A DNA stretch of 37,911 nucleotides from Hoeflea sp. BAL378 (GTDB lineage: Bacteria > Pseudomonadota > Alphaproteobacteria > Rhizobiales > Rhizobiaceae). Positions 1 to 37,911 of the stretch are shown piece after piece. Below the pieces are notes generated by a model. That model did no database searches and was not told where the DNA came from. It saw only the letters and a list, made by a program, of their open reading frames with translations. Within the stretch, counting starts at the first letter, position 1; every line of letters starts with the position of its first letter. The translations under genes and the position numbers were made by a program. Location of the stretch: positions 1-37,911 of the forward strand of contig NZ_JRJG01000020.1 in assembly GCF_000759435.1 (NCBI RefSeq), written 5' to 3'.

Positions 1-905
1 CATCCCTGGCAGGAGGCCGCGGCCCCGGCCAGCGCCGGGCGCTCGGGCGTCTCGCCGGGGCCGCCGGAATAGCGGCTTCCGGCGATGGCGTGATCGCGGG
101 TGGTGTGGCAGGTGGAGCAGGTGAAGCCGGCGCCGTCCGGCGCGGGCGCCATGTGCACATCGAGCGCGGCCACGGGAGCGACCAGGTCGGCGTTGAGGTC
201 GCCATGCTTGACCCCGGGACCGCCATCGGCGTTGAAATGGCAACTGCCGCAGCTCGCCCGCGTCGACGGGCCGACCGAGCGGGCGGCGGCGGCCAGATCC
301 TTGACCTCCGGCGCGTCGCCGCGCAGCCGCTCGTCATGGCACATGGAGCAGGCAGCCCCGCCTTCGTGGAAATTGGAGAGCGCCCACTTGCCGGTGGGCT
401 CGTGGCAGGTGAGGCAGTCCACCGGCGCGACCGGCGGGCCGGACGGATCGAACATCGCCGGGTCCTCGAAGCGCGTGCCGGAAATGTGGCAGGAGGTGCA
501 GGCCTCGATGTTGGACGGCACCGACAGCAGGAATCCGTTGGCGACATGGAGCATGCCGAGCAGCTCGGCCTTGCCTCCGGCCGTCTCGCCATCGCCGGCC
601 TTGGGCCAGGACCAGGTGAAATGGATCGAGCCGTGGAGTTGCTCGGACCCTGTGTTGTGGCAGGACAGGCAGGCCTGGTTGACCTCGCCGGCGCTGGCGA
701 AGGGCCCCGCCAGCGCCGGAAAACTTCTGTGATCGGCGGTGGAGGCCGGAATGCCGGCCCGGGCAGGGGCGGCGGACGCCGGAGCTTCGCCGGTGGTCGC
801 CCCGGCGGTGGCCGCCGGCGGATCCGACTGGGCCGCCGATGGCGAGGCGATTGCAACCGCCAGGCTGAACGCCAGACTGAGACCTGCGAGCCAGCGCGGT
901 GTCAT
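1..905 (-). CDS. Octahaem c-type cytochrome, tetrathionate reductase (OTR) family, 3' part missing
   Basis: Periplasmic multihaem electron-transfer protein, cut by the window edge (301 whole codons visible). A signal peptide (first ~25 residues, ending SAAQS) is followed by a low-complexity Ala-rich linker to ~55. CXXCH haem motifs start at C79, C136, C164, C186, C219 and C263. A seventh begins at C299 (CQG then TG-), exactly at the edge. The stretch ADHRSFPALAGPF (57-69) before haem 1 and HFTWSWP after it match the N-terminal signature of OTR-family octahaem cytochromes. Known OTR proteins reduce tetrathionate, nitrite or hydroxylamine in vitro, but their physiological substrate is not settled. 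The ATG at 905 has GGAAGGGG about 8 bases upstream. It is the last visible gene of a minus-strand operon with the pentahaem gene and rquA. The family call is firm; the substrate is unknown. Confidence 0.82.
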   Translation of the reverse strand, partial: MTPRWLAGLSLAFSLAVAIASPSAAQSDPPAATAGATTGEAPASAAPARAGIPASTADHRSFPALAGPFASAGEVNQACLSCHNTGSEQLHGSIHFTWSWPKAGDGETAGGKAELLGMLHVANGFLLSVPSNIEACTSCHISGTRFEDPAMFDPSGPPVAPVDCLTCHEPTGKWALSNFHEGGAACSMCHDERLRGDAPEVKDLAAAARSVGPSTRASCGSCHFNADGGPGVKHGDLNADLVAPVAALDVHMAPAPDGAGFTCSTCHTTRDHAIAGSRYSGGPGETPERPALAGAAASCQG

Positions 906-940
906 CGATCTTGCCCCTTCCAGGATTGTTTCTCTTGGAG

Positions 941-968
941 GGGCCTGGCCGCGGCGGCGGCCAGGCCC
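941..968 (-). promoter_or_regulatory. Perfect 12-bp intercistronic hairpin between two cytochrome genes
   Basis: GGGCCTGGCCGC (941-952) and GCGGCCAGGCCC (957-968) are perfect reverse complements with a 4-base loop. The hairpin lies in the 90-bp gap between the pentahaem and octahaem cytochrome genes. No T tract follows on either strand, so it does not look like a simple intrinsic terminator. An mRNA stabiliser or processing element that sets the ratio of the two cytochromes is possible (inference). Confidence 0.6.
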
Positions 969-995
969 TAATCGGGTCTCACCGAAGCAGGCGGC

Positions 996-2180
996 TCAGT
1001 TCGGACGGGTGCCGACCACCTCGACCCCGCTGCCGGCCGCCGCCAGATCGTCGATGCTGTCATACAGCAACTGCAGCGCGTAATAGGGATTGTGGGTGTA
1101 CATGCCCAAATCCTTGGCGACGACCTGGTAGTTGTAGGCGGCCTTGAGTTGCCGCGGCGTCCACGACTGGTAGCGGTTGGGGAACACGGCCTCGGCGTCC
1201 TCGATCGCGCCGCTGCCGTCGCCATCCTGGAAGAAGTACGGATAGGCATTCTCGTGATAGGCGATCGCGGTGCCGGCCACCTGCTTGCCATAGCCCTTGA
1301 TGGCGTCGAGCAGCCGTGCATGCAGCGCCTTGATCTCGGCGTAGACGCCTTCCTTGGCGTCGCCATTGCCGTCGAAGTCCACCTTGGAGGTGCGGATCAG
1401 CCGGAGCGACTGCTTGTCGTCGGCCACCACTTCGGTGTGGCATTCCGTGCAGGTGGCCACCTTCACCTGCAGCTTGTGCGGGCTGTGGCAATCGGTGCAG
1501 AGCTGCGACACCTGGTCGTGGAAATAATAGCCGGCATATTCCTTTCCGTCATACTCGTATCCGCCATGCACCTCGCCGCCGAACCGGCTTGCCGCGGAAG
1601 CGCGGTAGTGGATGTTGACGAAGCCGATTTCGGCCGAAGGCGTATCTTCGTCCGGCGACGCCCCCGCCTTGGCGATTTCCTCGCCGACCTGGACGGTGGA
1701 AGCGCGGCCGCCGTGGCAGGTCATGCAGCGCGCATCGGGGGTGAGGACCTCCTGCTCGACGCCGGAGGGGAAGGTGACGACGCTCATGGAGCGGGCGACG
1801 TCATTGTGACAGGCCATGCAGGCGATCCCGGGTGCCACGGCCGGATCGGGCGAATGCTTGGTGTCGACGGTGCCGGCGGCGCTGCCGTCCGCGCCGAGGT
1901 AATCCATGAAGCCCGCGGTCGAGTGACATTTGGAGCAGACCTCCGGGATCATCTTGTCGTCTTCATTGTCCCAGTGGCGGAAGGCCTCGCGGGTGATGTT
2001 GGCGTGGGGCGAGCCGCGCCATGCGTCGAGATTGGGGATCTCCGGCATCAGGGTCGCCGGCGCGGGCACCGCCGTTGCCGGACTTTCCTGGGCCTCTGCC
2101 CGCTGGAGCTGTGCTCCTCCCCATGCTGCAAACCCTGTCATGGCAGCCATGACCACGACGACACGAACTGATATTCTCAT
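996..2180 (-). CDS. Secreted pentahaem c-type cytochrome with EF-hand-like loops
   Basis: 394-residue periplasmic electron-transfer protein. A signal peptide covers about residues 1-31 (hydrophobic VVVVMAAMTGFAAW, cleavage after AEA). Five CXXCH motifs start at C82, C121, C152, C228 and C244. Many extra histidines (for example H59, H69, H109, H191, H205) could be distal ligands. Behind the haem part, a haem-free C-terminal domain of about 145 residues carries two Asp-rich loops. The one at 319-330 (DGDGSGAIEDAE) fits the EF-hand pattern fully. The one at 268-279 fits partly, lacking the acidic residue at position 12. The ATG at 2180 follows GGGGAGA with 8 bases spacing; a longer upstream reading would lose the signal peptide. 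It lies 49 bp after rquA and 90 bp before the OTR-family gene, so they probably form one transcript. No exact family is recognised; a redox partner of the octahaem protein is likely. Confidence 0.85.
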   Translation of the reverse strand: MRISVRVVVVMAAMTGFAAWGGAQLQRAEAQESPATAVPAPATLMPEIPNLDAWRGSPHANITREAFRHWDNEDDKMIPEVCSKCHSTAGFMDYLGADGSAAGTVDTKHSPDPAVAPGIACMACHNDVARSMSVVTFPSGVEQEVLTPDARCMTCHGGRASTVQVGEEIAKAGASPDEDTPSAEIGFVNIHYRASAASRFGGEVHGGYEYDGKEYAGYYFHDQVSQLCTDCHSPHKLQVKVATCTECHTEVVADDKQSLRLIRTSKVDFDGNGDAKEGVYAEIKALHARLLDAIKGYGKQVAGTAIAYHENAYPYFFQDGDGSGAIEDAEAVFPNRYQSWTPRQLKAAYNYQVVAKDLGMYTHNPYYALQLLYDSIDDLAAAGSGVEVVGTRPN

Positions 2181-2229
2181 CGCATTGTCTCCCCTTCGCG
2201 CGCCAGCCGCGCGGATCTGCATTAAGAGT

Positions 2230-2937
2230 TCATATCGAACCCCGGCGGTGGGCGACGGTCTTCTGGAAGACGCCGCCGAAAAATGTCTCCTTGGTCCATT
2301 CGAACGCGGCCGCATCGGCGCCCAGGTCGCGGATCTCGTGATCCCACATGCTCAGCGCAAAGGGCTCCAGCCGCTCGAACAGCTTGCGATAGAAGCCGCG
2401 CATAGGATGCAGCCTTGCCGGACGGTGGTAGTCGACGAACACGGCGCGGCCGCCGGGCGCCACGCGCTGGAGCAGCGCGGTGACGATGGCCTGCTTCATG
2501 TCGTCGGGAACCTCGTGCAGGAGGAAATAGCAGCTGACCACGTCATAGAGGCCGTCGCCGGGCTTGGACGCGTCGGCGATGCGGACGCGGGCCTGCTTCA
2601 TGCCCCACAGTTTCCGCCGGCACAGGGCCGCCTGCAGCGGGGCCACGTCCATGGCGTCGAGGCTGCCCTTGGGACCAATGCGCCGGGCGATTTCGGGAAT
2701 CAGCGTGCCATAGACGTGAGCCGCCTGAAGCACGCTTTGCCCGCTCGAGAACTCGGCCAGGGCCGCGTTCCGCAGCCGCACGTGATTGCCAAACAAGATG
2801 ATCCCCACGATCGTCTCGTTGTCGAGAAGCCGGGCATTGCGCGGATCCAGGTAAGCCCAGGTGTAGGTGTTCTTGAGATACGCAGGAACAGCATGAACTG
2901 CCGGGATGGAACGGAGGTCGTCGGGAATTTGTAACAT
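2230..2937 (-). CDS. rquA: RquA-type methyltransferase, rhodoquinone biosynthesis
   Basis: 235-residue class I SAM-methyltransferase-like protein. RquA converts ubiquinone to rhodoquinone, the low-potential quinone used to feed electrons to fumarate reductase and similar acceptors when oxygen is scarce. Family hallmarks seen: N-terminal AYLKNTYTWAYLDP (19-32), IILFGNHVRLRNAAL (46-60), the unusual motif I QAAHVYG (71-77) in place of the glycine-rich loop of ordinary SAM methyltransferases, FLLHE (138-142), VAPGGRAVFVDYHRP (159-173), and EPFALSMWDHEI (191-202). Known RquA proteins share this YG-containing motif I. The start is the ATG at 2937 (MLQIPDD); an in-frame extension to 3102 is compositionally odd and not family-like. 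The ribosome site is weak. It is first gene of the cytochrome operon. The alternative is an RquA paralogue with another quinone or small-molecule substrate. Confidence 0.77.
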   Translation of the reverse strand: MLQIPDDLRSIPAVHAVPAYLKNTYTWAYLDPRNARLLDNETIVGIILFGNHVRLRNAALAEFSSGQSVLQAAHVYGTLIPEIARRIGPKGSLDAMDVAPLQAALCRRKLWGMKQARVRIADASKPGDGLYDVVSCYFLLHEVPDDMKQAIVTALLQRVAPGGRAVFVDYHRPARLHPMRGFYRKLFERLEPFALSMWDHEIRDLGADAAAFEWTKETFFGGVFQKTVAHRRGSI

Positions 2938-3170
2938 CGCACAACTTTTTCGGATTATCGGAATTCCTGGCTTGTCGCCGTGGTCGGAACTCCGGTGATT
3001 AAGGTGTCGACCCGCAAGAGCGGCCGGAGGGGTTGAAATCGAAGCTGGGCCATAGGCTCTGGTTGAGTGTGCAATCGGCCCTTTCCTGAATTGGTGTCGC
3101 ATCGATCCCGTGTCCGCTGCTGGGCTTGTGCCTGCAGATGATCGATATCACGGTCGGCGGCGATGAGGCT

Positions 3171-3184
3171 TTGATCTTGCTCAA
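3171..3184 (-). promoter_or_regulatory. FNR/FnrL-type box upstream of rquA
   Basis: TTGATCTTGCTCAA contains a perfect TTGA-N6-TCAA core and matches TTGAT-N4-ATCAA at 9 of 10 specified positions. On the minus strand a weak -10-like GATATC lies about 21 bases downstream, compatible with FNR activation from near -41. The inferred leader to rquA would be about 200 nt, which is long. Oxygen-limited control would suit a rhodoquinone and cytochrome operon. The match is direct observation; regulation is inference. Confidence 0.5.
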
Positions 3185-3290
3185 TTTGGGTCCGTAACGG
3201 GGTAAAGTGCCAGGTTCGGAGTTAAATTATTGAATTTCCATACAAATACTGAAACAAGTTGCCCCGAAAGGCTGACGTGGCGGCAAAAAG

Positions 3291-3308
3291 TGTCAAAATT
3301 TTTTGACA
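3291..3308. promoter_or_regulatory. 18-bp perfect palindrome, operator-like
   Basis: TGTCAAAATTTTTTGACA has two 8-bp perfect arms around TT. It also satisfies the loose pattern TGT-N12-ACA used by PpsR/CrtJ-type repressors, and the general TGTCA-N8-TGACA operator form of several dimeric regulators. It sits in the AT-rich stretch 107 bp upstream of the FNR-like box. The binding protein is unknown. Confidence 0.45.
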
Positions 3309-3602
3309 TATTATCTCGTCTTACGAATCCTACACATCCCTGTAAAGCGTGTCCAACATCCCGTGCAAGACTGGCAAGCCGCGCGGGGCAATAATGGGGG
3401 ATTATTTTCAACAGGCCGATCGGCTCGGACGGCCCCTCGCCACCTGCCGCAGCCGTCACCGCCGGGCCGCCGCGGACACCGCCGCCCGAACCAGGACACG
3501 GACTGGGCAAGGGCTCGGCCGCGACCTGGCCGCCAAGGCCGGCGGGCGCCCGCGCAAACAGCCGCGCAACGCTGCGGACCATCGTTCGAAGAGAGGAAAA
3601 AA

Positions 3603-3678
3603 TGGTGCCCGGAGGCGGATTTGAACCACCGACACGCGGATTTTCAATCCGCTGCTCTACCAACTGAGCTATCCGGGC
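3603..3678 (-). tRNA. tRNA-Phe (anticodon GAA)
   Basis: Complete 76-nt cloverleaf on the minus strand. The acceptor stem GCCCGGA (3678-3672) pairs with TCCGGGC, followed by A and an encoded CCA (3605-3603). The anticodon loop TTGAAAA gives GAA for phenylalanine, and the T arm contains GGTTCAAATCC. A run of six T (complement of 3597-3602) follows CCA directly and probably ends transcription. It closes the conserved murA-to-yacG block. The accessory cytochrome operon lies on its 3' side, a common place for integrated DNA. Confidence 0.97.
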
Positions 3679-3753
3679 ATCTCACCGGGCCGCTCTTGAG
3701 CGGCGTCCGGAAGCTCGCCGGCGAAGGAGTTTTCCAACGCCGGAAGCGAGCGG

Positions 3754-3781
3754 GTTATAACATCTTGAAAGGCCCTGTCCA
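3754..3781 (-). promoter_or_regulatory. Promoter of tRNA-Phe
   Basis: On the minus strand TGGACA (3781-3776; one mismatch to TTGACA) is separated by 16 bp from TATAAC (3759-3754; one mismatch to TATAAT). The predicted start near 3747 gives a leader of about 70 nt before the tRNA. It is the best housekeeping-type promoter in the 249-bp gap between yacG and the tRNA. Confidence 0.6.
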
Positions 3782-3927
3782 GCACCCTTTTCAGGCTTTT
3801 TTCGCCACGGCGGGGAGAAAATGAACCCGGCCCCGGGGGCGGCGTTGGCGAAGTCCGGTTTTGCCGTCGCCAGGCCGCCCGCAGCGTCGCTTCGGTGCAC
3901 GCCGCGCGGCACTCTCAAGCCCGCGGG

Positions 3928-4128
3928 TCAGCCCCGGTCGTCGAAATCGTCGTCCTGGTTGTCATCGACCTCGGTGACGGGGATGGCGTAGCCGCCCACC
4001 AGCCAGCGGTTGAGGTCGACCGCGCGGCAGCGCTCGGAGCAGAACGGATAGCTGTCGCGCGTCGAGGGGCGTCCGCATTCCGGACATGGCTGCGCCTTGC
4101 GCAACGGGGTCACCTTGCCGTCGGTCAT
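3928..4128 (-). CDS. yacG: DNA gyrase inhibitor YacG, zinc ribbon
   Basis: 66-residue protein with a treble-clef zinc site made by C15-P-E-C18 and C30-S-E-R-C34, followed by RAVDLNRWLVGGYAIP, the usual YacG core, and a very acidic C-terminal tail (DDNQDDDFDD). In Escherichia coli YacG binds GyrB and blocks DNA binding by gyrase. The ATG at 4128 lies four bases after the maf stop. GAGGG in the end of maf serves as ribosome site, so the two are translationally close. The longer in-frame start inside maf is rejected because family members start near MTDGK. Confidence 0.92.
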   Translation of the reverse strand: MTDGKVTPLRKAQPCPECGRPSTRDSYPFCSERCRAVDLNRWLVGGYAIPVTEVDDNQDDDFDDRG

Positions 4129-4132
4129 GTGC

Positions 4133-4753
4133 TCAGCCCTCAAGCCATTTGAAGTGGACATCATAGCCTTCGCCGGTCAGCAGGCCAACGGTCTCGTAGA
4201 GCGGCAGGCCGACCACATTGGTGTAGGAGCCCACCAGCTTGACCACGAAGCTTCCCGCCAGGCCCTGGATGGCGTAGCCGCCGGCCTTGCCGCGCCACTG
4301 GCCCGACGCCAGGTAGCTTTCGATCTCGACCCGGGAGAGCCGCTTGAAACGGACCCTGGTCTCGACGATCTTCTGGCGGATGGTGTGGTCGGGGGTGACC
4401 AGGCAGATGCCGGTGAAGACACGGTGGTTGCGGCCCGACAGGAGATAGAGCGCGTTCGACGCCTCGTCGATCTGCTCCGCCTTGGGCAGGATGCGGCGGC
4501 CGACGGCGACCACGGTGTCGGCCGACAGGATATAGGCATCCTTCCAGGCCGGATCGAGCCGGGTCTCGGCAAGTGCCGCTTCCGCCTTCTCCCGCGACAG
4601 CCGCCGCGCCAGCGAGCGCGGATGCTCCGAGCGCTGCGGCGTCTCGTCGAGATCCATCGGCATCAGCCGGTCGGGCGCGATGCCGCCTTGGTCGAGCAGT
4701 TCAAGCCTGCGCGGCGACCCGGATGCGAGGATCAGTTTTTGCGATCGCGCCAT
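4133..4753 (-). CDS. maf: Maf-type nucleoside triphosphate pyrophosphatase
   Basis: 206-residue Maf/HAM1-superfamily enzyme that hydrolyses non-canonical or modified nucleoside triphosphates to monophosphate and pyrophosphate, a house-cleaning role in the cytoplasm. Seen: N-terminal substrate loop LASGSPRR (9-16), LSADTVV with D79 as the likely catalytic base, [11 protein letters not shown], and [10 protein letters not shown] near residue 155. Length is normal. The ATG at 4753 is 19 bp after infA, and the stop is four bases before yacG, so infA-maf-yacG read as one transcript. Which Maf subclass (dTTP/UTP or m7GTP type) cannot be fixed by eye. Confidence 0.92.
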
Positions 4754-4772
4754 GGGATGGCCTCACCCTCGC

Positions 4773-4991
4773 TTACTTGAAGCGATAGGTGATGCGGCCC
4801 TTCGTCAGGTCGTAAGGCGTCATTTCGACGAGCACCTTGTCGCCGGCGAGAACGCGGATGCGGTTCTTGCGCATCCGGCCTGCGGTGTGCGCAATGATCT
4901 CATGCTCGTTTTCGAGCTTCACCCGGAAGGTTGCGTTCGGCAGCAGTTCGGTGACCACGCCCGGAAATTCGAGGACTTCTTCTTTCGCCAT
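4773..4991 (-). CDS. infA: Translation initiation factor IF-1
   Basis: 72-residue S1/OB-fold protein that binds the ribosomal A site during initiation. It starts [19 protein letters not shown], has the conserved [19 protein letters not shown] and ends [11 protein letters not shown], the normal family end. The ATG at 4991 follows AACTGGAAAGA. A 102-bp gap separates it from the phosphatase gene upstream, enough for its own promoter, though none is obvious. Confidence 0.98.
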
Positions 4992-5093
4992 TCAGTGTCT
5001 GTCTTTCCAGTTGAAAAAGGCGGCGCAAAATGCGCGGGCCTGAAATTTGGCCGGAACCTACACAATGACGAGCGATTTGTGAACCAAATTGAT

Positions 5094-5564
5094 TCACCCG
5101 CCCGCGAGCGGCCGCGACCAGCCCTTGCCCGAGACGATCCTGTGTCTGAGCATGTCGCGCACCTCGCGATAGGCGTCGAGAATGCGCTCCCTGGTCCCCG
5201 TCGCCACGGTCGGGTCCGGTGTCGGCCAGTAGATCACCTCGACCGCATTGCCGCGGGTCAGTTCCAGCGCCCGGTGGTGGGCTTCCGGCGCGAGCGTGAC
5301 GATGAGGTCGAAATAGTCGTCCTCCAGTTCGTCAAGCGTCTGCGGCTGCCGGTGGCCGAGATCCAGGCCGATCTCGGCCAGGACCGTGTCGACGAATGGA
5401 TCGCGCTCGCCCGGACGGACGCCGGCGGAGGCAATGTAGGTGCCGGCGGGCAGGACCGAGCGGGCGATGATCTCGGCCATCGGCGAGCGGATCGAGTTCA
5501 TGCCGCAGACGAACAGGACCGAACCGGGCGAGGTCCTGGCGGGAGCGGGGCTCATGTCCGCCAT
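5094..5564 (-). CDS. Low-molecular-weight phosphotyrosine phosphatase family protein
   Basis: 156-residue protein of the LMW-PTP/arsenate-reductase fold. The P-loop VCGMNSIRSPMAE has C20 as nucleophile and R26 closing the C-X5-R loop. DPTVATG near residue 125 supplies the catalytic Asp. The P-loop has Met where the usual signature has Gly (CGMN rather than CXGN); I recall this variant from rhizobial relatives. The substrate is unknown: protein tyrosine phosphate is likelier than arsenate, because the thioredoxin-linked arsenate reductase Cys pair is absent. The gene starts eight bases after the UPF0262 stop and belongs to the hisD-to-infA block. An internal Met at position 4 is an alternative start. 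Confidence 0.85.
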   Translation of the reverse strand: MADMSPAPARTSPGSVLFVCGMNSIRSPMAEIIARSVLPAGTYIASAGVRPGERDPFVDTVLAEIGLDLGHRQPQTLDELEDDYFDLIVTLAPEAHHRALELTRGNAVEVIYWPTPDPTVATGTRERILDAYREVRDMLRHRIVSGKGWSRPLAGG

Positions 5565-5572
5565 CGCGGTCC

Positions 5573-6048
5573 CTATCCGCGCCAGTGCAGCACGCAGACC
5601 AGCGTGAACAGCCGCCGGGCGGTGTCGAAATCCATCCTGATCTTGCCCTCCAGCCTGTCCATCAGCGTCTGCGAGCCTTCATTGTGGATGCCGCGACGGC
5701 CCATGTCGATGGCTTCGATCTGGCTCGGCGTGGAGGAGCGGATCGCCTCGTAGTAGCTCTCGCAGATCATGAAATAATCCTTGACGATGCGGCGGAACGG
5801 CGTGAGCGAGAGAATATGGGTGGCCACCGGCTCGTCACCCTGGGGGGAGATGGAGAAGACCAGCTTGGCATCGATCAGCGACAGCTTGAGCTTGTAGGGT
5901 CCCCTGTCGTGGCCGACCGGCTCGAAGCTGTTTTCCTCGATCAGGTCGAAAATGGCGACGGCGCGCTCGTGCTCCACATCGGGCGTGGCGCGGCCGATGG
6001 TTTCATCCAGAACGACATCCGAGAGCCGTTTCGTGTCCTCCGCCGCCG

Positions 6049-6052
<4 letters not shown>
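5573..6052 (-). CDS. UPF0262 family protein
   Basis: 159-residue conserved alphaproteobacterial protein of unknown function, recognised by its fixed place after hisD and by family stretches such as [21 protein letters not shown] (split: [10 protein letters not shown] and DVEHERAV), FDLIEENSF, and [12 protein letters not shown]. No membrane segment or signal peptide is seen. Its ATG overlaps the hisD stop in an ATGA junction at 6049-6052, so the two are translationally coupled. No catalytic motif is evident. Confidence 0.88.
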
Positions 6053-7377
<1,325 letters not shown>

Positions 7378-7410
7378 TGCCCTGTCCCCATTGTCACAGT
7401 CGTCGTTCGA

Positions 7411-7848
7411 TCAGAGGCCGAGCGGGTGGCGCGGCTTGAACTTGGTTTCCCAGCCGCCGCCGATGTCGGCCAGTTGCACTTCCAGGCACTCGACCTCGAG
7501 GCGGATCACCGCATCGCCCGACAGCACGATCTCGATCGCGCCGGCCGGCGCCTCGTCGCCGGGGACGAAGGTCAGGGCCAGCAGCGAATGCACGGCGTCG
7601 GTGTCCTTGAGATCGATCCCGCGGGATCTGACGCTCAGCACCTGCTTGACCGCGAGCACCGCCCGGCGGCGTTCGAAGGTCTTGGCGTCCCGTCCCTCTT
7701 CCCAGACAAAGCGATTGCCTTCAAGCGTGAAAGTCTTGTTCTGGCCGAGAAAGGCCGTGTCGCCGGTCTTGAAGACGGCGTCCTGCAGGCAGGCGGAAAT
7801 CACGGCCAGGTCCGTTTCGTCAAGCGCGACCAGTTTCAGACTGTCCAT
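7411..7848 (-). CDS. DUF2948 family protein
   Basis: 145-residue conserved protein of unknown function, always near murA and hisD in alphaproteobacteria. Typical stretches: LKLVALDETDLAVISACLQD, QDAVFKTGDTAFL, FERRRAVLAV, IRLEVECLEVQLADIG and WETKFKPRHP at the C-terminus. No membrane segments or metal-binding motifs are seen. Its ATG at 7848 lies 164 bp after the murA stop, so it may have its own promoter. Confidence 0.88.
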   Translation of the reverse strand: MDSLKLVALDETDLAVISACLQDAVFKTGDTAFLGQNKTFTLEGNRFVWEEGRDAKTFERRRAVLAVKQVLSVRSRGIDLKDTDAVHSLLALTFVPGDEAPAGAIEIVLSGDAVIRLEVECLEVQLADIGGGWETKFKPRHPLGL

Positions 7849-8012
7849 GGTTTACCTCGGGTCTCTGTCATCATTGCCGGGCGCGGGGTCACCGCGCGGT
7901 GTGCTGCACTGCAAGGTAGGTGGGGCGAGGCCAAAGCGCAATGCGCCGATGGTGGCAGCGCAAGGCGGAGCCCGGCAGCTTGCTGCCGACGCCCGGGCTT
8001 CAGTCCAGGGCG

Positions 8013-9302
8013 TCAGTCGCTGATGCGTTCGACCACGGCGCCGCAATTGGTGAGCTTCTCTTCCAGCCGCTCGAAGCCGCGGTCCAGGTGATAGACCCGG
8101 TTGACCACGGTTTCGCCTTCGGCGGCGAGGCCAGCGATCACCAGCGACACGGAGGCGCGCAGATCGGTGGCCATCACCGGCGCGCCGCGCAGCGTCTTGA
8201 CGCCGGTGACGGTGGCGGTCTGGCCCGACAGCGAGATCCGGGCGCCCAGGCGCGCCAGTTCCTGGACATGCATGAAGCGGTTCTCGAAGATCGTCTCGGT
8301 GATGTGCGACACGCCATTGGCGCGCGTCATCAGTCCCATGAACTGCGCCTGCAGATCGGTCGGAAAGCCCGGAAACGGATCGGTGGTCACGTCGACCGGC
8401 AGGATGTCGCCGCCATTGCGGCGGACGCGAATGCCGTTGGCTTCCTCGGTGATCTCGGCGCCGGTGCGGCGCAGCGCCAGCAGCGCGTTCTCGAGCAGCG
8501 AAGCGGAGGTGTTTTCGAGCAGCACGTCGCCGCCGGTCATGGCCACCGCCATGGCGTAGGTGCCGGTCTCGATGCGGTCGGGCAGCACCCGGTGGCGCGC
8601 GCCCGACAGCGAGGCGACGCCGTCGATGGTGATGGTGGAGGTGCCGGCGCCGGAGATCTTCGCGCCCATGGCTGTCAGGCATCTGGCGAGATCGACGACT
8701 TCGGGCTCGCGCGCGGCGTTCTCGATCACCGTCTGGCCCTTGGCCAGCGTCGCCGCCATCAGCATGACATGGGTGGCGCCGACGGAGACCTTGGGGAACA
8801 CATAGTGTCCGCCCACCAGGCCCTTGGGCGCGCGGGCGTTGACATAGCCGTTGTCGATGGTGATTTCGGCGCCCAGGTGCTCGAGCCCGTCGATGAACAG
8901 GTCGACCGGCCGGGTGCCGATGGCGCAGCCGCCCGGAAGCGAGACCTTGGCCTCGCCCATGCGCGCGAGCAGCGGGCCGATGACCCAGAAACTGGCGCGC
9001 ATCTTGGAGACCAGCTCATAGGGCGCGGTGGTGTCGACAATGGTGCGGGCGGTGAAATGCACCGTCCTTGCATAGGGGCCGTCCTGGCGTTCGCGGCGGC
9101 CCTCCACGGCAATGTCGACGCCGTGATTGCCGAGAATCCGCTGCAACTGCTCGACATCGGCCAGATGCGGCAGGTTCTCGAGCGTCAGCGTGCCGTCGGT
9201 CAGCAGCGAGGCGATCATCAGCGGCAGCGCCGCGTTCTTCGCGCCGGAAATCGGTATGACGCCATTGAGCGGATTGCCGCCAACGATCCTGATGCGATCC
9301 AT
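8013..9302 (-). CDS. murA: UDP-N-acetylglucosamine 1-carboxyvinyltransferase
   Basis: 429-residue cytoplasmic enzyme that moves enolpyruvate from PEP to UDP-GlcNAc, the committed step of peptidoglycan synthesis and the fosfomycin target. Seen: the SGAKNAALP motif with K22 and N23, and [14 protein letters not shown] with C126 as the catalytic Cys (so of the fosfomycin-sensitive Cys type). Further on are [10 protein letters not shown] and [15 protein letters not shown], with normal length. The ATG at 9302 follows AAGAGGA. It heads the murA-DUF2948-hisD block, 118 bp after a small basic protein gene. Confidence 0.97.
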
Positions 9303-9420
9303 GCTGTCCTCTTGAAGTGGTGGCCTTCGACTGATCCTTGGATGACCCGGCCATGATAGAAATCTGCGGCGGTGTTTAGACCATCATCGCGAATGCGGCA
9401 ACATGAGGACGGGCGCAGGC

Positions 9421-9630
9421 CTATCCGCGCTCCTTGTCGCCGCCGGGACCCGGCGTGCGGACGGCGGCGGGCAGGCCCTCGGCCTCGTCGGCGCGGCCCT
9501 CGCGCCGCGCCCGGGTCTGCGCCTTGCGGCGCTGCAGATTGGCGCGCAACTGTTCGGCGCTGCGCAGGGCGCGCCTGGCGGCCTGGCGCTCTGCTTCGCT
9601 CTTGTGATCGGGCGGCGGTGTTTTGCTCAT
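9421..9630 (-). CDS. Small highly basic hypothetical protein upstream of murA
   Basis: 69-residue cytoplasmic protein starting MSKTPPPDHKSEAERQAARR, with a helical Arg/Ala/Gln-rich centre (SAEQLRANLQRRKAQTRARR) and a Gly/Pro-rich tail. A short protein of this composition is conserved at this place before murA in rhizobia. The function is unknown; a nucleic-acid or ribosome association is only suggested by charge. The ATG at 9630 is preferred over the in-frame start at 9651 because family members begin MSK. Confidence 0.7.
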   Translation of the reverse strand: MSKTPPPDHKSEAERQAARRALRSAEQLRANLQRRKAQTRARREGRADEAEGLPAAVRTPGPGGDKERG

Positions 9631-9959
9631 GACAGGGTGTGGATAGCGCAAAAAAACCGGAAGGTGAAGATCGCTCCGTGGCGATGGCAGGGATCGCGCG
9701 GCGGCGGCGCGGCGGCCGGTTTCCCGGAATTCCGGCCTTTCCCGCGCTCCGCCGGCGCGACCGCACAGGCAATTTCACCGCTGCCGCGGCAATCGCCCGT
9801 TTGTGGCTTGCACTCCTGTCCAAGCTGTGGCAATAGCGGGCCGCTTCAGTCGTTTACAGGCTTTCACGACGAACGAAAGCGCGGCGCGACCGGCGGCTGA
9901 CGGATACCTTCTCCGCCCCGGCTTCTGGTCTGACCGCCTTCACGACACCGAAGCAAAGG
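9631..9959. other. 329-bp intergenic stretch before tRNA-Thr
   Basis: No gene is supported: open frames here are Arg/Ala/Pro-rich shadows of GC-rich DNA. The stretch should contain the promoters of tRNA-Thr (plus strand) and of the small basic gene (minus strand), but no convincing -35/-10 pair or repeat was found. Confidence 0.5.
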
Positions 9960-10034
<75 letters not shown>

Positions 10035-10124
10035 GTTTTTTCCAAACGACTTTTGCGGGTTGCGAGCGGGCACGAACGTCGACCGCCGCGCTGTCGGCCG
10101 TCCAGTCGTTGCCCGGCGGTCGCC

Positions 10125-10496
10125 TCAGTTGAGCAGGAGCCGCAAGGTGACCGAGACCGCGAGAAGGGTGATCGCGCCCATCGCGGACCAGGCCGATTTC
10201 TCCAGCAGTTCCAAGCGCATGGCATTGATGATGAGGGGCCGGGCGATGCCGGCCGGCGGACGCTCCTCCTTGGCGAGCATGATCCAGACCTCGGTGTCCT
10301 CGATCCGTTTGCGCTTGTGATAGTTCTTGCCGACGACCAGCATGATGGCGGAAATCGCCAGCATGCCGCCGGCGCCGCATTTCATGCTGAGCGCCGGATC
10401 ATGCGCGGTGCCCATCATCATCATCAGGATGGCGAGGCAGGCAAAGGCCCCCGCCCTGAGGACGCTCAACCGCGCGAGTGTGTTGATCCTGTCCAT
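10125..10496 (-). CDS. Hypothetical inner-membrane protein
   Basis: 123-residue protein with three probable membrane segments: about 14-32 (AGAFACLAILMMMM), 40-57 (AGGMLAISAIMLVV) and 100-121. A charged cytoplasmic loop lies between the second and third (KNYHKRKRIEDTEVWIML, then KEERPP). I do not recognise the family. The loop motif EVWIMLAKEERPPAG looks conserved-protein-like rather than random. The start is ATG 10496, with a poor ribosome site. It lies 67 bp downstream of another small membrane protein gene on the same strand and may be co-transcribed. Confidence 0.65.
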   Translation of the reverse strand: MDRINTLARLSVLRAGAFACLAILMMMMGTAHDPALSMKCGAGGMLAISAIMLVVGKNYHKRKRIEDTEVWIMLAKEERPPAGIARPLIINAMRLELLEKSAWSAMGAITLLAVSVTLRLLLN

Positions 10497-10563
10497 GCCC
10501 GAATTCCGGATTGCAGGCCATCGACAAGAACTACGCCCGGGCCCGGCGAAGTCAAGATCAGGT

Positions 10564-10968
10564 TCAGGCGAAAAACGTGAGCACCGCGGCCGTGACGACG
10601 ATGAACAGCGGCGGCAGGCCGAGAAAGGCGTCGCCGAACAAGAAGACCTTGAAGAAGAAGAGCAGGAAGGCTGAGTAGAGCGACGCGGCAAACGGCAGCA
10701 GGAAACCCGGCGTAACCGGGTCGAACAGCGCCAGCAGCGGATCCGTCACCCGCTTGAGCACGACGAAGAAGGCTATCTCGCGGTCGACGCCGACGACGAA
10801 TTCGAGCAGGCCGCGCGAAAACAGCAGCGCGGCGAGCGCCGTCAGCGAATAGGTTCCGCCGAGAAACACGGCCACCATTCCGGGCGCCCCGCCGAGCAGG
10901 AAGGTCGCCACCGCCGCCAGGTAGGTCAGCGCGACGATGATCAGTCCGCGTACAGCCAGTTTGCTCAT
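10564..10968 (-). CDS. Hypothetical small integral membrane protein
   Basis: 134-residue, very hydrophobic protein with about four membrane segments (8-28, 34-52, 85-108, 112-133). A short amphipathic part, DREIAFFVVLKRVTDPLLALFDPVTPGF, lies in the middle (listed in two pieces: VLKRVTDPLLALFDP and VTPGF). The Arg-X-Thr-X-Pro pattern faintly recalls YggT proteins, but the match is weak and I do not assign it. The ATG at 10968 has GGGAGCAGGGA directly before it, a strong ribosome site. No known partner. Confidence 0.68.
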   Translation of the reverse strand: MSKLAVRGLIIVALTYLAAVATFLLGGAPGMVAVFLGGTYSLTALAALLFSRGLLEFVVGVDREIAFFVVLKRVTDPLLALFDPVTPGFLLPFAASLYSAFLLFFFKVFLFGDAFLGLPPLFIVVTAAVLTFFA

Positions 10969-11101
10969 TCCCTGCTCCCTTGGGCTTTTTCTCCCGACCG
11001 GCCATCAGGCGCGAGGCCACAGCCTTGGCCGCGCCTTACGGTTCCGGCCGGCCCGATCACCCGGCATGCCTCAAGGCCGCGGGCGGATCGACGATTCCGG
11101 T

Positions 11102-11130
11102 AAAAAAACGCAGGGCCCGAAGGCCCTGCG
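11102..11130 (-). terminator. Rho-independent terminator after the symporter gene
   Basis: On the minus strand CGCAGGGCC and GGCCCTGCG form a perfect 9-bp stem around a TTCG tetraloop and are followed at once by seven T (complement of 11102-11108). It lies 23 bp beyond the stop of the symporter gene and ends the DUF4212-symporter transcript. It is the clearest intrinsic terminator in the window. Confidence 0.93.
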
Positions 11131-11152
11131 CAGCGTAATCCGGGACAAGGGC

Positions 11153-13009
11153 TCAGTCGTTGGCGCCCTGCACCATCATCTGTCCCCCGCTTGGCAGACG
11201 CAGGCGGTCGACGAACTCCTGCATCTCCCTGCTCGGCTCCGGCGTGAACAGCGACACCAGATAGGTGACGACGAAGGCCACGGGAACCCCGAAGATGCCC
11301 GAGGAGATCGAGGCTACGCCGAACCAGACGATCTCGTCGCCCGTGCCCTTGACCAGGTCGAAGCCATAGACGTTGCCGATCAGGTAGTACATCGTCGTGC
11401 CGAAGCCGGCGATCATGCCCAGGATGGCGCCCATGCTCGTGGTCCGCTTCCACCAGACCCCGAGAACCAGCGGCGCGAACAGGCCGGCCGCGGCGATCGA
11501 AAAGGCCCAGGAGACCATCGACAGGATGTCGGATGGCTTGGTGCGGGCCAGGAAGGCCGCAGCCAAGGCGACAACGACGAGCAGGATCTTGGAGATCATG
11601 AGACGGCGCTTGGTGTCGGCCTTGGGGTCGATCATCTTGTAGTAGACGTCGTGCGACAGGGCGTTGGCGATGGCCAGCAGCAGACCGTCGGCGGTCGACA
11701 GGGCGGCTGCGAAACCGCCGGCGCCGACGAGACCGACAACCCAGATCGGCATGCCGGCGATCGACGGGGTCGACAGCACGATCATGTCGTTGTTGAGCTT
11801 CAGTTCCGCATAGGGGAAGCCGCCGACGAAGCCCTTGGCCTCGCAGGCCGTCTGGATGGCCATGACCGTTTCGGCCTTGACCCCGCAGATCGTCACCAAC
11901 TGGTGGCCGGCGATCGAGCCCCACTGCAGCATCCATTCCGGGATGGCGGTGAAGGCAAGCTGCAGACCTTCGGCATTGGCGAACAGTCCCATCAGGTTGA
12001 ACTTCGAGAAGGCGGCGTAGGCCGGCGCCGTGAAGTACAAGAGGAAGATGAAGAACAGCGACCAGCCGACCGACTTGCGCGCCTCACGCACCGTGGGGGT
12101 GGTGAAGAAGCGCATCAGGATGTGCGGTAGCGACGCGGTGCCGACCATCAGGCAGAAGATCAGGAAGAAGTAGTCCTTGGGCGAGTAGGTGGTGAACGGC
12201 GCCACATGCGCCTTGGCCACGCCCAGGATCTGCTCGTATTCGGCGATCTTGCTCAGCGCACCGCCATAGGTGAGCTGCGGGATCGGAATGCCGAACTGGA
12301 CCGTCGACATCCAGACCGCCGGAAGCAGGTAGGCGACGATCAGGACGATGTACTGGGCGACCTGGGTCCAGGTCACCGCCTTCATGCCGCCGAGCATCGA
12401 ACACACCAGAATGCCCAGCAGGCCGGCAAACACGGCGATCTCGAAGTCGATGCCCAGGAACTGGGACGCGATGATGCCGGACGCATAGACCTGCGCGGTG
12501 ATGTAGGTGAACGAGCAGCAGAACAGCACGATGATGCCGACCAGACGCGCGGCATTGCCGTTATAGCGGGTGCCCAGGAAGTCGGGAACCGTGTAGGCGC
12601 CGAACTTGCGCAGGTAGGGGGCCAGCAGCACCGCCACCAGAACATAGCCGCCGGTCCAGCCCAGAACGAAGGCAAGACCGTCATAGCCGAGCACGAACAG
12701 CGTGCCGGCCATGCCGACGAAGCTCGCGCCCGACATCCAGTCGGCGCCCGTCGCCATGCCGTTGTAGATCGCCGGAACCGAGCGTCCGGCGACATAGTAT
12801 TCGGTGACCACCGCGGTCCGGGACATGATACCGATGAAGGCATAGATGCCGATCGTCATGGCCATATAGGACCAAAGTATGAAGCGGTCAGGAACTCCGA
12901 CCATCGAGAGGACGGCCATCAGCAGGACGAATGCGAAGAAACCGCCGACATAGATCCCGTAGATCTTGCCGAGGTTGTCCGTGAAATCGCCTTTCATGGA
13001 AAGTGCCAT
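11153..13009 (-). CDS. Sodium:solute symporter, VC_2705 subfamily (ActP-like)
   Basis: 618-residue SSS-family (SLC5-like) permease with about 13 membrane helices, driving uptake of a small carboxylate with Na+. Seen: AGRSVPAIYNGMATGADWMSGASF split as AGRSVPAIYNGMA and TGADWMSGASF (the ADWMSA-type signature of acetate/proline symporters), GTRYNGNAARL, LGGMKAVTWTQVAQYIVL, LPHILMRFFTTP and AAALSTADGLLLAI. The preceding DUF4212 gene, 12 bp away, is the diagnostic small partner of this subfamily. Related ActP carries acetate; the substrate here (acetate, propionate or another monocarboxylate) is inferred. The ATG at 13009 follows GGAGCG. Regulation by the CrbS/CrbR-like pair at 21580-25802 is a reasonable hypothesis. 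Confidence 0.9.
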   Translation of the reverse strand: MALSMKGDFTDNLGKIYGIYVGGFFAFVLLMAVLSMVGVPDRFILWSYMAMTIGIYAFIGIMSRTAVVTEYYVAGRSVPAIYNGMATGADWMSGASFVGMAGTLFVLGYDGLAFVLGWTGGYVLVAVLLAPYLRKFGAYTVPDFLGTRYNGNAARLVGIIVLFCCSFTYITAQVYASGIIASQFLGIDFEIAVFAGLLGILVCSMLGGMKAVTWTQVAQYIVLIVAYLLPAVWMSTVQFGIPIPQLTYGGALSKIAEYEQILGVAKAHVAPFTTYSPKDYFFLIFCLMVGTASLPHILMRFFTTPTVREARKSVGWSLFFIFLLYFTAPAYAAFSKFNLMGLFANAEGLQLAFTAIPEWMLQWGSIAGHQLVTICGVKAETVMAIQTACEAKGFVGGFPYAELKLNNDMIVLSTPSIAGMPIWVVGLVGAGGFAAALSTADGLLLAIANALSHDVYYKMIDPKADTKRRLMISKILLVVVALAAAFLARTKPSDILSMVSWAFSIAAAGLFAPLVLGVWWKRTTSMGAILGMIAGFGTTMYYLIGNVYGFDLVKGTGDEIVWFGVASISSGIFGVPVAFVVTYLVSLFTPEPSREMQEFVDRLRLPSGGQMMVQGAND

Positions 13010-13021
13010 TGGTCCGCTCCC

Positions 13022-13288
13022 TCAATCTTCCGCGACGCCGAATTCCTCGTCGATCGTGTTTTGCCGCGAGGCAAACCAGAAGATCAGGACGACGAACACA
13101 ATGAGAGACCCCTGTGCGGCCATGTAGAAGCCGAGCGGGAATCCGAGGATGACGATGTTGTTCAGTGAGCTTACAAAGAAGTGGATGAAGAAGCCGAAGA
13201 AGAACCAGATCGCCAATGTTGTGACCATCAGCTTCTTGGTTTTCGACCAGTGCGCTTCTGCAACCTCCCGGGTAATATTGTCGGGCAT
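13022..13288 (-). CDS. DUF4212 symporter small subunit
   Basis: 88-residue membrane protein with two helices (about 22-44 and 51-73) and the family pattern HWSKTKKLMVTTLAIWFFFGF near the N-terminus (pieces: HWSKTKKLM and LAIWFFFGF), then GFPLGFYMAAQGSL and FVVLIFWFA. Proteins of this family accompany VC_2705-type symporters and are proposed to be their small subunit. The ATG at 13288 has GGGAGAGG right upstream; the symporter ATG follows 12 bp after its stop, so production is probably coupled. The short acidic tail (DEEFGVAED) is likely cytoplasmic. Confidence 0.92.
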   Translation of the reverse strand: MPDNITREVAEAHWSKTKKLMVTTLAIWFFFGFFIHFFVSSLNNIVILGFPLGFYMAAQGSLIVFVVLIFWFASRQNTIDEEFGVAED

Positions 13289-13459
13289 GTCCCTCTCCCT
13301 ATGTTGCGAAACGGGAGAAGCAGGGCGCGAAGAGCGACCCAGTAATTCCCCCGGGTTTACTTCACCGGGAGAGAACCCTCATATGTAAAAATATTCCCAT
13401 GCCCTCCCCCGAGGTCCCTATTCCCAACAAATCCAAGTCGTGGTTATAGGGATCGTCGA

Positions 13460-13485
13460 TATAGTCGGATTCTGAAAGTATAGTC
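13460..13485. promoter_or_regulatory. Paired TATAGTC repeats in a divergent promoter region
   Basis: TATAGTC occurs at 13460-13466 and again at 13479-13485, 19 bp apart, in the 222-bp gap between the DUF4212-symporter operon and the divergent hypothetical/exonuclease-CBS-NTase genes. The near two-turn spacing suggests a dimeric binding site; one copy could instead be a -10 box. A NarL-type regulator such as the CrbR-like protein is a candidate binder (inference). Confidence 0.3.
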
Positions 13486-13510
13486 AACTCAGACCAAAGA
13501 AGGACGCCCC

Positions 13511-14137
13511 ATGCGGGATCTCATCGGCGCACTGCGCAGGAAACGCAAAACCATCACCGACCTCGACGAGTTGGCCGAGGCGATCCGGGCGGCGGCGGCC
13601 TATCTCGCCCAGGGCGCAAGCTATTCCTATCTGCGCGCCCGCAGCCTGATGGCCGGACCGCGGCTGTTCTCCGACGAAGGCTTCGGCGCCGCGCTCGAGA
13701 TCTGCAAATGGGAAGCCTTCGGGGTGGCCTGCCAGGACCTGGTGCTGATCCTGGAAGCCGAGATGCGCGCAGGCCTGCCGCAGGACATCGAGGCCCGCAA
13801 GGGGGTGTTCGGCGCGCTGTACCGCGACGCCCTTTCCCGCGAGCAGGTGCCCGCGCACCGGGCCGCCGCAGGTTGGGACGACATGATTGGCGACTTCGAG
13901 GGCCGGCTTGCCTCGGCGCTCGAGCGGGCGCCGATGAAGCCGGATTTCATCTCGATCGCCACGGCCCAGCGCATCCTCGACCATGCGCCGATAGATCCCG
14001 GCGTGCGGGTGGCGGACGAGATGATGGTGGTCAACAATGTCGCGTTCCGCTTCATCGACCAGCAATCCAAGCTGCGCGGCGAACTCGACCTCGACGCCAT
14101 CACCGCGAAACTGGCCGAGAGGATGGCCGAGGCATGA
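13511..14137 (+). CDS. Conserved hypothetical protein, partner of the exonuclease-CBS-NTase gene
   Basis: 208-residue soluble, mostly helical protein. Homologues next to VC_2705-type symporters are, as I recall, often labelled esterase, but no Ser-nucleophile elbow or other hydrolase motif can be seen here, so that label is not supported. Recognisable pieces: TDLDELAEAIRAAAAYLAQ, YSYLRARSL, WEAFGVACQDL and VNNVAFRFIDQQ. The ATG at 13511 follows GAAGGA. Its stop overlaps the start of the next gene in an ATGA junction (14134-14137), so the two are coupled and probably work together. Confidence 0.8.
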   Translation: MRDLIGALRRKRKTITDLDELAEAIRAAAAYLAQGASYSYLRARSLMAGPRLFSDEGFGAALEICKWEAFGVACQDLVLILEAEMRAGLPQDIEARKGVFGALYRDALSREQVPAHRAAAGWDDMIGDFEGRLASALERAPMKPDFISIATAQRILDHAPIDPGVRVADEMMVVNNVAFRFIDQQSKLRGELDLDAITAKLAERMAEA

Positions 14138-16305
14138 AGAAACCCGGCGGCGTCACCCGAAACCAGCATGGCCCGGCCACGCCGCTGATCGCGCTCGACA
14201 CCGTCGTCCTCGACACCGAGACCACCGGGCTCGACGTCCGCCAGGACAGGCTCGTGCAGATCGCGGCGGTGCGGCTGCATGGCGCCGACATCCTCGAGCA
14301 CGAGGTCTTCGACGTGCTGCTCGATCCCGGGGTGCCGATCCCGGAGGTCGCCACCCGGATTCACGGAATTGGCGACGCGGATGTGGAAGGCCGGCAGGGC
14401 TTCGCCGCGATCGCGCCGGAGCTCGCGGGGTTCATCGGCGACTCCGTGGTGATCGGCCATTCGATCCATTTCGACATGGCGGTGTTGCGGCACGAGGCGC
14501 TGCGCCACGGGCTTACCTGGAAGGAGCCGCAGGCGATCGATGTCGGGCTGGTCGCGGCCGGCCTGCAGCCGGGCCTGGTCGACACCTCGCTCGATTCGCT
14601 CGCCGCGGGCCTCGGCATCGCGATTTCGGGCCGCCACAGCGCGCTCGGCGACGCGATGGCGACGGCGCGGGTCTATGTCGCGCTGCTGCCGCAACTGCTC
14701 AAGGCCGGGGTGCGCAGCCTGGGCGAGATCGAGGCGCTGTGCCGCAAGCCGTCCGATCTGATCGCCCGGCAGGAGAGTGCGGGATGGTTCGCGCGTCCCG
14801 GCAGCCGGCCCGACTTCACCCCGGGCGCGCTGCGGTCGGGCGCGCAGAAGGCGATCGACAGCTTCCTCTATCGCCACCGGCTGGGCGAGGTGATGAGCAG
14901 CCCGCCGATCACCGTCTCTCCCGAAGTGAGCCTGCACGCGGCGGCGCGGCTGATGACCGATCGCGGCATCGGCTGCCTGATGGTGGAGCCGGGCGCCGAC
15001 GGCCGGTTCGGCATCCTCACCGAACGCGACGTTCTCTCGGCGATGGCCGAGGCCGGGGCCGGGGCCGCCGCCACGACCGTCGGCGCGCACATGACCTCGC
15101 CGGTCATCTCCGCGCCCGCCGACATGCTGCTCTACCGCACGCTCGGGCTGATGGCGCGGCGGAACCTGCGCTATCTCGGCGTCACCGATTCGAAGGGCGA
15201 GCTCGCCGGGGTCTTCACGCTGCGCACGCTGCTGCGCGAACGCGCGCTCGCCACGCTCACCATCGGCGACGAAATCGCCGCCGCCTCGCGGCCGCGGGAG
15301 CTCGCCAAGGTGCAGGCCGCCCTGCCCTCGCTGGCGGCTTCGCTGCTAGCCGAGGGGCTGGACGCGCGCGAGGCCGCCTCCGTCATCTCGGCCGAAGGCC
15401 GGGCGATGACGGCGCGCGCAGCCGAGATCGCGGAAACCGAGATGATCGCCGCCGGCCACGGCCCGGCCCCGGCCGACTATGCCCTCCTCGTGCTGGGCTC
15501 GGGCGGACGCGGCGAAAGCCTGCTCGCGCCCGACCAGGACAACGCGCTGGTGATCGCCGACGGATATGACGGCGATCTCGAGTCGGCCGAGGACTGGTTC
15601 ACGCGCTTTGCCACACGGATCACCGAGATCCTCGACCGCGCCGGGATTCCCTACTGCACGGGCGGGGTGATGGCGAAGAACCGCGCCTGGCGGCGCAGCC
15701 TGTCGGAATGGCAGGCCTCAATCGACGACTGGGTCCGCCACCCCACTCCGCAATCGCTGCTCAATGTCGACATCTTCTACGACTTCACGCCGGTGCATGC
15801 GTCGGGCAGCGAAGGCGCGAGGATCGCCGACCGGCTCAGGGGCCACGCGACCGCCGCGGCGCGGAGCGCGCTCGGCATGCTCCGGGCCATGGGCGAGACG
15901 GCGGGCGGGCATTCGGCGCCGCTCGGCCTGTTCGGCCGCATCCGCAAGGACGATGCGGGCCGGGTGGATCTCAAGTCGGGCGCGCTGCTGCCGATCGTCG
16001 CCGGCGCCCGGGTCATAGCGCTCCGCCACGGCGTTGCGGCGCTCGACACGCCGGGCCGCCTGACCGGCGCCGCGCGCGCGGCAGGGCGGGCGGAAACGGA
16101 TGCGGCGCTGCTCTCCGACATTCACGGCTTCCTGATCCGGCTGATCCTGGCGCAGCAGATCGCCGACATCCAGGCCGGGGTGAAACCGTCGAACCGGGTC
16201 GAGGTCAACCGGCTCTCGCACCAGGACGCGGCACAGTTGCGCGAGGCGCTTGGCCGCATCGACCTGATCCGCGACATGCTCCGCGATCTGCTGCAGGGCG
16301 TCTGA
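14134..16305 (+). CDS. Exonuclease-CBS-DUF294 nucleotidyltransferase fusion
   Basis: 723-residue cytoplasmic protein of four parts. (a) About 20-190: DEDDh 3'-5' exonuclease like DNA polymerase III epsilon, with VVLDTETTGLD (D27, E29), GHSIHFDMAVL and RHSALGDA. (b) About 245-375: two CBS repeats, adenine-nucleotide sensors. (c) About 400-560: DUF294 nucleotidyltransferase with LGSGGRGE and DQDNALV near residues 455-470, the GlnD-like metal-binding pattern. (d) A C-terminal DUF294-associated helical domain with DIFYDFTPVHG-like DIFYDFTPVH. In many bacteria the exonuclease and CBS-NTase proteins are separate genes beside VC_2705 symporters; here they are fused. A role in nucleotide-based signalling tied to the transporter is inferred; substrates are unknown. 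Confidence 0.88.
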   Translation: MKKPGGVTRNQHGPATPLIALDTVVLDTETTGLDVRQDRLVQIAAVRLHGADILEHEVFDVLLDPGVPIPEVATRIHGIGDADVEGRQGFAAIAPELAGFIGDSVVIGHSIHFDMAVLRHEALRHGLTWKEPQAIDVGLVAAGLQPGLVDTSLDSLAAGLGIAISGRHSALGDAMATARVYVALLPQLLKAGVRSLGEIEALCRKPSDLIARQESAGWFARPGSRPDFTPGALRSGAQKAIDSFLYRHRLGEVMSSPPITVSPEVSLHAAARLMTDRGIGCLMVEPGADGRFGILTERDVLSAMAEAGAGAAATTVGAHMTSPVISAPADMLLYRTLGLMARRNLRYLGVTDSKGELAGVFTLRTLLRERALATLTIGDEIAAASRPRELAKVQAALPSLAASLLAEGLDAREAASVISAEGRAMTARAAEIAETEMIAAGHGPAPADYALLVLGSGGRGESLLAPDQDNALVIADGYDGDLESAEDWFTRFATRITEILDRAGIPYCTGGVMAKNRAWRRSLSEWQASIDDWVRHPTPQSLLNVDIFYDFTPVHASGSEGARIADRLRGHATAAARSALGMLRAMGETAGGHSAPLGLFGRIRKDDAGRVDLKSGALLPIVAGARVIALRHGVAALDTPGRLTGAARAAGRAETDAALLSDIHGFLIRLILAQQIADIQAGVKPSNRVEVNRLSHQDAAQLREALGRIDLIRDMLRDLLQGV

Positions 16306-16329
16306 GGGCCTGAACAGGCCGGGCTTGGC

Positions 16330-17463
16330 TTAAGCCTCCGCGATTTTTTCCAGAACAGTCTCGAGCCTGGCCACAGTGCCGTCGACATCGCCCAGCTTGT
16401 CGAGCCCGAAGAGGCCCAGGCGGAAGGTACGGAAATCGGCGGGCTCGTCGCACATCAGCGGTACGCCGGCGGCGATCTGCATCCCTTCGGCGGAGAACTT
16501 CTTTCCGTTCTGGAACTCTGGATCCTTTGTGTAGCTCACCACCACGCCGGGCGCCTCGAAGCCATCGGCCGCAACCGACTTGAAGCCGCGCCGGGAGAGG
16601 AGCGCGCGGACCTTGCGGCCGAGCTCCCACTGCCGCTCGCGGGCCAGATCGAAGCCGAAATCGCGGGTCTCGACCATCCGGTCGCGGAACACCTTGAGCG
16701 CGTCCGTCGGCATGGTCGAATGATAGGCATGGCCGCCGCCGACATAGGCCTGCATGATGTCGTGCCACTTCCTGAGATCCACCGCGAAGCTCGTGCTCTT
16801 GGTCTCGCCGAGCCGGTCGAGCGCGCGGGCGCCGAGCATGACGAGGCCGGCGCAGGGCGAGGCGCTCCAGCCCTTCTGCGGGGCGGAGATCAGCACGTCG
16901 ACGCCGGTGGCCTTCATGTCGACCCAGATGCAGCCCGAGGCGATGCAATCGAGCACGAAGAGGGCGCCGACATCGCGGGCGGCTTCTGAGATGGCCTTGA
17001 GATATTCGTCGGGAAGGATGACGCCGGACGAGGTTTCCACATGCGGCGCGAACACCACGCTGGGGCGCATCTCGCGGATTTTTGCGGTGACTTCCTCGAT
17101 CGGTTGCGGCGCGAAGGCCGAGGTGCTCTCGTTGCCGGTCTGGCTCGCCTTGATCACGGTGGTCTCGGCGGGAATGGCGCCCATGTCGAAGATCTGGGTC
17201 CAGCGATAGGAGAACCAGCCGTTGCGGATGACCATGACATTGGCGTCGGTGGCGAACTGGCGGGCGACCGCTTCCATGGCGAAGGTCCCGCCGCCCGGCA
17301 CGATCACGGCCGCATCGGCCTGGTAGACCTCGCAGAGCATGGCGTTGAGGTCGGTCATGACCCGCTGGAACGATTTCGACATGTGGTTGAGCGAGCGATC
17401 GGTGAATACCACCGAGAACTCCATCAGGCCATCGGGGTCCACGGGGGAAGCGGTCATGGGCAT
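16330..17463 (-). CDS. Class V aminotransferase, alanine/serine-glyoxylate type
   Basis: 377-residue PLP enzyme of fold type I. Seen: PGGGTFAMEAVARQF (56-70), the phosphate-binding region, HVETSSGVILP (141-151), VLDCIASG with D172 contacting the PLP ring, and SAPQKGWSASP (193-203) with K197 as the Schiff-base Lys. This matches the alanine-glyoxylate/serine-glyoxylate aminotransferase group; the exact donor and acceptor cannot be decided. The ATG at 17463 (MPMTAS) has AGGAGA seven bases upstream. It ends 24 bp from the exonuclease fusion, tail to tail, and diverges from the crotonase gene. Confidence 0.88.
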   Translation of the reverse strand: MPMTASPVDPDGLMEFSVVFTDRSLNHMSKSFQRVMTDLNAMLCEVYQADAAVIVPGGGTFAMEAVARQFATDANVMVIRNGWFSYRWTQIFDMGAIPAETTVIKASQTGNESTSAFAPQPIEEVTAKIREMRPSVVFAPHVETSSGVILPDEYLKAISEAARDVGALFVLDCIASGCIWVDMKATGVDVLISAPQKGWSASPCAGLVMLGARALDRLGETKSTSFAVDLRKWHDIMQAYVGGGHAYHSTMPTDALKVFRDRMVETRDFGFDLARERQWELGRKVRALLSRRGFKSVAADGFEAPGVVVSYTKDPEFQNGKKFSAEGMQIAAGVPLMCDEPADFRTFRLGLFGLDKLGDVDGTVARLETVLEKIAEA

Positions 17464-17662
17464 GCGGTCGTCTCCTGTTGGCGATGGCCCGCTTTGCGCA
17501 GGCGTGAGCCATGCTATAGGCCTGTTTTTTGAAAGATTGAAGGCGCGGCCCGGCGATTTGCCGGCCGTCGCGGGCGCCTGCGGACCGGATTCCGCGCCGC
17601 CCGCGCCAGAGCCGCCCGAGGAAGCCATGCCGCGCGGCGGCATCGAAAGAGAGGAGACCGCC

Positions 17663-18493
17663 ATGACCTACGCCTGTTTCACGCTCGGGATCACTGACCA
17701 CATCGCCCATATCCGCTTCAACCGGCCCGACAAGGCCAATTCGATGACGATGGCGTTCTGGAAGGAACTGCCCGACGCGGTGAACCGCATTTCCACCTCT
17801 GCCGAGGCGCGGGTTATCGTGATTTCCGCGGAGGGCAAGCACTTCACCTCGGGCATGGACATTTCGGTGTTCATGGAGGGCGGGCTCGATGGCGATCCGA
17901 AGAATCCGCAGGTGTCGGCCGAGGCGTTCCGCTACAAGATCAAGGCGCTGCAGGAGACGTTTTCGGCGCTCGAACGCGCCCGCCAGCCGGTGCTGGCGGC
18001 GATCCAGGGCGGGGCCATCGGCGCGGGCGTCGACCTGGCGACGGCCTGCGACTGCCGCTATGCCTCGGCGGATGCGTTCTTCGCGGTCCAGGAAACGGCC
18101 ATCGGCATGACAGCCGATGTCGGCACCTTCCCGCGGCTCATGCGCCTGATCCCCGAAGGCTGGGCGCGGCAGATGGCCTATACAGCCGAGCGGCTGCCGG
18201 CCGAGAAGGCCAGGGAGATCGGTCTTGTCAACGAGGTGTTCGAGACCCATGAGGCGCTGCTTGAGGGCGTGATGGCGATCGCCCGCAAGATCGCCCAGCA
18301 TTCGCCGCTGGCGGTGGCCGGCTGCAAGGCGATGGCGAACTACGCCCGCGATCATTCGACCGCCGATGCGCTCGACTATGTCGCGGTGTGGAACGCGGCG
18401 ATGCTGCGCCCCGACGACATCAGGGAAGCCTATCTCGCCAAAAGCGAGAAACGGGAGCCGGTGTTTGACGATCTCAAGCCTGTGCAGCGCTGA
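17663..18493 (+). CDS. Crotonase family protein, delta3,5-delta2,4-dienoyl-CoA isomerase type
   Basis: 276-residue enoyl-CoA hydratase/isomerase superfamily protein. The oxyanion-hole stretch HFTSGMDISVF (60-70) and IQGGAIGAGVDLATACD (114-130) are present. Three acidic residues, D124, E144 and D152, match the Asp-Glu-Asp triad of dienoyl-CoA isomerase (ECH1) in identity and in spacing (20 and 8), and ADVGT follows as in ECH1. Such enzymes isomerise 3,5-dienoyl-CoA to 2,4-dienoyl-CoA in beta-oxidation of unsaturated fatty acids with odd-numbered double bonds. A generic enoyl-CoA hydratase would need a Glu pair not seen here. The ATG at 17663 follows GAGGAG. No other beta-oxidation gene is in the window. 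Confidence 0.87.
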   Translation: MTYACFTLGITDHIAHIRFNRPDKANSMTMAFWKELPDAVNRISTSAEARVIVISAEGKHFTSGMDISVFMEGGLDGDPKNPQVSAEAFRYKIKALQETFSALERARQPVLAAIQGGAIGAGVDLATACDCRYASADAFFAVQETAIGMTADVGTFPRLMRLIPEGWARQMAYTAERLPAEKAREIGLVNEVFETHEALLEGVMAIARKIAQHSPLAVAGCKAMANYARDHSTADALDYVAVWNAAMLRPDDIREAYLAKSEKREPVFDDLKPVQR

Positions 18494-18503
18494 GCGGAGG
18501 ACG

Positions 18504-19499
18504 TCAGAGTTTCTGGTTGGTGCGCGCCAGGCGGCGTTCCCAGGCGAGCGCGCTGCCGACGATCTGGTCGAGATCGTCGAGCTTCGGCGTCCAGTCGAGC
18601 ACCATGCGGGCGCGGCTCGAATCGGCGACTGAGGTGACGATGTCGCCCGGCCGGCGCGCGGCGATGCGGATCTCGAAATCGCGCCCGCTCAACCGCTTCA
18701 CCGAATCGAGCACTTCGCGCACCGTGTAGCCGCGGCCATAGCCGCAATTGGCGATGATGCTCTGCCCGCCCGCGCGCAGATAGGTGAGTGCGTTCATATG
18801 GGCGGCGACGAGGTCGCTCACATGGATGAAATCGCGCACGCAGGTGCCGTCGCGGGTCGGGTAATCTGTGCCGAACACCTCGATGCCGTCGCGCTTGCCC
18901 ATCGCCGCTTCGGTGGCGACCTTGATCAGGTTGGCCGCACCCCGGGTCGATTGCCCGGTGCGGCCTTGCGGATCGGCGCCGGAGACGTTGAAATAGCGAA
19001 GTGCTGCGTAGCGAAAGTCATGGGCGGCTGCCGCGTCGGCGAGCATGCGCTCGGTCATCAGCTTGGAAAGGCCATAGGGCGATTCCGGCAGGGTCGGCGC
19101 GGCCTCCGAAACCGGACCGTCGCTGACCGGGCTGCCATAGACCGCCGCGGTGGAGGAGAAGACGAACTTGTCGACGCCGTTCTCGATCGCGGTGCGGATC
19201 AGGGCCAGGGAATTGGCGGTGTTGTTCTGGTAGTAGCCGAGCGGATCGGCGATGGATTCCGGGACCGAGATGGATCCGGCGAAATGCACGATCGCGTCCA
19301 CGCCATGATTGCGGATAATGCCGGCCACGGTTTGCGTGTCGGCGATGTCGGCGCGGATCAGCCTGGCCTCCGGCGCCACGGCCCATTCGAAGCCGGTGGA
19401 CAGCCGGTCGATGACGACGACCTCCTCACCGGCGTCGAGCAGCGCCCAGACCATGTGGCTGCCGATATATCCTGCTCCGCCCGTCACCAGAACCGTCAT
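18504..19499 (-). CDS. galE: UDP-glucose 4-epimerase
   Basis: 331-residue extended short-chain dehydrogenase that interconverts UDP-glucose and UDP-galactose, supplying sugars for envelope or exopolysaccharide. Seen: NAD loop VTGGAGYIGSH (5-15), FSSTAAVYG (114-122) with the catalytic Ser/Thr, YGLSK with Y142 and K146, YFNVSGADPQG, and DGTCVRDFIHVSDLV (in two parts: DGTCVRDFIH and VSDLV). The start is ATG 19499; the longer in-frame frame upstream lacks a GalE-like N-terminus. It ends 10 bp from the crotonase stop, tail to tail, and lies 95 bp after the class I aminotransferase gene. Confidence 0.94.
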   Translation of the reverse strand: MTVLVTGGAGYIGSHMVWALLDAGEEVVVIDRLSTGFEWAVAPEARLIRADIADTQTVAGIIRNHGVDAIVHFAGSISVPESIADPLGYYQNNTANSLALIRTAIENGVDKFVFSSTAAVYGSPVSDGPVSEAAPTLPESPYGLSKLMTERMLADAAAAHDFRYAALRYFNVSGADPQGRTGQSTRGAANLIKVATEAAMGKRDGIEVFGTDYPTRDGTCVRDFIHVSDLVAAHMNALTYLRAGGQSIIANCGYGRGYTVREVLDSVKRLSGRDFEIRIAARRPGDIVTSVADSSRARMVLDWTPKLDDLDQIVGSALAWERRLARTNQKL

Positions 19500-19594
19500 G
19501 CCAACCCCTTGATGGTGCTTCCACCAGCGCAGGATGACCCTCAAGTTTCAAGAAACCGTGAATCGCCGCTGTGCCTCTCCGGGGCAGGCGAGGC

Positions 19595-20761
19595 TCAGAG
19601 CGCGGAGATATAGGCCGCAAGCCTTCCGGCCGCTTCCTCGACATGGTCGAGCCGGCGCAGGAAACAGGCGCGCAGGAAGCTCGATCCGCCGGCGCCGAAG
19701 GCCGTGCCCGGGGCAAGGCCGACATTGGCGCGGTCGACGATGTCGATCGCCGCGCCGCGTGTGTCGGTTATGCCGTCGATGCGGAAGAAGGCATAGAACG
19801 CGCCGTCGGGCTTCTGGGTGACGACGCGGTTGGTGCCGGTCAGCGCATCGCAGAACAGGTCGCGCGCCGCCGTCGCCTTGGCGATCTGCGCCTCGAGGAA
19901 GGCGTCGCCGTGCTCGAGCGCCGCCAGCGCACCCTTCTGCAGGAACTGGGGGACGCCGGAGGTCTGGTACTGGACGCTGTTTTCGAGCACCTGGATGATC
20001 GACGGCGGCGCCACGATCCAGCCCGTCCGCCAGCCGGTCATCGACCAGTTCTTGGAGAAGGTGTTGACGAACATGATCCGGTCGGTGTCGTCCATGATGT
20101 CGAGGAAGGACGGCGCGCGCGCGCCTGCATAGAAGAAGCGGCTGTAGATCTCGTCGGCGATGATCCAGAGCCCGTGCTTGCGGGCGAGATCGAGGATCGC
20201 CACGAGATCCTCGCGCGTCGCCGTCCAGCCGGTGGGGTTGGAGGGCGAGTTGATGAACAGGGCGCGGGTCCTGGGCGTGAGCGCGGCGGCGATCCGGTCG
20301 GGATCGATGCTCCAGCGTCCATTGGCGTAGTCAAGGGTCGCGCCAACCGCGACGCCGCCCGACATGCCGAGCGCGGCGGCGAAATTCGGCCAGGCGGGCG
20401 TGATCTGGATGACTTCGTCGCCCGGGTCGACGACGGCCTCGATGGCGATCTTGATCGCCTGCATGCCGGATCCCGTGACGCAGAAGGCGTCGAGCGGCAG
20501 GGTCCTGCCGAAATGGCGGGCATGGTAGTCGGCGAGCGCCTGCCTGAGTTCGGGAATGCCGCGCTGCCAGGTGTAGAAGGTCTCGCCCGCGAGCAGGGCC
20601 TCCGCCGCCGGCCGGCTGATGAAGTCGGGCGTCGGCTCGTCGCCCTCGCCCGCCCAGAGCGGGATCAGCCCCGGCTTGAGGCGGCCGTGGTTGGCGACCG
20701 CGACAATGCCGCTTTCGGGGGACTGGATGGCGCGGCGGCTCAGGCTGTCGAACTGGTTCAT
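19595..20761 (-). CDS. Class I pyridoxal phosphate aminotransferase
   Basis: 388-residue fold-type-I aminotransferase (AspC/TyrB-like, subgroup I-beta or I-gamma). Seen: WAGEGDEPTPDFI, YTWQRGIPELRQAL (63-76), VTGSGMQAIKIA (95-106), NSPSNPTGW (171-179) with N175, IIADEIYSRF (200-209) with D203 and Y206, and NTFSKNWSMTGWRTGW (233-248) with K237 as PLP Lys. Donor specificity (aspartate, alanine, aromatic amino acid) cannot be assigned. The ATG at 20761 has GGAGTCCGCC before it. mscL lies upstream behind a terminator, so this gene starts its own unit, possibly with galE. Confidence 0.9.
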   Translation of the reverse strand: MNQFDSLSRRAIQSPESGIVAVANHGRLKPGLIPLWAGEGDEPTPDFISRPAAEALLAGETFYTWQRGIPELRQALADYHARHFGRTLPLDAFCVTGSGMQAIKIAIEAVVDPGDEVIQITPAWPNFAAALGMSGGVAVGATLDYANGRWSIDPDRIAAALTPRTRALFINSPSNPTGWTATREDLVAILDLARKHGLWIIADEIYSRFFYAGARAPSFLDIMDDTDRIMFVNTFSKNWSMTGWRTGWIVAPPSIIQVLENSVQYQTSGVPQFLQKGALAALEHGDAFLEAQIAKATAARDLFCDALTGTNRVVTQKPDGAFYAFFRIDGITDTRGAAIDIVDRANVGLAPGTAFGAGGSSFLRACFLRRLDHVEEAAGRLAAYISAL

Positions 20762-20868
20762 GGCGGACTCCGTTTGCCTCTCTTAGCCGGTCCCGCCGCC
20801 TCCCGCATCAGCCGAGGCGTCATGGATCAATGGATTTTTGTGATGAAACCGCGCCGCCACCGCAAAGC

Positions 20869-20895
20869 AAAACCCCGGCGCGGAGGCCGGGGTTT
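20869..20895 (-). terminator. Intrinsic terminator after mscL
   Basis: AAACCCCGGC (20870-20879) and GCCGGGGTTT (20886-20895) form a perfect 10-bp stem with a 6-base loop. On the minus strand the stem ends in TTTT. It lies 39 bp beyond the mscL stop and would separate mscL from the aminotransferase gene. Confidence 0.8.
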
Positions 20896-20933
20896 CGGAT
20901 GCGGTCATCGGCCTCGCAAGGCCGTGGGTGGCT

Positions 20934-21353
20934 TCAGGCCCGGGCTTTGAGCAGATCGCGGATTTCGGTAAGCAGGGCGATGTCCGCCGGAGGGGCGGCC
21001 GGCTTCTCCGGCGCGGCCTGTTCCTTGATGCGGATCGAGTTGACCGCCTTGACCATCAGAAAAATGATCCAGGCGAGGATCAGGAAATTGATCAGGACGG
21101 TGAGAAAATTGCCATAGGCAAAGACGGCGCCCTGTTCCCGGGCCGCTTCCAGCGTCGTCGCCGTCACGCCTCCCGCCAGCGGAATGAAGTAGTTAGAAAA
21201 ATCCGCGCCGCCGAAAATCGCGCCGACGATCGGCATGATGATGTCGTCGACCATGGACGACACGATCAGCCCGAAGGCGCCACCGATGATGACGCCGACG
21301 GCGAGGTCCATGACATTACCCTTGGCGATAAACGCCTTGAATTCGTTCAGCAT
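20934..21353 (-). CDS. mscL: Large-conductance mechanosensitive channel
   Basis: 139-residue inner-membrane channel that opens under membrane tension to release solutes in osmotic downshock. Seen: amphipathic N-terminus [20 protein letters not shown], first membrane helix with [20 protein letters not shown] (pore-lining Gly/Ala), periplasmic loop, second helix with [19 protein letters not shown], and the C-terminal helical bundle ending [13 protein letters not shown]. The ATG at 21353 is chosen because AAGGAG (complement of 21363-21368) is nine bases away. The TTG two codons earlier is too near that site. Length is normal. Confidence 0.97.
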
Positions 21354-21579
21354 GTTCAATCACTCCTTGTGGCGCGGATGTCCCTCTTGCTGCCTGGGCA
21401 CGCGCCTCGCCCTCGCTCGCATGCAAATTTTCTAACATACTTGGCCGTTCAGGAAACCGGCATTTTTGCGGGTCGAAAGAGGCTGCCTGCCGCCAGGCCT
21501 GCTGGACCAAAGGCTCCCTTGTTTGCCGGCCTGATCGGTCTATGCTTGGCTGCGGAGGATTGGAGGGGAGCGCATACCA

Positions 21580-24500
21580 ATGATGCCCGGCTGGCTGGTT
21601 TTCGGATCGGCGCTTTTCTATCTGCTGATGCTGTTCGCCATCGCCACCTATGGCGACCGGTCGGCGCGCCAGCGGCGGATGCGCACGGCGGGCCGGCCGA
21701 TCATCTATTCGCTCAGCCTCGCCATCTACTGCACCTCGTGGACCTATTTCGGCGGCGTCGGCCTGGCGGCGTCGCGCGGGCTCGAATTCACCGCGATCTA
21801 TATCGGCCCGATCCTGATGTTCACGCTCGGCATGCCGATCCTCAGGCGGATCGTCACCCTGGCGAAAGCCGAAAAGCTCACCTCGATCGCCGATTTCATG
21901 GCGGCGCGCTACGGCAAGAGCCCGATGGTGGCGGCGCTGGTGGCGCTGATCGCGGTGATCGGCACCATTCCCTACATCGCGCTGCAGCTCAAGGCGGTCT
22001 CCTCGTCGGTGGCGGTGCTGGTGGACGTGGAGCAGTTGAACCGGGTCACCGAGACCTTCTTCCTGTCCGACATCTCCTTCTTCGTCACCTTGGTGCTGGC
22101 GGCCTTCGCGGCGATCTTCGGCACCCGCCACACCGACGCCACCGAGCACCAGGACGGGCTCATTCTCGCCATCGCCATGGAATCGCTGGTCAAGCTGCTG
22201 GCCTTCACGCTGGTCGGGCTGTCGGTGGTCTTCGTCATGTATGACGGTCCCTGGGACCTGTTCGCGGCCGCGGTCTCCCATGCCGAGGTGATGAGCGCGC
22301 TCACCTACGAGACACCGCCGCTGCGCTGGGGCCTGCTGATCGTGCTCTCGGCCTTCGCCATCATCCTGCTGCCGCGCCAGTTCCACGTGGCGGTGGTGGA
22401 GAACCGGACTCCCGGCGAACTCAGGCTGGCGGGCTGGCTCTTGCCGCTCTATCTCATCGCCATCAACATCTTCGTGCTGCCGGTGGCGATCGCCGGCGTG
22501 CTGCAGTTCGGATCGGGCGGCGCCAGCGACCTGTTCGTCCTCGCCCTGCCGATGACAAACGACATGCCGATGGTGGCGCTGATCACCTTCATCGGCGGCT
22601 TCTCCGCCGCCACCGCGATGGTCATCGTCGCCTCGGTGGCGGTGGCGATCATGGTGTCCAACGACATCATCGTCCCGGTGGTGCTGAGGCGGCGCAACCG
22701 GCGCGGCCAGGGCGGCGATTTCTCGAGCCTGATCCTGACCATCCGGCGCACCGCGATCGTCGGCATCCTGCTGCTGGGTTTTGCCTATTATCGTGCCGCC
22801 GACATCAATGCCGGGCTCGCCTCGATCGGGCTTCTGTCCTTCGCGGCGATCGCGCAGCTCGCACCGTCCTTCTTCGGCGGCCTGTTCTGGCGCCAGGCCA
22901 ATGCCAGGGGCGCGGTCGCGGGCCTCTCCTGCGGGATCGGCATCTGGGCCTATGTGCTGATGCTTCCGAGCCTCGGCGGGCCGGACAACAGCCACCTGGC
23001 TGCAGCCATCCTCGATTTCATCATTCCCGGCACGCAGAGCTTCACCGCGCCGGGGTCGGATCCGTTGTTCAACGCCGTCGTGCTGAGCCTGATTGCCAAT
23101 TGTCTCGCCTATGTCATCGGCTCGCTGTCGCGGCGGCCGAAATCCATCGAGCGGATCCAGGCCGCCATGTTCATCCCCGAAAGCCGCAGGCTTACCACCT
23201 CGGGGAGAAGCTGGAAGACCAAGGTCACCGTCGCCGACCTCAAGCAGACCATCAGTCGCTATCTCGGCCACGAGCGCACGGAACGCTCGTTCCATTCGCA
23301 CGAACGCGCCATCGGCCGCTGGATCAACGCCGACGATCCGGCCGACATGGGGCTGTTGCGCTTCGCCGAGCAACTGCTGGGCAGCGCCATCGGCTCGGCC
23401 TCGGCGCGGCTTGTGCTGTCGCTCTTGTTCGAGCGCGCCGACGACATTCCCGGAGACACCGCGCGGCTGCTCGACGAGGCCTCGGAGGCGCTGCAGTACA
23501 ATCGCGACCTGCTGCAGACCGCGCTCGGGCAGATGAACCAGGGCATCACCGTGTTCGACAGCACCAACCGGCTCACCGTCTGGAACAAGCGGTTCCGCTC
23601 GCTGCTGGAACTGCCCGAACATGTGGGCCAGGTCGGCTTTCCGCTCGAAAACATCATCTCGATGCTGGTCGAGCGCGGCGACATCAAGGCTGGCGAGGAG
23701 CAGGACGTGGTCGACCGGTTCCTGGTCATGGACACCGCCTTTTCGCTGACCATCGGGCCGGAGAAGCGGATCATCGAGATCCGTTCCAACCCGATGCCCG
23801 ACAGCGGCATCGTCACCACCTATGCCGACATCACCGAGCGGGTCGCCGCCGACATGGCGCTGAAGCAGGCCAACGAGACGCTGGAGCAGCGCGTGACCAA
23901 GCGCACCGCCGAACTGATGCGGGTGAACCGGGAACTGGAAAAAGCGCAGTTGACGGCGGAGGAAGCCAATATCGGCAAGACCCGGTTCCTGGCCGCGGCC
24001 GGCCACGACATCCTGCAGCCGCTCAACGCCGCGCGGCTCTATTCCTCGACGCTGGTGGAGCGGCTCGGCAACTCGCCCAACCAGAAGCTGGTGCAGAACA
24101 TCGATTCCTCGCTGGAATCGGTGGAGGCGATCCTGGGCGCGGTGCTCGATATCTCCCGGCTCGACACCGGTGCGATGAAGCCGCAACTGGCGAGCTTCCC
24201 GCTCAACGACCTGCTGCAGCGGGTGGTGACCGACTTCGCGCCGGTGGCGCGGGAGAAGAACCTGCGGTTCACGGTGATGCCGACCAGCGTCTATGTGCGC
24301 TCCGATCCCAACCTTCTGCGCCGGCTGGTGCAGAACCTGGTCTCGAACGCCATCAAATACACCCGCGAAGGCCGGGTGCTGGTGGGCGTGCGGCGGCGCG
24401 GCGACAAGGTTATCATCCAGGTCATCGACACCGGCATCGGCATTCCCTCAACCAAGTTCCGCACCGTGTTCCGCGAATTCGCGCGGCTGGAAGAGGGCGC

Positions 24501-25080
24501 GCGCACAGCCTCCGGTCTGGGGCTCGGCCTGTCGATCGTCGACCGCATCGCCCGGGTGCTCAAGCATTCGGTCGACATCTCCTCGCAATCGGGAAAGGGC
24601 ACCGAGTTCCGGGTGGAACTGCCGCTCGAAACCAATGTCAAGCGCATCCAGGCGCAGCCCAAGCGCAGCGCCGCCGATCAGGCCGGCTCGAACCTCAAGG
24701 GTCTCAGGGTGCTGTGCATCGACAACGAACCGAAGATCCTGGAGGGCATGACGCTGCTGCTCAGCGGCTGGGGCTGCTCGGTGCTGCCGGCGGGCTCGCT
24801 CGCCGAAAGCCTGGAAATCGCCGAGACCGAGGATGCGCCGGACGTCATCTTCGCCGATTACCACCTCGATGACGGCACCGGGCTCGAGACCATCGTGGCG
24901 CTGCGCAGCCTGTGGAAGATGGATATCCCGGCGCTGCTGGTGACCGCCGACCGGACGCCGGAGGTGCGCGCCACCGCGGACGCGGAGCGCATCGCCGTGC
25001 AGAACAAGCCGATCAAGCCGGCGGCGCTGCGCGCCTTCCTCAACCAGGTGACGGTGACGCGGCGCACCGCCGCGGAATAG
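21580..25080 (+). CDS. crbS: CrbS-type hybrid histidine kinase with SSS transporter domain
   Basis: 1166-residue membrane sensor. Residues ~1-510: an SLC5/SSS transporter-like domain of about 13 helices, starting MMPGWLVFGSALFYLLMLF. Residues ~545-640: STAC domain (VTVADLKQTISRYLG, AEQLLGSAIGSASARLVLSL, NRDLLQTALGQMNQG). Residues ~640-760: PAS domain, then a coiled coil (MALKQANETLEQRVTKRTAE). Kinase core: AAAGHDILQPLNAARL with H809, NLVSNAIKYT, DTGIGIP and GLGLGLSIV. Receiver: D1093 in IFADYHLDDG, KPIKP near the end. This is the architecture of CrbS (MxtR), which with CrbR controls the acetate switch (acs, symporters) in Vibrio and Pseudomonas. The ATG at 21580 is preceded by GGAGGGG at 11 bases. 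The acetate role here is by analogy. Confidence 0.88.
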   Translation: MMPGWLVFGSALFYLLMLFAIATYGDRSARQRRMRTAGRPIIYSLSLAIYCTSWTYFGGVGLAASRGLEFTAIYIGPILMFTLGMPILRRIVTLAKAEKLTSIADFMAARYGKSPMVAALVALIAVIGTIPYIALQLKAVSSSVAVLVDVEQLNRVTETFFLSDISFFVTLVLAAFAAIFGTRHTDATEHQDGLILAIAMESLVKLLAFTLVGLSVVFVMYDGPWDLFAAAVSHAEVMSALTYETPPLRWGLLIVLSAFAIILLPRQFHVAVVENRTPGELRLAGWLLPLYLIAINIFVLPVAIAGVLQFGSGGASDLFVLALPMTNDMPMVALITFIGGFSAATAMVIVASVAVAIMVSNDIIVPVVLRRRNRRGQGGDFSSLILTIRRTAIVGILLLGFAYYRAADINAGLASIGLLSFAAIAQLAPSFFGGLFWRQANARGAVAGLSCGIGIWAYVLMLPSLGGPDNSHLAAAILDFIIPGTQSFTAPGSDPLFNAVVLSLIANCLAYVIGSLSRRPKSIERIQAAMFIPESRRLTTSGRSWKTKVTVADLKQTISRYLGHERTERSFHSHERAIGRWINADDPADMGLLRFAEQLLGSAIGSASARLVLSLLFERADDIPGDTARLLDEASEALQYNRDLLQTALGQMNQGITVFDSTNRLTVWNKRFRSLLELPEHVGQVGFPLENIISMLVERGDIKAGEEQDVVDRFLVMDTAFSLTIGPEKRIIEIRSNPMPDSGIVTTYADITERVAADMALKQANETLEQRVTKRTAELMRVNRELEKAQLTAEEANIGKTRFLAAAGHDILQPLNAARLYSSTLVERLGNSPNQKLVQNIDSSLESVEAILGAVLDISRLDTGAMKPQLASFPLNDLLQRVVTDFAPVAREKNLRFTVMPTSVYVRSDPNLLRRLVQNLVSNAIKYTREGRVLVGVRRRGDKVIIQVIDTGIGIPSTKFRTVFREFARLEEGARTASGLGLGLSIVDRIARVLKHSVDISSQSGKGTEFRVELPLETNVKRIQAQPKRSAADQAGSNLKGLRVLCIDNEPKILEGMTLLLSGWGCSVLPAGSLAESLEIAETEDAPDVIFADYHLDDGTGLETIVALRSLWKMDIPALLVTADRTPEVRATADAERIAVQNKPIKPAALRAFLNQVTVTRRTAAE

Positions 25081-25145
25081 GGCCTGCCCTGCACTTCAGG
25101 GCGCACTTCGCCGGCGGGCCGCCTTCCTTGCGGCCGGAGCGCCGG

Positions 25146-25802
25146 TCATTCGGTCTGGTGGAGGACTTCCGCGCCGATCTTGGAGAGATGGATGACCGCC
25201 TGGGTGCGGCTGTCGACGCCGAGCTTCTGCAGCACCGCCGAGACATGCGCCTTGATGGTGGCCTCGGAGACCCCGAGCTCATAGGCGATCTGCTTGTTGA
25301 GCAGGCCCTCGGCCAGCATGCCGAGCACACGCCCCTGTTGCGGGGTCAGCGTCTGAAGCCGGGCGATCAGGCTGGCGATTTCAGGATCGTGCTCCGAGCC
25401 GAGATCGACATCGGGCGGGGTCCAGATGCCGCCGTCGAGCACCGTTCGCACGCCCTGGCGGATCTGGTCGATGCTGGCGGATTTGGAAATGAACCCCGAG
25501 GCGCCCAGTTCGAGGGCGCGGCGCATGGTCGGCGGATCATCGGTGGCCGACACGACCACGACCGGCAGGCTGGCGAATTCCGCGCGGAAGGCGATCAGCC
25601 CGGAGAGGCCCGAAACGCCCGGCATGGTCAGGTCCAGAAGGATCAGGTCGGCCTCCGGGTGAGCGGCCGCCATGGTGCGGGCGCCGACGAGATCGCCGGC
25701 TTCCAGAATTTCGATGCTGTCGCCAATCCCCTCCAGCGCCTGGCGCATCGCGCCGCGAAACAGCGGATGATCGTCCGCTATGATGAATGTCAATGGCGCC
25801 AT
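25146..25802 (-). CDS. crbR: NarL/LuxR-type response regulator, CrbR-like
   Basis: 218-residue transcription regulator. The receiver domain (1-125) has the acidic pair D10-D11, phospho-acceptor D57 in LILLDLTMPG, the conserved T/S at VVVVSATD and K in FISKSAS. A linker follows, then a LuxR-type helix-turn-helix (about 150-210) with LTPQQGRVLGMLAEGLLNKQ (in pieces LTPQQGRVLGML and GLLNKQIAYEL) and VSEATIKAHVSAVLQKLGV. It lies tail to tail with the CrbS-type kinase, 65 bp apart, so it is its likely partner. In Vibrio cholerae CrbR is coded beside the VC_2705 symporter genes, which are here 8 kb away. The ATG at 25802 follows GGGAGAG. Cognate pairing is inferred. Confidence 0.85.
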   Translation of the reverse strand: MAPLTFIIADDHPLFRGAMRQALEGIGDSIEILEAGDLVGARTMAAAHPEADLILLDLTMPGVSGLSGLIAFRAEFASLPVVVVSATDDPPTMRRALELGASGFISKSASIDQIRQGVRTVLDGGIWTPPDVDLGSEHDPEIASLIARLQTLTPQQGRVLGMLAEGLLNKQIAYELGVSEATIKAHVSAVLQKLGVDSRTQAVIHLSKIGAEVLHQTE

Positions 25803-25871
25803 GCACTCTCCCCCCTACCGGTCGCGCTGCCGCGGCGAATCCTGTCTAAGACCCGGATTCCAAAAAGCACT

Positions 25872-26180
25872 TTAACGGCGCGCCATGCGTTCGCGCAAGT
25901 GTGGCAGCCGGATGAGGAACCAGACGGCGGTCCAGACATTTCCGAGAACCGGAATCGGCAGGATCCACAGCAGGGCGTGAAGCGGCCGGGGTTCGAAGAA
26001 CCAGATGACCACCGCCGAGAACAGGAAGCCCAGATAGAGGTCGGCCAGCGTCACCTGCCCCCAGGGATCGGAGATCAGCCAGTTTCCGGCTTCCGAAAAC
26101 GACCCGCTAGTCACGGCGACGACGATCAGGCCGGCGAGCCCGAGGGCTCCGGCGGCAATGAGGATTTGCAGGCCTTTCAT
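25872..26180 (-). CDS. Small membrane protein, possibly DUF1475-like
   Basis: 102-residue protein with three probable membrane helices: about 4-25 (ILIAAGALGLAGLIVV), 47-64 (DLYLGFLFSAVVIWF) and 74-93 (LLWILPIPVLGNVWTAVWFL). Conserved-looking blocks are SDPWGQVTLADLYLGF and ILPIPVLGNVWTA. A DUF1475-type assignment is a guess from memory. The function is unknown. The start is ATG 26180 (MKGLQI), with AGGACTGTC upstream. The longer frame upstream is basic and non-hydrophobic and is rejected. Confidence 0.72.
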   Translation of the reverse strand: MKGLQILIAAGALGLAGLIVVAVTSGSFSEAGNWLISDPWGQVTLADLYLGFLFSAVVIWFFEPRPLHALLWILPIPVLGNVWTAVWFLIRLPHLRERMARR

Positions 26181-26283
26181 GACAGTCCTTTCCTGGCGCC
26201 GTTTACCGCGCACACCTGCGCCGGGCCCGGATCTATACGCAGCCGCCTGCTCCGCGGATGAGCCGCGCCGCCTGGGGCACATC

Positions 26284-26319
26284 AAAACCCCGTGCACGGC
26301 GCGCAACCCTTGCGCGCCG
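26284..26319 (-). terminator. Terminator-like hairpin after the secreted-protein gene
   Basis: CGGCGCGCAA (26297-26306) and TTGCGCGCCG (26310-26319) form a perfect 10-bp stem with a 3-base loop, two bases past the stop of the minus-strand gene. On that strand TTTT follows nine bases later, a weak U tract. A terminator or 3'-end protector is likely. Confidence 0.6.
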
Positions 26320-26321
26320 GT

Positions 26322-26765
26322 TCAGGTCCGGTCCGGAATCGGCTCCGGCGGAACCTTCGGCTGCTCTTCGAAATCCTTCTGCAACTCCTCGACCATGCCG
26401 AAGAAGCGGCGCATCATCTTTTCCATGGCATCGAGCGCCTGATCCAGTTCGGCTTCGTCCGGCGCTTTGGCGATCGCCGAAGGCGGATCCATGAGATCGA
26501 GACGGCTCTCCAGTTCGGTGACGCGGGCCGAAAGATCCGACAGGCTCTCCTCGAAGGCGCGCCGGTCGTCCGCCGACAGCCGGCAGACCAGTTGCCCGGC
26601 CTTCTCGGTGCAGATCGACATCTCGCCGGTCAGCGTGTCCAGGCGGACAAAGCCGTTTTCGGTCTTTTCCATGGTGAAGCGGTTTGCTATCGGCTCCTCG
26701 GAGACAGCCGGGCCGGACATCAAGAGCACCAGGGCCGGAACGGACAGCATTGCAAAACGGGTCAT
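26322..26765 (-). CDS. Secreted hypothetical protein with coiled coils
   Basis: 147-residue exported protein. A signal peptide covers about 1-22 (MTRFAMLSVPALVLLMSGPAVSEE; pieces MTRFAMLSVPALVLLM and SGPAVS). A short beta-like part with two Cys follows (EMSICTEKAGQLVCRL), which could form a disulphide. A coiled coil around 72-92 (LSDLSARVTELESRL) and a second helical stretch (ALDAMEKMMRRFFGMVEELQ) complete it, ending in a Pro-rich tail. I know no family function. The start is ATG 26765. It diverges from the DUF952 gene and is followed by a hairpin terminator. Confidence 0.75.
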   Translation of the reverse strand: MTRFAMLSVPALVLLMSGPAVSEEPIANRFTMEKTENGFVRLDTLTGEMSICTEKAGQLVCRLSADDRRAFEESLSDLSARVTELESRLDLMDPPSAIAKAPDEAELDQALDAMEKMMRRFFGMVEELQKDFEEQPKVPPEPIPDRT

Positions 26766-26891
26766 GACGGTACACTCCTGTTTGGTGAAGTCATGACACG
26801 CAATGACGACAGAATCGAGAAGCGATCCCCAAATCCGCGCCTGACAGGCGCCTTTTCGGGGACAGGCACGGCAAAGGCGGGACATTCGGGC

Positions 26892-27239
26892 ATGCAGGCA
26901 ACCATCTACAAGATCACGCCGGAGGCGCTGTGGCGCGTCGCGGAAGCCCAGGGCCGCTTCACCGGCGCGCCGGTGGATCTCGATGACGGGTTCATCCATT
27001 TCTCCACCCGCGACCAGGCGATCGAAACCGCCAGGCGCCATTTTGCCGGACAGGACGACCTGCTGCTGGTCGCGGTCGACGCCGGGGCGCTCGGCGAGAA
27101 GCTCGTCTTCGAGCCCTCGCGCGGCGGCGCGCTGTTTCCGCATCTCTATGCCGACATGCCGCTCTCGGCGGTGAAATGGGTCAAGCCGCTGCCGCTCGGT
27201 CCGGACGGGGCGCATGTGTTTCCGGACATGGACGCATGA
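26892..27239 (+). CDS. DUF952 family protein
   Basis: 115-residue soluble protein of unknown function. Family marks: IYKITPEALW at the N-terminus, DDGFIHFSTRDQ near 32-43, a central LLLVAVDAGALGEKLVFEP, and FPHLYADMPLSAVKWVKPLPL. DUF952 proteins have an ADP-ribosyltransferase-like small fold in related annotations, but no activity is established. The ATG at 26892 is preferred to an earlier in-frame start because family members begin near IYKI. The stop overlaps the pyrD start in ATGA (27236-27239), so it is translationally coupled to pyrD, a frequent alphaproteobacterial arrangement. Confidence 0.88.
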   Translation: MQATIYKITPEALWRVAEAQGRFTGAPVDLDDGFIHFSTRDQAIETARRHFAGQDDLLLVAVDAGALGEKLVFEPSRGGALFPHLYADMPLSAVKWVKPLPLGPDGAHVFPDMDA

Positions 27240-28318
27240 GCGGGTTGCTTTCGGGCATCGGCCGCAGGGCGCTGTTCACGCTCGATCCGGAAACGGCGCA
27301 CGGGCTGTCGATCACGGCGCTCAAGAGCGGCATGGTGCCGGGCTGCCGGGCCGACAGCGATCCGCGCCTGGCCGTCACCGTCGCCGGGCTTGCCTTCCCC
27401 AATCCGCTCGGCATGGCGGCGGGATACGACAAGAACGCGGAAGTGCCCCGGGAACTGGCGCGTCTCGGCTTCGGCTTCGTCGAGATCGGCACGCTGACGC
27501 CCAGGCCGCAGCCGGGCAATCCCAGGCCGCGGATCTTCCGCCTGGTCCGCGACCAGGCGGTGATCAACCGGCTGGGCTTCAACAATGAGGGCCATGCCGC
27601 CGCGCATGCCCGGATCTCGCCGCGGCGGCGCGACGGCCTTCTCGGCGTCAACATCGGCGCCAACAAGGACACCGAGGACCGGGCCGCCGATTACGTCGCG
27701 GGCATCGCCTGCTTCGCAGACGTGGCGGATTACTTCACTATCAACATCTCCTCGCCCAACACGCCGGGGCTGCGCAATCTGCAGACCCGCGCGGCGCTGT
27801 CGGAGCTCCTCAACCGTGTGCTGGCCGAGCGCGACGCCAAGCAAACACGCATTCCGGTGTTCCTCAAGATCGCCCCGGACCTGACCGAGCCCGATCTCGA
27901 CGACATCGCCGCCGAATGCCTGGCGCAGAAGCTGGACGGCGTCATCGTCTCCAACACGACGCTGTCGCGGACCGGGCTCTCGGCGGATCCCAAGGCCGGC
28001 GAGGCGGGCGGATTGTCCGGGCGACCGGTGTTCGAGCGCTCGACCATCGTGCTCGCCAAGATGCGGCAGCGGCTGGGGAAAGAGATGCCGTTGATCGGCG
28101 TCGGCGGCGTCGACAGTGCCGAGACGGCGGCCGAGAAGATCCGCGCGGGCGCCGATCTGGTTCAGCTCTACACCGGCTTCATCTATGGCGGGCCGCTGCT
28201 GCCGGGGCGGATCCTGCGCGGGCTGTCGAAGATCTGCGACCGGGAAAAGCTCGCGCATCTGTCGGACCTGCGCGACACCCGCAGCGCGGACTATGCGACC
28301 CGGGACATTCCGGCCTAG
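27236..28318 (+). CDS. pyrD: Dihydroorotate dehydrogenase (quinone), class 2
   Basis: 360-residue FMN enzyme at the inner face of the membrane that oxidises dihydroorotate to orotate in pyrimidine synthesis and passes electrons to the quinone pool. Seen: the class 2 N-terminal helix segment (LDPETAHGLSI), NPLGMAAGYDKNAEVP (56-71), INRLGFNNEGH (110-120), GVNIGANKDT, TINISSPNTPGLRNLQ with the catalytic Ser near 172-173, IAPDLTEPDLDDIA, VSNTTLSR and GVGGVDSAETAAEKIRAGA. Ser as active base and the N-terminal extension mark class 2. It overlaps the DUF952 gene by four bases and meets the MATE gene tail to tail. Confidence 0.96.
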   Translation: MSGLLSGIGRRALFTLDPETAHGLSITALKSGMVPGCRADSDPRLAVTVAGLAFPNPLGMAAGYDKNAEVPRELARLGFGFVEIGTLTPRPQPGNPRPRIFRLVRDQAVINRLGFNNEGHAAAHARISPRRRDGLLGVNIGANKDTEDRAADYVAGIACFADVADYFTINISSPNTPGLRNLQTRAALSELLNRVLAERDAKQTRIPVFLKIAPDLTEPDLDDIAAECLAQKLDGVIVSNTTLSRTGLSADPKAGEAGGLSGRPVFERSTIVLAKMRQRLGKEMPLIGVGGVDSAETAAEKIRAGADLVQLYTGFIYGGPLLPGRILRGLSKICDREKLAHLSDLRDTRSADYATRDIPA

Positions 28319-28319
28319 C

Positions 28320-29675
28320 TCAGGCCGGCCCGAAGGCCCGCTCCATGCGTCGCGGCAGGATGGCGAGCAGGGTGAAGCCGCGCGCGGCCAGGAACACGTT
28401 GAGCGCGATCCACAGTCCCTGATTGCCCCAGATCCCGGTCAGGCCCACCGACAGGGCGATGAACAGGGCGAGCGAGAGCAGCATCATGTTGCGCATGTCG
28501 CGCGACCAGGTGGCGCCGATATAGATGCCGTCCATCTCGAAGGCGAGCACGCCGGCAAGCGCCGTCAGCGCCGCCCAGAACAGGTAGGAGCCCGCTTCGA
28601 TCCGCACGGTCTCGAGCGTCGTCATCCAGCCGATCACGCTGGTGCCGAAGATCAGGAAGAACACCGTGGTGAAGCCTGCGAGGCCGAGGCCCCAGAAGAA
28701 GGTGAGCTTCACCGCCCTGCCGAAGGCCTGCCGGTTGCGTGCGCCGATGGCGCGACCGGCGATCTGTTCGGCGGCGGTGGCGAAGCCGTCGAGATAATAG
28801 CCCGCCACCATGAAGAAGTTCATCAGGATGGCGTTGGCGGCCAGCGTGGTCTCGCCGAAGCCGGCGCCCATGCGGGTGAACCAGGCAAAGGCCGCCACCA
28901 GCGCAAAGGAGCGGATCATGATGTCGCCGTTGAGCGCCATCAGCTTCATGATCGAGGGCCGGTGGATGACCTGCTTCCAGGACGGGCTGTCGCGGCGGTC
29001 GAACCGGCGGTGGATGATGACAAAGCCCGCCACGCAGCCGGTGATCTCGGCGATCACGGTCGCTGCGGCAACGCCCTTGAGGCCGAAATCGAGCCCCAGC
29101 CCGAGCCAGATCGACAGCACGATGTTGGTGCCGTTGATGACGGTCTGCAGGAACAGGCCGGTTCCACCCATGCCGCGGCCGAGCACATAGCCGAGGATGG
29201 CGTAATTGGCGAGCGCCGCGGGGGCGGAGATCGCCCTTATGACGAGATAGGTCGAGGCGGCGGCGGCCACTTCGCCCTCGGCGCCCATCAGCGGCAGGCC
29301 CACCGTCAAAAGGAGCGGAATGGCGGCAATGACGGCAATGCCCGCGACCACCGAAATCATCAGCGACCGCCAGAACACCGCCTGTTCCTCGGTCGGATCC
29401 TCCCGACCCATGGCCTGGGCGACCAGGCCGGTGGTCGAGGAGCGCAGGAAATTGAAGGTGGTGAACACCAGATCGAACAGGATCGCGGCCATCGCCAGCC
29501 CGCCGATCAGCGCCGCATTGCCGAGCCTGCCGACGACGGCGGTATCGACCAGCCCCAGGAGCGGCGTGGTGAGGAAGGCCAGCGTCATCGGCACGGCGAT
29601 CGCCAGCACCATCCGGTTGTTGACCTCGAAGGCCCTGATCTTCGGAGCCCCGTTCGGCGCGTCGTCGAGCTGCAT
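28320..29675 (-). CDS. MATE family efflux transporter (DinF subgroup)
   Basis: 451-residue inner-membrane exporter with 12 probable helices in two halves, coupling drug or metabolite export to Na+ or H+. Seen: N-terminal VPMTLAFLTTPLLGLVDTAVVGRLG (pieces VPMTLAFLTTPLLGLVDT and AVVGRLG), FLRSSTTGLVAQAMGRED, the second-half equivalent TLAANAILMNFF and AAEQIAGRAIGARN. Substitutions fit the bacterial DinF-like branch rather than NorM. The substrate is unknown. The ATG at 29675 is near the HDAC-like gene, with which it diverges. Its end is one base from the pyrD stop. Confidence 0.92.
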   Translation of the reverse strand: MQLDDAPNGAPKIRAFEVNNRMVLAIAVPMTLAFLTTPLLGLVDTAVVGRLGNAALIGGLAMAAILFDLVFTTFNFLRSSTTGLVAQAMGREDPTEEQAVFWRSLMISVVAGIAVIAAIPLLLTVGLPLMGAEGEVAAAASTYLVIRAISAPAALANYAILGYVLGRGMGGTGLFLQTVINGTNIVLSIWLGLGLDFGLKGVAAATVIAEITGCVAGFVIIHRRFDRRDSPSWKQVIHRPSIMKLMALNGDIMIRSFALVAAFAWFTRMGAGFGETTLAANAILMNFFMVAGYYLDGFATAAEQIAGRAIGARNRQAFGRAVKLTFFWGLGLAGFTTVFFLIFGTSVIGWMTTLETVRIEAGSYLFWAALTALAGVLAFEMDGIYIGATWSRDMRNMMLLSLALFIALSVGLTGIWGNQGLWIALNVFLAARGFTLLAILPRRMERAFGPA

Positions 29676-29794
29676 GCAAATGTCCGTGGCTGGAAATGAT
29701 TCGGCTTCAAATCAGGGGCAAAATAGACCGGGCGAAGGAGAAAGCCCATCGACAGATATGGACGAAGCCGCTTTCCTGCGCCACATCTCAGGCG

Positions 29795-30700
29795 ATGCCC
29801 CTACTGCCCATCGTTCATGCCCCGGCCTATGATGCCGGCTTCGCCCCCGGCCACCGCTTTCCCATGGGAAAATACACCCGTCTGATGGAGCTGATCGGCG
29901 AAACCGGTCTCGGCTCGGCGGCGGATTTCCATGCGCCGGCGCCGGCCTCGGCCGAATGGCTGGCGCTGGCGCATCACCGGACCTATGTCGACCAGGTGCT
30001 CGGCTGCAGCGTGCCGGCGCTGATCGAGCGCGAAATCGGCTTCCAGGTCGACGAGCGGGTGAGCCTGCGCGCGCGGCTTGCGACCGCGGGCACGGTGATG
30101 GCGGCGCGGCTGGCGCTGAGCGAGGGGCTTGCCTGCAACACCGCCGGCGGCAGCCACCATGCGCGGCGCGCGCAAGGGGCGGGCTTCTGCACCTTCAACG
30201 ATGTGGCGGTGGCGGCGCACCTGCTGCTGGCCGACGGCCACGCGGGACGCGTGTTGGTGATCGACCTCGACGTGCACCAGGGCGACGGCACGGCCGAGAT
30301 CTGCGCAGGCACTGCTGCGATCCGCACCGTGTCGATGCATGGCGAGAAGAACTATCCGGTGCGCAAGCAGGTCTCCTCGATCGATGTGGCCCTGCCCGAC
30401 GGCGTGCGCGACGACGCCTATCTCGAGACGCTCGACTGGCTGCTGCCGCGGACGATCGAGGGGTTTTCGCCGGACCTGGTGTTCTACAATGCCGGGGTCG
30501 ATCCGCATGAGAGCGACCGGCTGGGGCGGCTGTCGCTCAGCGACGAGGGGCTGAGGCGCCGCGACCGCCGGGTGTTTTCATTCTTCCGCGAGCGCGGCAT
30601 CCCGGTCGCGAGCGTCCTGGGCGGCGGCTACAGCCACGATATCGACGCGCTGGCGCGCCGGCATCTCATCACCTTCGAGACGGCGTCGCAATTTATCTGA
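29795..30700 (+). CDS. Histone-deacetylase-like amidohydrolase, class IV-like
   Basis: 301-residue zinc-dependent deacetylase-fold enzyme. Seen: HAPAYDAGFAPGHRFPMGKY (8-27), H121-H122 in GGSHHA as catalytic His pair, FNDVAVAAHLLL, zinc ligands D159 and H161 in DLDVHQGDG, D236 in NAGVDPHESDRLGRL, and LGGGYS with the active-site region Tyr. The N-terminal APGHRFPMGKY pattern resembles the class IV (HDAC11-like) group. Bacteria lack histones; acetylated polyamines, proteins (for example acetyl-CoA synthetase, as with AcuC) or fatty-acylated lysines are possible substrates. The ATG at 29795 is selected for its match to the family N-terminus; its ribosome site (CAGG) is modest. The next gene overlaps none of it and is convergent. 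Confidence 0.9.
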   Translation: MPLLPIVHAPAYDAGFAPGHRFPMGKYTRLMELIGETGLGSAADFHAPAPASAEWLALAHHRTYVDQVLGCSVPALIEREIGFQVDERVSLRARLATAGTVMAARLALSEGLACNTAGGSHHARRAQGAGFCTFNDVAVAAHLLLADGHAGRVLVIDLDVHQGDGTAEICAGTAAIRTVSMHGEKNYPVRKQVSSIDVALPDGVRDDAYLETLDWLLPRTIEGFSPDLVFYNAGVDPHESDRLGRLSLSDEGLRRRDRRVFSFFRERGIPVASVLGGGYSHDIDALARRHLITFETASQFI

Positions 30701-30702
30701 GT

Positions 30703-30966
30703 TTACCGGCGCAGGCTGAACAGCCGGATGAGGATGAAGACCGGGATCACGACGGCCGCGCCGAGCGCCAGATAGCCGCCGAAGCGGCCAAGCGCCTCAA
30801 AGCCGGTTTCCCAGAGGTTGATGAGGAAATCCCGCGCCATGTAGAGGATGTCGACCGGATACCAGTTGAAGGTCGCCATGATGATGCCGACGACGAAGGA
30901 CGCGACCAGGAGCTTGAGCGCGGTGCGGCCGGGCGTGTCGCCCAGGAAACGTGTCAGACCATTCAT
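30703..30966 (-). CDS. DUF6460-type small membrane protein
   Basis: 87-residue membrane protein with two helices: about 16-36 (LKLLVASFVVGIIMATF) and 60-82 (YLALGAAVVIPVFILIRLF). The N-terminus MNGLTRFLGDTPGRTALK and the middle NWYPVDILYMARDFLINLW resemble rhizobial DUF6460 proteins, recalled from memory. The function is unknown. The ATG at 30966 has GGGAATTGCC before it; an in-frame start at 30999 adds 11 residues and is less family-like. It is convergent with the HDAC-like gene, two bases apart. Confidence 0.72.
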   Translation of the reverse strand: MNGLTRFLGDTPGRTALKLLVASFVVGIIMATFNWYPVDILYMARDFLINLWETGFEALGRFGGYLALGAAVVIPVFILIRLFSLRR

Positions 30967-31030
30967 GCCGGCAATTCCCGTGTTTCCGTTGGCTCTCACA
31001 TAAGCATCGGAGCCGCGCCGGACAAGCCTG

Positions 31031-32644
31031 TCACTCGGTCCCGTCGATCATTCGCTCGAGCGTCTCCAGCCGGTCGGCCTCGGCGGGCGGCTTGTCCCAT
31101 CTGAGGCGGCTGATGCGGGGAAAGCGCATGGCGACGCCGGATTTGTGCCGGGTGGAGCGGTTGATGCCTTCGAAGGCCACCTCGAACACCAGCCCCTTGT
31201 CGGGGCCGGCCCGCACCGAACGCACCGGGCCGAAGCGCTCGATGGTGTTGTCGCGGACATATTTGTCGATCTTGAGCAGTTCCTCGTCGGTGAAGCCGAA
31301 ATAGGCCTTGCCGACCGGCACCAGTTCCCCCTCGTCGCGCCAGACGCCGAAGGTGTAGTCGGAATAATAGCCCGAGCGCTTGCCGTGGCCGCGCTGGGCA
31401 TACATCAGCACGGCGTCGATCAGGAACGGATCGCGCTTCCATTTGTACCATTCGCCCTTGGGCCGGCCCGGCACATAGGGCGACAGCTTGCGCTTGATCA
31501 TCACGCCTTCGATCACCGCGAAGGGCGGATCGGCGCGCAGCAGCGACAGCTCGTGCCAGGTGGTGAAGGGCAGCAGCTGCGAGACATCGAAGCGCATCGG
31601 GTCAAGCTCGGCGACGAAGGATTCGAGCCGCGCGCGCCGCTCGAGGAAGGGCTTCGCCCTGAGGTCGAACGCCCCGTCCTGCAGGATGTCGTAGGCGCGG
31701 AAGAAGGCCGGATGGTCGCGCAGTTGCTTCGCCGTCACGGTCTTGCGGTTGAGCCGCTGCTGCAGGTCGGAAAAGGTGCCGGTCTCGATGCCTTCGCCGC
31801 CCGGACGGGCGACCAGCAGTTCGCCGTCGAGCGCACCGTCGAAGGCGATCGCGTCGACCAGATCGGGGAAAGCCGCGGAAATGTCGTCGCCGGTGCGGGT
31901 GTAAAGCCGGTTGACACCGCGCTCGGAGGTCGCCTGCACGCGGATGCCGTCCCATTTCCATTCCGCTGTGAAATCATCAGGATCGAGCTTGTCGAAGTCG
32001 GTCAACTCGACGGCGTGCGACAGCATCACCGGCCGGAAGGGTGCTGCGGCCGCGTTGACGGGCTTGTCGCCTCCCCCCTCCAGCCAGGCGAAGAGCTCCA
32101 GATAGGGCGGCGTGAGCCCGTGCCAGAGCTCCTCGATCTCGTTGACCTCGACCTGGCCGAACCCCGCCAGCGCCTGCTTGATCAGCCGGCCCGACAGGCC
32201 CATGCGGAAGCCGCCGGTGACGAGTTTCAGGAGCGCGTAGCGGCCGGGCGCATCGAGCCGGTCGAGCCAGTCCTCGACGAGCCTGGGTCCGTCCCGGCGC
32301 GAGGAGGCCTGGAGCGTCTCGACCACTTCGGCCAGTCCCGGCGCGTCGTTGCGGCCCGCCCGCGCGGTCTCCTTCTCCGGCCAGGCGAGCGCGATGGTCT
32401 CGGCGAGATCGCCGACATAATCGTAGGAATAGGCGAACAGCTCCGGGTCCATGCGCGCCGAGATCAGCTCGCGCAGTTGCGCCGGCTTGACCGCGGGAAT
32501 GTCGAGATCGCGGGCGATCGCCGCCAGCGCATAGCCGCGCTCGGGATCGGGCACGGTGCGGAAATAGTCCTGCAGCAGCGCAAGCTTGGCGTTGCGGGAC
32601 GGCGTGAACGCCAGCATGTCGAGGAGATCGGCGAAGCGGTTCAC
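31031..32644 (-). CDS. ATP-dependent DNA ligase of the ligase-associated repair set
   Basis: 537-residue ATP-dependent DNA ligase (often annotated cisplatin damage response ligase). An N-terminal helical DNA-binding domain (~1-200) is followed by the adenylation domain with motif I EWKWDGIRV (K230 takes AMP), LDGELLV, IEGVMIKRK and the motif EWYKWKRDP, then an OB-fold C-terminal domain. In bacteria it works with the MBL exonuclease, Lhr-like helicase and PdeM phosphoesterase, all present here, in a damage-repair role that is only partly understood. The start is GTG at 32644 (MNRFADLL), three bases after the exonuclease stop, so both form one transcript. NAD-dependent LigA, the replicative ligase, must lie elsewhere. 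Confidence 0.92.
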   Translation of the reverse strand: MNRFADLLDMLAFTPSRNAKLALLQDYFRTVPDPERGYALAAIARDLDIPAVKPAQLRELISARMDPELFAYSYDYVGDLAETIALAWPEKETARAGRNDAPGLAEVVETLQASSRRDGPRLVEDWLDRLDAPGRYALLKLVTGGFRMGLSGRLIKQALAGFGQVEVNEIEELWHGLTPPYLELFAWLEGGGDKPVNAAAAPFRPVMLSHAVELTDFDKLDPDDFTAEWKWDGIRVQATSERGVNRLYTRTGDDISAAFPDLVDAIAFDGALDGELLVARPGGEGIETGTFSDLQQRLNRKTVTAKQLRDHPAFFRAYDILQDGAFDLRAKPFLERRARLESFVAELDPMRFDVSQLLPFTTWHELSLLRADPPFAVIEGVMIKRKLSPYVPGRPKGEWYKWKRDPFLIDAVLMYAQRGHGKRSGYYSDYTFGVWRDEGELVPVGKAYFGFTDEELLKIDKYVRDNTIERFGPVRSVRAGPDKGLVFEVAFEGINRSTRHKSGVAMRFPRISRLRWDKPPAEADRLETLERMIDGTE

Positions 32645-32647
32645 GGT

Positions 32648-33664
32648 TCAGTCGCCCTCGTCTTCATAGCCGACCAGGTGCAGCGGCTTGGCGGCGATGC
32701 CCTGCATCTCGCACCAGCGCACCAGCGCCTCCTCGCGGCCATGGGTGACCCAGACCTCGCCCGGGGCCACCGCGGTGATGGTCTCGGCCAGTTCGTCCCA
32801 GTCGGCGTGGTCGGAGATCACCAGCGGCAGCTCTACGCCGCGCTGGCGGGCCCTGGCCCTCACCTGCATCCAGCCCGACGCGAAGCTGATCAGCGGGTCG
32901 GGGAAGCGGCGCGCCCATTTGTCGCCGAAGGCCGACGGCGGGCCGAGCACGATGGCGCCGGCGAAATCGCCCTTGGCGCTGGCCTCGACCGTGGCCGGGC
33001 GCAGCTCGCCCAGAGCGATGCCCTGGCTCTCATAATAATCGCAGAGCTTCTGCAGCGCGCCGTGAATGTAGAGCGGCTTCTGATATCCGGCGTCGCGGAT
33101 GAGGCGGATCACCCGCTGCGCCTTGCCGAGCGAATAGACGCCGACCAGATGCGCCCGGTCCGGATTGCGGCTCACGGAGCGCAACAGCCGGGCAATCTCT
33201 GATCCGGCATCGGGATGGCGGAACACCGGCAGGGCGAAGGTCGCCTCAGTGATGAAGACATCGCAGGCGACCGGCTCGAAGCTGGCGCAGGTCGGATCCG
33301 GCCTCGGCTTGTAGTCGCCCGAGGCGACGATGCGCAGGCCGTTGCGCTCGACGGCGATCTGGGCAGAGCCCAGCACGTGGCCGGCGGGATGAAAGGTGAC
33401 GGTGACGTCCTTGATGCGGATTTCCTCACCGAGAGACGCCGGCTGGGTGGCGTCGGCATGATCCGCGCCGTAGCGGATCGCCATGATGTCGAGCGTCTCG
33501 GGCGTCGCCAGCACATGGCCGTGGCCGGCGCGGGCATGGTCGGCATGGCCATGGGTGATCAGCGCCCGGTCGACGCCGCGCACCGGATCGATGAAGAAAT
33601 CGCCCGGCGGACAGTAGAGCCCCTCGCGGCGGGGAATGAGCAGGTCTTCGGGTCTGGGTGTCAT
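32648..33664 (-). CDS. Ligase-associated MBL-fold exonuclease
   Basis: 338-residue metallo-beta-lactamase/beta-CASP protein of the SNM1-like exonuclease group. Seen: ITHGHADHARAG with H38, H40, D42 and H43, FHPAGHVLGSAQI, VASGDYKPRPDPT, FITEATFALP, VGVYSLGKAQRVIRLI and the C-terminal VISDHADWDEL. It degrades damaged DNA ends with the adjoining ligase (family knowledge). The ATG at 33664 (MTPRPEDLL) is chosen; an overlapping ATG four bases upstream is out of frame. It diverges from the TPR-methyltransferase gene across 111 bp. Confidence 0.92.
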   Translation of the reverse strand: MTPRPEDLLIPRREGLYCPPGDFFIDPVRGVDRALITHGHADHARAGHGHVLATPETLDIMAIRYGADHADATQPASLGEEIRIKDVTVTFHPAGHVLGSAQIAVERNGLRIVASGDYKPRPDPTCASFEPVACDVFITEATFALPVFRHPDAGSEIARLLRSVSRNPDRAHLVGVYSLGKAQRVIRLIRDAGYQKPLYIHGALQKLCDYYESQGIALGELRPATVEASAKGDFAGAIVLGPPSAFGDKWARRFPDPLISFASGWMQVRARARQRGVELPLVISDHADWDELAETITAVAPGEVWVTHGREEALVRWCEMQGIAAKPLHLVGYEDEGD

Positions 33665-33775
33665 GCATCCAAGGTAGGGCGGCTTGCGCCCGCGCGAAAG
33701 GGCCCAGCGAAAGGGCTTGCGTTTTCCAACGCGGCGCAGCATAGGCTGCGCGATCATCCCGCATCCGGTCCGTTC

Positions 33776-34810
33776 ATGACATCCCACCAGCTTTCCTCGG
33801 GCGATCTGATTGCCGATCGCCGCGCGCAGTATGCCCTCCACTACGCCGAAGGCGGCGATCTCGGCGCCGCCATCGACCTGCAGATGCAGGCACTGGAGCT
33901 CGCGCCCGCCTGGGCGGCGGGCTGGCACCAGCTTGGCAACTACCGCGAGAAGACCGGCGACATGGCCGGCGCCGCCGAAGCCTGGCGCAGGGTGCTGGCG
34001 CTGGCGCCCGCCGACATCTTCGGCGCGGGCCTCAAGCTGTCGCTGACCGGACAGGCGGAAACGCCTTCGGTTCCGCCGTCCGAATATGTCGAGGCGCTGT
34101 TCGACGGCTATTCCGACCGCTTCGACACAGCGCTTGTCGAGGACCTGGGCTATTGCGTGCCCCAGCGGCTGATGGCGCTCATCGGCGAGGTCGCCGGCGC
34201 GGACGCGCATTTCGCCAAGGTGATCGACCTTGGCTGCGGCACCGGGCTGTTCGGCGAGCGGATCCGGCTCAGGACCTCGTGGCTCGACGGCTACGACCTG
34301 TCGCAGGGCATGCTGGCCAAGGCCCAGGAAAAGGGCGTCTACGATCATCTCGGCCAGGCCGACATAGGCTTCGGCCTGCCTGCCGGCGGACCGTCCTCGG
34401 GCGCGAAGGCCGATCTGGTCGCAGCCTCTGACGTGTTTGCCTATTTCGGCGATCTCGATACCGTCATCGGCGTCGCCGCGGATCTGGTCCGGCCCGGCGG
34501 CCTGCTCGCCTTCTCCTGCGAGGCCGGCCGCGACGGCGTCGACTGGCTGCTGCAATCCTCGCTACGCTACAGCCACGGCGCGGCCTATCTCATCGGACTC
34601 CTGGAAAGACACGGCCTGGTCGTCGAGCGGCTCGAACGCGAGCCGATCCGCCGGGATGGCGCGGACATGATCGAGGGGTATCTGGTCATTGCCCGCAGGC
34701 GGGCGGAAGCGGGGCTGTCCCCGACGGGCCGGCCGGCAATGCTCCCCGGCGCCGGCGATCCGGCCGACCTGCCCGACGACACCACGGGCGGCCCCTCCTA
34801 TCCGATGTGA
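33776..34810 (+). CDS. TPR-containing class I SAM-dependent methyltransferase
   Basis: 344-residue cytoplasmic protein. Two TPR-like helical repeats occupy about 17-85 (YALHYAEGGDLGAAIDLQMQ; WHQLGNYREKTGDMAGAAEA). The motif EYVEALFDGYSDRFDTALV (pieces EYVEALFDGY and SDRFDTALV) precedes the Rossmann domain with motif I VIDLGCGTGLFGE (149-161), then GYDLSQGMLAKA and LVRPGGLLAFSCE. A Pro/Gly-rich tail of about 30 residues ends it. The DGYSDRFD pattern is typical of this methyltransferase group; its substrate (protein or small molecule) is unknown. It sits between the two divergent halves of the ligase-associated repair set, but a repair role is not shown. The ATG at 33776 has no strong ribosome site. 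Confidence 0.85.
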   Translation: MTSHQLSSGDLIADRRAQYALHYAEGGDLGAAIDLQMQALELAPAWAAGWHQLGNYREKTGDMAGAAEAWRRVLALAPADIFGAGLKLSLTGQAETPSVPPSEYVEALFDGYSDRFDTALVEDLGYCVPQRLMALIGEVAGADAHFAKVIDLGCGTGLFGERIRLRTSWLDGYDLSQGMLAKAQEKGVYDHLGQADIGFGLPAGGPSSGAKADLVAASDVFAYFGDLDTVIGVAADLVRPGGLLAFSCEAGRDGVDWLLQSSLRYSHGAAYLIGLLERHGLVVERLEREPIRRDGADMIEGYLVIARRRAEAGLSPTGRPAMLPGAGDPADLPDDTTGGPSYPM

Positions 34811-34876
34811 TCGGCCGTCCGCGGCCGGAACCGTGGGTGCTTGGAGCGGCGCGTCTGCTGCTCTAGATTGACCTTC

Positions 34877-37420
34877 GTGAGCACCGATTCCCCTCCCGCC
34901 CCCGACGCGCCCGGCGCAGATCCCGGTTTCGATCTGCCCGAGCCATTCCTCGGCTGGTTCGCCAGCCGCGGCTGGCGGCCGCGCGCGCACCAGCTCGAAC
35001 TGCTGGCCGAAACCCGGGCCGGGCGCTCGATGCTGCTGATCGCGCCCACCGGGGCGGGCAAGACACTGGCAGGCTTCCTGCCGAGCCTCACCGATCTCGC
35101 CGCGCGCGGCAGGCCCAAGCCGGGATCGGCCGGGGCGCGCTCGCTGCACACGCTCTACGTTTCGCCCTTGAAGGCGCTCGCCGTCGACATCGAGCGCAAC
35201 CTGGCGCGGCCGGTCGAGGAAATGGGCCTGCCGGTGCGGATCGAGACGCGGACCGGCGACACGCCGCAATCCAAGCGCGCCCGGCAGCGCACCGATCCGC
35301 CCGATATCCTGCTGACCACGCCCGAGCAGGTGTCGCTGCTGATCGCCAATGCGCATGCCGAACGGCTGTTCGCGGGCCTGCGCTACGTGATCTTCGACGA
35401 GCTGCATTCGCTGATCGCGTCCAAGCGCGGGCATCTCCTGTCGCTGGCGCTGGCGCGGCTGCGCAGGCTCGCGCCGGGCCTCAGGACCATCGGACTGTCG
35501 GCGACGGTGGCCGATCCGGAAGAGTTGCAGCGCTGGCTGGTGGAGCAATCGCCTCTGACCGAGGCGATGGCCGGACGCATCACCGTCACCGGCGGCGCAA
35601 GCCCGATCATCACCATTCTCGAGACCGCCGAGCGCATCCCCTGGTCGGGGCATTCGGCGCGCTACGCCATCCCCGACGTCTATGAGACCATCAAGGACCA
35701 CCGCACCACGCTGATCTTCGTCAACACCCGCAGCCAGGCGGAAATGCTGTTCCAGGAACTGTGGCGGGTCAACGAGGACAATCTGCCGATCGCGCTGCAT
35801 CACGGCTCGCTGGATGCGGCGCAGCGGCGACGGGTGGAGGCGGCGATGGGGCGCAACGAACTGCGCGCCGTGGTCGCCACCTCGACGCTCGATCTCGGGA
35901 TCGACTGGGGCGACGTCGATCTCGTGGTCCATGTCGGCGCGCCCAAGGGGGCGAGCCGGCTGGCGCAGCGCATCGGCCGCGCCAACCACCGCATGGACGA
36001 ACCCAGCCGGGCGATCCTGACGCCGGCCAACCGGTTCGAGGTGCTCGAATGCCAGGCGGCGATCGACGCCAATTACGCCGGCGCGCAGGACACGCCGCCG
36101 GGCGGCGACGGCGGGCTCGACGTGCTGGCCCAGCACGTGCTGGGAATGGCCGCGGCCGCGCCGTTCGATGCGGACGAGCTGTTCCGCGAAGTGACCGGCG
36201 CGTCCCCCTATGCGCGGCTTGACCGGGAGACCTTCGACAGGGTGATCGATTTCGTCGCCACCGGCGGCTATGCGCTCAAGAGCTACGAGCGCTATGCCCG
36301 CATCCGCAAGCGCGCCGACGGGCTGTGGCGGATTTCCAACCCGCAGGTGGCGCAGCAGTACCGGCTCAACATCGGCACCATCATCGAGGCGCCGATGCTC
36401 AATGTGCGGATGACCAGCCGCAAGAACGGCATCCTCTCCGGCCGCGGCGGCCCGCCGCTGGGCAAGGTCGAGGAGTATTTCCTCGAAACCCTGTCGCAGG
36501 GCGACACATTCCTGTTTTCGGGAAAAATTCTCAGATTCGAAGGCATTCGCGAGAACGAATGCCTGGTCTCCAACGCCTGGGACCAGGATCCGAAGGTGCC
36601 CGCCTATGCGGGCGGCAAGTTTCCGCTGTCGACCTATCTGGCCGAGGGCGTGCGCGCCATGATCGCCGATCCGGGCAAATGGGGCGCCCTGCCCGACCAG
36701 GTGTCGGACTGGCTCAGGCTGCAGCGCGACGTCTCGGAACTGCCGGCGCGCGACAGCCTGCTGATCGAGACGTTTCCGCGGGCCGAGCGGTTCTACATGG
36801 TGTTCTATCCGTTCGAAGGACGGGTGGCGCACCAGACGCTGGGCATGCTGATCACGCGGCGGCTGGAACGGCTGCGCGCCCAGCCGCTCGGCTTCGTGGC
36901 CACCGATTACTCGCTCGGCGTCTGGGCGCTCGAGGACATGGGCGCGATGATCGCCGACGGCCGCCTCGATCTCGGCCAGTTGTTCGACGAGGACATGCTC
37001 GGCGACGATCTCGACGCCTGGCTCAACGAATCCTGGCTGCTCAAGCGCACCTTCCGGGCCTGCGCGGTGATCTCGGGCCTGATCGAGCGGCGCCACCCCG
37101 GCAAGGAGAAGACCGGCCGGCAGGTCACGGTCTCCGCCGACCTGATCTACGACGTGCTCAGAAGCCACGAACCCGACCATATCCTCTTGCGCGCGACGCG
37201 GGCGGATGCGGCGCAGGGGCTTTTGGACATTCAGCGACTCGGCGCTATGCTCAAGCGAATCAAGGGACACATCAGGCACCGGGCGCTTGACCGGATCTCG
37301 CCGCTGGCGGTCCCGATCATGGTGGAGATCGGGCGCGAGCCGGTCGCCGGCGAGGCGCATGAAAGCATTCTGGCCGAGGCTGCGGACGATCTGCTGGCCG
37401 AGGCGCGGACCCTGAGGTGA
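34877..37420 (+). CDS. Ligase-associated DEXH-box helicase, Lhr-like
   Basis: 847-residue superfamily 2 helicase. Seen: Walker A LIAPTGAGKTLAGF (K62), TTPEQVSLLIAN, DELH at 174-177 (DEXH), GLSATVADPEEL, LIFVNTRSQAEMLF, LHHGSLDAAQRRRVE, and motif VI region SRLAQRIGRANHRMD. A winged-helix and Lhr-core region follows to about residue 840. It lacks the long extra C-terminal part of full-length Lhr (~1500 residues), as is normal for this group. It unwinds 3'-5' and acts with the ligase, exonuclease and PdeM. Start: GTG at 34877 (MSTDSPP) or TTG at 34841 (MERRVCC); both lack a clear ribosome site, and GTG is taken on N-terminal composition. PdeM starts 11 bp after the stop. Confidence 0.93.
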   Translation: MSTDSPPAPDAPGADPGFDLPEPFLGWFASRGWRPRAHQLELLAETRAGRSMLLIAPTGAGKTLAGFLPSLTDLAARGRPKPGSAGARSLHTLYVSPLKALAVDIERNLARPVEEMGLPVRIETRTGDTPQSKRARQRTDPPDILLTTPEQVSLLIANAHAERLFAGLRYVIFDELHSLIASKRGHLLSLALARLRRLAPGLRTIGLSATVADPEELQRWLVEQSPLTEAMAGRITVTGGASPIITILETAERIPWSGHSARYAIPDVYETIKDHRTTLIFVNTRSQAEMLFQELWRVNEDNLPIALHHGSLDAAQRRRVEAAMGRNELRAVVATSTLDLGIDWGDVDLVVHVGAPKGASRLAQRIGRANHRMDEPSRAILTPANRFEVLECQAAIDANYAGAQDTPPGGDGGLDVLAQHVLGMAAAAPFDADELFREVTGASPYARLDRETFDRVIDFVATGGYALKSYERYARIRKRADGLWRISNPQVAQQYRLNIGTIIEAPMLNVRMTSRKNGILSGRGGPPLGKVEEYFLETLSQGDTFLFSGKILRFEGIRENECLVSNAWDQDPKVPAYAGGKFPLSTYLAEGVRAMIADPGKWGALPDQVSDWLRLQRDVSELPARDSLLIETFPRAERFYMVFYPFEGRVAHQTLGMLITRRLERLRAQPLGFVATDYSLGVWALEDMGAMIADGRLDLGQLFDEDMLGDDLDAWLNESWLLKRTFRACAVISGLIERRHPGKEKTGRQVTVSADLIYDVLRSHEPDHILLRATRADAAQGLLDIQRLGAMLKRIKGHIRHRALDRISPLAVPIMVEIGREPVAGEAHESILAEAADDLLAEARTLR

Positions 37421-37431
37421 ACGGACCAGCC

Positions 37432-37911
37432 ATGCACGGAACCATCGCGGCGCTCAAAGCCGATGCCGGGTCTGCCGGCCCGTCGACAGTGGCGATCGAC
37501 GTCAACGGAACCGTGGTGGTCTGCGACCGCTCCGGGGTGGCCTGGCTGCCCGACAGCCAGGCGCTTGTGGTCTCTGACCTGCATCTCGAAAAGGGTGCGG
37601 CGCATGCGCGGCGCGGCCTGCTGCTGCCGCCCTATGACACGGCCGCGACCCTCGCCCGCCTCGGCGCGGCGATCGCCTTCTACGATCCGCGCCTGGTGAT
37701 CAGCCTGGGCGACAGTTTTCACGACCGCAGCGGATCGGAGAATCTGCCCGAGTCCTACCGCGAGATCCTCAGGGCGCTGCAGCGGGGGCGGGACTGGGCC
37801 TGGATCGAGGGCAATCACGACCCCGACAGGCCGGTGGGGCTCGATGGCGCCTGGTGCAGCGAACTCCATCTCGAAACGCTCGCGTTCCGCCACGAGCCGC
37901 GCCCCGGCGCG
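37432..37911 (+). CDS. pdeM: Ligase-associated phosphoesterase PdeM, 3' part missing
   Basis: First 160 residues of a calcineurin-type metallophosphoesterase, cut by the window edge. Metal-binding motifs seen: SDLHLEKG with D49 and H51, GDSFHD with D94, and GNHD at 127-130. The last GHXH-type motif is beyond the edge. PdeM is the endonuclease/phosphodiesterase member of the Lhr-ligase-exonuclease repair set. The ATG at 37432 is 11 bp after the helicase stop, one operon. No ribosome site beyond GGACCAGCC is clear. Confidence 0.92.
   Translation, partial: MHGTIAALKADAGSAGPSTVAIDVNGTVVVCDRSGVAWLPDSQALVVSDLHLEKGAAHARRGLLLPPYDTAATLARLGAAIAFYDPRLVISLGDSFHDRSGSENLPESYREILRALQRGRDWAWIEGNHDPDRPVGLDGAWCSELHLETLAFRHEPRPGA

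Follow-up and report, generated by a model that had tools for sequence, protein, structure and literature searches.

In the stretch of DNA analysed here (the window: positions 1-37,911 of the forward strand of contig NZ_JRJG01000020.1, from the marine bacterium Hoeflea sp. BAL378, assembly GCF_000759435.1), rquA stands in a real grouping with multihaem cytochrome genes. A pentahaem cytochrome, a nine-haem OTR homologue and a cytochrome b, together called the cassette, were found in 12 genomes (Hoeflea, Tropicimonas, Aliiruegeria and one MAG), and co-occurrence supports a tie between rquA and the cassette, also in genomes that carry them apart. On balance the locus appears to encode a rhodoquinol-fed periplasmic reductase branch leading from the cytochrome b to the nine-haem OTR with the pentahaem cytochrome as relay. 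The sequences, the gene order and the co-occurrence with rquA are observed; the direction of flow, the quinone used and the acceptor are inferred.

Layout of the locus in Hoeflea

The first-pass annotation had placed rquA, the pentahaem gene and the OTR-family gene head-to-tail on one strand (Table 1), and remeasurement on the minus strand gave the same gaps, 49 bp between rquA and the pentahaem gene and 90 bp between the pentahaem gene and OTR. It had also expected a membrane quinol partner past position 1. Nothing can be read there, since contig G000:C20 ends at position 1, but a cytochrome b gene of family PF01292 does exist in the window's genome, on contig G000:C71 together with the OTR C-terminus. 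All four genes are present in Hoeflea olei in the order rquA-pentahaem-OTR-cytochrome b. Three Hoeflea genomes share this order, so the grouping goes beyond chance. Of these, MAG-81 has broken OTR and cytochrome b genes, the first without its haem-rich middle and the second interrupted by a stop, although its rquA and pentahaem genes look intact.

Table 1. Features of the rquA locus in Hoeflea sp. BAL378 (window coordinates unless a contig is named).
Feature	Position	Strand	Description	Evidence
rquA	2230..2937	-	235 aa, ubiquinone-to-rhodoquinone enzyme, first gene of the set	NF038261 profile and conserved residues
Pentahaem c-type cytochrome	996..2180	-	394 aa, signal-like N-terminus, five CXXCH, acidic loop DFDGNGD	sequence, alignment
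OTR-family cytochrome, N-terminal half	1..905	-	six CXXCH visible, cut by contig end	TIGR04315, 1sp3
OTR C-terminal piece	contig G000:C71:1-318		same genome as window	
Pentahaem-OTR gap	906..995	-	strong hairpin, without T-run after it	fold of 900-1000, z-score -3.93
Palindrome TTGATCTTGCTCAA	3171..3184	.	candidate FNR/FixK-type site, 234-247 bp upstream of rquA	

The proposal of one operon fits the window better than its relative. A single transcript is plausible in the window, where the gap is 49 bp and no terminator-like site is listed on that strand; in H. olei it is doubtful, and the claim is weakened, because the 304-bp gap between rquA and the pentahaem gene holds a strong terminator-like hairpin followed by TATTTTT. 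The palindrome is the sole TTGA-N6-TCAA in the window (0.16 expected), and a similar site lies 234 bp upstream of rquA in MAG-81, with none in H. olei. The FNR-type consensus is TTGAT-N4-ATCAA; with at most one mismatch it occurs in 4 of 19 upstream regions (the window, MAG-81, cassette locus L103 and Rhodobacterales rquA locus L188; L187, which has no rquA gene call, is excluded), where about 0.3 would be expected from the whole-locus rate rather than from intergenic composition. Given an expectation uncorrected for intergenic composition and the absence from H. olei, the site was set aside as the mark of a common regulator and is kept as a lead.

RquA and its association with the cassette

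The methyltransferase-like gene had been called rquA, an identity that the profile bears out: the window's protein scores 286.3 bits on NF038261 (cut-off 175), with 290.4 bits for H. olei and 280.9 bits for MAG-81, and the cut-off was passed in none of 14 control genomes. The window's protein keeps residues common to RquA proteins, among them D97, which is invariant in all 70 sequences and would be equivalent to D118, the conserved SAM-ribose Asp of the R. rubrum protein (PMC9814641), itself outside the alignment. The RquA tree, which has no outgroup chosen from other families, groups the window's gene with other RquA proteins in a supported set (100/97); it covers 70 of 72 loci (duplicates L178 and L181 left out, any tblastn stop signs converted to X) and takes in 30 matches of the phylum search, those to which loci had been given. 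One-step rhodoquinone making by RquA has been confirmed in 15 species, and the potential of rhodoquinone is given as -63 mV (PMC11707229). The gene alone is no proof of rhodoquinone, however, because a Desulfobacterota rquA expressed in E. coli made none (PMC13386864).

A genome scan with the pentahaem cytochrome found OTR and cytochrome b adjoining it at all 11 cassette loci, some of which share flanks, and at none of the 69 other kept loci within the locus DNA examined. Of the 11 cassette genomes open to a check, 10 carry rquA (9 of 10 plus the window). The adjacency of rquA and the pentahaem gene, searched for among genomes, is seen in three Hoeflea genomes but is confined to that genus, seven Rhodobacterales genomes carrying rquA elsewhere; the cassette-bearing UBA6213 MAG has no rquA, not even at the phoB site where its relatives carry theirs. 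When two genome samples were pooled, both centred on cassette genomes (the window's genome and G208), rquA was found in 5/5 cassette genomes and 8/590 others (Fisher p 2e-9), in 3/3 cassette genomes with the sample centres excluded (p 5e-6) and in 2/2 with one genome per genus (p 3e-4), values that ignore kinship and reflect only about two independent rquA/cassette pairings. In wider samples rquA is commoner, passing the cut-off in 20/289 genomes of the class and 59/289 of the phylum. Plasmid carriage was considered and set aside: searches of 72,556 plasmid records gave no match to rquA (E limit 1e-20) and five to the pentahaem cytochrome, every one below 60% identity.

OTR itself is no marker of rhodoquinone, because eight-haem OTR/cytochrome b pairs occur without rquA. 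Alphaproteobacterial pairs of OTR and cytochrome b561 resemble the cassette in having a cytochrome b match (27/27 other OTR loci), but 24 of the 27 have eight haems, unlike the nine-haem cassette OTR, and neither the pentahaem gene nor rquA was found within about 1.5 kb on each side of the 26 pairs tabulated. In Hoeflea genome G006 a pentahaem gene and an eight-haem OTR lie on separate contigs and rquA is absent.

An unlikely reading, though one to be weighed seriously, is that rquA works for fumarate reductase or for anaerobic redox balance at large, as it does in known rhodoquinone bacteria; the cassette would then be no more than another mark of that low-oxygen niche, and its place next to rquA in Hoeflea a coincidence. 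Stairs et al. connect rquA with complex II and further respiratory genes (PMC5953543), and the unlinked rquA of the seven Rhodobacterales genomes, the hairpin after rquA in H. olei and six rquA-bearing relatives without the cassette in the 201-genome sample are all in keeping with such a role. However, the association is with the cassette and not with OTR generally, rquA being present in 1 of 39 genomes whose OTR matches are non-cassette only, and inspection by eye of the surroundings of rquA in the seven Rhodobacterales loci, and of the window, turned up no fumarate reductase gene.

The cytochromes of the cassette

The OTR fragment of the window, a gene at 3-905 that runs past the window's edge, matches TIGR04315 with 190.5 bits, covering model positions 1-209 of 440, and PDB 1sp3 at 6.6e-30; complete cassette proteins pass the TIGR04315 cut-off of 375 (402.1 bits in H. 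olei, 394.5 bits in Tropicimonas L095). The cassette protein is of the same family as Shewanella oneidensis OTR (SO4144, PDB 1SP3) and has the same catalytic-haem Lys position, but differs in having nine haem motifs, with an additional C(S/A/T)MCH between OTR haems 3 and 4, a hydrophobic C-terminal segment (judged by eye), and a setting beside cytochrome b and the pentahaem gene. The Lys of VKHGDL, invariant in 11/11 sequences, aligns to 1sp3 residue 153, which we take to be the Lys ligand of the catalytic haem. The OTR catalytic haem is described as having "a highly conserved Lys", and every OTR as containing eight haem motifs (PMC11024163); since 10/10 complete relatives in the cassette clade carry nine CXXCH, the earlier label "octahaem" is wrong for this clade and "nine-haem OTR homologue" is used instead. 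The protein is probably membrane-anchored. A structure model from an alignment of 11 rows had a mean pLDDT of 32.5 and was not used. The Shewanella protein has been reported to interact with STC, a shuttle supplied with electrons by CymA (PMC4484225). OTR haem potentials are reported to be similar in range to those of MmcA, -100 to -450 mV (PMC11024163), which is far under ubiquinone.

The earlier description of the pentahaem protein as a secreted cytochrome with five haems fits the five CXXCH motifs counted and an N-terminus that is signal-like by eye. Five further His are invariant in the alignment of 42 family members, which suggests that there is no open catalytic haem. Weak profile matches are to nine-haem cytochrome c 1ofw (6e-5) and NrfA 3ubr (8e-5). 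It is not assignable to NrfB (TIGR03146, 25.8 bits against a cut-off of 166.6), nor to NrfA nitrite reductase, in which the catalytic haem motif is as a rule CXXCK (PMC8840924), all five motifs here being CXXCH. The AlphaFold2 model (mean pLDDT 85.9) resembles the fold of NrfA/OcwA-type multihaem proteins weakly, with Foldseek E-values of 9e-3 or worse, but these differ from the pentahaem protein in its lack of CXXCK and its five further invariant His. The neighbours of the 69 non-cassette relatives show no single theme; Na+-NQR-like, antiporter-like, ferric-reductase-like and cytochrome-b-like genes, labels read from sequences alone, each occur at 5-7 loci.

The best Foldseek matches of this model, cell-wall OcwA and an S-layer undecahaem cytochrome (9e-3 and 6e-2, both weak), bring in the improbable reading that the cassette is a rhodoquinol-fed conduit to an external acceptor (a metal, humic substances or another cell) in which OTR passes electrons on as MmcA does. 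Chloroflexi relatives of the pentahaem protein are tandem or fused ten-haem proteins, and outward electron transfer is described for MmcA, which is related to OTR (PMC11024163). However, no candidate for an outer-membrane partner, whether porin-like or a lipoprotein, stood out when the cassettes were inspected by eye, and the cassette OTR keeps the catalytic Lys that MmcA is without (PMC11024163).

The cytochrome b passes the PF01292 gathering cut-off of 30.1 (83.4 bits in H. olei, 85.8 bits in Tropicimonas L095). Its best NCBIfam match is PhsC, the cytochrome b subunit of thiosulfate reductase (NF011582), at 118 bits, which falls under the cut-off of 204; in contrast to the PhsC system, inspection of the cassette by eye showed no molybdenum-enzyme subunit. 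Cytochrome b subunits of formate dehydrogenase and hydrogenase work oxidatively, and the cassette protein also matches these under cut-off, but a route in which OTR oxidises a reduced sulfur or nitrogen compound and cytochrome b reduces ubiquinone, rquA being unrelated, is very improbable, as it leaves the co-occurrence of rquA unexplained and the best match, itself under cut-off, is to a reductive subunit.

Proposed electron route, origins and significance

In the favoured reading, that of a rhodoquinol-fed reductase branch, RquA would replace a methoxy group of ubiquinone with an amino group, as shown for other RquA proteins, and so create a low-potential quinone pool. The cytochrome b encoded next after OTR would oxidise rhodoquinol at the membrane, and the nine-haem OTR would take electrons from it and reduce a small sulfur or nitrogen compound. 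The pentahaem cytochrome, with all haems probably His/His-ligated, would be a periplasmic electron relay or an entry or exit partner.

The pentahaem cytochromes of the cassette form one clade (support 100/100), and on the RquA tree this one homologous cassette appears to go with rquA genes of two separate origins (AU p 0.025), a claim that is fragile because the gene is short and a published RquA phylogeny has been called weakly supported for that reason (PMC11707229). Tentatively, the cassette may be part of a horizontally moving rhodoquinol module that does not end in fumarate, for which two lineages acquired different rquA genes, the cassette needing a quinone below ubiquinone, and in which Hoeflea put rquA in front.

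The earlier statement that no system with this gene set has been described agrees with searches of an open library of papers, in which nothing was found that pairs rhodoquinone with such multihaem cytochromes; papers matched by tetrathionate and rquA concern Acidithiobacillus and other acidophiles and are unrelated, judging by their titles and abstracts. Proximity of rquA to respiratory genes has been reported before (PMC5953543). The published loci of rhodoquinol:fumarate respiration share the RquA equivalog with the window, but the partner here is a multihaem cassette, and none such is named in section 8 of that paper. In the literature seen, bacterial rhodoquinone is mainly the donor for fumarate reduction, and OTR-type cytochromes are described as respiratory enzymes of cryptic function (PMC11024163). 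The locus is a hint that rhodoquinone may feed a respiration besides the known fumarate one, in organisms that include described strains (Hoeflea olei, Tropicimonas and Aliiruegeria). If the favoured reading is true, this second, periplasmic use would explain the lone quinone-changing gene in some marine Alphaproteobacteria and would give OTR-type cytochromes a physiological role.

The rquA locus and its probable continuation on a second contig

In the window, one entire contig (C20) of 37,911 bases out of a 5.48-Mb genome, rquA, a pentahaem cytochrome gene and an OTR-family cytochrome gene are consecutive on one strand, as the first-pass annotation had it, with gaps of 49 bp (rquA/pentahaem) and 90 bp (pentahaem/OTR). 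The methyltransferase-like gene is rightly called RquA (286.3 bits against an NCBI equivalog cut-off of 175) and is the single rquA above cut-off in this genome. A membrane quinol dehydrogenase had also been expected past position 1; position 1 proved to be the contig end, but a cytochrome b gene (PF01292, 83.4 bits for the Hoeflea olei protein against a cut-off of 30.1) follows the OTR C-terminus on contig C71 of the same genome. Its nearest family is a thiosulfate-reductase subunit, with a score under that family's cut-off. Beyond it, C71 carries (by eye) a glutathione-transferase-like gene and then an ABC-transporter operon, and because this flank corresponds to those of Hoeflea olei JC234 and Hoeflea sp. 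MAG-81, C20 and C71 would adjoin in the genome, the middle part of the OTR gene being on neither. The genus-mates in the genome set include these two and H. alexandrii (G011, L129); H. olei (G005) has rquA, pentahaem, OTR, and cytochrome b genes in full order on a single contig.

Features of the rquA locus on the two contigs of the Hoeflea sp. BAL378 genome
Feature	Position	Strand	Place
rquA	C20:2230-2937	minus	first in transcription order
Pentahaem cytochrome gene	C20:996-2180	minus	second in transcription order
OTR-family cytochrome, first half	C20:905 to contig end	minus	third in transcription order
OTR C-terminus	C71:1-318		other contig, same genome
Cytochrome b gene	C71:311-943		directly after OTR C-terminus

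The proposal that these genes form one operon agrees with the short gaps in the window but less well with H. olei, where the rquA/pentahaem gap is 304 bp and a strong GC-rich hairpin followed by TATTTTT lies shortly past the rquA stop (L094:9697-9790; fold z -2.75, 2 of 200 shuffles as stable); a simple automatic terminator scan did not list this hairpin. The palindrome TTGA-N6-TCAA occurs once in the whole window, 234-247 bp upstream of rquA, and is present again in MAG-81 and absent in H. olei. In MAG-81 (G012, 9% contamination; L093/L071) rquA and the pentahaem gene appear intact, whereas the OTR retains a single CXXCH, its haem-rich central part being missing, and an internal stop interrupts the cytochrome b; the damage may be reductase decay or a fault of assembly. 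In another Hoeflea genome (G006, 77% complete), which has no rquA, a pentahaem gene is on one contig and an eight-haem OTR plus cytochrome b on a different one.

One cassette, apparently paired with two rquA genes

The genome collection was scanned with a pentahaem alignment; from the 519 relatives that this yielded, the top 80 were examined. OTR and cytochrome b genes lie directly downstream in 11 of these 80 (58-95% identity); the remaining 69 (at most 52% identity) have neither in the surrounding DNA covered, several being on contigs of only 3-5 kb. The 11 loci belong to two Hoeflea, six Tropicimonas, two Aliiruegeria, and one Rhodobacteraceae MAG (UBA6213). Added to these 11 from the best 80 of 519 relatives, the window makes twelve cassettes, and their pentahaems form one clade (support 100/100). 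Since the outer flanks in Rhodobacterales are mostly unlike one another, the cassette has moved, though not between every pair of loci: L096 and L098 have four flank genes in common, L095 and L103 two, and L102 and L103 one.

Among cassette loci, rquA is adjacent in Hoeflea only, yet it is found over cut-off in nine of ten cassette genomes searched (Aliiruegeria sabulilitoris, the eleventh, is outside this count) and in none of 14 control genomes. In seven Rhodobacterales genomes rquA lies away from the cassette, at a place that recurs from genome to genome and has phoB-like and phosphate-transport-like neighbours (by eye). In Tropicimonas and Aliiruegeria (L185-L191) this chromosomal place is between phoB-like and aroQ/LuxR-type genes (by eye), and its recurrence suggests vertical inheritance of rquA there; UBA6213, the sole exception of the ten, has the place without rquA in it.

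Over-cut-off rquA is present in 9/201 genomes among the window's relatives (its own counted) and 4/394 in the Tropicimonas family, and in 20/289 and 59/289 in wider samples of the class and phylum, respectively. Cassette-type OTRs occur in three of the same 201 and two of the same 394 genomes, and all five have rquA, against 8/590 of the remainder (Fisher p 2e-9, kinship not fully corrected). Because both samples were centred on cassette genomes (the window's and G208), the fairer figure leaves these out: 3/3, p 5e-6, or 2/2, p 3e-4, with one genome per genus, kinship again being incompletely corrected in both. Genomes with only other OTR matches (39, as 31 + 8, a few matches weak or partial) have rquA in one case (G584).

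A tree built from 70 RquA sequences (INDEPENDENCE) places the Hoeflea and Tropicimonas/Aliiruegeria proteins in separate clades, with Hoeflea RquA grouping with two cassette-free order-level relatives, G189 and then G126 (support 100/94 and 100/97). The window's RquA is 65% identical to that of G189 and at most 49% to those of Tropicimonas and Aliiruegeria. A forced grouping of all cassette-bearers' RquA was rejected at p-AU 0.0246, which is significant and not overwhelming, and none of 200 bootstrap trees joined them; RquA trees were reported as weakly supported in an earlier study, the protein being short (PMC11707229). One homologous cassette thus seems to be paired with two different rquA genes, and mainly for this reason a functional link is preferred to mere neighbourhood.

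The two multihaem cytochromes

The name "octahaem" does not suit the OTRs of the cassette clade, as all ten complete ones have nine CXXCH, the additional motif sitting between haems 3 and 4 of the Shewanella oneidensis reference, 1SP3; the window's fragment has six up to the contig end. Of the two 1SP3 residues that we take to be functional, 150 and 153, the Lys at 153 (by alignment count) is the same in all 11 OTRs compared, and the place aligned with Asp150 is not conserved in the cassette clade. OTRs have been described as having "a highly conserved Lys" (PMC11024163). A further 27 OTR loci were examined, taken from the 39 genomes whose OTR matches are all outside the cassette type and including additional copies. 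Eight motifs are present in 24 of them, L223 (G168) is a partial six-motif look-alike of the nine-haem form, and L224 has no frame with at least four. L217 (G134) has nine motifs and a cytochrome b, with no pentahaem or rquA beside the OTR and no rquA over cut-off in the genome, so a ninth haem also occurs outside the cassette. A cytochrome b match accompanies all 27, so the pairing of OTR with cytochrome b is ordinary, and what is added is the pentahaem and rquA.

The pentahaem passes generic Pfam c-type haem models (e.g., Cytochrome_C7, 31.4 against 24.8) and no NCBI equivalog, the best being far under cut-off. Five CXXCH and five further His (H59, H191, H221, H235, and H363 of the window protein) are invariant over an alignment of 42 relatives, so all haems are probably His/His-ligated. 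Profile matches to nine-haem cytochrome c (6e-5) and NrfA (8e-5) are weak, as is the likeness of a good AlphaFold2 model (mean pLDDT 85.9) to OcwA and NrfA-type proteins (best Foldseek E 9.2e-3, none under 0.001); an electron relay is the role we infer. Second copies, 46-47% identical, are found in the window's genome (L073, G000:C86:12421-13422, with neither rquA nor OTR detected next to it) and in MAG-81 (L074, G012:C121). Several cassette-free pentahaem genes (L075, L076, and other alphaproteobacterial loci) are near Na+-NQR-like and cation-antiporter-like genes (by eye). In Chloroflexi (L107, L109, L114, and others) its members take the form of ten-haem proteins, tandem or fused, some adjoining cytochrome-b-like or further multihaem genes.

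A putative rhodoquinol-fed chain

RquA is reported to make rhodoquinone out of ubiquinone in one step (PMC9814641; PMC11707229), a reaction confirmed in 15 species (PMC11707229), although one Desulfobacterota rquA made no rhodoquinone in E. coli (PMC13386864). Rhodoquinone is placed at -63 mV (PMC11707229), about 160 mV below ubiquinone (PMC13386864), while OTR haem potentials are given a range similar to the -100 to -450 mV of MmcA (PMC11024163). For a cytochrome b that passes electrons to haems of such low potential, rhodoquinol would be an advantage, and a chain can therefore be proposed in which RquA would convert ubiquinone by the known chemistry of its family, the cytochrome b would oxidise rhodoquinol, and electrons would pass, with the pentahaem as relay, to the nine-haem OTR and on to a sulfur or nitrogen acceptor. 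Tetrathionate, nitrite, and hydroxylamine are reported OTR substrates (PMC4484225).

That rquA can lie near respiration genes had been described before: Stairs et al. reported respiratory complexes, cytochrome, ubiquinone, and haem genes, hydrogenases, and nitrate reductase within 15 genes of it (PMC5953543). The claim that no system with this gene set has been described holds for the main texts of open-access papers on rquA with rhodoquinone or tetrathionate and on rhodoquinone with Hoeflea, multiheme, or octaheme; the sole paper pairing rhodoquinone with multiheme appears to concern photosynthetic electron flow. The locus belongs to the OTR/cytochrome b kind of respiratory module, with a putative tie to rhodoquinone.
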